A DNA stretch of 64,000 bases from Flavobacterium commune (GTDB lineage Bacteria > Bacteroidota > Bacteroidia > Flavobacteriales > Flavobacteriaceae). The notes beneath the pieces are model-generated. The model saw only the letters and a list, made by a program, of their open reading frames with translations. It made no database searches and was not told the DNA's origin. Where the stretch lies: positions 248,001 through 312,000 of the forward strand of contig NZ_CP017774.1 of the NCBI RefSeq assembly GCF_001857965.1, in the 5' to 3' direction. Shown here piece by piece: positions 1 through 64,000 of the stretch (positions are counted from its first letter, which is position 1; each line of letters begins with the position of its first letter). The translations under genes and the position numbers were made by a program.

Positions 1-34
1 CCCCAACCTCGCCAAGCGCCAGAACGTTATAGGC
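1..34 (+). repeat. Right end of an attC-like site (truncated by window start)
   Basis: The window opens in the right arm of a repeat like those at 751-887 and 1597-1727. It closes on AACGTTATAGG, with the GTT at 26-28. The left arm would lie upstream of the window, so at least one more cassette or the attI site probably precedes it. Confidence 0.55.
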
Positions 35-70
35 TATGGTAGGACGACCCAACAAAATTGAGAACAAACA

Positions 71-745
71 ATGAATAAAGACTTTTTCATAAAACAACTT
101 GACGACATTTTGAGTGATTTTAATAAAATAAAATCAAAGGCTCAATATGACGACTTATCTGGAAATGTGACCATTGAGGAAATATCATCTGTATTGACAA
201 AAGCCAAAGCTGCAATTGCTCGTATTGTAGGTGACAACTCAGAATATTATAAAGACACAGAAGCAACGTTGAAACGAACAAATATTCACGAAGGAAATAA
301 ATTGAGACACATTGCAGGAACTGTTACTGCGTTAAAAAGTGACCTACAAAATGACTACCTCAAATCTTTCAGTAATATTGTTCAATCAGAGGTCTTTTCC
401 GACTATTTAGAAATGGCAGACCATTTATTAACTGAGGGTTATAAAGACCCCGCAGCTGTTTTAATTGGTTCAACTTTAGAAGTTCATTTAAGGGAACTTT
501 GTATTTCAAACAACATTGACGTTGAAGTAACAAATAATAAAGGAAATAAAAGCCCCAAAAAAGCTGACCTAATGAATGCTGATTTAGCCAAAGCAGGTAT
601 TTATTCGTCTGCTTACCAAAAACAAATTGTTGCTTGGCTAGACCTACGAAATAAAGCTGCTCACGGAAAATATCATGAATATAAGACAGAAGAAGTGTCA
701 TTAATGCTACAAGGCATTAGACAATTTATACTAACGACAAAGTAA
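71..745 (+). CDS. HEPN-like cassette protein (cassette 1)
   Basis: This 224-residue protein is encoded by the only gene of cassette 1. The N-terminal half is helical with no motif I recognise. The C-terminal half (about 97-222) resembles HEPN/DUF4145-type four-helix proteins: the helix containing AAVLIGSTLEVHLREL is followed by DLRNKAAHGKY. The latter carries R193-N-K-A-A-H198, which fits the R-x4-xH ribonuclease signature of HEPN domains. HEPN proteins are often RNases or toxins in conflict systems, so a defence or addiction role is possible but only inferred. The ATG lies 45 bp after the cassette's GTT, and the stop is 5 bp before the attC-like repeat. I cannot name a characterised homologue. 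Confidence 0.75.
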   Translation: MNKDFFIKQLDDILSDFNKIKSKAQYDDLSGNVTIEEISSVLTKAKAAIARIVGDNSEYYKDTEATLKRTNIHEGNKLRHIAGTVTALKSDLQNDYLKSFSNIVQSEVFSDYLEMADHLLTEGYKDPAAVLIGSTLEVHLRELCISNNIDVEVTNNKGNKSPKKADLMNADLAKAGIYSSAYQKQIVAWLDLRNKAAHGKYHEYKTEEVSLMLQGIRQFILTTK

Positions 746-750
746 CCACA

Positions 751-887
751 GCCTATAACACGGGTTTTGCGTCAGGCGGGCTGATGTGCAAACTTGAAGC
801 TTTGTGCTTTTAATGAACTTTAGTAATAAATTTAAACTTTGTGCTTCGTAAACCCGCCCGAACGCAAAGCCCGAAAACGTTATGCCT
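751..887 (+). repeat. attC-like site 1
   Basis: The repeat opens with GCCTATAAC (751-759) and closes on AACGTTATGCC, with GTT at 879-881. Its arms at 761-780 and 853-873 pair almost completely, with one extra base in the right arm, like the extrahelical bases of attC stems. The middle holds two near-copies of an ACTTTGTGCTTC-like stretch. The opening sequence is complementary to the start of cassette 1 (26-40) with one mismatch in 15. Confidence 0.7.
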
Positions 888-906
888 CAGTTTAAAAGAA
901 CCGAAA

Positions 907-1389
907 ATGGAAAACATACACGAATTAATTGAGTACAATCTTAAATTTATAAAAAACAAAACTAACTTTAGAATAAGACGACTTGAGTTAAAAAATTTAG
1001 AAGGAAATACGTTGCCCACAAACGATTGTATCTCTTTACATAGAATATTAATAGAAAAGAATCTTTTGTTTGAAAATGAACATAAAGATTTATTTTTAAC
1101 TGGACTTGCAGAAGAAATAATATTAAACGGAGGTTGGATAAAACATTTAGAATTAGAAAAACTGAAATCAGAAAAAGCAGAATTTAAAGATGTTTTAGAA
1201 ATCGAAAATCTAAAACTACAAAAAGAAAATTCTGAATACACTAAAACTTTACGCCAAAAAGAAGCTGAAATCCGAAACCTAACTAGGGATAATTTGAGGC
1301 TTAATAATTGGGATATTAGATTTAGATGGGTAATTGCTATAATAACATTTTTAATTGGATTCATAACTAAATATTTTATTGACAACTAA
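907..1389 (+). CDS. Coiled-coil, C-terminally anchored hypothetical protein (cassette 2)
   Basis: I start this 160-residue protein at ATG 907 rather than at an in-frame GTG at 841, because 841-906 lies inside the attC-like repeat and its conserved end. Residues 1-80 form a mixed helical region of unknown fold. Residues about 80-132 are rich in Lys, Glu and Leu with heptad character (LELEKLKSEKAEF and following), so a coiled coil is likely. A single hydrophobic segment at about 138-157 (WVIAIITFLIGFI) would anchor the C-terminus in the membrane. I do not recognise a family. A 207-bp tail follows the stop before the next attC-like repeat. Confidence 0.65.
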   Translation: MENIHELIEYNLKFIKNKTNFRIRRLELKNLEGNTLPTNDCISLHRILIEKNLLFENEHKDLFLTGLAEEIILNGGWIKHLELEKLKSEKAEFKDVLEIENLKLQKENSEYTKTLRQKEAEIRNLTRDNLRLNNWDIRFRWVIAIITFLIGFITKYFIDN

Positions 1390-1537
1390 CAAGGTATTTT
1401 ATCAAAGCTAATGTTCCGACTATCAAAAAGGAATAGACTAGGAATTGAGCAACTTTACTTAAAATATATTCTATCAAATAAAACGTATCAGAACTAAAAA
1501 AAGCTTTTATTTTAGACATAATAAAAAATAATTAACT

Positions 1538-1563
1538 ACTTCCGACTTAAACGGTGCGGAAGT
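1538..1563. other. Small hairpin in the tail of cassette 2
   Basis: ACTTCCG (1538-1544) and CGGAAGT (1557-1563) can pair across a 12-nt loop. There is no T-run after it, so it is not a clear intrinsic terminator. The rest of 1390-1596 shows no gene or other signal. Confidence 0.3.
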
Positions 1564-1596
1564 TTGACCGAAAATTGGAATAAATAAAAAACCGAA

Positions 1597-1727
1597 GGCA
1601 TAACAGCTGTCTGTGGCTATTGTGGAGTTTAGTGGAATTACCGTTTCGCAATCATATTTCTGCAAAGCAGAAACTACTCAGGTTACGAACTTCCACAACA
1701 GCCACAGGCAGCGGGACGTTATGTGTA
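1597..1727 (+). repeat. attC-like site 2
   Basis: This is the best-paired site of the array. It opens with GGCATAAC (1597-1604), complementary to the start of cassette 2 (879-886). It ends on GACGTTATGTG, with GTT at 1718-1720. The arms at 1606-1626 and 1692-1712 pair at 19 of 21 positions. The terminal loop is about 65 nt and includes the near-palindromic TTTCTGCAAAGCAGAAA. Confidence 0.75.
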
Positions 1728-1746
1728 AGCTTAAAAAGACAGACCA

Positions 1747-2856
1747 ATGAATTGTTACGTATGCGACATAGAAATTACAGCCGACAATGAAACGGACGAA
1801 CATATCCTTATCAATGCAGCTGGTGGACGACTTAAATCGAAAGAGTTAATTTGCAGTAAATGCAATTCTGACTTCGGAGAAAGCATTGACGGAATTTTAG
1901 CCAAACAACTTAATAATTTGGCAAATATGCTTATGGTAAAAAGACACCGAGGTGAACCGCAGCCAATTATTGGCAACAAGAAATCTACAGGTGAAAAATA
2001 CCTCCTTGAAGTTGGAGGCAAACCAAAGCTTACCAAACCAACCATAGACAAAACCGTTGACGGGGACAAAACAAATATTTCAATTACAGCAAGGAGCGAA
2101 AAGGAATTAAGAGAAATACTGACTGGCATTGCAAAAAAACATCCGCACTTTGACGTTGAAGAAGCGATGAAGTCCGCACAATGGCGAGAAGAGCACTTTG
2201 ACGAAGCTTTACATTTTCAAAATACAATTGGAGGCAATGAAGTATTTAGGGCAATCTGCAAATGCGCAACGAATTATTTTATTTACTGCAAAGGTGACCC
2301 TGCACAAATCAAACATCTTATCCCTTACATAAAAGGCGAAGAACAAAAAGAAATTGTTTGGATGCATTACCAAGACAATTTATATGAATTAAGACCAGAT
2401 GAAAGTTCCCACGTTATTCATTTAGTCGGAAACAAACAAGGAGGTATTTTATATTGTTACGTTGACTATTTTAATACACATAAATATTTAGTGTTACTCA
2501 ATGACAACTATCAAGGTCAAGACATTAAACAAACATATTTCTTCGACTTGGTCAATGTTGTTCCCATTCAACGGGAAGTAACAATTGACTACGATAAAAA
2601 GACTTTACTTGAGTTTTTTACGAACAAAGACGCAAAACCATTTGAGAAAGTTAAAAAATCATTTGACCATTCCATAGCACTTGGCTTAAAACGACAAGAC
2701 GACCACCAAAGAGGAGAATTACTTGAGAGGGCAATTCAAAATTCATTAGGAAAATATCCTGAAGGAACAATTATTACGGAGGAAATGATTAACGAGACAG
2801 TGAATGAAATTATGAAAAACATAACGCCTTATCTTCTCAGAGGAATGAAAAAATAA
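1747..2856 (+). CDS. HNH-type zinc-finger nuclease-like protein (cassette 3, gene 1)
   Basis: The N-terminus of this 369-residue protein has the arrangement of the HNH_5-type family. A CxxC pair (C3, C6) is followed by DEHIL (H19), an AAGGRL stretch and a second CxxC (C36, C39) running into N40 and FG. The two CxxC pairs would hold a structural zinc, and H19/N40 would sit in the beta-beta-alpha metal site. The remaining ~300 residues are not recognised. HNH proteins with long unknown C-terminal regions are frequent in restriction and other anti-phage systems; that role here is inference. The gene starts 29 bp after the cassette's GTT. It is followed after 15 bp by a second gene in the same cassette, so the two are probably co-transcribed and move together. 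Confidence 0.72.
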   Translation: MNCYVCDIEITADNETDEHILINAAGGRLKSKELICSKCNSDFGESIDGILAKQLNNLANMLMVKRHRGEPQPIIGNKKSTGEKYLLEVGGKPKLTKPTIDKTVDGDKTNISITARSEKELREILTGIAKKHPHFDVEEAMKSAQWREEHFDEALHFQNTIGGNEVFRAICKCATNYFIYCKGDPAQIKHLIPYIKGEEQKEIVWMHYQDNLYELRPDESSHVIHLVGNKQGGILYCYVDYFNTHKYLVLLNDNYQGQDIKQTYFFDLVNVVPIQREVTIDYDKKTLLEFFTNKDAKPFEKVKKSFDHSIALGLKRQDDHQRGELLERAIQNSLGKYPEGTIITEEMINETVNEIMKNITPYLLRGMKK

Positions 2857-2871
2857 ATTAAGAAAATATTT

Positions 2872-3378
2872 ATGGCAAAAAATAAATTGAGTAGAAACTT
2901 TAAAGCAAAGCCTGACAAAGACATGTGGGCTACTATATGTCCTCCAATGGAATACCGAGTTATTACAGGAGAGAAAGCGTATGAATTAGGGATTGTTCCT
3001 GCAGGAATGACTGGCGTTAATTCTGTTGCTATTGGTGCTTCTGGAAGTACAGCGGATACCATAATGTATTTTGCAAATTATTTTCGAATTGACAAAACTG
3101 AAATTGACCAAGAACCATACATCGAACTATACGAAAGTGGTTTAACTCAATCTAGCATTTATGGTATTTTACACCATGCAGACTTTAGTGGACGGACAGA
3201 AACATTAGATAATTCACAATTATTAAAAATTGCAGCTAGTGGTTCGACAACAGACATACAATTTACAGCTAAACCGGACAAAAATGAAGGGACATTAAAT
3301 GAATTGAGAAGTCAAAATAAAATATTTGGTTTTGATTATGCATATGGACAAGGGATGAAAAAGAAAGACGATAAATAA
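2872..3378 (+). CDS. Hypothetical partner protein (cassette 3, gene 2)
   Basis: This 168-residue protein starts 15 bp after the HNH-type gene and shares its cassette. It has no signal peptide or membrane segment. A basic N-terminus precedes a segment that looks like an alpha/beta domain (ITGEKAYELGIVPAGMTGVN), followed by a glycine/serine-rich stretch (VAIGASGSTADT). I recognise no family. Sharing a cassette suggests it works with, or restrains, the HNH-type protein, for example as an immunity or accessory subunit, but nothing in the sequence proves it. The stop is 2 bp before the attC-like repeat. Confidence 0.65.
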   Translation: MAKNKLSRNFKAKPDKDMWATICPPMEYRVITGEKAYELGIVPAGMTGVNSVAIGASGSTADTIMYFANYFRIDKTEIDQEPYIELYESGLTQSSIYGILHHADFSGRTETLDNSQLLKIAASGSTTDIQFTAKPDKNEGTLNELRSQNKIFGFDYAYGQGMKKKDDK

Positions 3379-3520
3379 GCCTACACATAACAGCAACTAC
3401 CCAAAAGGCGGGGTTTCGTTTTCCAAAGACAGTTCGTTGGTTAATCAAACATTAGTTTTTCAAATTAAGTTTTGTGGTATAAGTCCCGCCCTTCGGATAG
3501 CTGCAAACCGTTGGCAGACA
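3379..3520 (+). repeat. attC-like site 3
   Basis: The repeat opens with CCTACACATAAC, complementary to the start of cassette 3 (1718-1732) at 14 of 15 positions when 3377-3391 is used. It closes on AACCGTTGGCAG, with GTT at 3510-3512. The arms at 3393-3413 and 3484-3504 pair at 16 of 21 positions. The mismatches I see are all transitions, which would still allow G-T pairs on one strand. Confidence 0.68.
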
Positions 3521-3566
3521 TATCACTCGAAAAAACGAAAAATAAAATTAATCAAAAAATAAAATT

Positions 3567-4361
3567 ATGACACCGAAACAACTTGTAAAACTGAGTAACG
3601 CAATTGGAATAACAGCGATAGTTCTATTAGTTTATTGGGTTTTTACATTTATTATAATTCAAGTTTTCGGATTAAAAGTTTTTAGAGAAAATATGACAGA
3701 AACGTTTTATTTGAGCGTTTTGGGAATTCTTGCTTTAATGGTTGGCTCATTAATTATAAACGTAATGTTTAATCTGACAAGAATTGCAGAAACCAAAAAT
3801 AACGATGAAAATAATGCAAAATCGAATAAAAAAACATATTTAATTCTTTTTATAATTTTTCCAATAATTGGAATAATATTATTTGGTGGCGATTATTTAA
3901 CATCCAGCAAAAAAGAAAAAATGCTGATAAAATCTGCAAAATCAATTTTAGAGAAAAACGAAAAGAATAGTTCAAAATTAGTTAACTATGAATTTTCAGA
4001 AAAATATATAAATGAAACAAGTAATATTTTAGAAATCTATTCAGAAACGGATAAAAATTTCCCAAGTGTAAATTTATTAGTTAAGGATAGTATAAATGGT
4101 TCACCTGTTTATTTAGGATTTAACCAAAGTAATTTTGAAAAGTTAAACGACACAATTGAAGCAAATAAAAAAGAATATCTATACAAAACAACTCAAGAAG
4201 AAAGAGAATATTTAGACAAAGTATTTAGCGGAAAAAGTGAAGAATTAAGATATAGCAATCACGATGGCGAATATGAATTATTTTATCCATACAAAAAAGG
4301 TAAAAAAACAATTGTTTTATATTTTTCGGAGTATGTGAGATACGGAAAATTAGGTAGTTAA
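3567..4361 (+). CDS. Three-TM membrane protein with exported domain (cassette 4)
   Basis: This 264-residue protein is the only gene of cassette 4. Three hydrophobic segments are evident at about 11-33, 47-68 and 91-108 (TYLILFIIFPIIGIILFGG). A Lys/Asn-rich loop separates the second from the third. Residues about 115-264 form a soluble, mostly polar domain rich in Lys, Glu and Tyr, presumably outside the membrane. I recognise no catalytic motif or family. The long AT-rich leader (3513-3566) and absence of a visible Shine-Dalgarno are normal for this phylum. The stop is 13 bp before attC-like site 4. Confidence 0.68.
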   Translation: MTPKQLVKLSNAIGITAIVLLVYWVFTFIIIQVFGLKVFRENMTETFYLSVLGILALMVGSLIINVMFNLTRIAETKNNDENNAKSNKKTYLILFIIFPIIGIILFGGDYLTSSKKEKMLIKSAKSILEKNEKNSSKLVNYEFSEKYINETSNILEIYSETDKNFPSVNLLVKDSINGSPVYLGFNQSNFEKLNDTIEANKKEYLYKTTQEEREYLDKVFSGKSEELRYSNHDGEYELFYPYKKGKKTIVLYFSEYVRYGKLGS

Positions 4362-4374
4362 AAAAAGTTACGAT

Positions 4375-4510
4375 CTGCCAACAGCCGTTACACGAGATTT
4401 GGGCATTAGGTTGAATTTAAAGATGGTTTTGTACTTGGAAAATTTGTGTTTAACCGAAAAACCTCGCGTATTTAACCCCAAACCCGCTGTAGGGCCAGAA
4501 CGTTCAGCAC
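4375..4510 (+). repeat. attC-like site 4 (last of the array)
   Basis: The site opens with CTGCCAAC (4375-4382), complementary to the start of cassette 4 (3510-3517), and ends on AACGTTCAGC with GTT at 4502-4504. Pairing is weaker than in the other sites: ACAGC/GCTGT (4381-4385 with 4486-4490) and TACACGAG/CTCGCGTA (4389-4396 with 4463-4470, one mismatch). No cassette end complementary to GTTCAGC follows, so this looks like the array terminus. Confidence 0.58.
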
Positions 4511-4670
4511 TCTCCTGACACCACACAAACAAAATAATCAAATCTCTACAAAATAGTATGCACTTTATCGAGCTAATTGATGAGATTTGTCCTTCGTTGA
4601 AAAGACAAGTTTGTGAGTAACTTCTAACTCCTAACATTGCCTATGACTTCTGAATACTGCTTTCTCCCCA

Positions 4671-4696
4671 CTTCTAACTTCTAACTTCTAACTTCT
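4671..4696. repeat. Heptamer tandem repeat (CTTCTAA)
   Basis: Three perfect copies of CTTCTAA (4671-4691) plus a partial copy follow looser versions at 4619-4635. The repeat supplies the stop codon of mazG on the minus strand (4688-4690). It forms the boundary between the cassette array and the housekeeping region. The interval 4511-4670 has no gene I can support. Confidence 0.75.
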
Positions 4697-5461
4697 TTTC
4701 GCTTCTTCCCAAAAAACATCCATTTCAGCCAAAGACATATCCATTAGGGATTTTCCTAAATCATTGGCTTTGCTTTCTAAATACTGAAAACGTTTAATAA
4801 ATTTTTTATTAGTTCGTTCTAAGGCATCTTCGGGATTAACATTCAGAAAACGGGCATAATTAATCATCGAAAACAAAACATCGCCAAATTCAGCTTCAAT
4901 GGCATCCTGATTGCCTGCTTGTACCTCATCTTGCAATTCCTGTAATTCTTCCTGAACCTTATCCCAAACCTGATGCGATTCTTCCCAATCAAAGCCCACA
5001 CCTTTTACCTTATCCTGAATTCGGCTGGCTTTTACCAATGCCGGCAAACTCCTTGGAACACCTTCTAAAACTGATTTTTTCCCTTCTTTGAGTTTTAATT
5101 TTTCCCAATTTTGCTTGACTTCCTCTTCGTCTTTCACCTCAACATCACCATAAATATGAGGGTGACGATGAATGAGTTTTTCGCAAATTTCGTTGCAAAC
5201 ATCAGCTATGTCAAAATTATTGGTTTCGCTTCCTATTTTGGCATAAAAAACAATATGCAGTAACAAATCGCCCAATTCTTTTTTGACTTCATTCAAATCA
5301 TTATCCAAAATAGCATCGCCTAATTCATAGGTCTCCTCGATGGTAAGATGTCTGAGGGTTTGTATGGTTTGCTTTTTATCCCAAGGGCATTTTTCACGTA
5401 AATCGTCCATAATATCTAACAATCGTTCAAAAGCCTGTAATTGGATTTGTCTTGTATTCAT
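4688..5461 (-). CDS. mazG: Nucleoside triphosphate pyrophosphohydrolase MazG
   Basis: MazG hydrolyses (d)NTPs to the monophosphate and pyrophosphate. It acts as a house-cleaning enzyme and, in E. coli, helps lower ppGpp. I start the 257-residue protein at ATG 5461 (MNTRQIQLQAFERLL). An in-frame upstream ATG at 5503 would add 14 unconserved residues. Two MazG domains are present, as in the E. coli enzyme. The first has RHLTIEETYEL and KKELGDLLLH; the second has VQEELQELQDE and EAEFGDVLFSM, giving the EExxE...ExxD metal sites. The gene is the last of a leftward group def, DUF5606, mazG. Its stop codon lies in a heptamer repeat. Confidence 0.93.
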   Translation of the reverse strand: MNTRQIQLQAFERLLDIMDDLREKCPWDKKQTIQTLRHLTIEETYELGDAILDNDLNEVKKELGDLLLHIVFYAKIGSETNNFDIADVCNEICEKLIHRHPHIYGDVEVKDEEEVKQNWEKLKLKEGKKSVLEGVPRSLPALVKASRIQDKVKGVGFDWEESHQVWDKVQEELQELQDEVQAGNQDAIEAEFGDVLFSMINYARFLNVNPEDALERTNKKFIKRFQYLESKANDLGKSLMDMSLAEMDVFWEEAKRS

Positions 5462-5545
5462 TGCATTTGGTTTTGAGTAAAAATAAGAAATCCTGTGTTT
5501 CAAACTAAGTAAAACACAGGATTATTATAAAAATTCAGAAAGTAT

Positions 5546-6016
5546 TTATTCTGTTACTTTTTTAGCTTTTTTTGGTTTTTCAGCAGCAGCTTCTTCAACA
5601 ACAGCAGCCTCAACCACCTCTTCAACCGGAGTTTCTTCAACAACTAAACCTTTAGCCTGCAAAGTATTGTACCAGTTTAAAATTTTCTTAATATCAGAAG
5701 CATATACTCTTTCTTCATCATAAGTAGGTAAAATTTCTTTGAAATAAGCCGCAAGAGTAGCATTATCTTCTTTGTGTGAGATAGCAGCTCCATTATTTTC
5801 TTTAGCAGCAATAGCATCCATTACTTCTTTCAATGGTTTCTCACCTTCATAAGTGTAAACTGAAATTTCAGATAATAAACTCACATTACTTTTTAAGTTT
5901 ACTGTGATTTTTTTTCCATCTGTTAATGATTCTGCCACAAAACCTGTACGTGTTTGTACTTTTAAAACATATAAACCAGGCTTGCCGGAAATCGCTAATA
6001 TTTTTTCTAAATTCAT
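5546..6016 (-). CDS. DUF5606 protein
   Basis: This 156-residue protein is conserved across Bacteroidota as the DUF5606 family and has no assigned function. The N-terminus (MNLEKILAISGKPGLYVL) begins a small beta-rich region resembling an SH3-like fold. The middle segment (AAYFKEILPTYDEERVY) and following helix resemble a helical segment (YASDIKKILNWYNTL). The C-terminal ~30 residues are a low-complexity Val/Glu/Ala then Lys tail, probably disordered. It lies between def and mazG in the same orientation, 84 bp before mazG and 90 bp after def. The linkage hints at a role near translation or nucleotide hygiene, but that is inference only. Confidence 0.85.
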   Translation of the reverse strand: MNLEKILAISGKPGLYVLKVQTRTGFVAESLTDGKKITVNLKSNVSLLSEISVYTYEGEKPLKEVMDAIAAKENNGAAISHKEDNATLAAYFKEILPTYDEERVYASDIKKILNWYNTLQAKGLVVEETPVEEVVEAAVVEEAAAEKPKKAKKVTE

Positions 6017-6106
6017 GCTTTTAAAATTATTATTAAGAATTCATTTTTATTTTTTTACTGCTGTTATTGGTCAAAAACAATACCAAAAACAGGATTTTCA
6101 AAAGTT

Positions 6107-6694
6107 TTATCTTCCTTTTTTACCAAAGAAACGCATTCTGTACTCCTGGAAAGTTTTTCCTTCCATGATATTTTTCAGCTTTCCTTTAATTAATCGCTTT
6201 TTCAAAGACGAAATTTTATCGGTAAATAAAATTCCCTCAATATGATCGTATTCGTGCTGAATAACTCTGGCAATCAATCCGTCAAAAACTTCAGTTTTCA
6301 TTACAAAATCTTCTTCGCAGTATTCAACCGTAATTTTTTCTTTGCGATACACATCTTCTCGAACATCAGGAATACTCAAACAACCTTCGTTAAAAGCCCA
6401 GTCATTTCCTTCTTCCTTAATGATTTTTGCATTAATAAAAGTACGTTTAAAACCTTTTAACTGTTTTTGCTGATCGGCTGCTAAATCTTCGTCATCACTA
6501 AAAGGAGTTGCATCTACTAAAAATAAACGAATTGCTAATCCTACTTGTGGTGCTGCCAGTCCTACTCCCGATGCGTTATACATTGTTTCATACATATTGG
6601 CAATTGTTTCTTTCAAATCTGGATACTCAGGTGTAATTTCTTCACACACTTTTCTCAAAACCGGATCACCATATCCTACAATTGGTAAAATCAT
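6107..6694 (-). CDS. def: Peptide deformylase
   Basis: Peptide deformylase removes the formyl group from the N-terminal methionine of nascent proteins. All three signatures are intact in this 195-residue protein: GVGLAAPQVG (43-52), EGCLSIP (103-109) with metal ligand C105, and HEYDH (147-151) with ligands H147 and H151 and catalytic E148. An insertion around 64-82 (SDDEDLAADQQKQLKG) is typical of the Bacteroidota form. The gene heads the leftward def, DUF5606, mazG group. In many relatives ruvX sits directly beside def. Here ruvX is about 4 kb away, past the FUSC gene and mqo. Confidence 0.97.
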   Translation of the reverse strand: MILPIVGYGDPVLRKVCEEITPEYPDLKETIANMYETMYNASGVGLAAPQVGLAIRLFLVDATPFSDDEDLAADQQKQLKGFKRTFINAKIIKEEGNDWAFNEGCLSIPDVREDVYRKEKITVEYCEEDFVMKTEVFDGLIARVIQHEYDHIEGILFTDKISSLKKRLIKGKLKNIMEGKTFQEYRMRFFGKKGR

Positions 6695-6844
6695 TGTTGT
6701 TGTATTAAATATTATTCACCTCAAAAAGGTTCTTTATCCTGAATTAGGATTGCCAAAAATAATAAAATTTTAGACAAAGCTAAGTAGAGATACCGATAAA
6801 TAGTAGTTTTAAATTTATCCTAAAAAACAATTTCATTTATTCTA

Positions 6845-6872
6845 TTGATAAATCGCACAATTCATACCTTTG
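6845..6872 (+). promoter_or_regulatory. Bacteroidota-type promoter of the FUSC gene
   Basis: TTG at 6845-6847 and TACCTTTG at 6865-6872 are separated by 17 nt, matching the -33/-7 pattern of the primary sigma factor of this phylum. The -7 element ends 17 bp before the ATG at 6890. Confidence 0.7.
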
Positions 6873-6889
6873 TAAATAATCCCTAATTT

Positions 6890-9121
6890 ATGATTTCTAA
6901 AATTCAGAAGTTTATTTCCGGTACTGATTTCAGTAATGCTTTAAAAATAACCATCGCCGCCGTTTCGCCTGTTCTATTTTTTTCATATTTAGGTTATTTC
7001 CATATTGGTTTCACGATTGCTTTGGGAGCATTCTTTACTTTTCCCAGTGATATTCCCAGTAATTTAAAACATAAAATCAACGGATTACTGGTTACTTCGC
7101 TTATCATTGCCGGAGTTAATTTGATTATCAATCTTTGCTATCCTTATCCCTGGCTTTTTTACCCTGTTCTAATTTTATTGATTTTTAATGTTTCAATGAT
7201 TTTAGTGTACGGACAACGTGCCACGATGGTATCTTTCTCGGCTTTATTATCCCTGTCACTGGCTTTTGCACATTTGAATACGGGTTGGGAAATCCTCCAC
7301 TATTCAGGACTTTTATTTGCCGGAGGTTTATTTTACACCCTTATTTCTGTTATTTTTTTTCATATAAAACCCAATCGCTATGTCGAATTACAAATGGCAG
7401 AATGCATCCGACTTACGGCAAAATACCTGAAATTGCGCGGCGATCTTTGGGAATTAAATTCGAATAGAAAAGCCATCACCAAGAAACAATTGCATTTACA
7501 GGTAGAACTGAATGTTTTACACGAAAATATCCGGGAAGTTTTAATTAGCAGCCGAACCAAATCAGGTTCTTCAGGTCAAAACCGAAAATTACTGTTGAGT
7601 TTTATCTCTTTAGTTGAAATACTCGAACTTGCCATTTCCACTTCATTTGACCACAACAAACTGCATCAAAAATTTGATGGTTATCCAAGAGCTCTGGAAA
7701 CCTATCAAAACCTTGCTTATAATTTAGGTAAAAGCCTAAAACTGCTATCTAAAAGTATTCAGGAGAGTAAAGCTTACGAATCGGAACATAATCTCATGGA
7801 AGACTTACATTTATTTGAAGACACCATTAGCGATTACAAAAAAGATTTAAAAACCGATTCTTCATCAGAAGAGGTTTTAATGCTGATTACTATGCTGCAT
7901 TATGCCGAAAAACAAGTGGAAAAAATCATCACTTTAGAACGAGCTTTTACCGCTAATATAAACGCCAAAGATTTAAAAGGAAGGGACAAGGACATTGAAA
8001 AATTCATTAAGCCACAGTATTATCCGCTGAGTACTTTTGTAGAAAATTTCAGCTTTTCCTCAACCGTTTTCAGACATTCGCTCAGAATAACCATTACTAT
8101 TCTATTAGGCTACATGATTGGTAAAGTACTTCCTTTAGAAAATGTCTATTGGATTATCCTAACCATAGTAGTTATTATGAAACAGGGGTTTGGACTCACA
8201 AACGAACGTACTTATCACCGCATTTTCGGAACTGTAGCAGGCGGCTTTATCGCTTTTGGAATTTTATACATCATTCACGATTCTTATATTATCAGTACAA
8301 TTGCTATTATTGCGATGCTCTTAGGTTTTTCATTCAATCCCAGTAATTACAAAATTGGCGCAACTTTTATTACCATTTATGTTGTTCTGATTTATGGTGT
8401 TTTATCTCCTGACAATGGCAATGTTATCGAATACCGTATTCTGGATACCATTGTTGGTGCTGCTTTATGCCTCCTTGCCAATTATTTTCTATGGCCTTCC
8501 TGGGAATTTTTAAGCCTTCCTGTTTACATTCAGGATGCTATAGAAGCCAACCGAAATTATTTGAAACAAATTTCTATTTTGTACAATGAAAAAGGAGAAG
8601 TTCCTACCGAATACCGATTAGCCAGAAAACAGGCTTTTATAGAAATTGGAAATTTAATGGCTTCTTTCCAGCGAATGTTGCAAGAACCAAAATCCAAACA
8701 AAGTAAATTGCCTCAGGTATACAAACTCACCGTACTAAACCATTCCTTATTGTCATCTATTGCTTCGTTGGGAACTTATATTCAGTCGCACAAAACCACC
8801 GAAGCCTCTAAAGCATTTAATGTTGTAGTGGATAAAGTAATTGAAAATCTGGAGTATTCTATCAACTTACTAAGTAAATCAAATTATGATGCAATTGCTG
8901 CTGCTTCAAATGAAGATTTTAATCAAAGATTAACCGAATTGAAAAACATTCGGGCCAAAGAATTAAAACAAATCAAACTGATTGACGAAGAAGCTTATCA
9001 AATTAAAATGCAGGAAGCACAATTGGTCATTGAACAATTAATATGGATGACCAGTTTGTCTGAAAACATTGTAAAAACAACTCAGTTGTTAATGGCTACA
9101 AAACAAGAAACCCAACAATAA
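6890..9121 (+). CDS. FUSC-family inner-membrane protein (YccS-like)
   Basis: This 743-residue protein has the double-block layout of the YccS/FUSC family. A first membrane block lies at about 20-160, with a helical cytoplasmic region at about 165-390. A second membrane block lies at about 395-545, and a helical C-terminal region follows. The second block contains the FUSC signature around TYHRIFGTVAGGFIAFG. Relatives include the AaeB efflux protein and plant aluminium-activated transporters, so transport of organic anions or aromatic acids is possible; the substrate is unknown. The gene stands alone between divergent def and convergent mqo. It has its own promoter, and a hairpin overlaps its stop codon. 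Confidence 0.88.
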   Translation: MISKIQKFISGTDFSNALKITIAAVSPVLFFSYLGYFHIGFTIALGAFFTFPSDIPSNLKHKINGLLVTSLIIAGVNLIINLCYPYPWLFYPVLILLIFNVSMILVYGQRATMVSFSALLSLSLAFAHLNTGWEILHYSGLLFAGGLFYTLISVIFFHIKPNRYVELQMAECIRLTAKYLKLRGDLWELNSNRKAITKKQLHLQVELNVLHENIREVLISSRTKSGSSGQNRKLLLSFISLVEILELAISTSFDHNKLHQKFDGYPRALETYQNLAYNLGKSLKLLSKSIQESKAYESEHNLMEDLHLFEDTISDYKKDLKTDSSSEEVLMLITMLHYAEKQVEKIITLERAFTANINAKDLKGRDKDIEKFIKPQYYPLSTFVENFSFSSTVFRHSLRITITILLGYMIGKVLPLENVYWIILTIVVIMKQGFGLTNERTYHRIFGTVAGGFIAFGILYIIHDSYIISTIAIIAMLLGFSFNPSNYKIGATFITIYVVLIYGVLSPDNGNVIEYRILDTIVGAALCLLANYFLWPSWEFLSLPVYIQDAIEANRNYLKQISILYNEKGEVPTEYRLARKQAFIEIGNLMASFQRMLQEPKSKQSKLPQVYKLTVLNHSLLSSIASLGTYIQSHKTTEASKAFNVVVDKVIENLEYSINLLSKSNYDAIAAASNEDFNQRLTELKNIRAKELKQIKLIDEEAYQIKMQEAQLVIEQLIWMTSLSENIVKTTQLLMATKQETQQ

Positions 9122-9137
9122 GTTGGGTTTCTTGTTT
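9101..9137. terminator. Bidirectional terminator between the FUSC gene and mqo
   Basis: A perfect 16-bp stem (9101-9116 with 9122-9137) with a 5-nt loop has A-rich and T-rich ends, so it can serve both convergent genes. The left arm is coding: it includes the last codons of the FUSC gene, whose stop lies in the loop. Confidence 0.88.
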
Positions 9138-9159
9138 ATAAATTAAAATAAATACAGTG

Positions 9160-10653
9160 CTATTTTATTTTTAAAACCTTAGCAGTATTTGATCTCACTT
9201 CTTTTAATAATTCCGGATTTTCATTTAATTTTTGTCCGTAAGAAGGAATCATCAGTTTTAATTTTTCCTGCCATTCAGGAGTATCAATTTTATCTTTAAA
9301 ACATTTTGCTACTAATTCAACCATAATTGAAACAGCAGTGGAAGCTCCGGGAGAAGCCCCCAGTAAAACAGATAAAGATCCATCGGCAGTAGTAATCATT
9401 TCGGTACCAAATTCAAGTACTCCACCTTCTTTTTCGTGTTTCTTAATCACCTGTACTCTTTGTCCGGCACGTTCTAATTTCCAGTCTTTACTTCTGGCAC
9501 TTGGCACATATTCACGTAAAGCTTTAATTCTGTCCTGTGGGGATTGACGCACCTGCTCAATAAGATATTTTGTTAACGGAATATTTTTATAACCTGCAAT
9601 AAGCATTGGCATTACATTGCTTGGTTTTAAAGACAAAGGCAAATCAGAATATTTACCATTTTTTAGGAAACGTGTAGAAAAACCGGCAAAAGGTCCAAAA
9701 AGAAGTTCTTTTTTACCATTAATCATTCGGGAATCAATATGTGGTACCGACATAGGTGGTGCACCTACACTGGCTTTACCATATACTTTAGCCTCATGTT
9801 TTGCAATTACCTCAGGATTGGTACATTTTAACCATTGTCCGCTTACCGGAAAACCGCCATAACCATCGCCTTCGGGAACATTTGCTTTATTCAACAACGG
9901 AAGCGAACCTCCTCCTGCTCCAATAAAAACAAAATTAGTATATACTCTTTTGCGCTCACCGGTTGCCAAATCAGTTATTTTCAAACGCCACTTACCACTC
10001 TCTCTTTTTTTGATTTTTCTAACTTCATGTCCAAAATGAATGCTAACCCCTTCTAATCCTGACAAATAAGCAAACATATTTCGGGTCAATTCACCAAAAT
10101 TAACATCAGTTCCTATTTCCATAGTAGTTGCTGCAATTTTGTCATCCACTTTTCTGTCTTCCATTACCAAAGGCATCCAGTCTTTTATCTGATTGTAATC
10201 AGTACTGAAAGCCATTTCCTGAAACAAAGGATTTGCTTGTAAAACTTCGAATCTCTTTTTTAAGAAATCTACATTTTTATCCCCCCAAACAAAACTCATG
10301 TGTGGAATACTTTTGATAAATTGCTCTGGCGATGCAACTTTGTTTTGTTCTACTAAATAAGCCCAAAACTGACGTGAAACCTCAAAAGATTCCGCAATAC
10401 TAATGGCTTTTTTAGGATCAATACTCCCATCTTCTTTTTGTGGTGTATAATTCAATTCACAAAAAGCCGAATGTCCTGTACCTGCATTATTCCAAGCATC
10501 AGAACTCTCTGCCGCTGCATTATCTAATCTTTCAAAAATTTGAATTGTAATATCAGGCTGTAATTCTTTTAAAATTACTCCTAAAGTAGCACTCATAATC
10601 CCAGCACCAATAAGGACTACATCAGAATTTGAACGTATGGTTGTATCAGACAT
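9160..10653 (-). CDS. mqo: Malate:quinone oxidoreductase
   Basis: Mqo is a peripheral membrane FAD enzyme that oxidises malate to oxaloacetate and passes electrons to quinone, replacing or backing up malate dehydrogenase in the TCA cycle. The 497-residue length is standard. The N-terminus holds the dinucleotide-binding loop (VVLIGAGIMSATLG). The next part has ESSDAWNNAGTGHSAFCELNYTP, a family hallmark. The C-terminal part has LLGASPGASTAVSIMVEL, also characteristic. The gene is transcribed alone. A TAACTTTG element on the minus strand at 10674-10681 is a plausible -7 box. Confidence 0.97.
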   Translation of the reverse strand: MSDTTIRSNSDVVLIGAGIMSATLGVILKELQPDITIQIFERLDNAAAESSDAWNNAGTGHSAFCELNYTPQKEDGSIDPKKAISIAESFEVSRQFWAYLVEQNKVASPEQFIKSIPHMSFVWGDKNVDFLKKRFEVLQANPLFQEMAFSTDYNQIKDWMPLVMEDRKVDDKIAATTMEIGTDVNFGELTRNMFAYLSGLEGVSIHFGHEVRKIKKRESGKWRLKITDLATGERKRVYTNFVFIGAGGGSLPLLNKANVPEGDGYGGFPVSGQWLKCTNPEVIAKHEAKVYGKASVGAPPMSVPHIDSRMINGKKELLFGPFAGFSTRFLKNGKYSDLPLSLKPSNVMPMLIAGYKNIPLTKYLIEQVRQSPQDRIKALREYVPSARSKDWKLERAGQRVQVIKKHEKEGGVLEFGTEMITTADGSLSVLLGASPGASTAVSIMVELVAKCFKDKIDTPEWQEKLKLMIPSYGQKLNENPELLKEVRSNTAKVLKIK

Positions 10654-10766
10654 AACTATTTTTTTAGAAAGCGCAAAGTTACTTTATTATTATCACAATA
10701 AAAACACTATTTAAAGTGTAAATAGTTACATTTATCACTAAGTTTAATCGCTTTAACAAAGAATTA

Positions 10767-11183
10767 TCAAAACATTTTGCGCGAAAGGTAGTCTTGCAGC
10801 ATAATTGTTGCCGAAATCTCATCGATCAAGGCTTTATTCTGACGTTGTTTTTTCTTCAAACCACTATCAATCATGGTTTGAAAAGCCATTTTTGAAGTAA
10901 ATCGCTCGTCAACCCTCAGCATTTTCATATCCGGGAAATGATTGGTAAAATGCGTCACAAATCCTTTTATAATAGAAGCACTCTCCGAAGGTTGTCCATT
11001 CATTTGTTTGGGTTCGCCAATCAATACCAATTCTACTTTTTCTTTAGCAAAATAGTCTTTCAAAAAAGCGATTGCTGTGGAAGAGGGAATTGTGGTTAAT
11101 CCCGAAGCTATAATTTGCATCTCATCGGTAACAGCAATTCCGGTACGTTTTTGACCGTAGTCTATGGCGAGAATTCTGGGCAT
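10767..11183 (-). CDS. ruvX: Putative pre-16S rRNA nuclease / Holliday-junction resolvase-like YqgF
   Basis: RuvX/YqgF is an RNase H-fold nuclease implicated in processing the 5' end of 16S rRNA and, by some reports, in branched-DNA resolution. The 138-residue protein has the expected first acidic strand (RILAIDYGQKRTGIAVTD), the GEPKQMNG and VDERFTSKMA segments, and the C-terminal DEISATIMLQDYL, which supplies the remaining acidic residues. A TACCTTTG element on the minus strand lies 13 bp upstream of the start. It is transcribed divergently from the acyltransferase gene. Confidence 0.95.
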   Translation of the reverse strand: MPRILAIDYGQKRTGIAVTDEMQIIASGLTTIPSSTAIAFLKDYFAKEKVELVLIGEPKQMNGQPSESASIIKGFVTHFTNHFPDMKMLRVDERFTSKMAFQTMIDSGLKKKQRQNKALIDEISATIMLQDYLSRKMF

Positions 11184-11196
11184 TTTATTTTTTCAA

Positions 11197-11204
11197 CAAA
11201 GGTA
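11197..11204 (-). promoter_or_regulatory. -7 element of ruvX
   Basis: TACCTTTG on the minus strand ends 13 bp before the ruvX start. A TTTG lies upstream, but with only a 14-nt spacer, so the -33 box is uncertain. Confidence 0.45.
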
Positions 11205-11345
11205 TGGAATAAAATTACCAAATTAATTAAGTCTAAAAAAGAAGCACAAGAAAAGTTTCACTATTAACATCTATTTTAAAAACATATATTTGCCGAAATT
11301 TCTTAATTAAAAAAACTTAACTATTAAAACCTTAAACTAACTTTA

Positions 11346-13256
11346 ATGAGTCTAAAAAACACTTACAGACCCGATATTGATGGTCTAAGAGCTATTGCTA
11401 TATTACTCGTAATTATTTTCCATGCAGGATTTTCTCTATTCCCGGGAGGCTTTATTGGTGTTGATGTTTTCTTTGTTATTTCGGGCTTTTTAATTACTTC
11501 AATAATTGAGAAAGAGATACAAAAAAACACTTTTTCATTTAAAAATTTCTATTTGCGTCGCATCAGACGAATAATTCCTGTTTTAGTTTTTATCATGCTG
11601 ATAATTACTATTCCGGCTTATTTCATTTTGTTTTCTAACAATTTAGAAGCCTATTCCAGAACCCTATTATACACTTTTCTTTGCTCTAACAACTTTCATC
11701 TGTATTTTAATTCCGGTGATTATTTTGCCGAAAGTTCTGACTTGATTCCTTTTTTACACACTTGGTCGCTTTCAGTCGAGGAACAATTTTATTTTCTACT
11801 CCCTCCTTTATTACTTTTTTTCCACAAAAGAATAAATGCTCAAAAACGTTTTTTTATCATTTTTATACTTTGCATAGTTGGACTTATATTCTCGATATAC
11901 CAAAGCTACAGCAATCCAAGAATGGCTTATTTTCTATTGCCTGCCAGATTATTCGAACTCCTTATAGGATCTTGTCTTGCTCTGTATTGGGAAAAACTGC
12001 CTAACTTAAGTCAGCTTAAAAACAATATCCTTTCCGTTATTGGACTTTTATTAATACTTATACCTGCATTTGTATTAACGAACAGTAGTTTATTCCCCGG
12101 ATTAAATGCTTTTTGGCCTTGTCTAGGAACAGCATTTCTTTTATTTACAGGCAAAACAAACTCAAACAAAGGAATTGTAAACAAACTGATTGAAAACAAA
12201 ATAATGATTGGAATCGGTTTAATTTCTTATTCATTGTATTTATGGCATTGGCCCATTTTTGTATTAATAAAATACTCCGGAATCCAGCTTCAGGGAACTA
12301 TTAGAATTACTGCTTTAATCGTCACTTTCCTTCTTTCATATCTTACATGGAAATTTATTGAACAACCATTTAGAACCACTCTAAAATTTGATTTCAAAAA
12401 AACGGTATTAGTTATTTTTGTTCCTTCATTAGTTGTTGTTGCTTTAATTTATGGGATTTTAGATGCTAAAGATGGTTTTCCGGAAAGAGAACCTGAATTA
12501 GCCGAATTTGTCCCTAAAAAAAACTATCCCAATAAATTAAGAGGTCAGTGTTTTGATAAATTTAAAGTAGGAAATTGTGAAGATTGCTTTATTGGTGTTA
12601 AAAAAGACACTTTAGACGGAATGCTCATTGGGGATTCTTTTGCTAACCACACCGCAGCTTTTCTGGATGTGTTAGCCAAAGACGCCGGTTTATACATCCA
12701 CGACAGTGCTGCCGGCGGCTATCCGCTTATGAATAATATTGACAATAATGGCGGCTTAAAATCCTATCCTAAAAAATATGCTATTGAACGTTTGAATTAT
12801 GCTAAAAAATTCAAAAACATCTTTATTGCTGCTAACTGGGAAGGAATTTCTCATCCTAAAAACATAAAAACCTATCTTGCCACATTAAAGACTTTAGGAG
12901 AATTAGTAAAAAGTGGAAAAAAAATATTTATTTTTGACCCGTTAAGAAAAATGACTGACTTAAATTTGCACCGAGCTAAGTTAGTAAAAGCAAAAAGAAG
13001 CGTTTATTTTGCCGAAAAAGATTTTTCCATAACAGCATATAAAAGACCAAAGCATTATATTATTGATAAAATAAAACAACAATTCCCTTCAATAGTTATA
13101 ATTGATTTGAACAAAGTAATGTGTAAAGATGGAAAATGTAAAATCAAATTAAACAATACAATCGTCTATAGAAATTCCGACCATCTCAATACAAGTGGTG
13201 CTCAATTACTGGGCGAAAGCTATTTAAAAACTTACGGTAATCCTTTAAAAAAATAA
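11346..13256 (+). CDS. OafA/YrhL-type O-acyltransferase with SGNH domain
   Basis: This 636-residue protein joins an acyltransferase-3 membrane domain to a C-terminal SGNH hydrolase-like domain, the form that O-acetylates surface polysaccharide or peptidoglycan. The N-terminus begins YRPDIDGLRAIAILLV and continues with the membrane histidine H26 and GGFIGVDVFFVISGFLI. About ten membrane helices fill residues 15-375. The SGNH part has GDSFANH (GDS at 429-431) and DHLN (D612, H613) as the likely catalytic residues. It precedes dapD by 22 bp in the same direction, but the polysaccharide cluster just downstream suggests its substrate. The sugar modified cannot be read from the sequence. Confidence 0.93.
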   Translation: MSLKNTYRPDIDGLRAIAILLVIIFHAGFSLFPGGFIGVDVFFVISGFLITSIIEKEIQKNTFSFKNFYLRRIRRIIPVLVFIMLIITIPAYFILFSNNLEAYSRTLLYTFLCSNNFHLYFNSGDYFAESSDLIPFLHTWSLSVEEQFYFLLPPLLLFFHKRINAQKRFFIIFILCIVGLIFSIYQSYSNPRMAYFLLPARLFELLIGSCLALYWEKLPNLSQLKNNILSVIGLLLILIPAFVLTNSSLFPGLNAFWPCLGTAFLLFTGKTNSNKGIVNKLIENKIMIGIGLISYSLYLWHWPIFVLIKYSGIQLQGTIRITALIVTFLLSYLTWKFIEQPFRTTLKFDFKKTVLVIFVPSLVVVALIYGILDAKDGFPEREPELAEFVPKKNYPNKLRGQCFDKFKVGNCEDCFIGVKKDTLDGMLIGDSFANHTAAFLDVLAKDAGLYIHDSAAGGYPLMNNIDNNGGLKSYPKKYAIERLNYAKKFKNIFIAANWEGISHPKNIKTYLATLKTLGELVKSGKKIFIFDPLRKMTDLNLHRAKLVKAKRSVYFAEKDFSITAYKRPKHYIIDKIKQQFPSIVIIDLNKVMCKDGKCKIKLNNTIVYRNSDHLNTSGAQLLGESYLKTYGNPLKK

Positions 13257-13278
13257 AATTAAAATCAATATTAATACA

Positions 13279-14094
13279 ATGAGCAATCTACAAACAATTA
13301 TAGAACAAGCTTGGGAAAACAGAGCTTTATTGCAAGAAGAAACTACAACTAATGCAATTAGAGAAGTAATCGAATTACTAGATTCAGGAAAATTGCGTGT
13401 TGCTGAACCAAAAGGTGATGGATGGCAAGTAAACGAATGGGTTAAGAAAGCCGTAGTAATGTACTTCCCTATTCAAAAAATGGAAACCTGGGAAGCCGGA
13501 ATTTTCGAATACCATGACAAAATGGAATTGAAAAAAGACTATGCCGAAAAAGGAGTTCGTGTAGTTCCAGGTGCTTCTGCACGTTATGGTTCATTTATTT
13601 CAAGTGGAGTAATCATGATGCCTAGTTATGTAAATATTGGTGCTTATGTTGATGCCGGAACTATGGTGGATACTTGGGCAACTGTGGGTAGTTGCGCTCA
13701 AATTGGTAAAGACGTTCACTTGAGTGGTGGTGTTGGTATTGGTGGTGTTTTAGAACCATTACAAGCTGCTCCGGTAATTATTGAAGACGGTGCTTTTATT
13801 GGTTCTCGTTGTATTGTTGTAGAAGGAGTTCACGTAGGTAAAGAAGCCGTTCTTGGTGCTAACGTATGTTTGACTGCTTCAACAAAAATTATCGATATCA
13901 CAGGGGATGAGCCAGTTGAAATGAAAGGTTTTGTTCCTGCCCGTTCAGTTGTAATTCCTGGAAGTTATACTAAAAAATTCGCTGCCGGGGAATACCAAGT
14001 TCCATGTGCTTTAATCATTGGTACTCGTAAACCATCTACTGATTTAAAAACATCTCTAAACAATGCGTTAAGAGAATATGATGTAGCGGTATAA
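13279..14094 (+). CDS. dapD: 2,3,4,5-tetrahydropyridine-2,6-dicarboxylate N-succinyltransferase
   Basis: DapD transfers succinyl from succinyl-CoA to tetrahydrodipicolinate in the lysine/diaminopimelate pathway. The 271-residue protein has the helical N-terminal domain, followed by a left-handed beta-helix of hexapeptide repeats from about 100 to 230 (SGVIMMPSYVNIGAYVDAGT and following). The C-terminal segment (SYTKKFAAGEYQVPCALIIG) is characteristic of DapD. The codon choice looks more typical of conserved housekeeping genes than that of the AT-rich polysaccharide genes that follow. Confidence 0.97.
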   Translation: MSNLQTIIEQAWENRALLQEETTTNAIREVIELLDSGKLRVAEPKGDGWQVNEWVKKAVVMYFPIQKMETWEAGIFEYHDKMELKKDYAEKGVRVVPGASARYGSFISSGVIMMPSYVNIGAYVDAGTMVDTWATVGSCAQIGKDVHLSGGVGIGGVLEPLQAAPVIIEDGAFIGSRCIVVEGVHVGKEAVLGANVCLTASTKIIDITGDEPVEMKGFVPARSVVIPGSYTKKFAAGEYQVPCALIIGTRKPSTDLKTSLNNALREYDVAV

Positions 14095-14156
14095 TTCTTT
14101 TTTTTGCTTTTTAGTAATCATCCAACAACTAAAACAAAGAATGTCTTTGATAAAAT

Positions 14157-15152
14157 ATGGAAGAAAGTATATCAAATATTAATATTGACGCAGTAATTCC
14201 TTGGGTTAATGGTAATGATACAAATTGGCAAAATAAAATAAATCAATACGCAGCTGTTAAAATTCATTTCGACAACAAAAAAGAAATGACGCGGTTTAAT
14301 TCTATAGGCGAAATAAATTTTTCTATTAAATCTATTATTAAATACGCTCCTTTTTTTAAAAACATATACCTAGTTACAGATGAACAAGTACCTAATGCTT
14401 TTGAATCCTTAAAAGCATTAGGTAAATCATCTGGTATTAACATAGAAATAGTTGACCACAAAATACTATTTAAAGACTATGAAGAATTTCTACCAAGTTT
14501 CAACTCTACTTCTATCATAAGTCTTATACATAGAATACCCAATCTTTCTGAACATTATGTACTCTTTAATGATGATTTTTTCATAATGAGAAAAGTCTAC
14601 CCTGAAGATTTCTTCATAAATGGACTTCCTGTCCTGAGAGGTAGATGGGAAACTTATTACGAAAACTCTAAATTAAAGGCCTTATATTACAGATACTTTA
14701 GTTCTAAAAAAGACAAAGAAAGGTGGGAAAAAGGAACCCTTAGAAAATCTATGCAGTTAGGAGCTAAACTGGCTAACGATGGAAAAAAGAAGTTTCTAAA
14801 AAGATTTCACACCCCTGTTCCTATGCGAAAATCTATCTTAATTAATTTTTTTGAAGATAAAAATGAAATACTAAAACACAATATTTCATATAAGTTTAGA
14901 GACAACAATAATCAATTTATTACTGAGACACTTGCTAATCACTTAGAAATAAAAAATAATAGCTATGTCTATCAAAAACAAACCAAATTAACCTATTTCA
15001 GATCTTATAAAAACTACTATTTAGTTAAACTGAAATTATATCTTTTTGATATCAATAAAGTAAAAGCTTTTATGACTTTTCAAAGTTTAGAGATGGCTAA
15101 TACCAAAACGCAAACATATATTATCAATTGGTTAAATAAAAAACTGTATTAA
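14157..15152 (+). CDS. Stealth-family capsular polysaccharide phosphotransferase (copy 1)
   Basis: Stealth proteins are sugar-1-phosphate transferases that build phosphodiester-linked capsular or exopolysaccharides. The 331-residue protein has the four conserved regions. CR1 is IDAVIPWVNGND at the N-terminus. CR2 is RFNSIGEINFSIKSIIKYA, leading to IYLVTDEQVP and then LIHRIPNLSEHYVLFNDDFF, with the acidic pair D-D in a metal-binding position. CR3 and CR4 are less strong, around HTPVPMRKS and TLANHLEIKN. It begins 62 bp after dapD and opens the surface-polysaccharide cluster. It is similar to the gene at 16228-17169, from which it is separated by an ATP-grasp gene. Confidence 0.88.
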   Translation: MEESISNINIDAVIPWVNGNDTNWQNKINQYAAVKIHFDNKKEMTRFNSIGEINFSIKSIIKYAPFFKNIYLVTDEQVPNAFESLKALGKSSGINIEIVDHKILFKDYEEFLPSFNSTSIISLIHRIPNLSEHYVLFNDDFFIMRKVYPEDFFINGLPVLRGRWETYYENSKLKALYYRYFSSKKDKERWEKGTLRKSMQLGAKLANDGKKKFLKRFHTPVPMRKSILINFFEDKNEILKHNISYKFRDNNNQFITETLANHLEIKNNSYVYQKQTKLTYFRSYKNYYLVKLKLYLFDINKVKAFMTFQSLEMANTKTQTYIINWLNKKLY

Positions 15153-15269
15153 CAAAACCATCATGTATATTACAAAAAAAGATTTAATCTGGTGTAGCAA
15201 AATATTGTAATAAAAAACACTACAACTGTAATTAAAATGTAATATCTAAATAAACTTATATACTTTAAA

Positions 15270-16184
15270 ATGATACAAAACATACACAGGATAGGACTAA
15301 AATTTTTGCGGAAAATGCGTTTTTTACCACCTAAATTTTATGCTAAAATATACTATGAATACCACACTAGAAAGAAACTAAATTTAGAAAAACCACTTGA
15401 ATTTAATGAAAAAATCCAATGGTATAAAGTATATTATCATCCAAAAATATTAAATCAACTGGTAGATAAATACGAAGTAAGAGAGTATGTCGAAAACAAA
15501 ATAGGCAAAAAGTATCTTAATGAAATTTATGGTGTTTTTAATACCCCAAATGACATTCCCTATGCTAATTTACCACAACAATTTGTTGTGAAAGCCACAC
15601 ACACAAGCAGTCACAATTTAATTGTCCTCAACAAAGAAGAATTAGACTTCTCTAAAGCCAATAAATTATTTAAAAAATGGCTAGGAAAAAATCAGTATTA
15701 CCGCATTGGTCAGGAATGGGCGTATAAAGATGTAAAACCCCGATTAATAATCGAAAAATTTTTAAAAGAAGATAAAAAAATATCATTAACCGATTATAAA
15801 TTTTATTGCTTTGATGGCGTTGCTAAATTTGTCAACATACATCTTGATCGTGCAGAAAATCACCAAAAAGGCTTCTATGATTTGAATTTAAAAGCTTTGC
15901 CTTTCCAACGAATATCCTCTGATAAGAGTGCTGCTCCTGAAGTTGAAATGCCGGAGAATTTTAACGAAATGGTAAAACTTGCCGAAATCTTGGCTGATAA
16001 AATTCCATTTGTCCGTGTGGACTTCTACTCTATTGAAGGAAAAACTATTTTTGGCGAAATGACGTTTTATCCTGCAGACGGAAGAAAAGATTTTTATCCC
16101 GACCAATACAATAAAATAATAGGTGATTATTTTAAGCTTCCAAAACTCAAAAAAGGAGAAAAAAACATCACCGATTTCAATTAA
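15270..16184 (+). CDS. TupA-like ATP-grasp protein
   Basis: This 304-residue protein matches the TupA-like ATP-grasp family of polysaccharide gene clusters. These enzymes are thought to attach amino acids or similar groups to sugars. The N-terminal part has PLEFNEKIQWYKVYY and VDKYEVREYV, hallmarks of the family. The ATP-binding half has QQFVVKATHTSSHNLIV, then RLIIEKFL, then DYKFYCFDG. A late acidic/Asn site VRVDFYSIEGKTIFGEMTF supplies metal ligands. It sits between two Stealth genes in the same orientation, so it probably decorates the same polymer. Confidence 0.87.
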   Translation: MIQNIHRIGLKFLRKMRFLPPKFYAKIYYEYHTRKKLNLEKPLEFNEKIQWYKVYYHPKILNQLVDKYEVREYVENKIGKKYLNEIYGVFNTPNDIPYANLPQQFVVKATHTSSHNLIVLNKEELDFSKANKLFKKWLGKNQYYRIGQEWAYKDVKPRLIIEKFLKEDKKISLTDYKFYCFDGVAKFVNIHLDRAENHQKGFYDLNLKALPFQRISSDKSAAPEVEMPENFNEMVKLAEILADKIPFVRVDFYSIEGKTIFGEMTFYPADGRKDFYPDQYNKIIGDYFKLPKLKKGEKNITDFN

Positions 16185-16227
16185 CAACTTTAGCTGTAAC
16201 AAAAATACCTTTTGACTCAAAAAACAT

Positions 16228-17169
16228 ATGAAAAACAACAATAGCAAAGACCAACAACCAATAGACGCCGTAATTTTATGGGTTGATGGTGGAGATGAAA
16301 GGCATAAAGAAAAAATACTACCTTATTTAACCGATAAGAAAGAAATAAAGAACAAAAAATTCAGGACTCGTTTTGACCAAGTAAATGAAATTCAATTTAC
16401 CATTGATTCGATATTAAAATTTGCATCTTATATTCGACATATCTACATCATTACTGACGAACAAACACCAGACTTTTTAAAAAACAAAAACGACACTTAC
16501 TCTAAAGTAAAAATCATTGATCATAGTGTGATTTTTGCCGGTTACGAAGAACATTTACCTGTTTTTAATTGCAGACCTATTGAAAGCTGTATTTTTAGAA
16601 TACCCGATTTAGCGGAACATTTTATTTATTTTAATGACGACTTCTTTTTAATAAATCAAACAAATCCTGAAGATTTTTTTAAAGATGGATTTCCTGTTTT
16701 ACGTGGAAAATGGCTAAAATTTGATTCTGATTTATTTTATAAAAAATTTAAAAAAGAGCGAATAGGGCATAAAAATGCACAACAAAAAGCAGCACAACTC
16801 ATTGGTTTTAAAAACTACTATAACTTTAAGCATACACCTCATCCGCTGAGAAAATCAACTTTTGAGCATTATTTCAATAACAACCAAGCTGTTTTTTTAG
16901 AAAACATAAGACATAAATTCAGAAATAATAATCAATTTACACCACAAGGCTTAGCTAATCATATTGAAATTAAAAACAAAACTTGCGTTTTGAAAGAAGA
17001 CTTACAATTAATGTATTTTAGATCTTTTAAAAAACCTTTATTTTGGTACAAATTCAAATTAAACATTCAATCCAAAGAAAAACTTTTTTTAGGCTTACAA
17101 AGTTTAGATATTTGCCCAGAACCAGTATTAAACTATTTACTTTCTTGGTTAGAAAATCGAACAAAATAA
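16228..17169 (+). CDS. Stealth-family capsular polysaccharide phosphotransferase (copy 2)
   Basis: This is a second 313-residue Stealth protein with clearer motifs than copy 1. CR1 is IDAVILWVDGGDERHKEK. CR2 is TRFDQVNEIQFTIDSILK, then HIYIITDEQTP and FRIPDLAEHFIYFNDDFF. CR3 is HTPHPLRKSTFEHYF. CR4 is NQFTPQGLANHIEIKN. Two distinct Stealth copies in one cluster would fit a polymer with two different phosphodiester linkages, or a primer and a polymerising enzyme; which is the case cannot be told from sequence. The start is 43 bp after the ATP-grasp gene. Confidence 0.92.
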   Translation: MKNNNSKDQQPIDAVILWVDGGDERHKEKILPYLTDKKEIKNKKFRTRFDQVNEIQFTIDSILKFASYIRHIYIITDEQTPDFLKNKNDTYSKVKIIDHSVIFAGYEEHLPVFNCRPIESCIFRIPDLAEHFIYFNDDFFLINQTNPEDFFKDGFPVLRGKWLKFDSDLFYKKFKKERIGHKNAQQKAAQLIGFKNYYNFKHTPHPLRKSTFEHYFNNNQAVFLENIRHKFRNNNQFTPQGLANHIEIKNKTCVLKEDLQLMYFRSFKKPLFWYKFKLNIQSKEKLFLGLQSLDICPEPVLNYLLSWLENRTK

Positions 17170-17239
17170 TATAGCTGTAAAATTACCGACTATCTCTATA
17201 AAAACTAACTATTTTCTAAATTCACACATAAAAAAAACC

Positions 17240-18277
17240 ATGTATAAATTTCTTATCTACATTTCCTATCCTTACAGTATTCCGATTGGTAAACCACTAC
17301 AAGAAGAAATTGAACGACGTGGTTATAATATATATTGGTTTTCTGATCTGGAGAATACAAAACAATATTTTTCTGAAAATGAAAAAATTCTCCATACCGT
17401 AAAAGAGGTTATGGAATACAATCCTGATATAGTTTTAACCGCTACAGACAATGTGGCGTATTTTTTCCCAGGAATTAAGGTTCAAATTTTTCATGGCTTT
17501 TTATCAAATAAACGTCAGGAAATGAATGCTCATTTCAAAATTCGAGGTTTTTTTGATTTATATACTACCCAAGGTCCTTCTACAACTGAAATTTTCCAAC
17601 AACTTGCAAAAAAACACGGTTATTTTGAAATAATTGAAACAGGATGGTCAAAAGTTGACCCACTGTTCCCAATTGTTCAAAAAACAATAACTCCAAAACC
17701 TGTAATTTTAATTTCTTCTACTTTCACAACAAGATTGAGCCTAGCCAAAAATGAATTAGTCTATGAAGAAATAAAAAGATTATCTAATACCGGAAAATAT
17801 CAATTTTTATGTGTTTTACATCCTAAACTAGAAGAGGACGTAAAATCAAAATTCAAAAAATTAGAAAATGAAAATTTCAATTATTTTGATACTACTGATT
17901 TGACACCTCTGTTTATAAAAGCTGATATAATGTTTTCTGACACAACATCTGCTATTGTTGAATTTTTATTACAAGAAAAACCTGTTGTCACCTTTAGGAC
18001 TAAAAAACCATTCGAACACCTAATTGATGTCACAGAGGTTAATGAAATTGAAAAAGCAATAAATCTGGCACTAACAAAACCTGATTATGTAATGAAAGCC
18101 ATTCGAGATTATATAGAATACACGCATCCTTATTTTGATGGAAAATCTAGCGCACGTATAATTGATGCCTCAATTGCTTTTCTCAACAAAAACAAATCTC
18201 ACTTAAAATCAAAACCTTGGAATTTAATCAGAAAATATAAAGTTAGAAAATTATTGAATTATTATAAATTTTGGTAA
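17240..18277 (+). CDS. CDP-glycerol glycerophosphotransferase / GT-B-like transferase
   Basis: This 345-residue protein looks like a GT-B-fold transferase of the CDP-glycerol glycerophosphotransferase type. The first half has a Rossmann-like start (FLIYISYPYSIPIGKPL), then GIKVQIFHGFLSNK. The second half has FLCVLHPKLEEDV and the diagnostic IKADIMFSDTTSAIVEFLL with KPVVTFRTKKP, corresponding to the conserved D-S/T-SS donor-binding region. It probably transfers glycerol phosphate or a sugar to the surface polymer. It is the last rightward gene of the cluster, and its stop codon forms part of a terminator stem shared with the convergent kinase-like gene. Confidence 0.8.
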   Translation: MYKFLIYISYPYSIPIGKPLQEEIERRGYNIYWFSDLENTKQYFSENEKILHTVKEVMEYNPDIVLTATDNVAYFFPGIKVQIFHGFLSNKRQEMNAHFKIRGFFDLYTTQGPSTTEIFQQLAKKHGYFEIIETGWSKVDPLFPIVQKTITPKPVILISSTFTTRLSLAKNELVYEEIKRLSNTGKYQFLCVLHPKLEEDVKSKFKKLENENFNYFDTTDLTPLFIKADIMFSDTTSAIVEFLLQEKPVVTFRTKKPFEHLIDVTEVNEIEKAINLALTKPDYVMKAIRDYIEYTHPYFDGKSSARIIDASIAFLNKNKSHLKSKPWNLIRKYKVRKLLNYYKFW

Positions 18278-18300
18278 ATCAGTATTGATTACCAAAATTT
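18266..18300. terminator. Bidirectional terminator containing both stop codons
   Basis: A perfect 12-bp stem (18266-18277 with 18289-18300) with an 11-nt loop. The stop of the rightward transferase is the end of the left arm, and the stop of the leftward kinase-like gene is the start of the right arm. A- and T-rich stem ends suit both directions. Confidence 0.8.
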
Positions 18301-19050
18301 TAATTTCTTTTTCAATCTTTTTTTTCGAGCAAATTTTTCTTGAAATTGACTCGTAGCCATCCACATTTTTTTAAATATTTCAGCTTCTGATTGTTCAGTG
18401 TAGAATTTTGAATACTCATTACTCATAATTCTAACCATCTTTTCCTGAGGAGTCAAACGGCTAAAATTATTTATGCGCTGTTCAAAGGTCATTTGATGAT
18501 GAAAATTCATTCTGTTTAAGTCAACCAAAAAAAAGTCATATTTATCATCTCCTACTTTTTTAATCAAAGTGTTCCCTGGAGAATGATCTAAAAACTCTAT
18601 ACCTTTTTGATGTAAATCAAAAGTAAACTTTGTAAATTGTCTAAGAATAGTATCGTAGTCAGGATAATTCGAATTTTTAATTAATTCCCTATAAGTAAGC
18701 TCTGTTACTAAATGTTCGCTTAAATAATAACTATCTTTTAATCCTAACCAATTTGAATTTTCAAAATAAGCAATGGGAGCTGGAGTCCCAATTCCTTTTT
18801 CTATCAACAAATTAGCAAAATCATAAGAACGTCTCGCTTTTGATTTTCTAAAATAGGCATAAACTATTTTATTAATCAAATTAGGAATCTTAAACGATTT
18901 AATATTTACTGTTTTCTCACCTAATTCAAAAAGTTTTATTTTATTTCTTTTACCATCACCAAAAAGAATTCCTTTAGAATTAAAATCCTTAATAAAAACC
19001 TCTAAGTTTTCTTTGAATTTTTGATATTGAGAATGAATAATTAGATTCAT
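18289..19050 (-). CDS. InaA/Kdo-kinase-like lipopolysaccharide kinase
   Basis: This 253-residue protein resembles small kinases of the InaA/KdkA/RfaP type that phosphorylate Kdo or heptose of the LPS inner core. The catalytic loop is IEFLDHSPGNTLIK (D then N in the HxD...N position), followed by the metal-binding FFLVDLNRMNF. An upstream Lys-rich N-terminal lobe has NIKSFKIPNLINKIVYAYF. The C-terminus is very basic (KFARKKRLKKKLKFW), suggesting contact with the anionic membrane. It is transcribed leftward, together with or close behind the epimerase gene. Confidence 0.82.
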   Translation of the reverse strand: MNLIIHSQYQKFKENLEVFIKDFNSKGILFGDGKRNKIKLFELGEKTVNIKSFKIPNLINKIVYAYFRKSKARRSYDFANLLIEKGIGTPAPIAYFENSNWLGLKDSYYLSEHLVTELTYRELIKNSNYPDYDTILRQFTKFTFDLHQKGIEFLDHSPGNTLIKKVGDDKYDFFLVDLNRMNFHHQMTFEQRINNFSRLTPQEKMVRIMSNEYSKFYTEQSEAEIFKKMWMATSQFQEKFARKKRLKKKLKFW

Positions 19051-19145
19051 TTACTTCTTTTTTACAGCTAATCAACTTAAGTGACTAGCCTAATTTATAC
19101 TCGTTAAAAACAACTTTTAAAGTATAATATCAATTTATAACTTAA

Positions 19146-20093
19146 TTAGTATTCAACAAAATTTTCCTGATACCATTTAACTTGTTCTTCTAATCCTTCA
19201 AAAAGAGACACCTTGGGTGTGTATCCTAAAATTTCTCTGGCTTTTGTTATTATAGCCGCAGTACGTTGCTGGTCGCCACATCTTGCTGGCTGTCTATCAA
19301 TAACTAGTGTTTTATTCATTATTTTTTCGACAGCTTTAATACCGTCTTGAGTTGTATTGACTTCATCAGTACCTAAATTAATGATCTCTCCATCAATAAC
19401 ATTTTCTCTTCCTATAATTGCCACTAAACCTGTAACAATATCTCCTACATAGGTAAAACTTCTCTCATGAAATTCACTTCCTTCAAATAGAGGAAAAGCT
19501 TTATTATTACATAAATTATCTATTAATTTAGTGTACAGCTTTTCTGGACGCTCTCTGGGACCATAAACTGAATACAATCGCATAGAACAAGCATTTAATT
19601 TTCCTAAACGCTGTAATCCTAATACTAATTGCTCAGCAGCTAATTTAGTCACACCATAATAAGAAACTGGTGCCGGAGAAACTGTTTCATCAACAGTAGC
19701 TACTATACCATAAACTGAAGAAGTACCAATATTTATAAAAGATTTTAAACCGGAATTGTATTTTAGAGTAGCTTCCAATAATCTTTGTGTAGCATTGATA
19801 TTATTGGTAATATAATCTTCTATAGGAGTAGTTGCTGAAATACCAGGTTGTGCCGCCAAATGATAAATGTAATCGTATGGTGTTTTAAAAACATCTGCGA
19901 GATCATCATTCAAATCTTTTCTAAAAATCTTAACTCCTTTAAGACTTAATTTATTTGCGTTTAATTCTTTTAGTTCCGGATTATAATAATTATTAAAGTT
20001 ATCAATCCCAAAAACCTCGTGTCCTAAATCAATTAATCTTTCACACAAATGTGAAGCTATAAAACCAGCCGCTCCTGTTACAAGTATTTTCAT
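19146..20093 (-). CDS. NAD-dependent sugar-nucleotide epimerase/dehydratase
   Basis: This 315-residue extended short-chain dehydrogenase/reductase has the NAD-binding VTGAAGFIASHLCERL, IYHLAAQPG, the catalytic S/T of NIGTSSVYG and the YxxxK pair in SYYGVTKLAAEQL. The segment RLYSVYGPRERP and later ERSFTYVGDI are typical of UDP-glucuronate or UDP-glucose 4-epimerases. The exact substrate is not determinable by eye. It probably makes a nucleotide sugar for the adjacent polysaccharide genes. A 95-bp gap separates it from the downstream kinase-like gene. Confidence 0.92.
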   Translation of the reverse strand: MKILVTGAAGFIASHLCERLIDLGHEVFGIDNFNNYYNPELKELNANKLSLKGVKIFRKDLNDDLADVFKTPYDYIYHLAAQPGISATTPIEDYITNNINATQRLLEATLKYNSGLKSFINIGTSSVYGIVATVDETVSPAPVSYYGVTKLAAEQLVLGLQRLGKLNACSMRLYSVYGPRERPEKLYTKLIDNLCNNKAFPLFEGSEFHERSFTYVGDIVTGLVAIIGRENVIDGEIINLGTDEVNTTQDGIKAVEKIMNKTLVIDRQPARCGDQQRTAAIITKAREILGYTPKVSLFEGLEEQVKWYQENFVEY

Positions 20094-20420
20094 TTATTTT
20101 TTATTTTACTTATGAGGCAAGATTTTGTTAAAAAATAACTACTTCACCACCCATCTTTTGACATTTTTTTTAGAAAAAATAAAATATTAGTTTGAAAGTA
20201 AGAAACTTTTATTTGATAATTACTAAATGCGCAAAAGTAAGTTTTTTTATTCTATAAAAAAAGAATTACAATTGTCTTTCCAGTTGAAAATAACAAAATC
20301 AAAACGCATCCGTTTTAACAAAAAAAACACCCTACAAAACTTACTTTTTTATATAATTATAAGCTACTTTTGTGAAATCAAATACAGAAACATTTTATAG
20401 TGTTTTCATAAACAAACAAA
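20094..20420. other. AT-rich divergent intergenic region
   Basis: This 327-bp gap lies between divergently transcribed genes. Candidate -7 boxes are TACTTTTG on the minus strand (20232-20239) for the epimerase and TACTTTTG on the plus strand (20365-20372) for the PP-loop gene. No -33 box is convincingly spaced for either. I see no gene. Confidence 0.5.
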
Positions 20421-21146
20421 ATGCCTACTCATAATTTACTTTGGACCAGCGGATGGGATTCTACTTTTAGACTTTTACAAATAATTCTAATCGAAAAAAA
20501 ATCAGTTCAACCCATATACATTATTGATAAAGACCGAAAATCTTTAAATAATGAACTCGAAGCTATTGAGAGAATTAAAATAAAAATCCAGAAAGAATAC
20601 CCTGAGGCTTACTCACTAATCTTACCTACTTGGTTTATTGAAAAAAAAGAAATAATTATAAACAAAGAGATAACCCAAAGTGCACAATACATCAATTCCC
20701 TGGTACGAATGGGAAGTCAATATATCTGGTTAGCACAATTTTGTATCAAATACAATTTGAGCAACATTGAAATAAGCTTAGATAAAAACCCTGATCCCAA
20801 ATCTTTCATTTATTTTTTAACCGATAACTATCTTCAAACTGACTATAAAAACTCCAAAAACAAAAGAACTTACAATAATATTGACACTCTTTTTAAATAT
20901 TTTTCTTTTCCAGTAATAACTTATTCAAAAAAAGAAATGCTCACTATTATCAAGAAAAACTATTGGGAAGATATCATGGATCTAAGCTGGTTTTGTCATA
21001 AACCTAAAAAAAATAAACCTTGTGGTAAATGTGTACCTTGTATAGGTGTAATAAAAAAAGAACTTGGCTTTAGAATTCCTGTTTTGAACAGGATGAAAGG
21101 ATATTTTAAAATATATTTATTGGAAATAAAATCGAAAATCAACTAA
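20421..21146 (+). CDS. Divergent QueC-like PP-loop ATPase
   Basis: This 241-residue protein has an N-terminal ATP pyrophosphatase loop, TSGWDSTF (9-16), where classical QueC enzymes have SGGxDS. The C-terminus carries four cysteines, C192, C201, C204 and C207 (CxnCGKCVPC), matching the zinc site of QueC. QueC makes 7-cyano-7-deazaguanine. However, the Trp in the loop, the unusual middle region and the location beside polysaccharide genes suggest a different substrate. Similar QueC-like proteins occur in polysaccharide and defence gene clusters. I infer an adenylating, amide- or nitrile-forming role on an unknown acid. Confidence 0.75.
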   Translation: MPTHNLLWTSGWDSTFRLLQIILIEKKSVQPIYIIDKDRKSLNNELEAIERIKIKIQKEYPEAYSLILPTWFIEKKEIIINKEITQSAQYINSLVRMGSQYIWLAQFCIKYNLSNIEISLDKNPDPKSFIYFLTDNYLQTDYKNSKNKRTYNNIDTLFKYFSFPVITYSKKEMLTIIKKNYWEDIMDLSWFCHKPKKNKPCGKCVPCIGVIKKELGFRIPVLNRMKGYFKIYLLEIKSKIN

Positions 21147-21189
21147 TAAAACGTCCTTTTCAAAAACACAATAACTCCTAAATATGTTC

Positions 21190-22056
21190 TTATTGATGCT
21201 TCCATCTTTTATGAGTCCACAAATAATATTCCGGAGCTTCAATTATTTGATTTTCTACCTTTTTTAAAAACAGGTCGGTAATTTGATAATCGGGAACGTT
21301 TTTTACATCTTCGGCAAGAATCTCAATTTCGGCTTCATAAAAACCTCTTTTTACTTTTGTCACTTTAAGATAAATTACATTCATATCAAATCTTTTGGCA
21401 AGCATTTCGGCACCTGTAAAAACAGGTACTTCAATTCCCATAAAAAGCCCTAAGTGCCTCTTACCTCTGGATCTTGGCGACTGATCGCTTATAAATCCAT
21501 AAAGTCCTTTATTTTTTTGAATTTCATTTCGCTCAATAACGCCAACACTTTCCCTTGTATGAATAAGTCTTGTTTTAAAATTAGAGCGAATTTTACGTAT
21601 TAATTTATCAAAATAAGGATTACTCAATCGCTTATAAATAGCAAATGCTCCAAAACTAATTTTAGTATTCATCAATATCGCCCATTCATAGCTGGCATAA
21701 TGAGCCATCATCATAGCGATACTTTTTCCTTTTTTTTCTAAATCTAAATAAACATCTAAGTTTTTAAAAACAAAACGTTCTTCCATTTCCTGCTGCGAAA
21801 TCGACATGGTTTTCATCATCTCCAAAAACATATCGCACATGTGTTTGTAGAATTTAATCTCAATTTCTTTACGCCTATGATCAGTATAATCAGGAAATGC
21901 CAATAATAAGTTAGCCTGAACTACTTTCTTGCGGTATCCAAAAACATAATATACAAATACAAAAACAATGTCTGATAAAACATAGAGCAATCTAAACGGT
22001 AAAAACGAAATTAATATCAGTAAGGGATAGCTTAGTAAATAAACAAGGAATTGCAT
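21190..22056 (-). CDS. Lipid A acyltransferase (LpxL/HtrB family)
   Basis: This family transfers acyl chains to lipid A precursors at the inner membrane. I start the 288-residue protein at ATG 22056 (MQFLVYLLSYPLL) because a TATTTTTG promoter element lies at 22072-22079, just upstream. A TTG at 22074 would overlap that element. The N-terminal membrane anchor is followed by the acyltransferase motif, here AHYASYEWA (H-x4-E rather than H-x4-D, as often seen in this phylum). Further hallmarks are FISDQSPRSRGKRH, VPVFTGAEMLAKR and the C-terminal YYLWTHKRWKH. It borders the polysaccharide cluster and converges with the PP-loop gene. Confidence 0.93.
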   Translation of the reverse strand: MQFLVYLLSYPLLILISFLPFRLLYVLSDIVFVFVYYVFGYRKKVVQANLLLAFPDYTDHRRKEIEIKFYKHMCDMFLEMMKTMSISQQEMEERFVFKNLDVYLDLEKKGKSIAMMMAHYASYEWAILMNTKISFGAFAIYKRLSNPYFDKLIRKIRSNFKTRLIHTRESVGVIERNEIQKNKGLYGFISDQSPRSRGKRHLGLFMGIEVPVFTGAEMLAKRFDMNVIYLKVTKVKRGFYEAEIEILAEDVKNVPDYQITDLFLKKVENQIIEAPEYYLWTHKRWKHQ

Positions 22057-22071
22057 GGGTAAAATTTTGCT

Positions 22072-22079
22072 CAAAAATA
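22072..22079 (-). promoter_or_regulatory. -7 element deciding the LpxL start
   Basis: TATTTTTG on the minus strand ends 15 bp before ATG 22056. It overlaps a possible upstream TTG start at 22074 and so argues against that start. Confidence 0.5.
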
Positions 22080-22162
22080 CAAATTTTATTTTCTACGAAA
22101 ACAGAAAACATATTTCTTAAAACAACTTGTATTGAATACCTTTGCTTTTATTTAAAATTCTT

Positions 22163-22732
22163 ATGCAAGATATCAATACCGAAGTCCACAAAGCCTACGA
22201 AATAATTAAAGAAGGCGGTATCATCCTCTATCCTACCGATACGGTTTGGGGAATTGGTTGTGATGCTACCAATCCTGAAGCTGTAGCCAAAATATACGCA
22301 TTAAAACAGCGCGAGGAAACAAAAAGCATGATTGTTTTGATGAATGGCGAAAAAATGCTGTACAATGTTTTCAAGGAAATTCCTGAAGTTGCCTGGCAAA
22401 TCATTGATTTATCTGAAAAACCAACAACTCTAATCCTGGACCAACCCCGAAATGTAGCTAAAAATGTAATTGCCGCTGATAATACTTTGGCAGTTCGATT
22501 AGTAAAAGAGCCTTTTTGTTACAAATTATTAGAGCGAATGAAAAAACCATTGGTATCTACTTCGGCAAATATCTCAGGCCAGCCCACTCCTATTGCCTTC
22601 AAAGATATTAGCCCGGAAATTATAAAAGGTGTGGACTATGTTGTAAATTTGCACCGCGATAAAATTGCCGGAAAACCATCTACAATCATCAAATTAACGA
22701 ATGATTGTCAGGTGAAAGTGATACGTAAATAG
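22163..22732 (+). CDS. L-threonylcarbamoyladenylate synthase (Sua5/YciO/YrdC family)
   Basis: This enzyme makes threonylcarbamoyl-AMP for the t6A modification of ANN-decoding tRNAs. I start the 189-residue protein at ATG 22163 (MQDINTEVHKAYEII). A TACCTTTG -7 box at 22137-22144 supports this start over an in-frame TTG at 22142. Motifs are GGIILYPTDTVWGIGCDA, YALKQREETKSMIVL and STSANISGQPTP, all expected for the YrdC domain. The short single-domain form lacks the Sua5 C-terminal domain. The stop is just before the left inverted repeat of the GxxExxY element. Confidence 0.93.
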   Translation: MQDINTEVHKAYEIIKEGGIILYPTDTVWGIGCDATNPEAVAKIYALKQREETKSMIVLMNGEKMLYNVFKEIPEVAWQIIDLSEKPTTLILDQPRNVAKNVIAADNTLAVRLVKEPFCYKLLERMKKPLVSTSANISGQPTPIAFKDISPEIIKGVDYVVNLHRDKIAGKPSTIIKLTNDCQVKVIRK

Positions 22733-22735
22733 TGT

Positions 22736-23180
22736 ATTTACCGCAGATTCGCAGATTTTAATTTTTAAAATATGGAAGAATACTTATCCGCAGATGAAAC
22801 CTATAAAATCATTGGAATTTTATTTGAAGTACATAAAAATCTAGGAAAAGGTTTCTCTGAAATTGTATATAAAGATGCTTTGGAATTTGAATTCAATGAA
22901 AATAGCATTCCATACGAAAGAGAAAAAGAATATTCAGTTAACTACAAAAACACAATTTTAAAACATAAGTTTTATGCCGATTTTGTACTTTATAATTCAA
23001 TTATTTTAGAAATTAAAACTGTAGATTGTTTCAACAATAGTCATTACAATCAATGCTTAAATTATTTAAAAGTATCTGATAATGAACTAGCATTATTAGT
23101 AAATTTTAATTCTGTTTCTTTAGAATACAAACGAATTGTTCGCACAAAAAAATAAAAAAATCTGCGAATCTGCGGTAAAT
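22736..23180. mobile_element. GxxExxY unit bounded by perfect 24-bp inverted repeats
   Basis: The 24-bp sequence at 22736-22759 is the exact reverse complement of 23157-23180. Each copy holds two GCAGATT-type heptads (ACCGCAGATTCGCAGATTTT core). The 445-bp unit contains only the GxxExxY gene and lies between two housekeeping genes: 3 bp after the synthase stop and 4 bp before the CCA-enzyme start. The arrangement looks like an insertion with terminal inverted repeats. I see no clear target-site duplication, and no transposase is encoded. Confidence 0.7.
22772..23155 (+). CDS. GxxExxY family protein
   Basis: This 127-residue protein belongs to the GxxExxY family, named after its conserved motif, visible here as GKGFSEIVYKDALEFEF. 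The second half has YERE, then YKNTILKHKFYADFVLYNSIILEIKTVD, which resembles a PD-(D/E)xK nuclease-like core (D...E-x-K in FADFVL...LEIK). The family is abundant, often multi-copy, in Bacteroidota and several other phyla, and has no established function. Its tight enclosure by perfect inverted repeats, close against both neighbours, suggests that it moves as a unit, possibly with help in trans. A nuclease role is inferred from the apparent catalytic core only. Confidence 0.9.
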   Translation: MEEYLSADETYKIIGILFEVHKNLGKGFSEIVYKDALEFEFNENSIPYEREKEYSVNYKNTILKHKFYADFVLYNSIILEIKTVDCFNNSHYNQCLNYLKVSDNELALLVNFNSVSLEYKRIVRTKK

Positions 23181-23184
23181 CATT

Positions 23185-24606
23185 ATGAACTACAAAGACT
23201 CCTTACATAATCCTATTTTTAAAATTATCTCTCAAGCCTCTCAAGAACTTCAGGTTGACAGCTATGTCATTGGAGGTTTTGTCAGAGATTTAATCTTAGG
23301 ACGTGATTTTAAAAAAGACATCGACATTGTTGCCGTAGGCAGCGGAATCGAATTAGCCTTAAAAGTATCTGAATTACTGCCAAAGAAACCAAAAGTCCAG
23401 GTTTTTAAAACTTATGGCACAGCTATGCTGCGTTTTGAAGATACCGAAATCGAATTTGTGGGAGCCAGAAAAGAATCATATACCCACGACAGTCGCAATC
23501 CTATTGTCGAAAACGGCACATTAGAAGATGATCAAAACCGTCGTGATTTCACCATCAATGCCTTGGCATTATCATTAAACGAAAATAATTTTGGTGATTT
23601 GCTAGATCCTTTTGGAGGTCTGATTGACATGGAAAATAAAATTCTAAAAACGCCATTAGATCCCGACATCACCTATTCAGATGATCCATTGCGAATGATG
23701 CGCGCCATCCGATTTGCTACACAACTGAACTTTGAAATTGAAGAAAACTCACTACAATCCATCTCTAACAATGCTGAACGAATTAAAATCATTTCGGGAG
23801 AACGAATTGTTGATGAATTGAATAAGATTCTTTCGACACCAAAACCATCTGTTGGATTTCTTTTATTATACAAAACAGGACTTTTAGATATTTTATTACC
23901 CGAATTAACCGCTTTAAATCAGGTAGAAGAAATTGAAGGACAAACCCATAAAAACAACTTTTATCACACCCTTGAAGTAGTCGATAATATTTGCCCAAAC
24001 ACAGATGACGTTTGGTTGCGCTGGGCCGCTTTATTGCACGACATTGGTAAAGCACCAACTAAGAAATTTAATAAAAAACAAGGCTGGACTTTCCACGGAC
24101 ACGAATTTTTGGGTGGCAAAATGGTTAAAAAACTATTTGAACGCCTGCACATGCCATTGAACCAAAAAATGAAATTTGTTCAAAAAATGGTAATTATGAG
24201 TTCGCGACCAATTGTACTTTCACAGGACATTGTAACCGATTCAGCTGTACGTCGTTTGGTTTTTGATGCTGGTGAAGATGTTGAAGATTTAATGACCCTT
24301 TGCGAAGCCGACATCACGACCAAAAACCCGGCTAAGTTCAAAAAATACCATAAAAATTTTGAAATAGTTCGTAAAAAAATTGTAGAAGTCGAAGAAAAAG
24401 ACTCCATTCGTAATTTTCAACCGCCTATTTCAGGTGAAGAAATTATGGCAATTTTTGATTTAAAACCTTCCAGAGAAATTGGCGTTCTCAAAGAAGCGGT
24501 AAAAGAAGCTATTTTAGAGGGTGAAATTCCGAACGAATACGAGGCAGCATATCAATTTGTTCTAAAACGCGCCGAAAAATTAGGATTAAAAAAAGTGACG
24601 AAATAA
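23185..24606 (+). CDS. CCA tRNA nucleotidyltransferase / HD-domain protein
   Basis: This 473-residue protein adds or repairs the CCA 3' end of tRNAs. The class II nucleotidyltransferase head has [14 protein letters not shown], then the metal-binding [10 protein letters not shown] (D46, D48) and the [10 protein letters not shown] motif. A C-terminal HD domain has HTLEVVDNI, then [11 protein letters not shown] and [12 protein letters not shown], as in bacterial CCA enzymes with phosphohydrolase activity. No CCA is encoded in the three tRNA genes of this window, which fits dependence on this enzyme. The start is 4 bp after the right inverted repeat of the GxxExxY unit. Confidence 0.94.
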
Positions 24607-24627
24607 CAGATTAACAATACACTAAAA

Positions 24628-25650
24628 ATGAAAAAAGAAGACAAATCAGTCATCATTTGGTTACTATCAGGATGTTTCCTTTTATTTTTAATGGTTACCG
24701 TGGGCGGAATCACAAGATTAACCAATTCCGGTTTATCCATGACCGATTGGCATTTAATAACAGACACCTTTCCGCCATTGACCGAAGCAAAATGGAATAC
24801 GGCTTTTGAAGAATACAAGAAATTCCCCGAATACAAAAAAATCAACATTCATAATGATTTTCAACTGGATGATTATAAGTTTATCTATTTTTGGGAGTGG
24901 TTCCATCGTTTTATTGGACGAATCATCGGAATGGTTTTTATTATTCCATTTGTATATTTCCTAATCAAAAAAAGACTTTCAGGCGAAACCATCAAAAAAT
25001 GTATTATCCTTTTAGCCATGGGAGGTTTTCAGGGTTTTTTAGGTTGGTTTATGGTTCGAAGCGGATTAATTGACAATCCGGATGTAAGTCATTTTAGACT
25101 TTCACTTCACTTAACTTTTGCCTTCATTACCTTTGCATACACACTTTGGGTTGCTTTGGATTTATTATATCCAAGCAAGACAGAAGTTATAATTCCACTT
25201 AGAAAACTGGCACGTATTACACTTGTTTTTTTATTGATACAAATCATCTACGGTGGCTTTGTTGCTGGTTTAAATGCTGGTTTGATTCACAATCACTGGC
25301 CTTTAATGAGTGACGGACAATTGATTCATGATAGTGTTTTTATCGAACAGGAAACAGTTTTTCTCAATCTTGTTGAAGGAAAAAGCGGTGTTCAGTTTGT
25401 ACACCGAACCATGGCTTATGTAGTGGTGGGGCTTATTCTGGCTTTGTATTTTAAAAGCAAAAAATACAGTCTTTCGGCAATTCAGCAAAAAGGAATCAAC
25501 AGCTTAGTAATTATTGTATTCATACAATTTGGTTTAGGTGTTTTCACTTTACTGTTCAGCGTGCCTTTATGGTTAGGATTAGCACATCAAATCACAGCTT
25601 TCTTTTTACTTACAGCAATGACTTTCAGCTTACATCGATTGTCTAAGTAG
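24628..25650 (+). CDS. ctaA: Heme A synthase (CtaA/COX15)
   Basis: This enzyme oxidises the C8 methyl of heme O to the formyl of heme A for aa3-type cytochrome oxidase. The 340-residue protein has eight predicted membrane helices and the paired histidine segments of the COX15 form: EWFHRFIGRIIG, FRLSLHLTFAF, FVHRTMAYVVV and LAHQITAFFLL. The N-terminal part has VTVGGITRLTNSGLSMTDW, characteristic of the family. It follows the CCA-enzyme gene by 21 bp in the same direction. Confidence 0.96.
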   Translation: MKKEDKSVIIWLLSGCFLLFLMVTVGGITRLTNSGLSMTDWHLITDTFPPLTEAKWNTAFEEYKKFPEYKKINIHNDFQLDDYKFIYFWEWFHRFIGRIIGMVFIIPFVYFLIKKRLSGETIKKCIILLAMGGFQGFLGWFMVRSGLIDNPDVSHFRLSLHLTFAFITFAYTLWVALDLLYPSKTEVIIPLRKLARITLVFLLIQIIYGGFVAGLNAGLIHNHWPLMSDGQLIHDSVFIEQETVFLNLVEGKSGVQFVHRTMAYVVVGLILALYFKSKKYSLSAIQQKGINSLVIIVFIQFGLGVFTLLFSVPLWLGLAHQITAFFLLTAMTFSLHRLSK

Positions 25651-25710
25651 TATTTTTTAGCTATATTTACTATAGACTATATTGTCGCATTTCCTTATTC
25701 ATTTCTATAA

Positions 25711-26490
25711 ATGTCTAAACTTGCTGTACAAAACCAATTTCTTGATTTTTCTGATTATGGAAGATCGGCAGGGAAATGGATTGCCAATACGCTAAAAAAC
25801 ACCTCATTTACACCTATTCATGTTACACTGCTTTTTGGAGTATCAGGGATTATAGCCATATACTGTATCTTGAAAGATCATTATTATTTGGCTTGCTTTT
25901 TTATTATCCTAAAATCGGTAATCGATGCTGCTGACGGAGAATTGGCCAGAATAAAAAAAACACCTTCCTATACCGGAAGATACTTGGACAGCTTGTTTGA
26001 CATTGTGCTTAACTTTTTATTTCTGGCAGCAATTTGCAATGTTTCCGACAGTTCTTTTCAAACCACTTTAATTGCTTTTTTTTGCATCCAGTTACAAGGC
26101 ACTTTATACAATTACTATTATGTGATTTTAAGAAATAAATCCGTTGGCGGAGACAAAACCAGTAAAATTTTCGAAAACAAAACCCCTAAAGCATTCAAGG
26201 GAGAAAGTCAAAAATGGGTTAGTTTTTTATTCCAAATTTACATTGTTGCCTACGGTGGTTTTGACAAAATAATCTACAAACTGGATCATGGTGCTTCTAA
26301 ATTAAAAAGCTTTCCTAACTGGTTTATGAGCCTGGTTTCACTCTATGGATTAGGATTTCAATTACTCCTAATCGCCGTTATGCTCGCCCTGAACTGGATT
26401 GAATTCATCATTCCGTTTTTTATTATTTATTCCTTATTAATCCCTGTTTTGATTGTAATTAGAAAAACATATATAAAAGAAAAAGAGTAA
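25711..26490 (+). CDS. CDP-alcohol phosphatidyltransferase family protein
   Basis: These integral membrane enzymes transfer a phosphatidyl group from a CDP-linked donor to an alcohol. The 259-residue protein has the full signature D-G-x2-A-R-x8-G-x3-D-x3-D, here from ADGELARIKK through YTGRYLDSLFD. Six membrane segments are apparent. The family includes phosphatidylserine, phosphatidylinositol and phosphatidylglycerophosphate synthases as well as choline/ethanolamine transferases. The present sequence does not tell me which. It is followed by a bidirectional terminator. Confidence 0.9.
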   Translation: MSKLAVQNQFLDFSDYGRSAGKWIANTLKNTSFTPIHVTLLFGVSGIIAIYCILKDHYYLACFFIILKSVIDAADGELARIKKTPSYTGRYLDSLFDIVLNFLFLAAICNVSDSSFQTTLIAFFCIQLQGTLYNYYYVILRNKSVGGDKTSKIFENKTPKAFKGESQKWVSFLFQIYIVAYGGFDKIIYKLDHGASKLKSFPNWFMSLVSLYGLGFQLLLIAVMLALNWIEFIIPFFIIYSLLIPVLIVIRKTYIKEKE

Positions 26491-26514
26491 AAACCTGATG
26501 GCCTTTACTCTTTT
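26481..26514. terminator. Bidirectional terminator
   Basis: An 11-bp perfect stem (26481-26491 with 26504-26514) with a 12-nt loop and A/T-rich flanks sits between two convergent genes. It includes the stop codon of the phosphatidyltransferase gene. Confidence 0.78.
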
Positions 26515-26537
26515 AAAACAAGATAGATATATACTAA

Positions 26538-27143
26538 TTATTTTTTTGCCTTAATAGAACAGCCAATTGCTTTTGTTGTTTCCGGCGAAGGTGTTTTTCC
26601 ACTTTCTAAAGCTGCAATAGCATTTTCAAGGTATTTTTCTTTTACATCTTTTGCACTATCCACATTATCATCTATTGCACCAATGTATTTTACCACACGG
26701 TTTTTATCTAACAAAAACACATGTGGTGTCTTAGTAGCTCCATATTGCGGATAAATCTTTTGTCCTTCATCAAGCAAATAAGGAAAAGCAAATCCTTTTT
26801 CTTTCGCTCTTACTTTCATCAATTCATAGCTATCTTCAGGCTGTACTTCAGGATCATTTGGATTTATTGCTAATAAAATATAACCTTTAGATTTGTATTT
26901 TTTAGCCAAATCATTGATTCTATCTTCATACTTTACAGCAAAAGGGCAATGATTACAAGTAAAAACTACTATAAAGCCCTTTGCACTCTTGTAATCGGAC
27001 ATAGCATACATTTTGCCGTCAACCGATTTTAATTTAAAATCAGTAGCCGTATCACCTATTTTGTAAGGTATTGGTACAATAGAAGTAAAGGCAGTCGTAA
27101 TAATGACAGCGGTAAACAATAAGAGAGCTGCTATTTTTTTCAT
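26538..27143 (-). CDS. Exported thioredoxin-fold (redoxin/AhpC-like) protein
   Basis: This 201-residue protein has an N-terminal signal peptide (MKKIAALLLFTAVIITTAF), so it acts in the periplasm. The redoxin domain runs from about 27. Its active site is TCNHCPF (C63, C66), a CxxC in the position of a thioredoxin redox pair, and GATKTPHVFLLDKN has the cis-Pro loop. This is the form annotated as thioredoxin-family/redoxin domain proteins in Bacteroidota. A C-terminal GCSIKAKK adds another cysteine. It follows the TlpA-like gene by 11 bp and is probably co-transcribed with it. Confidence 0.9.
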   Translation of the reverse strand: MKKIAALLLFTAVIITTAFTSIVPIPYKIGDTATDFKLKSVDGKMYAMSDYKSAKGFIVVFTCNHCPFAVKYEDRINDLAKKYKSKGYILLAINPNDPEVQPEDSYELMKVRAKEKGFAFPYLLDEGQKIYPQYGATKTPHVFLLDKNRVVKYIGAIDDNVDSAKDVKEKYLENAIAALESGKTPSPETTKAIGCSIKAKK

Positions 27144-27154
27144 AGTTAAATTTG

Positions 27155-27631
27155 TTAATTGATAGTTGAATTTACATACTGATTTAATTCATCGTAGCTG
27201 GCAAACATCTTTTCTACAAATACTTTTTTACCATTTTTTATTATTAAAGTTGCCGGAATTGAGCCTGACCAATCTTTATCTACAGCAGGAAGCCAGGTGT
27301 TATAATCCTTATCTGTTAGCAAAACTACTTCTGATTTTATGTCCTTCTTTTTCAAAAAAGGCAGCAATTTAGCTTCGTATTGATTCTGAAAATCCAAACT
27401 TACAAGGACTACTTTAACCTTTTTATTTTCGGAATTTAGCTGTTCAAAATGAGGTAATTCTTTCACACAAGGAGCGCACCAGGTAGCCCAAAAATTCACT
27501 ACATAAGTGGTATTAACATCACTCAAAACTGCTTTTTCTAAAGCAGTATAATTATCGTAAACCACTACTTTTTGAGCCTGAATTTGTAAAGAGAAAAGAA
27601 CTGTAAAAGCGAACAACGCAAAATATTTCAT
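27155..27631 (-). CDS. TlpA-like periplasmic thioredoxin
   Basis: This 158-residue exported protein has a signal peptide (MKYFALFAFTVLFSLQIQAQ), then a thioredoxin domain with VNFWATWCAPCVKELPHF (C52, C55), the classic WCxPC site of TlpA/ResA proteins. IPATLIIKNGK holds the cis-proline. It probably reduces periplasmic disulfides or passes electrons to partner proteins such as the redoxin encoded 11 bp downstream. It is the first gene of this leftward pair. Its promoter would lie in the G-poor region to its right; I found no convincing consensus element there. Confidence 0.93.
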   Translation of the reverse strand: MKYFALFAFTVLFSLQIQAQKVVVYDNYTALEKAVLSDVNTTYVVNFWATWCAPCVKELPHFEQLNSENKKVKVVLVSLDFQNQYEAKLLPFLKKKDIKSEVVLLTDKDYNTWLPAVDKDWSGSIPATLIIKNGKKVFVEKMFASYDELNQYVNSTIN

Positions 27632-28929
27632 ATGTGTTTTTTATTTTTTTTCAATCAGACGAATTTACAATCTTTAAGTTGTTTTCTACACTGCATTAAC
27701 AAAAAATTATTACAGTCATTATATCAAAAACTACTCCAAAAAACACTCCAAAAATCACCTAAACAATACATTAAAAAATTCAAAAATCACCTAAAAAAAG
27801 CAACTCTTTTTCAGTCTAAAAAGCACTCTTTTTTTCTTCAAAAAACCCTCAAATATCTCAGTCACTTTCATACAAAAAACGATAACAAATTCGCTTAAAA
27901 AACCATCCAAAAACAGCTCTAAAAAACAATCAAAAAAGAGCATAAAAAAACACTCTTTCACACAACATAAATTGCTTTCTTTTTTCTCAACAAAACCTCA
28001 ATACTAAATAATCAAATTTCAAAATAACCATTAAAAAGATGAATCCAAAAACAACAGGACAATTTGCTTTTCGAAAAACTAAATCAAAACCAAAACATTT
28101 TACCATCTAAAAATCGTATTCAAAAAACACTCCTTACACCAGATAAAAAGTCCAGATAAAAGTTCAAAAATCAGATACAAAAAAGCCTTTTAAAAACACG
28201 CATAAATCAAAAATTAAAATTACTTTTACAAAAGTTAATTCAAAAAACAAGAATTAGAAATCCTTTTCTAAAAAAGAATATTTTTATTCAAAACACTCTC
28301 ACAAAAAACTGTAAATCCTCAAAAAAACAGTCAAAAACCAACCATAGAAATAATCTATAACAAATAATTAAAAAATTAAATTCCAGTGTTTTAAAATATA
28401 TTACATAAACTATTAGATTAAGTATTCGATTTTCAAGGATTAAACTCTAATCCAGCAACATTTAAATTTGAATTTATAAAAAAAAATAGAAATAAAAATA
28501 AAATTAAATACATTTACATAAAGTATAACTTTAAATAAAAAATCTTCTGAAAACCAACATTATTTCTTCAAAAAAACAAGGATTAAACACCTGTACCCCT
28601 TCCCGATTTCAACAAAATAAACCATCAAAAACAACACAACAAAACACCTCTTCAAACTCAGCTGATTCTATTTCAATCCAAAATAGTTCTATCGAAAAAC
28701 CAACAAGCTTTACATTTTTAAATTATATTTACACAAATCAAAACCCAAAAAATCCGAATCAGTTTTCCTTGAATTAGCCAATAAAAAAACAATAAAAAGA
28801 GAGCTATTTTTTAGCTCGGTTTTGACTATAAAAAAACTCAAAAAAACAAGCTGTTTTTCACACAAAAAACAGCCTCAAAAAACCATTAAAAAAGACAACA
28901 AAAAACACCCCAATAAAACACTCGAAAAA
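27632..28929. other. G-poor, C/A-rich gene desert
   Basis: About 1.3 kb between divergent genes has no supportable gene. On the plus strand G is very scarce: my hand count for 27721-28740 is about 52 of 1020 (near 5%), while C is roughly 15-20%. Short A-rich motifs such as CAAAAAACACTC recur. An 88-codon reading frame at 27632-27898 exists but is low-complexity and I do not call it. A weak hairpin (GAGCTA/TAGCTC at 28801-28817) with a trailing T-run lies near the right end. Confidence 0.7.
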
Positions 28930-29490
28930 ATGAAAACCGAAAAAGAAAAAATGATCGATGGCGAGTACTATTTAGCAGGAGATTCCACTCTGATAAAAGA
29001 CCGAAGAAAAGCTAAAAATTTATTGCATCGCCTAAACGTAACCGAATACCGATTGACCAAAAAAGCAAAAGAGATTTTAAAAGAATTAATTCCGAATGCA
29101 GGTCCTAATTTATACATCGAACCTCCTTTTCATTGTGATTACGGTTACAATATTTCTTGTGGAGAAAACGTCTATTTCAACGTCAATTGTGTTGTTTTAG
29201 ATTGCGCAAAAGTTACCATTGGCTCCAATGTGTTTTTTGCTCCCGGCGTACAACTTTATACCGCCACTCACCCACTCGATGCCGAACTCAGAAAAACACT
29301 TGAAAATGCCTTGCCGATAACTATTGGTGATGATTGTTGGATAGGTGGTAATTCAGTAATCTGTCCGGGAATAACTATTGGCAAAGGATGCGTAATTGGA
29401 GCCGGTTCGGTTGTTACAAAAAATATTCCCGACAACTCACTTGCTGTTGGTAATCCCGCCAAAGTAATTCGAAAACTAAATCAAGAATAA
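28930..29490 (+). CDS. Hexapeptide acetyltransferase (maltose O-acetyltransferase type)
   Basis: This 186-residue protein belongs to the LacA/Maa/NodL family of acetyl-CoA-dependent sugar acetyltransferases. I start at ATG 28930 (MKTEKEKMIDGEYYLAGDS), the standard start for this family. Upstream in-frame sequence back to 28822 is Lys/Thr-rich and looks non-coding. A left-handed beta-helix follows with hexapeptide turns: PPFHCDYGYNISCGENVYFN, then GSNVFFAPGVQLYTATHP (catalytic His in ATHP) and GDDCWIGGNSVICPGITIG. The biological acceptor is not known. The gene precedes the VOC gene by 17 bp. Confidence 0.92.
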   Translation: MKTEKEKMIDGEYYLAGDSTLIKDRRKAKNLLHRLNVTEYRLTKKAKEILKELIPNAGPNLYIEPPFHCDYGYNISCGENVYFNVNCVVLDCAKVTIGSNVFFAPGVQLYTATHPLDAELRKTLENALPITIGDDCWIGGNSVICPGITIGKGCVIGAGSVVTKNIPDNSLAVGNPAKVIRKLNQE

Positions 29491-29507
29491 TCTAGCCATT
29501 CCAAAAA

Positions 29508-29897
29508 ATGATTCTCCTAAAACACATTCATCATATCGCCATTATTTGTTCTGATTACGAAAAATCAAAACAGTTTTACACTGAAATTCTGGGATTACAA
29601 ATTGTTCGTGAAGTATATCGTGAAGAACGAAAATCATACAAACTCGATTTAGCACTGAATGGTAATTATTGCATTGAATTATTCTCTTTTCCAAATCCTC
29701 CTGCGAGACCTTCAACTCCAGAAGCTCAGGGATTACGCCATTTAGCCTTTGCTGTTGAAAACTTGGATCAAACAGTCGCTTTCCTAGAATCCGAAAACAT
29801 TTATGTAGAACCCATTCGCATAGATGAATTCACTCAAAAGCGATTTACCTTCATAGCCGATCCTGACCGCTTACCAATTGAATTCTATGAAGTTTAA
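29508..29897 (+). CDS. VOC (glyoxalase/dioxygenase superfamily) protein
   Basis: This 129-residue single-domain protein shows the paired beta-alpha-beta-beta-beta units of the vicinal oxygen chelate fold. Candidate metal ligands are H8 or H9 (IHHIAI), E54 (NYCIELFSF), H78 (GLRHLAFAV) and E127 near the C-terminus (LPIEFYE). It is closest to the YaeR-like class of VOC proteins, whose substrate is unknown. It lies 17 bp downstream of the acetyltransferase gene and is probably co-transcribed. Confidence 0.9.
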   Translation: MILLKHIHHIAIICSDYEKSKQFYTEILGLQIVREVYREERKSYKLDLALNGNYCIELFSFPNPPARPSTPEAQGLRHLAFAVENLDQTVAFLESENIYVEPIRIDEFTQKRFTFIADPDRLPIEFYEV

Positions 29898-30010
29898 TTT
29901 TTTTAACTAAATTTTATTATAACAAAACACGGCTTGTTTTTTAAATTTCATTTGTTTTTACCTAAATTTGCAGTCCTTTTTAACAATATGTTATACAAAT
30001 TTAATTTCTG

Positions 30011-31285
30011 ATGAATAAAACGGCGCAAATCAAAAAAAATCATCAATTCATTAAACTTCGAAAATTAATAATCGTTTCTATCCTAATTGGTTTTCTTTCA
30101 GCTTTTTTAGGGATTAGTTTAAAAAAAATAACCGAATACTACGAAGAGATATTTTTTCATCAAGCCAGCACCAACCCTTTTTTCTATATTTTATTTCCGG
30201 TTTTTGGCTTATCAGTTATTTATTTTCTGAGACTTTATATGTTCAAGAAAAAGGAAAACAAAGGCATTAAAGAAGTTTTTGAAAGCACAAATTCAAAAAC
30301 CAAAAACCTACCTTCTTATAAAATTCCATCACATACCATAAACGGATTATTAACCGTTATTTTTGGTGGTTCAACCGGAATCGAAGTTTCTACCGTTGTG
30401 GCAACTGCAACCATAGGATCGGTAGCACAACAAAAAGAAAATGTTTTTCGCCAATACAAAACCGAACTTATTTGCGCCGGAGTTGCAGCCGGAATTACTG
30501 CTTTATTCAGCAGCCCTATCGCCGGAATCTTATTTGCTCTGGAAGTAATTTCGCGAAAAGTAACCCGTGCTTTTGTAATCTCAAATCTAATTGCTGTATC
30601 TATAGCCTTTGGACTGCTAACACTTTTAAAAGAAGAACCTTTATTTACTGTATCAATAAACACCTGGCATTTAAGAGCAATTCCCTACTTTATTTTATTG
30701 GGAATTTTGGCTGGAATCAATTCGGTTTATCTTACCAAATGCGTATTGTTTTTCAAATCGCAATTTGCAAAAATCGAAACGCATTATTACAAAATCATCA
30801 TTGGATCGGTAATTTTAAGCGTTTCGCTTTTTATATTTCCTCAATTGTATGGCGAAGGTTATCATGCCATCAAAACTATTACTACTGCCAATAACGAAAT
30901 TCCCTTAACATTTACTTTGGCTTTAACTTTTATAGGCGTTTTACTTCTAAAACCTATTGTCACTTCAATCACACTGGCTTCCGGTGGCGATGGAGGTGTT
31001 TTTGCTCCCAGCCTTTTTATTGGAGCATTTCTGGGAATATTAGTTGCTTCGGTACTTAATACTTTTTTCGATACACAAATCATCCCTGTAAACTTTATGG
31101 TAATTGGTATGGCGGCTGTATTGAGTGCGAGTATTCACGCTCCTTTTACCGCCATCTTCCTTGTATGTGGACTAACAAATAATTACACCTTATTTTTTCC
31201 AATATTAGCTGCTTGCTTAATTTCTAAATATACCGCAAAAATGATTTACCCTAACACGGTTTACACCTTTGTTCCCAGTATTTAA
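30011..31285 (+). CDS. ClC-family chloride channel/transporter lacking the usual gating glutamate
   Basis: This 424-residue protein has the ClC fold. The region GVAAGITALFSSPIAGILFALEV and GGDGGVFAPSLFIGAFLG (the G-x-F-x-P motif) are conserved. Two other signature segments are not. In place of GSGIP I see NKGIK, and in place of GREGPTV I see GSTGIEV, so T122 stands where the external gating glutamate is in E. coli ClC. This may mean an uncoupled anion channel or a different ion; that is inference from alignment by eye. It precedes the HPP gene by 12 bp. A candidate -7 box TAAATTTG is at 29963-29970. Confidence 0.88.
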   Translation: MNKTAQIKKNHQFIKLRKLIIVSILIGFLSAFLGISLKKITEYYEEIFFHQASTNPFFYILFPVFGLSVIYFLRLYMFKKKENKGIKEVFESTNSKTKNLPSYKIPSHTINGLLTVIFGGSTGIEVSTVVATATIGSVAQQKENVFRQYKTELICAGVAAGITALFSSPIAGILFALEVISRKVTRAFVISNLIAVSIAFGLLTLLKEEPLFTVSINTWHLRAIPYFILLGILAGINSVYLTKCVLFFKSQFAKIETHYYKIIIGSVILSVSLFIFPQLYGEGYHAIKTITTANNEIPLTFTLALTFIGVLLLKPIVTSITLASGGDGGVFAPSLFIGAFLGILVASVLNTFFDTQIIPVNFMVIGMAAVLSASIHAPFTAIFLVCGLTNNYTLFFPILAACLISKYTAKMIYPNTVYTFVPSI

Positions 31286-31297
31286 ATTTTAAAAATC

Positions 31298-31900
31298 ATG
31301 CCAACTTCTAAAATTAAACGCGGTTATCGCAAAACCCGTTACATCCTTTACAAGGAAACATTAATTGATTACAAAGAACATTTTTGGTCATTCATAGGAT
31401 CATTTATCGGAATAGGTCTTATTGCATATTCGCAAAGTCAACAATTTTCACATCAGGATGTGGTGTATCTTATTGGTTCTTTCGGAGCTTCAAGTGTACT
31501 GGTTTATGGAATTATCGAAAGTCCCTTTTCTCAGCCTCGCAATCTTATTGGCGGACATTTAATTTCTGCCTTTATTGGTGTCACTGTTCATTATTTATTC
31601 CCTGAAACCGTTTACATAGCCGCACCTTTAGCTGTTTCCTTATCGATTGTTTTAATGCAAATAACTAAAACCCTACATCCACCCGGAGGAGCAACAGCTC
31701 TGATTGCTATTATTGGTACACAAAAAATCAAAGATTTAGGTTATTGGTATGTACTTTCTCCTGTATTAACCGGGGTACTAATTCTATTTTTTACGGCTTT
31801 AATTTTCAACAATATGACACCAAGCCGTAAGTACCCTACACACAGCACTTATCACAAACGTTACCATAAAATCATCAAACGCCTTAGACGCAACAACTAA
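31298..31900 (+). CDS. HPP-family membrane protein
   Basis: This 200-residue protein has about four membrane helices and the diagnostic HPPGGATALIA motif of the HPP family (around residue 127). Some HPP proteins of cyanobacteria and chloroplasts transport nitrite; the bacterial role is otherwise unclear. It sits 12 bp after the ClC-type gene, so the two are probably one transcript. An anion-handling pair would make sense, but there is no direct proof. The N-terminal ~25 residues are basic (PTSKIKRGYRKTRY). Confidence 0.9.
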   Translation: MPTSKIKRGYRKTRYILYKETLIDYKEHFWSFIGSFIGIGLIAYSQSQQFSHQDVVYLIGSFGASSVLVYGIIESPFSQPRNLIGGHLISAFIGVTVHYLFPETVYIAAPLAVSLSIVLMQITKTLHPPGGATALIAIIGTQKIKDLGYWYVLSPVLTGVLILFFTALIFNNMTPSRKYPTHSTYHKRYHKIIKRLRRNN

Positions 31901-31950
31901 TTATATATCAAATACTTCATTGTTTTTTTAATAAAAATTAACGAATCGCA

Positions 31951-31981
31951 TTGGGATTAAAAAGGATTAAATGTACCTTTG
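31951..31981 (+). promoter_or_regulatory. Bacteroidota-type promoter of the pRiA4b ORF-3-like gene
   Basis: TTG at 31951-31953 and TACCTTTG at 31974-31981 are separated by 20 nt. The -7 element ends 23 bp before the ATG. Confidence 0.65.
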
Positions 31982-32004
31982 GCTTTTTATAAAAAACAAC
32001 GATT

Positions 32005-32544
32005 ATGGTTTATAAATTTAGAGTAATCTTAGACGCAGAAGAAGATATTTTTAGAGATATCGCGATACTTGATGATGATACTTTAGAAGATTTACACAAC
32101 GCTATCTTCAACTCTTTTGGATTTGATGGTATGGAAGTCGCTTCTTTTTACACTTGCGATGAAACCTGGAATCAGGAAGATGAAATTTCACTTTTTGACA
32201 CCGGTGATGTTCCCGGCGAACAACGTATCATGAGTGATTATAAACTTTCAGACATTCTGGACGAGGAAAATACTAAAATTATTTATGTTTATGATTTTAT
32301 CAATATGTGGACTTTCTTAGTAGAATTGGCCGCAATTGAAGAACAAACTGCGGGAGCAATCTATCCAGAAACCTTGTTTTCTCATGGCGAAATGCCTGAT
32401 GAAGCTTTAGAAAAAAACTTTGAAGCAGATAATGCTGATGATTTTTATGACGAATTTGAAGACGGCCTTGACGACGACGACATGGATATGTTTGAAGGAG
32501 ATGACAGTTACGAAGATTACGGCTTTGAAGAAAATTGGAACTAA
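32005..32544 (+). CDS. Plasmid pRiA4b ORF-3-like protein
   Basis: This 179-residue protein resembles the plasmid pRiA4b ORF-3 family (MVYKFRVILDAEEDIFRDIAILDDDTLEDLHNAI is the typical opening, a small beta-alpha domain). After about residue 115 the protein becomes extremely acidic, ending in a string of Asp/Glu (about residues 130-179) that is probably disordered. The family has no established function; it is common as a single chromosomal copy in Flavobacteriia despite the plasmid name. It has its own promoter and terminator. Confidence 0.85.
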   Translation: MVYKFRVILDAEEDIFRDIAILDDDTLEDLHNAIFNSFGFDGMEVASFYTCDETWNQEDEISLFDTGDVPGEQRIMSDYKLSDILDEENTKIIYVYDFINMWTFLVELAAIEEQTAGAIYPETLFSHGEMPDEALEKNFEADNADDFYDEFEDGLDDDDMDMFEGDDSYEDYGFEENWN

Positions 32545-32565
32545 AATATAACCAATAGCATAAAT

Positions 32566-32617
32566 CAAGAGCCAAGATGAAAGACCTCAAAAAAACTGTC
32601 TTTTTTCTTGGCTCTTG
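32566..32617 (+). terminator. Hairpin terminator after the pRiA4b ORF-3-like gene
   Basis: A 12-bp perfect outer stem (32566-32577 with 32606-32617) closes on an inner stem (GAAAGAC region with GTCTTTT). The T-run is inside the right arm rather than after it, so termination strength is uncertain. Confidence 0.6.
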
Positions 32618-32639
32618 CATCTAAAAACAAAACAACTAC

Positions 32640-33698
32640 ATGATCAACCTATTCAACACACACATCGAAACGCTTTCTATTCACAGAGTAGGAAATAAAA
32701 GCCGAAATGAGGCTATCTTTTTATCGGAGCAACCTTTCAACCTACAAGATGAAATTGTGCCTCTTATAAAAGAATTCTTTTTTAAACCTTTTAGAGAAAA
32801 AGAAGAAAACTATTACCAATTTGCCCATGAAGTCGATTTGGATTACAATGACATGTACAAATATGCCTGTGAAATTTTTGACAACCCAAGTACTTTGCAT
32901 GAGACTTCTAAAAAAATCACGCAGCACTTATTTGAACAATCCAATCATCCACACATTAAAAACGGAGAAGTTTATGTTACTTACCTAACAAACATCAACA
33001 TCGATAACAATGTGGTTGACGCTATCGGAATTTTCAAAAGTGAGTTACAAAGCGACTTTTTACAATTTGAAGAAAAAGAATCTAATTTAGAAATGATTCT
33101 ACAACAAGGAATCAATTTAAATAAGCTGGACAAAGGTTGTTTGATCTTTAATCATAAAAAAGAAGAAGGTTTTAAAATCTTAACAGTTGACAGCAACCGC
33201 TATGATGCACGTTATTGGTTAGAACATTTCCTTTCGGTTGATGCTTTTGAAGACGAAAATTTCATCACTAAGAAATATTTGAAATTTTGTCAAAACTTTG
33301 CCAAAGATGTCGTTTTTCCAGCCGAAGACAAAAAAGAAGAAGTAATGTTCATGAACCGTTCGGTAAATTATTTTGCCAAAAACGATCAGTTTGAAGAACA
33401 AAATTTCTTAAACGAAGTTTTAGACAATCCTGATTTGATCCCTGAGTTTAAAAACTACAAAGTTGATAAAGGCGAAAAATACAGCATCGAAGATGTAACC
33501 TCATTCCCAATTGCAAATGCAGCTGTAAGTGATGCCCGAAAATCAATCAAAAACGTTATTAATCTGGATACAAACATTCAGATAAAAATGGATTTCATTA
33601 ATCCTGAAAGTGCAGAGAAATTTGTGGAAAAAGGATGGGACGAAGAAAAACAAATGTATTACTACTTAGTTTATTTTAATAAAGAACAAAAATCTTAA
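32640..33698 (+). CDS. NdpA-type nucleoid-associated protein
   Basis: This 352-residue protein belongs to the 37-kDa nucleoid-associated (NdpA/YejK) family, whose members bind the bacterial nucleoid. N-terminal hallmarks are ETLSIHRVGNKSRNEAIF and, further in, YVTYLTNINIDNNVVDAIGIFKSE (short cited parts: LTNINIDNNVVDAIGIFK). The C-terminal half, with NRSVNYFAKNDQF and VEKGWDEEKQMYYYLVY, is the Bacteroidota type. It has no signal peptide. The gene follows a hairpin and is followed by a strong terminator. Confidence 0.9.
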   Translation: MINLFNTHIETLSIHRVGNKSRNEAIFLSEQPFNLQDEIVPLIKEFFFKPFREKEENYYQFAHEVDLDYNDMYKYACEIFDNPSTLHETSKKITQHLFEQSNHPHIKNGEVYVTYLTNINIDNNVVDAIGIFKSELQSDFLQFEEKESNLEMILQQGINLNKLDKGCLIFNHKKEEGFKILTVDSNRYDARYWLEHFLSVDAFEDENFITKKYLKFCQNFAKDVVFPAEDKKEEVMFMNRSVNYFAKNDQFEEQNFLNEVLDNPDLIPEFKNYKVDKGEKYSIEDVTSFPIANAAVSDARKSIKNVINLDTNIQIKMDFINPESAEKFVEKGWDEEKQMYYYLVYFNKEQKS

Positions 33699-33731
33699 TT
33701 CATTTCAGAATTTGATTTTACAATTCATTCT

Positions 33732-33768
33732 ATCTCCAATTTCTCAGGCAGTTGGAGATTTTTTTTTA
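33732..33768 (+). terminator. Intrinsic terminator of the NdpA-type gene
   Basis: An 8-bp perfect stem (33732-33739 with 33752-33759), a 12-nt loop and a run of eight or more T immediately after it. Confidence 0.85.
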
Positions 33769-33898
33769 AACAAATCAAAAAAAATAAGTTAAAACTTAAA
33801 TAAATTAAACAAAAAGTGCTTTTAATCGATTTTATACGCATTTTTATCTATAATCTTCTACTTTTATATCTCCCAAACTAAATTAACCTGCTTTTATT

Positions 33899-34144
33899 AT
33901 GGAATTATTTGAAATGAAAAAGCTTATTGTTAGCAAGAAAATAATATGCGCTCTATTTGGGCACAAAATAATTACTTCAAGAAATATTACCAACCATTTA
34001 AAGGAATACAAATGCACCGTTTGCAAAATGGAATTAACTAATACCGAAGAAGGCAATCTCACTTTTCTGACACCTGAACTAAAAGAAGTCAACGAAGCTC
34101 TGGTCAATTTTTATCAAAAAAAACTAATTGCTAAACAACATTAG
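33899..34144 (+). CDS. Small zinc-ribbon-like protein
   Basis: This 81-residue protein has C17-x4-H22 in a CALFGHK context and a later CTVC pair (C38, C41 by my count), which together could bind zinc as in DUF1660-type small proteins that share a C-x3-G-H...CxxC pattern. The C-terminal half is helical and charged. No membrane segment is evident. An alternative ATG lies five codons in. The upstream strand has the terminator of the NdpA-type gene and then ~130 bp with no obvious consensus promoter. Function is unknown. Confidence 0.65.
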   Translation: MELFEMKKLIVSKKIICALFGHKIITSRNITNHLKEYKCTVCKMELTNTEEGNLTFLTPELKEVNEALVNFYQKKLIAKQH

Positions 34145-34222
34145 CAGCCAAAACAAATTAGCATTTGCAACAGCAATCAAAAGGCATAATTCACTATTTT
34201 TGTATAGTTAACAAAAGTAGAA

Positions 34223-36589
34223 ATGAATCGTCATTTATTTAAAGAGAGTCCTTTTAAAACCTTAATTTCTTTTCATAAACTCATTGAGTCACTGGAAGAA
34301 ATTGCACTATCAGATGTTGATTATCGCTCTAATTATGCTAAGTCACTACTAAAAGAAATTGAACATATTCCAGAATTCAGAACCGGAATAGAAGATTTTT
34401 CGATTATTACTGATAACAAAAAACTCATTAAAAACTTATTAGCCGATTTATTTCCTACCGCTCTGACTCATAATGAAATTAAAGCTGTTACAATTCCGTT
34501 TCAGAATATCACTTTCAATTACAGCAAACGATTTAAAAAAATAGTAAAAAACGCCGGGGATTTTGACCTAAACATCCGCGATTTTAGCGACGATCAGTTT
34601 TATGTACTCAGCTGCATTTTAATTTTAAACGCTTACTACAATCAAAATTTTGATTACAGCAAACCCCTTTTCTATGATATTCCGGATACTGATGGTGTTT
34701 TACATCATTATCGCATTCTTTACAATGCCGATTTTATCGAAATTTATCCTTCGGAAAATGCCAAAAGTCTAAGTCAGGAAGAAATCGACGAATTAATGGA
34801 CAACTTTGACAACATAGCCTTATGGAAGGAAAAATTCCCATTAGAAAGTTGGGTTTTAAAAGGATTTGGAATCGTTAGTTTATTTGATGCAACCAAGGAA
34901 AGTGCTATTTCCAATCTAAAAAGTAACCTTTTAAAAAGAGACAAAGAAGGCAGTGAAAAAAACAAAAATTCAGAAAGCATTTTTAGATCCATTTTTAAAA
35001 TTCCCGATTTACGAATCGGAATCAGTCTCTATAATGATGATGAAAAAAAGTTCACCAAATTACCTTTAGACAAAAACAGCATAGAAAGTTTCATTCTTCA
35101 AAATAAAGACGAAATAGAATGCTGCAATGCTTTTTTAGGTTGTTCTCTAAATACCCTCTTAGAAGCTAAAGAAACAATTTCTATTTCCAATGTCGAGGCT
35201 TTTGCCGGCATTCCCGGAAATGAACGATTTGCTCAAATATTACTGGATCAAAACATCAAAAGTTGCATTTTTACTCCTGTTGTAAAAGACAATAAATTAT
35301 TAGGGATTATCGAACTGGTTTCGGCAACACCAAGGAGTTTAAACAGTATTAACGCTAACAATCTTCAACTGATTATTCCTAATATTGTTGATACTCTGGA
35401 ACGTCATGACAGCGATCTAAAAAACCAGATTGAAGCTGTAATCCAACGTGAATATACTGCCATTCACTCAAGTGTATATTGGAAATTTAAAGCTGAAGCA
35501 CAAAAATATTTACAAACTAATAACTCAAAAAAAGAACATACTTTTAAAGAGATTGTTTTTAAAGAAGTCTATCCGCTTTATGGTCAAATAGATATCAATA
35601 GTTCATCAGAACATAGAAATAATACGGTAAAAGAAGATTTAAAAAATCAATTGAATCATTTAATCTCTATTTTCGAAAATTCGAAATCCATACAAAAACT
35701 GCCTTTATCAGAGCAACTCAAATTTGAATTACAGTCGTATCAAGAAGACCTAGGAAAAGAATTAAAAGCAGATACCGAGCAGCAAATTCAAAATTATATC
35801 GAAAAAGAAATCCATCCTTTTTTGACTAATGCCATTATTGATACTGATGACAAACTACTGCTCAATTCTTATTTCGAAAACTTAGATCCTAAAACAAACC
35901 TTTTCTATGATGCCCGAAAAAGTTTTGATGATGCCATGTCTATCATCAACAAAGAAATGGCAGCAGTTTTAGATAATGAACAAACTGAAGCTCAGGCTAT
36001 TTTCCCGCATTATTTTGAACGTTTTAAAACCGATGGTGTAGAACACAATTTATACATTGGTGCTTCGATAACACCATCGCAAACTTTTGATTTGATGTAT
36101 TTAAACAATCTCAGATTGTGGCAATTACAAACCTTATGCAAGATGGAATTAGCACACCATCGATTGAAAAAAGTACTACCTTACGGTCAGTTAGAGGTGA
36201 GTTCGTTAATTTTAGTTTTTAGTTCTCCAATATCCATTCGATTCCGAATGGACGAAAAACGTTTTGATGTGGACGGTACCTACAATGCCCGTTATGAAGT
36301 GGTAAAAAAACGCATTGACAAAGCGCACATAAAAAACACGAAAGAAAGAATTACTCAAAAAGAGAAAATTACCATTGTGTATTCGCATTCATTTGAGGAA
36401 ACCGAATACCTGAAATACATCAAGTTTTTACAATTCAAAAAAGTCCTTGAGCCCCAAATAGAACAATTTGAAGTGGAAGATTTACAAGGAGTTTATGGAT
36501 TAAAAGCCATTCGAATTAAGGTAATGAATTCGGACGATAATATAGACTCTCAATATACTTACAAAGAATTACTAGACACCTTGCATTAG
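34223..36589 (+). CDS. GAF-domain protein facing the HD-DUF5706 gene
   Basis: This 788-residue soluble protein has a large N-terminal helical region. A GAF-like domain lies at about 275-395, with ISISNVEAFAGIPGNERFAQ and CIFTPVVKDNKLLGIIELVS the clearest segments. A second helical half follows, ending in a beta-rich C-terminal region. GAF domains bind cyclic nucleotides or other small ligands; the ligand here is unknown. There is no kinase, cyclase or phosphodiesterase motif that I can see. Its stop codon overlaps that of the convergent HD-DUF5706 gene by 3 bp. A TATTTTTG -7 candidate lies at 34195-34202. Confidence 0.82.
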   Translation: MNRHLFKESPFKTLISFHKLIESLEEIALSDVDYRSNYAKSLLKEIEHIPEFRTGIEDFSIITDNKKLIKNLLADLFPTALTHNEIKAVTIPFQNITFNYSKRFKKIVKNAGDFDLNIRDFSDDQFYVLSCILILNAYYNQNFDYSKPLFYDIPDTDGVLHHYRILYNADFIEIYPSENAKSLSQEEIDELMDNFDNIALWKEKFPLESWVLKGFGIVSLFDATKESAISNLKSNLLKRDKEGSEKNKNSESIFRSIFKIPDLRIGISLYNDDEKKFTKLPLDKNSIESFILQNKDEIECCNAFLGCSLNTLLEAKETISISNVEAFAGIPGNERFAQILLDQNIKSCIFTPVVKDNKLLGIIELVSATPRSLNSINANNLQLIIPNIVDTLERHDSDLKNQIEAVIQREYTAIHSSVYWKFKAEAQKYLQTNNSKKEHTFKEIVFKEVYPLYGQIDINSSSEHRNNTVKEDLKNQLNHLISIFENSKSIQKLPLSEQLKFELQSYQEDLGKELKADTEQQIQNYIEKEIHPFLTNAIIDTDDKLLLNSYFENLDPKTNLFYDARKSFDDAMSIINKEMAAVLDNEQTEAQAIFPHYFERFKTDGVEHNLYIGASITPSQTFDLMYLNNLRLWQLQTLCKMELAHHRLKKVLPYGQLEVSSLILVFSSPISIRFRMDEKRFDVDGTYNARYEVVKKRIDKAHIKNTKERITQKEKITIVYSHSFEETEYLKYIKFLQFKKVLEPQIEQFEVEDLQGVYGLKAIRIKVMNSDDNIDSQYTYKELLDTLH

Positions 36590-37785
36590 GCTCTAATACC
36601 ATTGAATGCAAGGAGAAAAGCCAGAAATGAAACGATAATCCCAATCATAAAAATATTGTAGGTTATGCGTAACAGCTTGTATTTTCGTTCTAAAACAATA
36701 CCTAAAAAATACAAATCCTTAATCATCGAATTGTATAAATAGCTGTTGTCTTTCATCATTTCGTTAACCGCCCATTCGTATTCTTCCAAAGGCATTTTGT
36801 AAAAATTACCAAAGAACAACAAATTCACTTTTTGTTCTTCAATATCTTGTCTTGTAAAAGTTCCGGTAGTAACCTTAGGTCGGGTAGAAAGAATAGCAAA
36901 AACAATAGAAACAACACTAAATGTAAGCAAAATAAAAGTTGGAACCACCAAATGCGCATTGCTGGGACTATCAAGTTTAGGAACAATGGTAGATAACGCA
37001 ATAGAAATAATAATAGCATTTACCGATAATAAAATATTGGCTTTGCTATCGGCTATTCCGCTCAAACGGGTATGATTGTTCAAAGTAACCCTAAACATCG
37101 TATCAATTCCGCGATCGGGTTTAGCGGTTTTAGGTTCTTTTTTGGATTTATCTTTTTTCTCTTTTTTCTCTTTTTTTTCTTCTTGCTCTTCTTCCATTTT
37201 TTTAATTTTCTGCTGAATCAAACTTACATTTTTATCCTTTAAAACCTTCCAGTTTGCAATTGCATAATTGGTGTAATACTCATGGCATTCGGTTAGCATT
37301 TTCAAATTTTCCCGAGCCCATTCTAAATCGGAAGTTTCTTTTTGCTTGACAATTTTCCATTCGGCTCTTAAACATTCACATCGATCGCAGTAATTTTCCT
37401 TTGTAAAATGATAAAAATCGGCATCTTTGATTATTTTTTCAAGAATAGTTTGGGGTTCATAAGAGTACAAAGTTGCCCTGATTAAAGCACTTAGCTGTTC
37501 AATATAAGTGGATGTTTTTCCTTTATCTGCCAAAAACTGCGCAGCAATTTTCACACTGTTTTCTTCATGATTTTCAACTCCATCAATATAACCCGTATCA
37601 TGAAACCAGGCCGCAACCACAAGCATTTCAAGTTCTTCTTCAGTTAAATTCTCTTGTGACGCAAGTATTTTTACAGCCTCAACCACATCAGAAGTATGGT
37701 TGAAATTGTGATAAATAAATGAATCAGAAAGTTTATCTTTGAGTAATTTATAAACAAAATCTTGTGCTTGCTCTATAAGATTCAT
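36586..37785 (-). CDS. HD phosphohydrolase fused to a DUF5706 (Pycsar-effector-like) membrane domain
   Basis: The N-terminal ~190 of 399 residues form an HD domain with H30 (YHNFNHTSDVV), H62-D63 (WFHDTGYID) and D121 or D123 (KDADFYHF). A very charged Lys/Glu linker follows at 196-222. Residues 227-399 match DUF5706: FRVTLNNHTRLSGIADSKAN, three hydrophobic segments (about 251-270, 280-299, 374-395) and the conserved FGNFYKMPLEEY. DUF5706 proteins (PycTM) are effectors of the Pycsar anti-phage system, where a cyclic pyrimidine nucleotide triggers membrane damage. Here no cyclase gene is adjacent, and the fused HD domain may degrade the signal. The role in this genome is unproven. Confidence 0.86.
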   Translation of the reverse strand: MNLIEQAQDFVYKLLKDKLSDSFIYHNFNHTSDVVEAVKILASQENLTEEELEMLVVAAWFHDTGYIDGVENHEENSVKIAAQFLADKGKTSTYIEQLSALIRATLYSYEPQTILEKIIKDADFYHFTKENYCDRCECLRAEWKIVKQKETSDLEWARENLKMLTECHEYYTNYAIANWKVLKDKNVSLIQQKIKKMEEEQEEKKEKKEKKDKSKKEPKTAKPDRGIDTMFRVTLNNHTRLSGIADSKANILLSVNAIIISIALSTIVPKLDSPSNAHLVVPTFILLTFSVVSIVFAILSTRPKVTTGTFTRQDIEEQKVNLLFFGNFYKMPLEEYEWAVNEMMKDNSYLYNSMIKDLYFLGIVLERKYKLLRITYNIFMIGIIVSFLAFLLAFNGIRA

Positions 37786-37810
37786 AGGTAAATTTTTATA
37801 CTACTAAATT

Positions 37811-40800
37811 ATGAAATTGTTTTCGGATATGCGATTCAACAAAATTAAAATATTTTTTCTCTCACTTTTCGCCTTATTAATAGTCACTTCCTGTGCAACC
37901 CATTATGCTCAATGGGGAAGCAATTCGAAAAGAAATACGCTTATTAACGAAAAGGATTCAACAAAAATTGCACATCGCTTTTTTTTAATTGGTGATGCGG
38001 GAAATGCCGATGAAGATAACGCTAAAAAATTGCTTCACTCTTTACAGGAACAACTTCAACAATCCGATAAAAATGCTACTCTATTGTTTTTAGGTGATAA
38101 TATCTATCCAAAAGGAATGCCTGATGAAAAAGATAAAGCAGCTTACGATATTGCATTAGAAAAAATAACTACTCAATTAGCTCTTTCTAAATATTTTAAA
38201 GGGAAAACCATTTTTATTCCCGGTAATCACGATTGGTATTCAGGTATTAACGGATTAAAACGTCAGGAAATAATAATAAACAATTATCTGGGGGATAAAA
38301 AAGCATTTCTTCCTGCAAATAGCTGCCCTATTGATGATAAAAAAATAAATGACCAACTTTGTTTAGTTACCATTGATAGCCAATGGTTTCTGGAAGATTG
38401 GGACAAAATCCCCAATATTAATGACGATTGCAGTATAAAAACGCGTGAAGACTTTTTTGAAGAATTTGAAAGTATTTTAAACAAAAACAAAGATAAAACC
38501 GTAGTTGTAGCAATTCATCATCCTTTGATGAGCAACGGAACACATGGTGGACAATTTTCACTGGAAAAACAACTATTTCCATTAGAACAAAAAATTCCTT
38601 TACCTATTATTGGTTCATTTGTCAATTTCTTTAGAAAAACATCCGGAATTAGTCCGCAGGACATTCAAAACAAGCAATACCAAATCTTGGTAAAACGCCT
38701 GAAAACACTTTTACAAAACCAGGACAATGTAGTTCTGGTTTCGGGACACGACCATAATTTGCAGTACATAGAAAATGAAAACATCAAACAAATTATTAGT
38801 GGTGCTGGCTCAAAATCAGAAGCTGCCAGAGCAATAAATCCTAATGATTTCTCTTATGGTAAAAACGGATTTGCAACTTTAACAAGCTATACTAACGGAA
38901 AAACTACCGTTAAATACTTTGGCATTGAAAACAACAAAACCAAAGTTCTCTTTGAAAAAACAATCTTTGAACCTAAAAAAGAAACCATAAGCAATTATCC
39001 TAATTCTTTTGCAGCAACTACAAAAGCGAGCATTTATAGTCCTGAAATGACTTCCAAAAGCATTTTTCATAATTTCCTTTTAGGCAAACATTATCGGGAA
39101 TATTACAGCCAATTAATCGAAGTTCCAACTGCTTCATTAAATACCCTTTTTAATGGTGTAACTCCTTCAAGAGCAGGTGGCGGTCACCAATCTAAGTCGT
39201 TACGTCTTATAAATACTGAAGGAAAAGAATATGTTATGCGTGCCCTAAAGAAAAGTCCTAGTCGATTTTTACAAAGTGTCGCTTTCAAAGACCAATATGT
39301 AGAAAATGAATTTGAAAACACCTATGCTGAGAATTTTCTATATGATTTTTACACTACTTCCCATCCTTACACACCATTGGCAGTAGGAAACATGGCAGAC
39401 AAAATTGGCGTTTTTCATAGCAATCCAGCCCTTTATTATATCCCAAAGCAAAAAGCATTGGGCGAATTCAATACCGATTTTGGAAATGAATTATACCTGG
39501 TTGAAGAAAGACCCACGGATAGCCAAAAAGAACTTCTTAATTTTGGAAAATCAGAAGCCATTATTGGAACTGATGAACTACTCGAAAACTTACAAAAGGA
39601 CGAAAAATACGCTGTTGACGAAAACGAATACATCAAAGCGCGTTTGTTTGACATGCTCATTGGCGACTGGGACAGGCATTATGACCAGTGGCGTTGGGCT
39701 GAATACAAAATAGGAAATAAAATCATTTACAAACCCATTCCCCGCGACCGTGATCAGGCTTTTTCGAAATACGATGGTACTTTGTTATCACTTTTGATGA
39801 ACATTCCCGCACTTCGCCACATGCAAAGCTTTAAAAATAACATTGATAATGTAAAATGGTTTAATCGAGAAGCTTATCCGTTAGACGTTGCTTTTCTAAA
39901 AAATGCAACCGAAAAAGACTGGATTAATCAGGCTAAATTTATTCAGGAAAATCTAAGTGATGTAACTATTGATAGTGCATTTGACAATTTACCTTCAGAA
40001 GTCCAAGATGAAACGATAGCTTCAATCAAACAAAAATTAAAACTTAGAAAAGCCGAATTAACCGACTATGCGAGTCAATACAACAAGGTTTTACAAAAAA
40101 CGGTAATTGTTGTTGGTACCAATAAAAAAGACCAATTCAGCATCAAACCTGTTTCTAAAAACAAAGTCGAAATCACTGTATCGCGAATCAAAAAAGAGGG
40201 AAAAGAACTGCTTTACAGTAAAACATTCGATTCGCATTCGACAAAAAACATTTGGATTTACGGACTGGACGACGAGGATGTTTTTGATTTTCAGGGCACT
40301 CAAAAATCAGCGATAAAAATAAAATTAATTGGAGGTCAAAATAATGACAGCTATGTTATTACGAATGGAAAAAACATTACAATCCTTGACTTCAAATCAA
40401 AAAAGAACAATTTTGACATTGATTCCAGAACAAAAACCATCTTAACCGATGATTATGAAACCAACTTGTACAACTATCAAAAACCTAAATACAATGCGTT
40501 TTCTGGCTTGCCTACTATAGGTTTTAATCCCGATGATGGGGTGAAATTAGGAATCATAGCTAATTATACCATCAATCATTTCAAACAAAACCCTTATACT
40601 TTAAAGCATACTCTTAAAGCCAATTACTATTTTGCGACCGATGGTTTTGAATTAGGTTATCATTTAGATGTTCCTAAACTTATAGGGAAATGGAATTTTG
40701 GGTTTGACTCACAATTTACCAGCCCGAACTTTGCCATAAATTATTTTGGTTATGGAAATAACACTGCCAATGTGGACGAAATAAACGGCATGGATTACAA

Positions 40801-41539
40801 CAGAGTACATATCAGAATGTTGAAATTTGCTCCTAAAATTGAAAAAATAGGACGATTAGGAAGCCGTATTAGTTTCCAGCTTGCTTATGAGAATTTTGAT
40901 GTAGAAAATACAGCCGGTCGATTTATTTCGATTCCAAATATTGTAAATCCTGAAATTTTCAATCATCAGCAATTTGCGGGAGCCACTGTTGAATATGGCT
41001 ATGAAAACTACGACAGTCCTTCGCTGCCGACAATGGGAATGGGATTTTTAATTGCTGCCAATTGGAAAATGAATCTGGAAAACAACAAGCAAAATTTCCC
41101 AACATTAGAATCTAAAATCAATTTTAATCACAAAATAGATCATCAGGGGAAAATTGTATTTGCTACTTTATTAAAAGGAAAAATGATTTTGAACAATAAT
41201 TTTGAATTTTATCAGGCAGCTGCTTTAGGCGGCGACTATGATTTAAGAGGTTTTAGAAACCAACGTTTTATAGGCAATCAGTCTTTTTTCCAAAGCAGTG
41301 ATCTTCGTTTTTCTATTGGAAAAATAAAAAACAGTCTTATTCCAATGTCTTATGGCTTTTTTGGAGGATACGATTATGGAAGAGTCTGGCTTGATGGAGA
41401 AGCCTCTAACAAATGGCATCAATCTGTGGGCGGTGGTTTATGGCTTAACGGAATCAATACCGTAACGGCGCGTTTAAGCTATTTTAAAAGCGCTGATGAA
41501 GAAGCCCGAATTAGTTTTGGTATTGGATTTGGTTTCTAA
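37811..41539 (+). CDS. Lipoprotein fusing metallophosphatase, kinase-like region and outer-membrane beta-barrel
   Basis: This 1242-residue protein starts with a lipoprotein signal (lipobox VTSC, C28). An in-frame ATG six codons downstream (37829) is an alternative start. Residues about 55-380 are a calcineurin-type metallophosphatase: GDAGN (61), GDNIYP (95), GNHDWY (138), HHPLM (236) and GHDHN (312). Residues about 440-660 contain segments reminiscent of DRH-type kinase folds: YVMRALKK (474-481), GDWDRHYDQW (618-627) and PRDRDQAFSKYDG (644-656). Residues about 860-1242 form a BamA/D15-like beta-barrel ending in FGIGFGF, the C-terminal aromatic being typical of outer-membrane insertion. The middle-domain interpretation is mine and tentative. 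Confidence 0.85.
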   Translation: MKLFSDMRFNKIKIFFLSLFALLIVTSCATHYAQWGSNSKRNTLINEKDSTKIAHRFFLIGDAGNADEDNAKKLLHSLQEQLQQSDKNATLLFLGDNIYPKGMPDEKDKAAYDIALEKITTQLALSKYFKGKTIFIPGNHDWYSGINGLKRQEIIINNYLGDKKAFLPANSCPIDDKKINDQLCLVTIDSQWFLEDWDKIPNINDDCSIKTREDFFEEFESILNKNKDKTVVVAIHHPLMSNGTHGGQFSLEKQLFPLEQKIPLPIIGSFVNFFRKTSGISPQDIQNKQYQILVKRLKTLLQNQDNVVLVSGHDHNLQYIENENIKQIISGAGSKSEAARAINPNDFSYGKNGFATLTSYTNGKTTVKYFGIENNKTKVLFEKTIFEPKKETISNYPNSFAATTKASIYSPEMTSKSIFHNFLLGKHYREYYSQLIEVPTASLNTLFNGVTPSRAGGGHQSKSLRLINTEGKEYVMRALKKSPSRFLQSVAFKDQYVENEFENTYAENFLYDFYTTSHPYTPLAVGNMADKIGVFHSNPALYYIPKQKALGEFNTDFGNELYLVEERPTDSQKELLNFGKSEAIIGTDELLENLQKDEKYAVDENEYIKARLFDMLIGDWDRHYDQWRWAEYKIGNKIIYKPIPRDRDQAFSKYDGTLLSLLMNIPALRHMQSFKNNIDNVKWFNREAYPLDVAFLKNATEKDWINQAKFIQENLSDVTIDSAFDNLPSEVQDETIASIKQKLKLRKAELTDYASQYNKVLQKTVIVVGTNKKDQFSIKPVSKNKVEITVSRIKKEGKELLYSKTFDSHSTKNIWIYGLDDEDVFDFQGTQKSAIKIKLIGGQNNDSYVITNGKNITILDFKSKKNNFDIDSRTKTILTDDYETNLYNYQKPKYNAFSGLPTIGFNPDDGVKLGIIANYTINHFKQNPYTLKHTLKANYYFATDGFELGYHLDVPKLIGKWNFGFDSQFTSPNFAINYFGYGNNTANVDEINGMDYNRVHIRMLKFAPKIEKIGRLGSRISFQLAYENFDVENTAGRFISIPNIVNPEIFNHQQFAGATVEYGYENYDSPSLPTMGMGFLIAANWKMNLENNKQNFPTLESKINFNHKIDHQGKIVFATLLKGKMILNNNFEFYQAAALGGDYDLRGFRNQRFIGNQSFFQSSDLRFSIGKIKNSLIPMSYGFFGGYDYGRVWLDGEASNKWHQSVGGGLWLNGINTVTARLSYFKSADEEARISFGIGFGF

Positions 41540-41559
41540 TATTATATCACTATTTTCTT

Positions 41560-41680
41560 AAAATGGCACGCAGATTAAGCTGATTTTAGCAGATTATCAC
41601 AGATTGTATTTTTAAAAATCCGTGTTTATCAATTTAGTCCGCGTTACTCTGTGGGTCATGTCCGCTAGCGGACAATCATC
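41560..41680. repeat. Degenerate palindromic repeat plus 16-bp perfect palindrome
   Basis: Between two convergent genes lies an imperfect inverted repeat rich in GCAGATT-like heptads (GCACGCAGATTAAGC on the left, CCGCGTTACTCTGTGG on the right). The same GCAGATT core occurs in the terminal repeats of the GxxExxY unit. A perfect palindrome TGTCCGCTAGCGGACA follows at 41659-41674. The block may be a decayed copy of a dispersed element. Confidence 0.5.
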
Positions 41681-42550
41681 TTAATTTAAAGCACTTAAGT
41701 CCAATTGATAGACTAATCCACCTATTTTTTTAGTCTTTTCGTCGGCTATTAAAAGCGTTGTATTGTCTTTAAAACAAATGGCTTCTTTTTGAGAAAAATG
41801 CTGTAAATCGACTTTGTTTACTGAAGCAGAGAAAAAATTATCGGAGGTGAAATTTTGAAAAATCCATATTTTGCTATGACTCAACAAAACTACTTTTTTG
41901 CCATCGGGACTAATGGTTGCGCTGGTTATAGCCGCATTTTGGTAATCGCCTTCGGCTTTAAATTCTCCTAATAATTCAGCCTGATGAAATCCGGCTTTGT
42001 TGGGTACTTTATATAACAATGTAGTTCCGTCAAAACCTTTACTCCTATTTTTGGTAAACAAATAAAAGTTGTTTTTATATTCGACAAAAGCTTCAACATC
42101 ATAAAAAAGTTTTGTTTTTTTAGGAGGAAATTCCGTTTGTTCCGGGTAAACAAAACTAATTTTATATGAAGGGATTACACTTTCGTTTTGCAAAGAATCT
42201 TTGGCAATTTTATAAATCGCCAAATCTTTTCTTGTATTTTCATTATTACCAAAATCGCCTATATACAAATTTCCCTGGCCGTCTTTAGTAATATCTTCCC
42301 AATCGATATTTTCGGTTTGAGCAATGCTAATACTTTTTTTTAATTTACCCTGATTATCAACTGCATAAATTTCATTTGCATTTCCGCTGTCTTCCAGAGT
42401 CCATAATAACTTAGAACTTTCGGTAAAAACAATTCCCGAAACTTCTTTTAATTGTTTGGGTAAAGTGTAAAGCTCTGAAATAACAGAAGATTCTCTTTGG
42501 CAAAAGCTAAATAAAGAAGATAACAAAACGATAGGAAAAATATTTTTCAT
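41681..42550 (-). CDS. SdiA-regulated-like beta-propeller lipoprotein
   Basis: I start this 289-residue protein at ATG 42550 (MKNIFPIVLLSSLFSFC), which gives a lipoprotein signal with the cysteine at about residue 17. In-frame sequence further upstream overlaps the neighbouring gene and is not a signal. The mature part looks like a beta-propeller with repeated strands: SGIVFTESSKLLWTLEDSGNANEIY, IDWEDITKDGQGNLYIGDFGNN and AITSATISPDGKKVVLLSHS. This fits the SdiA-regulated/esterase-like beta-propeller family. It begins 13 bp after the stop of the hypothetical gene to its right and is likely co-transcribed. Confidence 0.82.
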   Translation of the reverse strand: MKNIFPIVLLSSLFSFCQRESSVISELYTLPKQLKEVSGIVFTESSKLLWTLEDSGNANEIYAVDNQGKLKKSISIAQTENIDWEDITKDGQGNLYIGDFGNNENTRKDLAIYKIAKDSLQNESVIPSYKISFVYPEQTEFPPKKTKLFYDVEAFVEYKNNFYLFTKNRSKGFDGTTLLYKVPNKAGFHQAELLGEFKAEGDYQNAAITSATISPDGKKVVLLSHSKIWIFQNFTSDNFFSASVNKVDLQHFSQKEAICFKDNTTLLIADEKTKKIGGLVYQLDLSALN

Positions 42551-42563
42551 TACAATAATAGTT

Positions 42564-43628
42564 TTAAAAACCAGGTTTAAAGATATCAGGATGTTTGAAA
42601 TTTCGGGTGACAAACTTAAAAGCTGCACTGAGAACATAGCCCATAGAAGTAGCGTTTTTAAAGTTCATATCGTTTGTATAACGATACAACTCCAGCTTTA
42701 ATTGTTTAATATGCTCCTCGGGAGCTATGGTATCATTAGACATGATTCGCAATATTTTTTGGATTCGGGTTTCGGCCGAAAGAATTCTCTTGGCTAAAGC
42801 CGCTCGTTCTTCATGTTTATATTGTTCAATCGAACTGTCCTGCAATTTTTCCTTGATTAGTTGTATCATCGGAAAATTTTCTTTGAAAAATTGTGGACGG
42901 TAAATTTTAAAATTCCCTTCGTAACATTGCTGATCAAAATCGATAGCCCTGATTTTATAAACCACCTGATCAAAATCGTGAATAGGAACAATCACATAAT
43001 TATAAGCACGCATATCACCTAAAAGCCTAATCATACAGCGCTCGTTGAATTTAACAAACTCTTTGGCTATTTGGGATTTTTCGGTTTCTGAGCAACTTTC
43101 GAGTAAAGTTTCCATAAAAACATCGCCGGGAATACCTATAATATGTTCTTCAATTAATGTATCCTGATAAACCAGAAAATTGATTTTATCGGGAGACAGA
43201 ATATGTTCTAATTCTAATCCGTAAATACGGGAAGCATCGGCTTTCTTAATGTAAAAATGAACGTAGTTATCGTTCAACACATTACGCACTTTTATTCTGA
43301 AAGGTTTTGAATTTCCAAAAGTACAGTAGTCAATTGCATCTACATTTAGGAACTTAATAATATCTGAATTTCCATCGGAATGCAGCAAAGAGTAGATTTT
43401 CTTTAAATTCAAATCAATTTCACTTCTTTCATATTCGCTGTAAAAAACCCTAACCCATAAGGTATCCTGATCAAATTTATCATACACATTAATTGAACCT
43501 GAAAAACGCAGCAAATCTTCATAAGAAATCGCCACTTTAGAAACCCTGTCAAAGCGTTCTAAATAATCCAAAAGAGAATGATTTACAGGATAGGTTGGTT
43601 TTTTAAACAAAGGGGAAATATCGCTCAT
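42564..43628 (-). CDS. Conserved hypothetical protein of Flavobacteriia
   Basis: This 354-residue soluble protein has no signal peptide or membrane segment. It is rich in paired aromatic and acidic residues, with segments such as RCMIRLLGDMRAYNYVIVP and VYKIRAIDFDQQCYEGNF that look like a conserved core. The latter (GDMRAYN followed by AIDFDQ) recalls the N...D pairing of atypical kinases, but it is too weak to call. A well-spaced promoter (43646-43674) drives it. The SdiA-regulated-like gene follows. I recognise no family and assign no function. Confidence 0.8.
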   Translation of the reverse strand: MSDISPLFKKPTYPVNHSLLDYLERFDRVSKVAISYEDLLRFSGSINVYDKFDQDTLWVRVFYSEYERSEIDLNLKKIYSLLHSDGNSDIIKFLNVDAIDYCTFGNSKPFRIKVRNVLNDNYVHFYIKKADASRIYGLELEHILSPDKINFLVYQDTLIEEHIIGIPGDVFMETLLESCSETEKSQIAKEFVKFNERCMIRLLGDMRAYNYVIVPIHDFDQVVYKIRAIDFDQQCYEGNFKIYRPQFFKENFPMIQLIKEKLQDSSIEQYKHEERAALAKRILSAETRIQKILRIMSNDTIAPEEHIKQLKLELYRYTNDMNFKNATSMGYVLSAAFKFVTRNFKHPDIFKPGF

Positions 43629-43976
43629 GCAACTGTTTATTTATACAAATTTACATTAATTATTTCAAAGCAAATTTTGAAAAGACTTTACAAAACGAAC
43701 GAAAAGCAAAAAAATCCTTTAAATCCTAAAAAATCACTTAATTACTGATTACCAGCCGCTAGAAATAAATGATTTTAATACACATAAAAATCCAATGAAA
43801 AAAAGAATGCTGTTCATCGATTTTATTTGTGTGCTGCGGGTTTGTTCGGTATTTTTATTTTCTTATAATGATTTTCTCATCATTAAAACATTTTAAACAA
43901 GCTTTTTAAATTTACTGATTTGGAATTTTCCCCCTAACCTAAAATCATTTTTTTTGGCTTTATTACAACATTTATA
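43629..43976. other. Divergent intergenic region
   Basis: This 348-bp gap separates the hypothetical gene (leftward) and the first sensor kinase (rightward). The leftward promoter at 43646-43674 is the only convincing signal. For the kinase gene I see no well-formed TAnnTTTG element. Confidence 0.55.
43646..43674 (-). promoter_or_regulatory. Bacteroidota-type promoter of the conserved hypothetical gene
   Basis: On the minus strand TTTG (43674-43671) and TAAATTTG (43653-43646) are separated by 17 nt; the -7 element ends 17 bp before the ATG. Confidence 0.65.
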
Positions 43977-45470
43977 ATGGATAAACAGGAAATTTACAAT
44001 CAAACAATTGATACTTTTGAAATTGGAATTTGGGATATTAACCTAAAAAACAATCGTATTTTTTTTGATGCAAATACAAAATCTTTCTTTGAAGTTTCGG
44101 AGGATTTTATGCCTGACTTTAAAAATACTTTAGTTTTTTTTAATCGAAAAAATCTAATCCAGTTCAAATCTTTACTACAAAAAGCGATTGAGAATCAAAT
44201 TCCTGTTTGCGGAAAATTCCAAATAATTACAGCTCAAAAAACAATCAAACACTTAGAATGTATCTGTCAGGTTGAATTTATGGCTAATCAACTCCATCGT
44301 ATTCACGGCACTTTTAAAGATATTACTACAGAACAAGAACGGACAATTGCAATAGAATTAGCTATCAAAAAATTCTCTTCTGTATTTTCTAATGCTAATG
44401 ATGTCATTGAAAATTTGAGTCTGTTATCGCTTGTTGCTTCTGAAACTACTGACAGTATCATTATTACAAATGCTGAAGGAAAAGCCATCTGGGCGAATCA
44501 GGCCTACATGAATTTAACCGATTTAACATTAGAACAAATTATTGGGAAAAAACCTAATTATATTTCTATTGGAATAGAAACTAATTTTGAAAAGATAAAA
44601 AAAATCCAACAGGCACTGGAAAAGAAGCAAGAAACCAAGGTAGTTTTTCAAAATTATAACAAGTATAAAAAGAAATACTGGCTCGAATTAAACATTACTC
44701 CAATATTTGATTCTAAAGGTAATTGTACCAAATTCATTGGTATTGGAAGGGATATTACCGCTACAAAAGAAAAAGAAATTGAGCTCAAAAACATATTAGA
44801 GGTGAGCAATCAGCAAAACAATAAACTTTTAAATTTTGCACATATTGTTTCGCATAACATCCGATCGCATACCTGTAATTTACAAATGGTTTTAAACGTT
44901 ATTGATGAAACCGACACAATCGATGAAAAACTAAGTTTTATCGAAATGTTCAAAGAAGGTACCGAAAAACTATCCAAGACCATTGAAAATTTAAACGAAG
45001 TAATTACTATTCAAAAAAATAGCAAAACCAAGAAAACAATAGTCAATTTAAAATCAGAAATAGAGAAAATTACCCATTCTTTCAAAGATAAAATTAGTAT
45101 TACACACCATATTCCTGCTAATTTAAACATCAATGTTATCCCTGATTATCTGGAAAACATTGTCTATAATTTATTAACCAACGCTGTAAAATACCAATCT
45201 CCTGAGAGACTTCCTTTGTTAGATATCAGTTGCAAAACAGAGGACGGATTCCATATTGTTTCTTTCAAAGACAACGGATTAGGAATCAATCTTCAAAAAT
45301 ACAAGCATAAAATATTTGGCATGTACAAAACTTTTCATGAAAATGAAGATGCCAAAGGTTTTGGATTATTCATCGTAAAAAACCAAATGGAAGCCATGAA
45401 AGGTAAAATTGAAGTAGAAAGTACAGCAGGATTAGGCAGCAATTTTAAATTGTATTTTAATGAAAAATAA
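43977..45470 (+). CDS. Soluble PAS-domain sensor histidine kinase
   Basis: This 497-residue kinase has no membrane segment. Two PAS-like domains lie at about 10-120 and 150-265 (SIIITNAEGKAIWANQAYM, then FIGIGRDITATKE). A phosphoacceptor helix follows with H293 in FAHIVSHNIRSHTCNL. The HATPase domain at about 375-497 has NLLTNAVKY, FKDNGLGINL and KGFGLFIVKNQMEAMKGK. The unusual HNIRSH form of the H-box matches the second kinase of this window (SHNLRAPM) in context. The gene overlaps the downstream receiver gene by 11 bp, so the two are translationally coupled. The input signal is unknown. Confidence 0.9.
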   Translation: MDKQEIYNQTIDTFEIGIWDINLKNNRIFFDANTKSFFEVSEDFMPDFKNTLVFFNRKNLIQFKSLLQKAIENQIPVCGKFQIITAQKTIKHLECICQVEFMANQLHRIHGTFKDITTEQERTIAIELAIKKFSSVFSNANDVIENLSLLSLVASETTDSIIITNAEGKAIWANQAYMNLTDLTLEQIIGKKPNYISIGIETNFEKIKKIQQALEKKQETKVVFQNYNKYKKKYWLELNITPIFDSKGNCTKFIGIGRDITATKEKEIELKNILEVSNQQNNKLLNFAHIVSHNIRSHTCNLQMVLNVIDETDTIDEKLSFIEMFKEGTEKLSKTIENLNEVITIQKNSKTKKTIVNLKSEIEKITHSFKDKISITHHIPANLNINVIPDYLENIVYNLLTNAVKYQSPERLPLLDISCKTEDGFHIVSFKDNGLGINLQKYKHKIFGMYKTFHENEDAKGFGLFIVKNQMEAMKGKIEVESTAGLGSNFKLYFNEK

Positions 45471-45864
45471 AACAACTTACCTTATTGATGATGACAAATT
45501 ATCCATAAAACTAATGAGTATGCTTATCTCCAAAAATAATTTTTGCGAAGAAATCATCTCATTTTACAATCCGCAAACAGCGTTAAACGAACTTAAAAAC
45601 AATAGTAACAATCCAGCTCAACTTCCTGATGTGATTTTATTGGATTTGAATATGCCTGTACTGGATGGCTGGCAATTTTTAGACGAGTTTGAACGAATTA
45701 CTTTTGCAAAAAAAATAATTGTTTTTATTGTGTCCTCTTCTATCGATCCTTCTGATTTAGAAATGACCAAAAACTACCCGATAATAAAAGATTACATTAT
45801 AAAACCACTGAGTTCCGAAAAACTAAAACAGGCTACATTACTAATTGAAAATGAGCTTGATTAA
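45460..45864 (+). CDS. Stand-alone response regulator receiver
   Basis: This 134-residue protein is a single receiver domain with no output domain. Acidic pocket D10-D11-D12 (LIDDDKLS) and phosphoacceptor D62 in ILLDLNMPVLDGWQF are visible. The switch Ser/Thr region is FIVSSSID, and the conserved Lys-Pro is YIIKPLS. It starts inside the kinase gene, so it is likely its cognate partner. With no DNA-binding domain, it may act by protein contact or in a relay. Confidence 0.92.
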   Translation: MKNKTTYLIDDDKLSIKLMSMLISKNNFCEEIISFYNPQTALNELKNNSNNPAQLPDVILLDLNMPVLDGWQFLDEFERITFAKKIIVFIVSSSIDPSDLEMTKNYPIIKDYIIKPLSSEKLKQATLLIENELD

Positions 45865-45929
45865 AACAAAATGCTAATCCAAAAACCCCGTAACTAAAAA
45901 ACAGAGAATTGTAGTAACTTTGTAAGACT

Positions 45930-48263
45930 ATGAAAGTCCTGCAAACCATTTTACTCAGTTTATCACTCTACTGCTCCGGCATAAAATTGCAGGCACAAGC
46001 CATTGCTGTTGACGATACTAAAAATGCTTTAGAACTGGTAAATCTATTGACTAATAACAGTTCCTGTTTGCAAATAACAAACCCAAAAGTGCAAGGCGAC
46101 GCATTTGTTCCCGGGAAAAACAGCTACGGAGTTTTTACAAATAATTCTGCTAATTTTCCTTTTCAATCCGGAATTGTTTTAAGTACCTGGAGTAGTACTG
46201 AATCGGTAGGTCCATTTGTTAAAAATCTTGGTGGAGGCAGTAATTCCTGGTTAGGCGACCCCGATTTAGATCAGGCTTTAAACATTAAATCTATCAATGC
46301 TACTTATCTGGAATTTGATTTTATTCCGTTAACCAATAGCATTAGTTTTAATTATTTATTTGCTTCAAATGAATATCAGGAAGATTTCCCTTGTAGGTAT
46401 TCGGATGGTTTTGCTTTTTTAATAAAAGAAAAAGGAAGTACGGCCGCTTATCAGAACTTAGCCGTAATTCCGAATACTACAATACCCATTTCATCCACCA
46501 ATATTCATCCGGCTATTACTTTTGTGGATTTAAATGGAATACAAAAATCATGTCCGGCAAGCAACGAATCCTACTTTGGACAATTTAATACCAGCCCTAC
46601 AAATAACAGTCCTATTAATTATGCCGGACAAACCAAGGTTTTTAACGCAAGTACTAATGTAATAGCTGGAAACACCTATCATATAAAATTAGTCATTGGT
46701 GATGATGCTGTGAATTATTTTGATTCGGCTATTTTTATTGAATCAGCAAGTTTTAATTCCATCATCAACCTGGGAACCGACAAATTATTAGCCACAAATA
46801 ATGCTATTTGTTTTGGTGAGGATTATATTATTGACACTAAATTACCAGCTAATTACACTTACAAATGGTACAAAGACAATGTCCTTTTACCCACCGAAAC
46901 CAGTCCGGCTTATACTGTAAAAACCACCGGAACTTACAAGCTTGAAGTTACTCTGAATCCATCCGGTTGTACTGTTTCAAACCAAATTAAAGTTGAGTAC
47001 ACACCTGAAATTGTTTTAAACAACACTACTCTGATACAATGTGATACTAATGGAGATAGTAAAGCCGTTTTTGACTTAACAAAAACCGATAACCAAATTA
47101 AAAACAACAATTCCAACTTAAGTGCTGTAAGTTATTTTGAAAATCTAACAGATGCTAAAGCAGGTACTAACGCCATTCTTAACACCACAAATTACACCAA
47201 CAAATCGGCTAATCAGGTGCTAATTGCCAAAGTTTCCAACAACTTTAATTGCTCTAATTATGCCGAATTGACATTGCAATTATCTAATGCTATAATACCT
47301 AATCAATCTCCTATAATTACTTGTGATGACAATGCCATTCAGGATGGATTTCGCGAATTTAACTTAAATAATGAAGTTTCTCCTCAAATAGTAAATGGTT
47401 TACCCAATGGATTGAATGTTGTTTACTATCCAAGTATGGCGACAGCCGACACACAAAGCAATCCCCTTCCGAATCTATTTACAAACAACATTCCGAATCA
47501 GCAAACCATTTATGCCCGCATTATCAATGGAACCGACTGTTACGGTATAACCCCTGTCATACTTGAGGTCAAAACCTTTGCTCCGGCTAACTTTCAAGAG
47601 GAGAATATAGCTTTATGCAGTAGTACCAGTATGGATCTAGCTGTCAACACCGGTTTTTCCAGCTATTTATGGAATACGGGAGCAACTACCAATAGTATTA
47701 CCATAACTACTCCTGGCGATTATTTTGTAACAGTAACCAATGCCTACAACTGCGAAGCGACTAAAAAATTCCATGTTGTAAAATCTGAAATTGCTGCAAT
47801 AACAATGGTAGAAACAACCAATTTTTCAGGAAATAAAAATACTGCCACTATTAATTATACCGGTTTCGGAAATTATGAATTTTCAATTGACGGAAATTAT
47901 TACCAAGACAGTCCTGAATTTTTAAACATTGCCGCAGGAAGCTATTTTGCCTATGCCCGTGATAAAAACGGATGCGGTGTTTCTGCTCCTTTCCGCTTTT
48001 ATGTTTTAGATTATCCCCATTATTTTACACCAAACGGAGATGGTTTCAATGATTTTTGGACAATTAAAAACTTATCACAACTTCCTCATGCTACAATATC
48101 CATTTTTAACCGTTACGGAAAATTATTAAAAGAATTTAACTCTTCAAATTTGAGTTGGAATGGCACTTTTAACAATTATGCGCTTCCTGCTGATGATTAT
48201 TGGTTCCATCTTATTTTTGAAGACGGCAAAAACATAAAAGGTCATTTTTCATTAAAAAGATAA
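45930..48263 (+). CDS. T9SS-secreted protein with choice-of-anchor L domain and type B sorting domain
   Basis: This 777-residue protein has a signal peptide (MKVLQTILLSLSLYCSGI). A choice-of-anchor-L-type domain follows (about 60-270): SGIVLSTWSSTESVGP, then FNYLFASNEYQEDFPCRYSD. The centre has Ig/adhesin-like repeats with paired cysteines. The last ~85 residues are the type B T9SS sorting domain: YFTPNGDGFNDFWTI, then FNRYGKLLKEF, then LPADDYWFHL and GHFSLKR. It is exported by the gliding/type IX secretion machinery and probably attached to the cell surface. A TAACTTTG element is at 45915-45922. Confidence 0.92.
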   Translation: MKVLQTILLSLSLYCSGIKLQAQAIAVDDTKNALELVNLLTNNSSCLQITNPKVQGDAFVPGKNSYGVFTNNSANFPFQSGIVLSTWSSTESVGPFVKNLGGGSNSWLGDPDLDQALNIKSINATYLEFDFIPLTNSISFNYLFASNEYQEDFPCRYSDGFAFLIKEKGSTAAYQNLAVIPNTTIPISSTNIHPAITFVDLNGIQKSCPASNESYFGQFNTSPTNNSPINYAGQTKVFNASTNVIAGNTYHIKLVIGDDAVNYFDSAIFIESASFNSIINLGTDKLLATNNAICFGEDYIIDTKLPANYTYKWYKDNVLLPTETSPAYTVKTTGTYKLEVTLNPSGCTVSNQIKVEYTPEIVLNNTTLIQCDTNGDSKAVFDLTKTDNQIKNNNSNLSAVSYFENLTDAKAGTNAILNTTNYTNKSANQVLIAKVSNNFNCSNYAELTLQLSNAIIPNQSPIITCDDNAIQDGFREFNLNNEVSPQIVNGLPNGLNVVYYPSMATADTQSNPLPNLFTNNIPNQQTIYARIINGTDCYGITPVILEVKTFAPANFQEENIALCSSTSMDLAVNTGFSSYLWNTGATTNSITITTPGDYFVTVTNAYNCEATKKFHVVKSEIAAITMVETTNFSGNKNTATINYTGFGNYEFSIDGNYYQDSPEFLNIAAGSYFAYARDKNGCGVSAPFRFYVLDYPHYFTPNGDGFNDFWTIKNLSQLPHATISIFNRYGKLLKEFNSSNLSWNGTFNNYALPADDYWFHLIFEDGKNIKGHFSLKR

Positions 48264-48286
48264 AAATTATTTAATATTTTTATCAA

Positions 48287-51200
48287 ATGAGAAAAATAAT
48301 CGCAATATTATTAACGATAATAGCTACAAATGGCTTTGCGCAATTTAGCAAAACACATTATATCCCGCCATTAAGCAGCCAAGACTCACAAACAATAACA
48401 GGAGACCATTATTTATATATATCTACTCCAAGCTCAAAAAATGTTACGCTGAGAATAATCAGTATCGGCGGGCAAATTACGAATGCTGTGGTCAACAACA
48501 GCAATCCATACATCTATGCAATTGGATCCGGCAACAACACACAACTAATGGTACCAAAAGCAGCTATTGGAAAAACAATAAACAAAGGATTCATTATTGA
48601 AGCCGATGATTTAATATACTGTAGTGTAAGAATTAATTCAGGTTACAACCCCGATAATCAAAGGTTCAATCATGCAGGCGGTTTAGTATCTAAAGGAAAC
48701 AGCGCTCTGGGAACTACATTTAGACTAGGCGCTATGCTCAACCCTTCAAATAGTGACAAAACACTACTCAATTTTGCTTCCCTGCTTGCAACCGAAAACA
48801 ATACAACAATTACAATATCCAACATAGCAAACGGGACAATTCTAGCTGATGGAAGAACTGTAAATGGCCCCGTAACCATCAATCTAAATAAAAACGAAAG
48901 TTATATTTTTGCCATAGAAAACTCTGAAGACACTGTTTCAAATAGTGCTAAAATGATTGGCGCATTAGTTCAGTCAGACAAAGCGATTGTTATCAATTCA
49001 GGGTCTTTTTGCGGAAGTAATAGTACCGAAAACGGAAGAGATCTTGGGTTTGACCAAATTGTTTCTTTCGAAAAAACTGGCAAAGAATATATTTTTGTAA
49101 AGGGAATTGGAACAAATGAACTGGAACGTGTTTTATTGATTGCTCATAATCCTAATACGATTGTCTATCTTAACGGCAGTTTAACTCCATACACAACAAT
49201 TATCAATGCAGGTGACTATATAACTATTGACGGAAGCCAGTTTATCAATAATAATTTATATGTCAGCACTTCCGAAAAAACATTTGCTTATCAAAGTATT
49301 GGCGGATTAGCTCCTGCTTTTGATCCTAAAACTAATGAACAAATCAACTTACCTTCGGCTAATCAAAATATGTTTTTTGTTCCTCCGTTGAATTGCTCAA
49401 CTCCTAATATTGTGGACAACATTCCTTTTATCGAATCGATAGGTAATATTTCATTTAGTGGCGGAATCAATATTATCACCGAAACCGGAGCCAATGTTTT
49501 AATAAATAATAATCCTATAGGCACCCCTCCTATTAGCATTACAGGAAATTCAAATTATGTTCGCTACACAATCAAAGACCTTGATGGTAATGTTAGCATA
49601 AAATCTAACAAACAGGTTTATGTATCCTATTTTGGAACCAATGGAGCTGCCACTTACGGTGGTTACTATTCCGGTTTTGACACTAAACCTGAAATTACTT
49701 CGGATGCCATTATTACTGGAAATTCTTCCTGCATCCCTAATCTTAACCTAACTGTAAATAGTATTTTAAATTACGATACTTTCGAATGGTACTTTAACAA
49801 TACGCTAATTAGCAATTCAAATTCCAACACCTATACTCCTACCCAACCCGGATTTTATCAGGTAAAAGGAAGTATTTCTAATTGTGACACTTCGATATTT
49901 TCTGACATTATTCCGGTAAGCAATTGTCCTACCGATATTGACAATGATACCGTAAACGACAACATAGACCTTGATAACGACAATGACGGAATTCCAAATT
50001 GTACCGAATCTTACGGAAACCAAAATATCAATATCTCTAATTTAAGTTTGGGAAATATCACAATTGGCAATTATTCGAATACATATACAGGAACTCTAAA
50101 CACATCTTCGATTGCCAATGGAATTCCATTTTCCGGAAATACAGATGGCAGTTTTATATCCGAAATCCCCGCTGGAAAAGGAAATTTTACCAAATATACA
50201 TTAACATTCTCTAAACCAATAAGCACTGGAATAGAATATGTATCAGCTGCAAATCCAACCGATTTATTAAATGCAAATGCAGAATATATTATTGCTACCG
50301 ACGTTAACAAAACCATTACGGTTCTCAACCCAAATAATCAATTATTGATTGATACTAACTACGATGGCATATATGAAAGTGGTGTTACCGAATATTCCTC
50401 ATTTGAAATTCGCTTTCAATTAAACGGAATTGTTTCATTAGCAGCCGGAACGGGCTCTTTTAAATTTTTAGCTCATTTGGTTAATTCGATTAGTTTTACC
50501 CATAAAAATCTCTCCGATACTGATGCAAACAAGAGCACATTAAAGTTTTTTGCTGTTTGCGTACCAAAAGACACCGATGGCGATGGAATTCCTGACCAAT
50601 TAGATACTGATAGTGACAATGACGAAATTCCTGACCTAACTGAAAGCCAAAGCAACGACTTTGCATTAAATACTACCGATTTAAATAGAAATGGTCTGTT
50701 TGACATTTTCGAATCGAAATCAATTATAGATACTGACAATGATGGCGTTTCTGATTATCTGGATTTAGACAGCGATAATGACGGAATTTATGACAGCGTA
50801 GAAACAGGCAACTCCAACATTGATACCGATAATGACGGAATAAAAAATTACAGAGACCTTGATAGCGATAACGACTTGTGTAATGATGTTATCGAAGCAG
50901 GTTTTACAAGTACTAACAATAATACATTAGGAAATGTATTCCCTCCAACTGTAAATACCAGCGGGGTTGTTACAAGCCTTACAAATGGTTATACTACTCC
51001 AAATTCCAATTATAATATTGCAGCTCCAATAATTATTACAAACCAGCCTATTGTACCTCCAACTTGTTTAAATCAAAACACTTCAATTGCAATTAGCGAC
51101 AACGGCGGCAATAGTTATCAATGGCAAATATCTACAAATGGTACTGTCTGGAATAACTTGACAAACAATGGTAGCTTCTCTGGTGTAACATCGAATAAGC

Positions 51201-52678
51201 TGAACATTAATACGGTAAGTCAAACAATGAATGGCTACAAATACCGCGTTATACTAAACAAAACAGGGAATTCTTGTGGATTGATTTCTAACGAAACCAC
51301 CTTAACTATTCTAGCCCTACCTGTAGTTAACAATATAAGTATCATACAATGTGACGATGATTTAGATGCTAAATCAGCTTTTAATCTAACAGTAAAAAAC
51401 AATGAGATTTCAAGCAATTATCAAAACGAAATCTTTAATTATTTTACCACTTTAATAGGAGCTAACACTAACGATTCAACTAAAAAAATTGCAAATCCAT
51501 TAACTTATATTGCCAATAACGGAACGATCATTTGGTCCAGAATCGAAAATGCAAACAACTGTTTTTCGGTAGCACAAATTAACTTAATCGTTTCGGCAAC
51601 TCAAATTCCGGCAAATTTCAATGTTCCATTCGAAAATTGCGATGATTATATTGATGCTGCCCATGATGATTATGATGGAATTTCAGCGTTCGATTTTAGT
51701 AGTGCCAAAACGGCAATTCTGGCTTTACTCCCAGATCCAAAAAACAATTATATAATCAAATATTACGAAACCGAAACAGATGCTTTAGCAGAAATAAACG
51801 AAATAACAAACACTACAACTTATCGAAACATTCTTTCTCCTAAAGAACAAAAAATATGGGTTAGAGTTGACAGTAATTTAGACAACAGTTGTTACGGCAT
51901 AGGACCTCATATTACTCTTAAAGTAAATCCAAAACCTGATATTGACATCAACACCAGCCGCCTATCAGATGTTTACGTTTGTCAAAATCTGCCTAATTTC
52001 TTTGTAACACTTACTGCCGGAATAATCGACGGCAGTCCAACAACTAACTATAGCTACATTTGGACAAAAGACAATCAAATATTAATCGGCAAAACAAACC
52101 CCACCTTAGACGTTAATACCGCTGGTTTATACAGTGTTACTGTTACTTCACAATCGGGTTGTAGCCGGACAAGAATAATTACAGTAACTTCTTCAGATGT
52201 TGCCCATATCAGCAATATCGAAATTAGCGAATTGAGCGATAACAACTCCGTTTTAGTTTTAGTGAATGGAGCCGGAAATTACGAATACAGTCTGGATGAC
52301 AGCAACCATTTTTATCAGGATGCTAACCTTTTCGAATATGTAGCCGCCGGAATTCATGAAGTTTACATTAGAGACAAAAATGGCTGTGGTATTACCAATG
52401 AAACTATTGCCATTTTAGGTATTCCAAGATTTTTCACACCTAACAATGATGGTTTTAACGATCACTGGAATATCAAAGGAATCAATTCTGAATTCAATTC
52501 AAAAACAGTGATTCATATTTTTGATCGCTTTGGAAAATTAATAAAAGACATTAATCCACAAAGTCAGGGCTGGGATGGCACTTTTAACAGTCTTCCTCTA
52601 CCTGCAGATGATTATTGGTACACCGCTAAACTCGAAAATGGTAAAGAAATTAAAGGACATTTTAGTTTGAAAAGATAA
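48287..52678 (+). CDS. Large T9SS type B surface protein with thrombospondin-type-3 repeats
   Basis: This 1463-residue protein has a signal peptide ending near FAQ (MRKIIAILLTIIATNGFAQ). Its N-terminal ~450 residues resemble the IgGFc-binding-like domain found in other Bacteroidota surface proteins. Acidic calcium-binding repeats of thrombospondin type 3 lie at about 545-565 and 755-875, for example DTDGDGIPDQLDTDSDNDEI. Ig-like segments follow, and a type B sorting domain ends the protein (FFTPNNDGFNDHWNI, FDRFGKLIKD, GHFSLKR). It lies 23 bp after the other T9SS gene and shares the same C-terminal logic. Adhesion is likely but unproven. Confidence 0.92.
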   Translation: MRKIIAILLTIIATNGFAQFSKTHYIPPLSSQDSQTITGDHYLYISTPSSKNVTLRIISIGGQITNAVVNNSNPYIYAIGSGNNTQLMVPKAAIGKTINKGFIIEADDLIYCSVRINSGYNPDNQRFNHAGGLVSKGNSALGTTFRLGAMLNPSNSDKTLLNFASLLATENNTTITISNIANGTILADGRTVNGPVTINLNKNESYIFAIENSEDTVSNSAKMIGALVQSDKAIVINSGSFCGSNSTENGRDLGFDQIVSFEKTGKEYIFVKGIGTNELERVLLIAHNPNTIVYLNGSLTPYTTIINAGDYITIDGSQFINNNLYVSTSEKTFAYQSIGGLAPAFDPKTNEQINLPSANQNMFFVPPLNCSTPNIVDNIPFIESIGNISFSGGINIITETGANVLINNNPIGTPPISITGNSNYVRYTIKDLDGNVSIKSNKQVYVSYFGTNGAATYGGYYSGFDTKPEITSDAIITGNSSCIPNLNLTVNSILNYDTFEWYFNNTLISNSNSNTYTPTQPGFYQVKGSISNCDTSIFSDIIPVSNCPTDIDNDTVNDNIDLDNDNDGIPNCTESYGNQNINISNLSLGNITIGNYSNTYTGTLNTSSIANGIPFSGNTDGSFISEIPAGKGNFTKYTLTFSKPISTGIEYVSAANPTDLLNANAEYIIATDVNKTITVLNPNNQLLIDTNYDGIYESGVTEYSSFEIRFQLNGIVSLAAGTGSFKFLAHLVNSISFTHKNLSDTDANKSTLKFFAVCVPKDTDGDGIPDQLDTDSDNDEIPDLTESQSNDFALNTTDLNRNGLFDIFESKSIIDTDNDGVSDYLDLDSDNDGIYDSVETGNSNIDTDNDGIKNYRDLDSDNDLCNDVIEAGFTSTNNNTLGNVFPPTVNTSGVVTSLTNGYTTPNSNYNIAAPIIITNQPIVPPTCLNQNTSIAISDNGGNSYQWQISTNGTVWNNLTNNGSFSGVTSNKLNINTVSQTMNGYKYRVILNKTGNSCGLISNETTLTILALPVVNNISIIQCDDDLDAKSAFNLTVKNNEISSNYQNEIFNYFTTLIGANTNDSTKKIANPLTYIANNGTIIWSRIENANNCFSVAQINLIVSATQIPANFNVPFENCDDYIDAAHDDYDGISAFDFSSAKTAILALLPDPKNNYIIKYYETETDALAEINEITNTTTYRNILSPKEQKIWVRVDSNLDNSCYGIGPHITLKVNPKPDIDINTSRLSDVYVCQNLPNFFVTLTAGIIDGSPTTNYSYIWTKDNQILIGKTNPTLDVNTAGLYSVTVTSQSGCSRTRIITVTSSDVAHISNIEISELSDNNSVLVLVNGAGNYEYSLDDSNHFYQDANLFEYVAAGIHEVYIRDKNGCGITNETIAILGIPRFFTPNNDGFNDHWNIKGINSEFNSKTVIHIFDRFGKLIKDINPQSQGWDGTFNSLPLPADDYWYTAKLENGKEIKGHFSLKR

Positions 52679-52734
52679 TTATAACGAAATTCCAAAACAC
52701 AAAAAACAAATTCCAAAGCAAAACAATCATAAAA

Positions 52735-52768
52735 AAAAATCCCAAACTCTTTTGAATTTGGGATTTTT
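52735..52768. terminator. Bidirectional terminator between the T9SS gene and typA
   Basis: A 12-bp perfect stem (52735-52746 with 52757-52768) with a 10-nt loop and A- and T-runs at its ends serves both convergent genes. Confidence 0.88.
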
Positions 52769-52786
52769 ATATTGGAATTTAAAAAA

Positions 52787-54583
52787 TTAGATTTTAAATC
52801 TTTTTCTATCAGTTTCAGATAAGTAAATCTTTCTTAAACGAAGTGATTTTGGAGTAACTTCAACATACTCATCTTTTTGAATATATTCTAAAGCTTCTTC
52901 TAAAGAGAATTTGATAGCAGGAATAATTCTTGCTTTATCATCAGCTCCTGAAGAACGAACGTTAGACAGTTTTTTCGTTTTAGTAACGTTAACAGTCATA
53001 TCATCACTACGAGTGTTTTCACCAATTACTTGTCCTTCGTAAATATCTTCGTTAGGATCAACAAAGAATTTACCACGATCTTGTAATTTATCGATAGAGT
53101 AAGGAATTGCTTTTCCATTTTCCATAGAGATTAATGAACCATTGTTACGTCCAGGAATTTCTCCTTTGTATGGTTCGTATCCAATGAAACGGTGTGCCAT
53201 AATAGCTTCACCGGCAGTAGCAGTAAGCAATTGGTTTCTCAATCCAATAATTCCACGAGATGGAATGTTGAATTTAACAATCATACGCTCTCCTTTACCT
53301 TCCATAGAAAGCATTTCTCCTTTACGGATAGAAACAAATTCTACAGCTCTACCTGAAAGATTTTCCGGTAAATCGATAGTTAATTCCTCTATTGGCTCAC
53401 ATTTTACACCATCAACTTCTTTGATAATAACTTGTGGCTGACCAATTTGTAATTCATACCCTTCTCTTCTCATTGTTTCAATAAGAACAGACAAGTGCAA
53501 TACACCACGACCAAAAACCATGAATTTATCAGCAGAATCAGTCTCAGCAACTCTCATCGCTAAGTTTTTCTCTAATTCTTTTGTCAAACGCTCACGAATA
53601 TGTCTGGAAGTAACAAATTTACCTTCTTTACCAAAGAAAGGTGAATCGTTAATAGTAAACAACATGCTCATTGTAGGCTCATCAATAGCGATAGTTTGTA
53701 AAGCTTCCGGATTTTCAAAATCAGCAATAGTATCACCAATTTCAAAACCTTCAACACCTACAACCGCACAAATATCACCAGCTATAACTTCTTCTACTTT
53801 TTTACGTCCAAGACCTTCAAAAGTATGTAATTCTTTAATTCTTGATTTGATGATTTTTCCATCTCTTTTTACCAAAGAAATTGGCATACCTTCTTTTAAA
53901 ACACCTCTTTCCAAACGACCGATAGCGATACGACCCGTAAAAGAAGAAAAGTCTAAAGAAGTAATTAACATTTGTGGCGTTCCTTCAGAAACCTTAGGAG
54001 CAGGTACATTAGCAATTACCATGTCCAATAATGGCTCAATGTTTTCTGTTTGATTTCTCCAATCATCAGACATCCAGTTGTTTTTAGCAGAACCGTAAAC
54101 AGCAGGGAAATCTAATTGTTCTTCAGTAGCACCTAATTCAAACATTAAGTCGAAAACTTTTTCGTGTACTTCTTCCGGAGTACAGTTTTCTTTATCTACT
54201 TTATTGATAACAACACAAGGTTTTAATCCTAAATCAATCGCTTTTTGTAATACAAAACGCGTTTGTGGCATTGGTCCTTCAAAGGCATCAACCAAAAGAC
54301 ACACTCCGTCAGCCATGTTCAAAACACGCTCTACCTCTCCACCAAAATCGGCGTGACCAGGAGTATCAATAATATTAATTTTTGTTCCTTTATAAGAAAC
54401 CGATACGTTTTTAGAAGTAATGGTAATACCTCTTTCTCGCTCTAAGTCGTTGTTATCAAGGATCAAATCTCCAGTATTTTCGTTGTCACGAAATAACTGA
54501 CAATGATACATAATTTTATCAACCAAAGTGGTTTTACCGTGATCGACGTGGGCAATAATTGCAATGTTTCTAATAGCTTCCAT
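52787..54583 (-). CDS. typA: Translational GTPase TypA/BipA
   Basis: TypA/BipA is a ribosome-associated GTPase of the EF-G family, involved in stress adaptation and 50S assembly. The 598-residue length is standard. The G domain has AHVDHGKTTLVDK (G1), RGITITSKN (G2), DTPGHADFGGEVERV (G3), NKVDK (G4) and the later SAK-type G5 (VYGSAKNNW). Domains II, III and V and the TypA-specific C-terminal domain follow, ending ...KIYLSETDRKRFKI. It stands alone; a TACCTTTG element on the minus strand at 54603-54610 lies 19 bp upstream. Confidence 0.97.
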   Translation of the reverse strand: MEAIRNIAIIAHVDHGKTTLVDKIMYHCQLFRDNENTGDLILDNNDLERERGITITSKNVSVSYKGTKINIIDTPGHADFGGEVERVLNMADGVCLLVDAFEGPMPQTRFVLQKAIDLGLKPCVVINKVDKENCTPEEVHEKVFDLMFELGATEEQLDFPAVYGSAKNNWMSDDWRNQTENIEPLLDMVIANVPAPKVSEGTPQMLITSLDFSSFTGRIAIGRLERGVLKEGMPISLVKRDGKIIKSRIKELHTFEGLGRKKVEEVIAGDICAVVGVEGFEIGDTIADFENPEALQTIAIDEPTMSMLFTINDSPFFGKEGKFVTSRHIRERLTKELEKNLAMRVAETDSADKFMVFGRGVLHLSVLIETMRREGYELQIGQPQVIIKEVDGVKCEPIEELTIDLPENLSGRAVEFVSIRKGEMLSMEGKGERMIVKFNIPSRGIIGLRNQLLTATAGEAIMAHRFIGYEPYKGEIPGRNNGSLISMENGKAIPYSIDKLQDRGKFFVDPNEDIYEGQVIGENTRSDDMTVNVTKTKKLSNVRSSGADDKARIIPAIKFSLEEALEYIQKDEYVEVTPKSLRLRKIYLSETDRKRFKI

Positions 54584-54602
54584 CTGTGATTTTTAATGGC
54601 TG

Positions 54603-54610
54603 CAAAGGTA
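54603..54610 (-). promoter_or_regulatory. -7 element of typA
   Basis: TACCTTTG on the minus strand ends 19 bp before the typA start. No -33 box is at the usual distance. Confidence 0.45.
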
Positions 54611-54749
54611 CACTTTATTTTGATATAAAAAATATTTCTCAAACACTTTACAATTTACTTACATTTAACAGCATGACTGGATCATTTTCGAATAAAAATA
54701 AGTTTTCATAGATATTTTGCTATTAACAATTATTAATTATATTTGATTA

Positions 54750-56462
54750 ATGAAAAATAAAACCACCCAAATAACAACAATATATATCCTTATTGCCTCA
54801 ATTTTGGCGGTTTTTCTTTATAAAATTACCTCTTTATACCTCAACCAGGAAGATTACCTCATTTTCAACCTTTTCAAAGATTTCTTTTTGATCCTCTTAA
54901 CCGGATTTGCTTTTAAATATGTATTATCTAAAAACGAAAGCAAAAACAAAACAATTTTTGAACAATTAGAAAACACCAACAATGAAATAAAAGAATCAAA
55001 TGAGAAGTATGACATTGTTGCCAAAGCTACAAGTGATACCATTTGGGACTGGAAAATTCAGGAAGACAAAATGATTTGGAGCAAAGGAATAAAAGCTATT
55101 TTTGGATACGAAGAAGATCAGGTTGGAGACAGTTCGAGTTGGTGGTTTGGAAACATCCATCCGGAAGACAGTATAAAAATGTCAATAAGACTCTATTCGT
55201 TTATAGAACAAAAAACCGAAAAATGGCAAGATGAATACCGGTTTAAATGCGCAGACAACACCTATAAATACGTATTAGACCGAGGTTTCCTTTTAAAAGA
55301 TGAAAATGGAAAAGCCGTCAGAATGATAGGAGCACTCCAAGATGTTACCAAACAAAAAGAAGAAGAACTCAGACTAAAATTACTGGAAACCGTAATTTTA
55401 CAAACCAAAGAATCCATAGTAATTACCGAAGCTACTTTTAACGAAAAATTACTACCAAAAATAATCTACACCAACCCTGCATTTACCCAAATGACAGGAT
55501 ATCAACCAGAAGAAATCATCAACAATTCTCTTGATATCCTTAAAGGCCCCAACACCGAATTGAGTGTTATTAAGAAAATAATACAAATAATTCAAAACAA
55601 GGAAGAAGGTTTACTTGAAATAAGATGCTATAAAAAAAACAAAACCGAATTCTGGTTGCGTTTTACAATGATTCCTATTTACAATTCTGAAAACGAATTA
55701 TCTCACTGGGTATCCATTCAAAGAGATGTAACCGAAGAAAAAAATCAGGAAAAAGAAAAAGAACAACTCATTAAAGAACTTACACAAAACAATAAGGACC
55801 TAAAACAATTCTCTTATATCACCTCTCACAATCTGAGAGCACCAATGTCTAACTTAACCGGATTACTAAATCTAATTGAAGACATTGAAATTGAAGACCC
55901 TGAACTAAATGAGATTGTCAACGGTTTTAGCAAATCAACCCATTTATTAAACGAAACTATCGAAGACTTAACAAAAGTCATGATAATTAAAGACAACACC
56001 TCTATTGAAAAAGAAAACATTTCACTCAAAGAGGTTTTCGAAAATGTTTTCAGCCAATTATCCAATCAAATTGAAATAATTAAGCCATACTTAAAATTAG
56101 ACATTGAAAACGTAAGTGTTCTTAACAGCAACAAAGCATACATGGAAAGCATTTTGCTAAACTTACTCACAAACTCTCTAAAATACAGAGCCACCGACAG
56201 AACTTTAAAAATCACCATAATAGCACAACAAAGCGGAAATACCGTAGAACTCATTTTCAAAGATAACGGAATAGGTATTGATTTAAATAGAAACAAAGAC
56301 AAAATTTTTGGCTTATACCAGAGATTCCACGATTACCCTGACAGCAAAGGACTAGGACTCTACTTAGTAAAATCGCAAGTTGAAGCCATGAAAGGAACCA
56401 TCAATATCGAAAGCCAGGTAAACAAAGGAACCACATTTACATTAACATTTAAAAGCAAATAA
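54750..56462 (+). CDS. Membrane-anchored PAS-domain sensor histidine kinase
   Basis: This 570-residue kinase has two membrane helices at about 9-30 and 38-58, with almost no periplasmic loop. Two PAS domains follow, at about 80-205 (a PAS_3-type: WDWKIQEDKMIWSKGI, then GALQDVTKQKEE) and 215-330 (IIYTNPAFTQMTGY, VSIQRDVTEEK). H360 in YITSHNLRAPMSNL is the phosphoacceptor. The HATPase domain at about 460-570 has NLLTNSLKYRA, FKDNGIGIDLN and SKGLGLYLVKSQVEAMKG. The receiver gene begins 3 bp after the stop. It closely resembles the kinase at 43977-45470 in the catalytic half, suggesting an ancient duplication. Confidence 0.92.
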   Translation: MKNKTTQITTIYILIASILAVFLYKITSLYLNQEDYLIFNLFKDFFLILLTGFAFKYVLSKNESKNKTIFEQLENTNNEIKESNEKYDIVAKATSDTIWDWKIQEDKMIWSKGIKAIFGYEEDQVGDSSSWWFGNIHPEDSIKMSIRLYSFIEQKTEKWQDEYRFKCADNTYKYVLDRGFLLKDENGKAVRMIGALQDVTKQKEEELRLKLLETVILQTKESIVITEATFNEKLLPKIIYTNPAFTQMTGYQPEEIINNSLDILKGPNTELSVIKKIIQIIQNKEEGLLEIRCYKKNKTEFWLRFTMIPIYNSENELSHWVSIQRDVTEEKNQEKEKEQLIKELTQNNKDLKQFSYITSHNLRAPMSNLTGLLNLIEDIEIEDPELNEIVNGFSKSTHLLNETIEDLTKVMIIKDNTSIEKENISLKEVFENVFSQLSNQIEIIKPYLKLDIENVSVLNSNKAYMESILLNLLTNSLKYRATDRTLKITIIAQQSGNTVELIFKDNGIGIDLNRNKDKIFGLYQRFHDYPDSKGLGLYLVKSQVEAMKGTINIESQVNKGTTFTLTFKSK

Positions 56463-56465
56463 AAC

Positions 56466-56870
56466 ATGTTAGATTTAATTCTATGTGTCGATGACGACCC
56501 AATAACACTTATGTTATGTAAAAAAGTAATCAGCAAAGCCTCTTTTTCGAATACTATTATTACTGCTAAAAACGGCGAAGAAGCACTGGAATACTTCAAC
56601 TCAATTATAAATAAAGAAGCAACAAAAGAATTACCTCAATTAATATTTCTAGACCTAAACATGCCTATTATGGATGGCTGGGAATTTCTGGACAATTTCA
56701 GCACCGATAAATACGCAGAAGTAAACTCAACCAAGATCGTGGTTTTATCTTCTACAATAGACCCTGAAGACCACGAAAAGTCTAAAAAATACCCAATGGT
56801 TATTGATTTCCTTTCAAAACCAATAACCACAAATATGTTAACGTATTTAGAATCTAAAATACAACTCTGA
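56466..56870 (+). CDS. Stand-alone response regulator receiver
   Basis: This 134-residue protein is a receiver domain only, as in the pair at 45460. Acidic residues D9-D10-D11 (CVDDDPIT) and phosphoacceptor D63 (FLDLNMPIMDGWEF) are present. The switch region is VVLSSTIDPEDH, and the conserved Lys is in FLSKPITT. Its start is 3 bp after the kinase stop. It has no output domain, so its target must be another protein or a relay. Confidence 0.93.
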   Translation: MLDLILCVDDDPITLMLCKKVISKASFSNTIITAKNGEEALEYFNSIINKEATKELPQLIFLDLNMPIMDGWEFLDNFSTDKYAEVNSTKIVVLSSTIDPEDHEKSKKYPMVIDFLSKPITTNMLTYLESKIQL

Positions 56871-56900
56871 GCAGCAGAATAAAAAAAAAAATTAGCCCAT

Positions 56901-56932
56901 AAAAAAACCTCGAATTTCTTCGAGGTTTTTTT
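56901..56932. terminator. Bidirectional terminator between the receiver gene and rpsT
   Basis: A 14-bp perfect stem (56901-56914 with 56919-56932) with a TTTC loop and long A- and T-runs at the ends serves both convergent genes. Confidence 0.92.
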
Positions 56933-56951
56933 ATATCTTAAAATTGTAAAA

Positions 56952-57203
56952 TTACAATTTAGCAACAAATTTAGTTAATTTTGATTTTAAGTTAGAAGCT
57001 TTATTATCATGAATAACATTCTTTTTAGCTAACTTATCAATCATTGAAATTACACTTGATAATTTAGCAGTAGCATCCGCTTTATCAGTAGCTAAACGCA
57101 AAGCTTTAATGGCGTTACGTGTAGTTTTGTGTTGGTATCTGTTTAATACTCTTTTTTTCTCGTTGCTTCTAATTCTTTTTAAAGCTGACTTATGATTTGC
57201 CAT
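56952..57203 (-). CDS. rpsT: 30S ribosomal protein S20
   Basis: S20 binds the 5' domain of 16S rRNA and aids early 30S assembly. The 83-residue sequence begins [21 protein letters not shown], the standard S20 opening, and has the three-helix, Lys/Arg-rich composition, ending [23 protein letters not shown] (typical KNVIHxNKA segment). It is transcribed alone leftward, between the tRNA-Glu cluster and the receiver gene. Confidence 0.97.
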
Positions 57204-57369
57204 TTTGACTTTTTTTTTAATTGTAATAATTATTTTAACTATTAGCTAAAAAAGAAAAACCTCCCACAATTACATTAAACATAATGAAATCACTTTGGTT
57301 TTAACTAATAAAATAAACACCAGAGACACTTGCTATTTATTTCATAAAACTATTTCACAACTAATTCTG

Positions 57370-57441
57370 TAGTCCGTAGGGGAATCGAACCCCTGTTACC
57401 AGGATGAAAACCTGGCGTCCTAACCCCTAGACGAACGGACC
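57370..57441 (-). tRNA. tRNA-Glu (UUC), copy 1
   Basis: A full cloverleaf is readable: acceptor GGTCCGT paired with ACGGACT, a D-arm containing CTAGGGGTTAGGA, the anticodon stem-loop CCAGGTTTTCATCCTGG (anticodon TTC), and a T-arm AGGGGTTCGATTCCCCT. CCA is not encoded. Its D-loop and T-stem differ from the other two copies. Confidence 0.95.
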
Positions 57442-57487
57442 AATTATTCCTCTAAGTTAGTTAAGTTTTCTACCTTCTAGAAACTTG

Positions 57488-57559
57488 TAGTCCGTGGGGG
57501 AATCGAACCCCCCTTACCAGGATGAAAACCTGGCGTCCTAACCGATAGACGAACGGACC
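57488..57559 (-). tRNA. tRNA-Glu (UUC), copy 2
   Basis: Cloverleaf with the same acceptor and anticodon arms as copy 1, a D-arm with CTATCGGTTAGGA, and a T-arm GGGGGTTCGATTCCCCC. It appears identical to copy 3. CCA is not encoded. Confidence 0.95.
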
Positions 57560-57609
57560 ATTTTTCCTTTTAAAAAAGTTCAGGAAAGATATTTTCAATA
57601 TTTCATTTG

Positions 57610-57681
57610 TAGTCCGTGGGGGAATCGAACCCCCCTTACCAGGATGAAAACCTGGCGTCCTAACCGATAGACGAACGGACC
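57610..57681 (-). tRNA. tRNA-Glu (UUC), copy 3
   Basis: Cloverleaf appears identical to copy 2. A ~50-bp spacer separates each of the three genes. As the most promoter-proximal copy on the minus strand, it probably heads a single tRNA transcript. Confidence 0.95.
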
Positions 57682-57778
57682 ATTGCGCTACATTATGCTG
57701 TGCATTTCTGTATTGCGGTTGCAAAGATACAACTGTTTTTTAATTGCACAATAGCTAACTCAAAAAAAATATATTTTT

Positions 57779-59257
57779 TTAATATGCCTTTGCAAAAAAC
57801 ACTCTTCTTCCGGAAGGATTCCCAGTAAACACACAGCTTCCCGACTCCTCAACTCCATCCAAAGGAATACATCTTATCGTTGCCTTAGTCAACTCTTTAA
57901 TCTTCTCTTCTGTAGCCGCAGTTCCATCCCAATGTGCTGATACAAAACCTCCTTTATTCTCCAAAACATCTTTAAACTCTTCAAAACTATTTACTTCGGT
58001 AATATGAGTTTCTCTGTAATTAAATGCCTTGTTAAATAAATCTGCCTGGATTTGATCCAATAAATCACTTATAAAAGTCGCAATTCCTTCTTTAGACTTC
58101 ACTTCTTTTGTCAAAGTATCTCTTCTTGCCACTTCATAAGTTCCGTTTTCAAGATCTTTTGGACCAACAGCAATTCGCACTGGAACTCCTTTTAATTCCC
58201 ATTCTGCAAATTTAAAACCTGGCTTTTGCGTAGTCCTATCATCAAACTTAACCGAAATACGAAGTTTTCGCAAATCTGCCATCAATTTCTCTACTTCCTC
58301 TGTAATTTGAGCTAATTGCTCATCTGTCTTATATATAGGAACAATAACTACTTGTATTGGCGCTAAATTAGGAGGCAATACCAATCCCTGATCATCAGAA
58401 TGCGTCATCACCAAAGCCCCCATCAATCGGGTAGAAACTCCCCAGGAAGTTCCCCATACATATTCCTGTTTTCCTTCGGCATTAGCAAACTTCACATCAA
58501 ATGCTTCAGCAAAATTTTGCCCCAAAAAGTGCGAAGTTCCTGCCTGAAGAGCTTTTCCATCCTGCATCAAAGCCTCAATACAATAAGTTTCTTCAGCACC
58601 GGCAAAACGCTCTGTTTCGGTTTTCAATCCTTTAACAACCGGAATCGCCATGAAATTTTGAACAAAATCAGCATAAACATTCATCATCTTCTCTGATTCC
58701 TCAATCGCTTCCTTTCTTGTTGCATGAGCCGTATGCCCTTCCTGCCATAAAAATTCGGCTGTCCTTAAAAACAAACGAGTACGCATTTCCCATCGAACCA
58801 CATTAGCCCATTGATTAATCAACAAAGGTAAATCTCTATAGGATTGCACCCACCCTTTATAAGTTGACCAAATAATTGCCTCACTTGTAGGACGAACAAT
58901 AAGTTCCTCTTCCAGCTTAGCATTTGGGTCAACCATTAATTTTCCTGGTCTGTCAGGATCATTTTTCAATCTATAATGTGTAACCACGGCACATTCTTTA
59001 GCAAAACCTTCGGCATTTTTCTCCTCGGCTTCAAACATGCTTTTAGGAACAAACAGAGGAAAATAAGCATTTTGATGTCCTGTTTCCTTAAACATTCTAT
59101 CTAACTCGGCTTGCATTTTTTCCCAAATCGCATAACCATAAGGTTTAATAACCATACAGCCTCTAACTCCTGAATTTTCGGCTAAATCAGCCTTTACAAC
59201 CAGCTCATTATACCATTTTGAATAATCTTCTGATCGTGTAGTAAGGTTCTTACTCAT
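57779..59257 (-). CDS. proS: Prolyl-tRNA synthetase (short, archaeal/eukaryote-like form)
   Basis: This class II synthetase charges tRNA-Pro. The 492-residue form lacks the bacterial editing insertion and carries the archaeal/eukaryote-like architecture, normal for Bacteroidota. Motif 2 and the surroundings read [29 protein letters not shown], and the catalytic domain has [13 protein letters not shown]. The anticodon-binding domain follows around [12 protein letters not shown], and the C-terminal zinc-binding-type domain ends [10 protein letters not shown] well-formed promoter lies at 59311-59338. Confidence 0.96.
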
Positions 59258-59261
59258 ATTG

Positions 59262-59312
59262 AATAGTTTGGCACAAATTTTGTTTTGTTTTATTTAACTA
59301 AATAGTTTGGCA
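59262..59312. repeat. 12-bp direct repeat in the divergent proS promoter region
   Basis: AATAGTTTGGCA occurs at 59262-59273 and again at 59301-59312, 39 bp apart. The second copy overlaps the proS -7 element. It could be an operator or a replication slip; no known regulator site is recognised. Confidence 0.5.
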
Positions 59313-59338
59313 AAACTAACTATTTTTGTAATGTGCAA
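59311..59338 (-). promoter_or_regulatory. Bacteroidota-type promoter of proS
   Basis: On the minus strand TTG (59338-59336), a 17-nt spacer and TAGTTTTG (59318-59311). A TATTTTTG on the plus strand (59321-59328) for the divergent lipoprotein gene overlaps the spacer, so the two promoters may compete. Confidence 0.65.
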
Positions 59339-59358
59339 CAATAAAAAACCTAACAGAT

Positions 59359-60327
59359 ATGAAAACTAATATTTTTTCATCCAAAGAAGTGCAAAATTAT
59401 CTCTACATTGGATTACTAAGCCTTTTTATGGTTTCTTGTGGTTCTTATCAAAATAGTTCCTATTACGAAACTGATGGTATATACGGCGCTTCAAACAACA
59501 GAAATACAGAAACAAACACTGCCTCAGGCAATTATTATAAAGATTATTTCAACTCACTACAAACAGAAAGTGAAACTCCTGAAGTTTTTACCGATATTGA
59601 CAAATACAGTGATTTCGATTCAGCTGACAATAATTTACCTTCAAGTTATGCAGGTTGGGGCAACAACCAAACCGGAACTATAATTAATGTTTACCCTGAC
59701 TATTGGGGAATGAATTATGGTTTTGGCTGGAATAACTGGGGTTGGAATAATTGGGGCTGGAACAACTGGGGAATGAATTATGGATTCGGCTGGAACAACT
59801 GGGGTTGGAATAATTGGGGCTGGAATTACGGATTCGGGTGGAACAACTGGGGAATGAACTATGGTTACGGATGGAACAATTGGGGCTGGGACAACTACTA
59901 TTATTACAACCGCCCTAACAACACCAGATACTATTCAAACACTCAAAGCAGAAGAGGCACACCAGCCATTAATTCATCTTACTCCTCAAGAAACTACACC
60001 ACAGACAGAAGAACCTACAGCACAAACAGAAACTACTCTACGAGCAGAATTGGGACTACCAGAAATTCTACATTTACAAATTCCAGAACATACAACAACA
60101 ATAACACACCTCAAACAACTACTAACAGAAGGGGTGCTACGCAATACCAAAACAACAATAGCAACACCCAACAAAGTAGAACATATTCCAGAAGCGAAAG
60201 CTACACACCTTCAAGATCCTACAGCAGCCCTTCTTATGGTGGAGACAGTGGTGGAAGATCTTCTTATGGCGGTGGTGGAAGCAGCAGCGGAGGAAGCTCA
60301 AGATCATCAGGTGGAAGTAGAAGATAA
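59359..60327 (+). CDS. Lipoprotein with tandem Trp/Asn/Gly repeats
   Basis: This 322-residue protein has a lipoprotein signal with the lipobox FMVSC (C27). Residues about 114-190 are a tandem array of short units such as WNNWGWNNWGWNYGFG and NWGMNYGFGWNN. The rest is Arg/Ser/Thr/Tyr-rich and ends in a Gly/Ser tail (SYGGGGSSSGGSSRSSGG). I know no function; a surface or matrix role is plausible. The repeat is visible as a near-periodic DNA segment (59706-59900). A second 161-codon frame overlaps the 3' half and is judged spurious. It precedes the FadL-like gene by 34 bp. Confidence 0.85.
   Translation: MKTNIFSSKEVQNYLYIGLLSLFMVSCGSYQNSSYYETDGIYGASNNRNTETNTASGNYYKDYFNSLQTESETPEVFTDIDKYSDFDSADNNLPSSYAGWGNNQTGTIINVYPDYWGMNYGFGWNNWGWNNWGWNNWGMNYGFGWNNWGWNNWGWNYGFGWNNWGMNYGYGWNNWGWDNYYYYNRPNNTRYYSNTQSRRGTPAINSSYSSRNYTTDRRTYSTNRNYSTSRIGTTRNSTFTNSRTYNNNNTPQTTTNRRGATQYQNNNSNTQQSRTYSRSESYTPSRSYSSPSYGGDSGGRSSYGGGGSSSGGSSRSSGGSRR
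59706..59900. repeat. Tandem coding repeat (Trp/Asn/Gly units)
   Basis: Units based on GGNTGGAAYAAYTGGGG recur in direct orientation with silent third-position changes. The array has clearly expanded and diverged by duplication within the lipoprotein gene. Confidence 0.8.
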
Positions 60328-60361
60328 CCCCAAACAAGCTTTTTAACTAAAAACCATTCAA

Positions 60362-61900
60362 ATGAAAAAATATCTATTTTTAATACTATCCGGGCTGGCT
60401 TTTAACTCTGCACAATCTCAGGAAATCACAAGCGGTTTGCGATTTGCACAGGACAACACCACAGGTACCGCACGCTATAGAGCTATGGGAGGTGCTTTTG
60501 GAGCTTTAGGAGGCGATTTATCTTCTTTAAACGCAAACCCTGCCGGTAGTGCCGTTTTTATTAACAACCAGCTAACATTTTCCCTTAGTAATTTTGACAT
60601 CAATAATAAATCTAATTATTTTGAGGAGCGTACTTCCGAAAAAGACAACTCATTCGATTTAAACCAGGCTGGTGCTGTATTTGTTTTTAACAATCATAGC
60701 CCAAATAACAATTGGACTAAAATTGCTTTAGCAATAAATTACGAAAAAACTAACAACCTCAACAACTCTGTATATTCACAAGGAGTCAACCCTACAAACA
60801 ATATTTCAGAATATTTTTTAAGTTATGCAAATGAAAATTTAAAGAGAGATCAAGCAGGTATCCCATTGAGTACCATTACAGATTTTAACTACTTTCAATT
60901 AGACTACGCTGATCAGCAAGCTTTTTTAGGTTACGAAGGCTACATAATCAATCCTGATGAATATAACGACGACAACACTAAATACAATTCTAACGTCCCT
61001 GCCGGCGGAAATTACTACCACGAAAACACCATTACATCTCAAGGAAACAATGGTAAACTATCTTTTAACGCTGCAACTTCATATAAAGATCAACTTTATA
61101 TAGGAGCAACACTTAACTCTCATTTTACTGATTTTAGACAAAACACTTATTTCTATGAAGTAAACGACAATCTAAACAACAATATCGTTGACTTACTGGA
61201 TACTTCATTTGAAAACGACATCTACACCTATGGCTCCGGATTTTCATTTCAATTAGGACTTATTGGAAAATTGAACGACCAGGTACGTTTGGGACTTTCA
61301 TACCAATCTCCTACTTGGAACAAACTAAATGATGAATTAAGACAAAATTTAGTTTCAAGCATCCAGGACTACACAGACAACGACAATCCTCCTATAACTT
61401 TTACCAATATCGACTCAAACAACACTGTAATTTACAGAACCTATAGACTAAGAACTCCGGGAAAAATCACAGGAAGTTTTGCTTATGTGTTTAACAAAAA
61501 AGGATTAATCAGCTTTGATTACGGTTACAAAGATTATGGTAACATCAAATATTCGATAGAAGAGGACAGCAGAAACAGATTAATCAACTCTGATATTTCA
61601 GATGCTTTAAAAGGTGTTTCAGAAGTAAGAGTAGGTGGCGAATATAAAATTGAAAGATTAAGCCTTAGAGCTGGATACCATTTTGAAGGAAGCCCATACA
61701 AAGACAAGAGAACTGTTGGCAATTTAAACAGCTATTCAACCGGTCTGGGGTATAATTTTGGAGGAACAAGAGCTGATATTTCTTATGCTTACACAAAAAG
61801 AAATTCTCAACAAGCTTTCTTTAGCCAAGGTTTTACTGATGGCGCTAAAATCAACTCCATCAACAACACTGTTACCTTTAGTTTATTATTCGAATTATAA
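60362..61900 (+). CDS. FadL/OmpP1/TodX-family outer-membrane protein
   Basis: This 512-residue protein has a signal peptide (MKKYLFLILSGLAFNSAQS), then the mature start QEITSGLRFAQ. The FadL-type N-terminal segment GTARYRAMGGAFGALGGDLSSLNANPAGSAVF is typical of the hydrophobic-compound porins in Bacteroidota, which often annotate as hemin receptor-like. Amphipathic beta strands fill the rest. The last residues, TVTFSLLFEL, end in a hydrophobic aromatic-rich strand that suits outer-membrane assembly. The substrate is unknown. It is followed by a strong hairpin terminator. Confidence 0.9.
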   Translation: MKKYLFLILSGLAFNSAQSQEITSGLRFAQDNTTGTARYRAMGGAFGALGGDLSSLNANPAGSAVFINNQLTFSLSNFDINNKSNYFEERTSEKDNSFDLNQAGAVFVFNNHSPNNNWTKIALAINYEKTNNLNNSVYSQGVNPTNNISEYFLSYANENLKRDQAGIPLSTITDFNYFQLDYADQQAFLGYEGYIINPDEYNDDNTKYNSNVPAGGNYYHENTITSQGNNGKLSFNAATSYKDQLYIGATLNSHFTDFRQNTYFYEVNDNLNNNIVDLLDTSFENDIYTYGSGFSFQLGLIGKLNDQVRLGLSYQSPTWNKLNDELRQNLVSSIQDYTDNDNPPITFTNIDSNNTVIYRTYRLRTPGKITGSFAYVFNKKGLISFDYGYKDYGNIKYSIEEDSRNRLINSDISDALKGVSEVRVGGEYKIERLSLRAGYHFEGSPYKDKRTVGNLNSYSTGLGYNFGGTRADISYAYTKRNSQQAFFSQGFTDGAKINSINNTVTFSLLFEL

Positions 61901-61920
61901 TTTCTAAAAAAAACAATCTA

Positions 61921-61967
61921 AAAATAACCGTCTTGACCTTTCACAAACAAGACGGTTATTTTTTTAG
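61921..61967 (+). terminator. Intrinsic terminator of the FadL-like gene
   Basis: A 15-bp perfect stem (61921-61935 with 61948-61962) with a 12-nt loop and a T-run continuing past the stem. Confidence 0.9.
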
Positions 61968-62047
61968 CTGTAAAAAACAATTTCTTTTAAAAAATTACAA
62001 TTCCAAATTTTAATGCAACTACAAAAAAACAGCTAAATCGAAACAAT

Positions 62048-62065
62048 CCCGATAGCTATCGGGAC
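62048..62065. repeat. 18-bp perfect palindrome
   Basis: TCCCGATAGCTATCGGGA reads the same on both strands. A shorter related inverted repeat, CCCGAACAATCGGG, lies at 62099-62112, just before rimO. Such short CCCGAT palindromes recur in Flavobacterium genomes. Confidence 0.8.
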
Positions 62066-62122
62066 AATTTGAATAAAAAAACGTAATTTTGCACTCCTCC
62101 CGAACAATCGGGACACAATAAT

Positions 62123-63436
62123 ATGAGAACCAAGTCTTTAAAAAAGAACAAAATAAACGTAATTACCTTAGGGTGTTCAAAAAACATATACGATAGTGAG
62201 GTATTAATGGGACAACTTCGCGCCAACGGAAAAGAAGTAGAACACGAAGCACCAGTTGATCAGGAAGGAAATATTATCGTAATCAATACTTGCGGATTTA
62301 TTGATAATGCAAAAGCAGAATCGGTAAATATGATTTTAGAATATGCCGACAAGAAAGAAAAAGGCCTGGTTGACAAAGTTTTTGTAACCGGATGTTTGTC
62401 AGAGCGATACCGACCTGATTTAGAAAAAGAAATCCCAAATGTGGATCAGTTTTTTGGAACTACCGAATTGCCCCAATTATTAAAAGCTTTGGGAGCAGAT
62501 TACAAACATGAATTATTAGGTGAGCGTTTAACAACAACCCCTAAAAATTATGCTTATTTAAAAATTGCCGAAGGTTGTGACAGACCTTGTAGTTTTTGCG
62601 CTATTCCAATTATGCGTGGTGCACACGTTTCGCAACCTATTGAAAAATTAGTAAAAGAAGCCGAAGGTTTAGCCCGAGATGGGGTAAAAGAATTGATTTT
62701 GATTGCTCAGGACTTAACTTACTATGGTCTTGATATTTATAAAAAACGCAACCTTGCCGAATTATTAGAGGCATTGGCAAAAGTAGAAGGAATCGAATGG
62801 ATTCGTTTGCATTATGCCTTCCCTACCGGTTTCCCAATGGATGTATTGGACTTAATGAAACGCGAACCTAAAATTTGCAATTATATTGACATTCCGCTAC
62901 AACATATTTCTGATTCTATTTTGAAATCGATGCGTCGTGGAACCACACAGGCTAAAACAACTCAATTATTAAAAGACTTTAGAGCAGCAGTTCCGGGAAT
63001 GGCCATCAGAACAACATTAATAGTTGGTTATCCGGGAGAAACTCAGGAAGATTTCGAAATTTTGAAAGATTTTGTTCAGGAAATGAAATTTGACCGCATG
63101 GGATGTTTTGCCTATTCTCACGAAGAAAACACACATGCTTATTTATTAGAAGATGATGTTCCGGATGATATCAAACAAGATCGTGCCAATGAAATCATGG
63201 AATTACAATCGCAGATTTCATGGGATTTGAATCAGGAAAAAATTGGACAAACATTCAAATGTATCATTGACAGAAAAGAAGGCGGACACTTTGTTGGTCG
63301 CACCGAATTTGACAGCCCGGATGTTGACAATGAAGTACTAATTGACGCTTCAAAATATTATTTAAAAACAGGCGATTTTGCTATGATTAAAATTATAGAT
63401 GCAACAGAATTTGACCTTTATGGAGAACCCGCATAA
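62123..63436 (+). CDS. rimO: Ribosomal protein S12 methylthiotransferase RimO
   Basis: RimO is a radical-SAM enzyme that adds a methylthio group to an aspartate of ribosomal protein S12. The 437-residue protein has the N-terminal UPF0004 cysteines (TLGCSKNIYDSE, NTCGFI, VTGCLSERY). The radical SAM site is EGCDRPCSFCAIP (C-x3-C-x2-C), and the TRAM domain is C-terminal. LIVGYPGETQEDFEIL is also characteristic. The two [4Fe-4S] clusters would be bound by the two cysteine sets. A TAATTTTG element is at 62085-62092. Confidence 0.96.
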   Translation: MRTKSLKKNKINVITLGCSKNIYDSEVLMGQLRANGKEVEHEAPVDQEGNIIVINTCGFIDNAKAESVNMILEYADKKEKGLVDKVFVTGCLSERYRPDLEKEIPNVDQFFGTTELPQLLKALGADYKHELLGERLTTTPKNYAYLKIAEGCDRPCSFCAIPIMRGAHVSQPIEKLVKEAEGLARDGVKELILIAQDLTYYGLDIYKKRNLAELLEALAKVEGIEWIRLHYAFPTGFPMDVLDLMKREPKICNYIDIPLQHISDSILKSMRRGTTQAKTTQLLKDFRAAVPGMAIRTTLIVGYPGETQEDFEILKDFVQEMKFDRMGCFAYSHEENTHAYLLEDDVPDDIKQDRANEIMELQSQISWDLNQEKIGQTFKCIIDRKEGGHFVGRTEFDSPDVDNEVLIDASKYYLKTGDFAMIKIIDATEFDLYGEPA

Positions 63437-63467
63437 AAAATAATTTTAGTTATCTAAAAAAACAATT

Positions 63468-63953
63468 ATGAACAAGACACAATTTTTCTTTGTATTAGCG
63501 TTTATAACTATATCCTTTAATACAGCTTTTGCACAATATGGTTACGGAAACGGATACGGTAACGGATATGGTGGTTATGGAATGGGTAGAAATAGCATGA
63601 GCCAAATGAATCAAGCCGATATGAAACCAAAAGAAATTCCGGTTGAAGTAACGGTTGCTAAGATAATGGAAAAACTAAAACCTCAATTAAACCTTGACGA
63701 ATTGCAAACTATTGCTATTGGAAATGTTTATACTGACATTATAAAGTCGCAAACAGCAATAATGAAAGACGAAAAATTGAGTCAACAAGAAAAGTCTAAC
63801 GAAATAAAAGCTCTTTTTGAAATAAACGAAAGAAAAGTAAACGAATACTTAAACGAAGAGCAAAGACAAAAATACAAAGCTCTAAAAGAAGAAGGCGGAA
63901 ATAACAAAAAAGAGAAAGAGAAAAAGAAAAAATCAAAAAAGGAAGACGAATAG
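63468..63953 (+). CDS. Small exported helical protein (Spy/CpxP-like in layout)
   Basis: This 161-residue protein has a signal peptide (MNKTQFFFVLAFITISFNTAFA). A Gly/Tyr/Asn-rich stretch (YGYGNGYGNGYGGYGMGR) and a helical domain at about 55-140 follow. The latter includes LKPQLNLDELQTIAIGNVY and YLNEEQRQKYKAL, the latter recalling the LTxxQ-type motif of Spy/CpxP periplasmic chaperones. The C-terminus is a Lys/Glu-rich tail. A chaperone role is only suggested by the layout. It follows rimO by 31 bp. Confidence 0.75.
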   Translation: MNKTQFFFVLAFITISFNTAFAQYGYGNGYGNGYGGYGMGRNSMSQMNQADMKPKEIPVEVTVAKIMEKLKPQLNLDELQTIAIGNVYTDIIKSQTAIMKDEKLSQQEKSNEIKALFEINERKVNEYLNEEQRQKYKALKEEGGNNKKEKEKKKKSKKEDE

Positions 63954-63985
63954 TTTTCCTTTTTTTAAATAAAAATAGATTCAAA

Positions 63986-64000
63986 ATGAACAAACATCTT
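63986..64000 (+). CDS. Start of a gene cut by the window end
   Basis: ATG followed by four codons (MNKHL) begins 32 bp after the preceding stop on the same strand. It is probably the next gene of the same transcript. Too little is visible to identify it. Confidence 0.4.

Follow-up and report, generated by a model that had tools for sequence, protein, structure and literature searches.

Canonical integrons, including the sedentary chromosomal ones of the Vibrio type, consist of an integrase gene, an adjacent attI site and an array of attC cassettes running in one direction, with cassette borders at G/TT, reciprocal cassette ends and a spacer asymmetry of about 4 nt. In the methods of the surveys PMC2426708 and PMC8352920, integron integrases are defined and found by an additional domain, I2. 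According to PMC7790495, this domain docks the extrahelical bases of the folded attC site and is credited with enabling single-strand recombination, and, according to PMC2727003, which strand is chosen in canonical integrons depends chiefly on the first extrahelical base. Smyshlyaev 2021 (PMC8138268) calls the insertion essential for integron function in its treatment of integron-like tyrosine recombinases, and describes there no insertion-less form with a cassette array. Archaeal integrons are likewise described with the additional domain (PMC9668308), and a complete Salinibacter integron is given as the sole example in Bacteroidetes proper (IntegronFinder 2.0, PMC9024848). Among the open-licence PMC papers listed by our searches, we found no report of integrons without I2, and a prior description may exist elsewhere.

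The window considered here is the whole stretch of 64,000 nucleotides that was analyzed (G000:C1:248001–312000, with G000 being its own genome), and a cassette array runs across its left edge. From comparison of sequences, we read this array as a sedentary chromosomal integron of divergent type, which would be moved by an adjacent recombinase lacking I2, with a probability of roughly 0.85. From left to right, the order is integrase gene, 153 bp, attI-like cut and cassettes 0–4, with all ORFs on the + strand. The first-pass annotation had postulated mobile cassettes and a tyrosine recombinase outside the window, and such a gene does end 0.8 kb upstream of the window start. The features are as follows, in window positions unless the fetched locus spanning the array start (L009) is named; R1 is the covariance model described below.

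L009:6155-7207 (G000:C1:246155-247207), + strand: integrase gene, a 350-residue tyrosine recombinase
L009:7361: cut of the attI-like site, upstream of the window
L009:7362-8026 (window -638 to 26): cassette 0, with an ORF at L009:7378-7857
L009:7899-8033, + strand: attC-like site of cassette 0, its right end inside the window at 1..26
27..879, + strand: cassette 1, with an ORF at 71-745 (weak HEPN match, below the Pfam cut-off)
752..886, + strand: attC-like site of cassette 1 (R1 77.0 bits, E 5.9e-15)
880..1718, + strand: cassette 2, with an ORF at 907-1389 without Pfam family
1597..1725, + strand: attC-like site of cassette 2 (R1 78.1 bits, E 3.2e-15)
1719..3510, + strand: cassette 3, with ORFs at 1747-2856 (HNH_5 domain) and 2872-3378 (without Pfam family)
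3384..3517, + strand: attC-like site of cassette 3 (R1 64.4 bits, E 4e-12)
3511..4502, + strand: cassette 4, with an ORF at 3567-4361 (nothing above the Pfam cut-off)
4375..4507, + strand: attC-like site of cassette 4 (R1 58.0 bits, E 1.1e-10), which closes the array

Past the array, mazG on the opposite strand belongs to the chromosome proper again. Each unit in the window holds one or two ORFs on the + strand together with a site, some 130 bp long, that finishes in GTT, as the first-pass annotation described, although its count of four cassettes becomes five, of which four fall inside the window. Four more sites lie elsewhere in the same genome. The first third of the cassette 4 protein is hydrophobic, judged by eye; a weak PADLOC match of this protein to part of the Cas10 model (E 3.8e-4) was taken as chance. 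An Rfam scan returned tRNAs only, and a promoter scan, whose models exclude Bacteroidota promoters, gave 3 promoter-like sites compared to 2.6 by chance.

The pairing of the arms, noted in the first-pass annotation, did not decide the matter by itself, although the sites themselves stand. A crude palindrome scan found four sites (scores 22.5–32.5) and missed the fifth, and shuffled DNA scored up to 27.5 (20 shuffles), so that stem pairing by itself was dropped as proof because shuffled DNA overlaps the site scores. As the scan did not clearly separate from shuffled DNA, sites were gathered beside relatives of the recombinase for a model. The resulting covariance model, R1, was trained on 32 sites from eight other genomes, picked out of 59 listed so as to limit near-copies and drawn from 8 of 20 fetched genus loci, with the own locus excluded from training; all 16 consensus pairs of the site alignment show two-sided changes. 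A covariance-model search had been suggested as a check, and on the own locus R1 finds five sites, every one of them on the + strand, at 100.4, 77.0, 78.1, 64.4 and 58.0 bits (E-values from 2.9e-20 to 1.1e-10), also detects the truncated right end of the first site at window 1–33, and finds nothing in the rest of the window at E 1. We therefore take the sites to be real because a model trained on other genomes finds them, with their reality resting on R1 and not on arm pairing.

The cassette ends are reciprocal, in line with the earlier observation that unit starts are reverse complements of the respective unit ends: 14, 14, 12 and 15 of 16 bases agree for cassettes 0, 1, 2 and 3, and 9 of 16, all of them contiguous, for cassette 4. 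When the start of the first cassette is predicted from its own attC, it agrees at 8/8 bases in 8 of 9 arrays (6/8 in L040), at 92–207 bp past the integrase stop; of the 16 loci given for this test, six have no site close enough to use, and L043 was left out, a single scan hit being no array. Just before the first cassette, the motif TGCGTRTAT...GTT, which was composed by eye from the very loci tested, stands in 7 of the 9 nearer loci examined, with no further copy on either strand of the 115,816 bp that they comprise; in more distant arrays, other words precede GTT at the first-cassette start. This conserved motif would be an attI-like site beside the integrase, identified comparatively, and the upstream search for an intI-like gene and attI that had been recommended thus returns candidates for both. 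Together with the array of imperfect inverted repeats ending in GTT, this gives the arrangement of an integron.

The same cassette logic extends to relatives. Beside its integrase, G072 carries 247 copies of the right-arm motif, spread over 176.5 kb on one strand, while the opposite strand has none, an array size that resembles a Vibrio superintegron. Out of 246 cassettes, 242 could be parsed, and in 231 of these the opening bases are the reverse complement of the cassette's own site (at least 8 of 9 bases), compared to 43/241 when sites are assigned to cassettes that are not theirs. The expectation that boundaries fall at GTT and that genes move independently was tested in relatives and is borne out by one cassette, common to L178 (G122) and L182 (G157) from different families, which is identical at 1296 of 1300 columns and has both borders exactly at G/TT, whereas its 400-bp flanks are identical at only 177/422 and 171/445 positions (42% and 38%). 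Its cargo is a dihydropteroate synthase, for which Sul3 is the nearest match (353 bits, below the Sul3 cut-off of 475 and above the DHPS cut-off), and both hosts have a short integrase beside the array, with motif spacings of 65 and 66. This is the one clear case of mobility among the fetched loci, as other near-identical stretches run over integrases, lie between close relatives, or are short. Searching own cassette 3 against 398 genus genomes (own included, best two candidates per genome) gave 32 matches, with the own one whole, two to part of the gene (73–74%; R1 found no sites at these two loci), and 29 to the attC alone (77–93% identity), and in this search no window cassette was seen to have been gained or lost.

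The integrase is divergent, namely a relative of integron integrases that, by alignment, is without their additional domain of about 40 residues. A family search matches TIGR02249 (integron integrase) at 246386–247204 in two parts, model positions 1–177 and 242–315; the whole protein scores 201.2 bits, below the cut-off of 265 for the IntI family, and its comparison with 2a3v has a gap at I2. The spacing between integrase motifs is 65 residues here and 65–68 in all 78 parsed relatives (80 examined), in contrast to 107 in all 19 parsed canonical IntI (20 examined), and the protein thus lies outside the integron family strictly defined by I2. The first-pass annotation had also supposed a divergent recombinase, correctly in view of the missing I2, but from the bases after GTT, which are not a mark of this type because sites of canonical IntI in the same phylum share GTTAT or GTTAG. 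In our tree, the integrase family and IntI group together, apart from 20 Bacteroidota XerC/D (100/97), with canonical IntI forming one clade (100/100) and the two coming out as sisters. A C-terminus of the form SP-hydrophobic-D, with a similar residue allowed in last place, is present in 65/77 of the family, 20/20 IntI and 0/20 Xer proteins (for the narrower pattern, SPL only, 52/77 in the family and 2/20), such that the family differs from XerC, XerD and XerA both in its grouping with IntI and in its IntI-like ending. Family N-termini matched HARP in 3/30 cases (best E 6.5e-4) and DUF5710 in 7/30, the own protein matching neither, and the best structural match of the N-terminal domain is the SMARCAL1 HARP domain 4o66 (E 1.1, probability 0.25); a HARP-like reader of DNA structure is a lead only.

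A relative of the integrase is found at E 1e-40 in 55/101 genus genomes, 20 of these loci having been fetched, and an R1 hit at E 1e-4 in 88/101 (own included in both). The median number of sites per genome, counted from the best 33 candidates per genome such that high counts are at-least values, is 17 with the integrase (n = 55) and 2 without (n = 46). In a sample of the phylum, a relative at E 1e-60 is present in 73/296 genomes (own included), with arrays checked in few. Of 80 loci surrounding relatives, 33 have R1 sites, including Flavobacteriaceae, Chitinophagaceae, Cyclobacteriaceae and Prolixibacteraceae, and in each case these are confined to one side of the integrase, downstream in its direction in 24 and upstream and reversed in 9; the count of 33 includes L094, which shares its contig with training locus L044, as well as a few near-copies. 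The integrase transcribed towards attI, in the cassette direction, recalls the Treponema-type integrons of PMC3607928. R1 found no site in the other 47 of the 80 loci, many of whose contigs end nearby, nor in the fetched 19.5 kb of L043, where a 62% relative is present. A reciprocal scan independent of R1 gave at least two sites in 20/80 loci and in 0/80 when each was shuffled once.

These counts bear on the possibility that the array is an orphan cluster (CALIN), whose sites would be relics or be moved by a canonical IntI elsewhere, the XerD-like neighbor being unrelated. Some genus genomes are indeed site-rich without a family integrase: 9 of the 46 lacking one at E 1e-40 still hold at least 10 sites, and their best recombinase is 32–37% identical and about the length of XerC/D. 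However, canonical IntI over the cut-off is found in 0/101 genus genomes and in 0/9 hosts checked, including both hosts of the shared cassette, and integrases of the same family stand next to arrays in several of the phylum's families. As a CALIN has no integrase nearby, the integrase just upstream of the window also sets this locus apart from one. We thus consider an orphan cluster very unlikely, and the array, on this comparison, is a genuine integron-type locus. Arrays without a family integrase would also be accommodated if host XerC/XerD acted on the folded sites in the way that Xer-exploiting elements make use of them, and PMC7790495 describes Xer enzymes, which have no I2, as able to use phage hairpin DNA. 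We regard this as equally improbable, because the side of the array and the attI-like site are tied to the family integrase, and 20 Xer loci (like 20 canonical IntI loci), all of them short, hold no R1 site at E 0.001.

The sites themselves differ from canonical attC in a way that fits the enzyme. Stems were compared by one method, with R1 unused and the strand set by the longer right spacer in both sets; 22/24 I2-less loci (spacing 65–68 in 23/24, L116 being unreadable) and 6/13 canonical loci (107 in all six) gave sites. Among 96 distinct stems of the I2-less type, related ones not being independent, 81 have no extrahelical base, 12 have one and 3 have two, whereas among 21 canonical stems none is free of extra bases, 2 have one, 10 have two and 9 have three, and these bases sit almost exclusively in the left arm (47 vs 2). 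Extrahelical bases in the folded site are thus mostly missing from this type, which carries directional mismatches instead (left/right A/G 127 vs G/A 4, and T/C 68 vs C/T 1), the same four classes (A/G, G/A, T/C, C/T) numbering 2, 1, 0 and 1 in canonical stems. In a larger set, which was chosen by R1 and may thus lean towards its consensus, 87/141 sites are without an extra base, 46 have one and 8 have more, and mismatches fall at nt 15 after the left AAC in 115/125 stems and at nt 6 in 86/125. The site at 752–886 does carry the one extra base first noticed there. The bottom strand forms the more stable hairpin in 111/149 sites and in three of the own five, the other two slightly favoring the top strand. 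Spacer asymmetry (~4 nt) was discarded as a mark of the type, since canonical sites have it too.

Layout, covariation of the sites, reciprocal ends, the borders of one cassette in relatives, the absence of I2 and the scarcity of extrahelical bases are all read directly from comparison, and make integron-like working well supported at the level of sequence. In the mechanism that we propose, the adjacent I2-less recombinase would insert circular cassettes at attI, and the same integrase would excise or reorder them, with cuts at G/TT in attC sites formed by the folding of a single strand, which is probably the bottom one. Strand choice would be made by the directional mismatches at nt 6 and nt 15 together with the unequal spacer: since I2 docks extrahelical bases and both are missing here, the mismatches may stand in for these bases. 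We infer catalysis by the own integrase, the use of single-stranded folded DNA and the roles of the mismatches.

The integron could work as proposed and its integrase still descend from a full IntI that lost I2, being reduced and not ancestral, a reading that competes with I2 never having been gained and not with the divergent integron as such. As IntI and the family are sisters, a single basal loss fits as well as a single gain; the single clade of canonical IntI and the shortness of every parsed relative argue against loss, and the tree alone cannot decide. We consider loss to be close to an even bet. More tentatively, the family may be a sister integron lineage that never gained I2, in which case folded-site capture would be older than I2 and strand choice would be made by wobble mismatches.

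If the sister-lineage reading is true, cassette capture through folded sites predates the domain held to enable it. In either case, the I2-less type would offer a natural system for testing how one strand of a hairpin is selected by an integrase and a second exchange avoided. The one shared cassette points to recent exchange between families, the gene that it carries being related to a sulfonamide-resistance gene. As integrons of this type appear across the genus and in several families, surveys based on I2 would miss them, and systems like this one in related bacteria have apparently escaped notice.

The integrase encoded just upstream of the window begins with a small extra N-terminal domain (residues 1-56; L009:6155-6322 in the fetched locus), ordered strand-strand-helix-strand-strand-helix, and in some relatives this domain bears a weak likeness to HARP or DUF5710. 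In G016, G023, G047, G066, G081 and G096, the open frames that hold relatives of the integrase are 590-614 residues long and perhaps carry a large N-terminal extension.

A cassette array of 247 motifs spans ~176 kb of a chromosome within the same genus (G072:C1:3076090-3252594), and the F. commune chromosome (G000:C1) holds, apart from its array, four further sites of the array's type:

1227413-1227547, array-type site
1753915-1754048, array-type site
1754598-1754731, array-type site
3076090-3076223, array-type site

At least 10 sites each are present in nine genomes (G010, G012, G013, G014, G021, G036, G044, G054 and G067), in which no family integrase was found at E 1e-40 and the best recombinases are of XerC/D length. 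Canonical IntI exceeded the cut-off in 105 of the 395 genomes of the phylum sample, with one genome of the window's own class among the carriers listed. Within the window, a run of three tRNA genes occupies 57370-57681 (- strand).

One cassette, common to two bacterial families, carries a Sul3-like dihydropteroate synthase gene as its cargo, at one locus in each:

L178:8930-10229, - strand, shared cassette, copy 1
L182:11922-13220, - strand, shared cassette, copy 2
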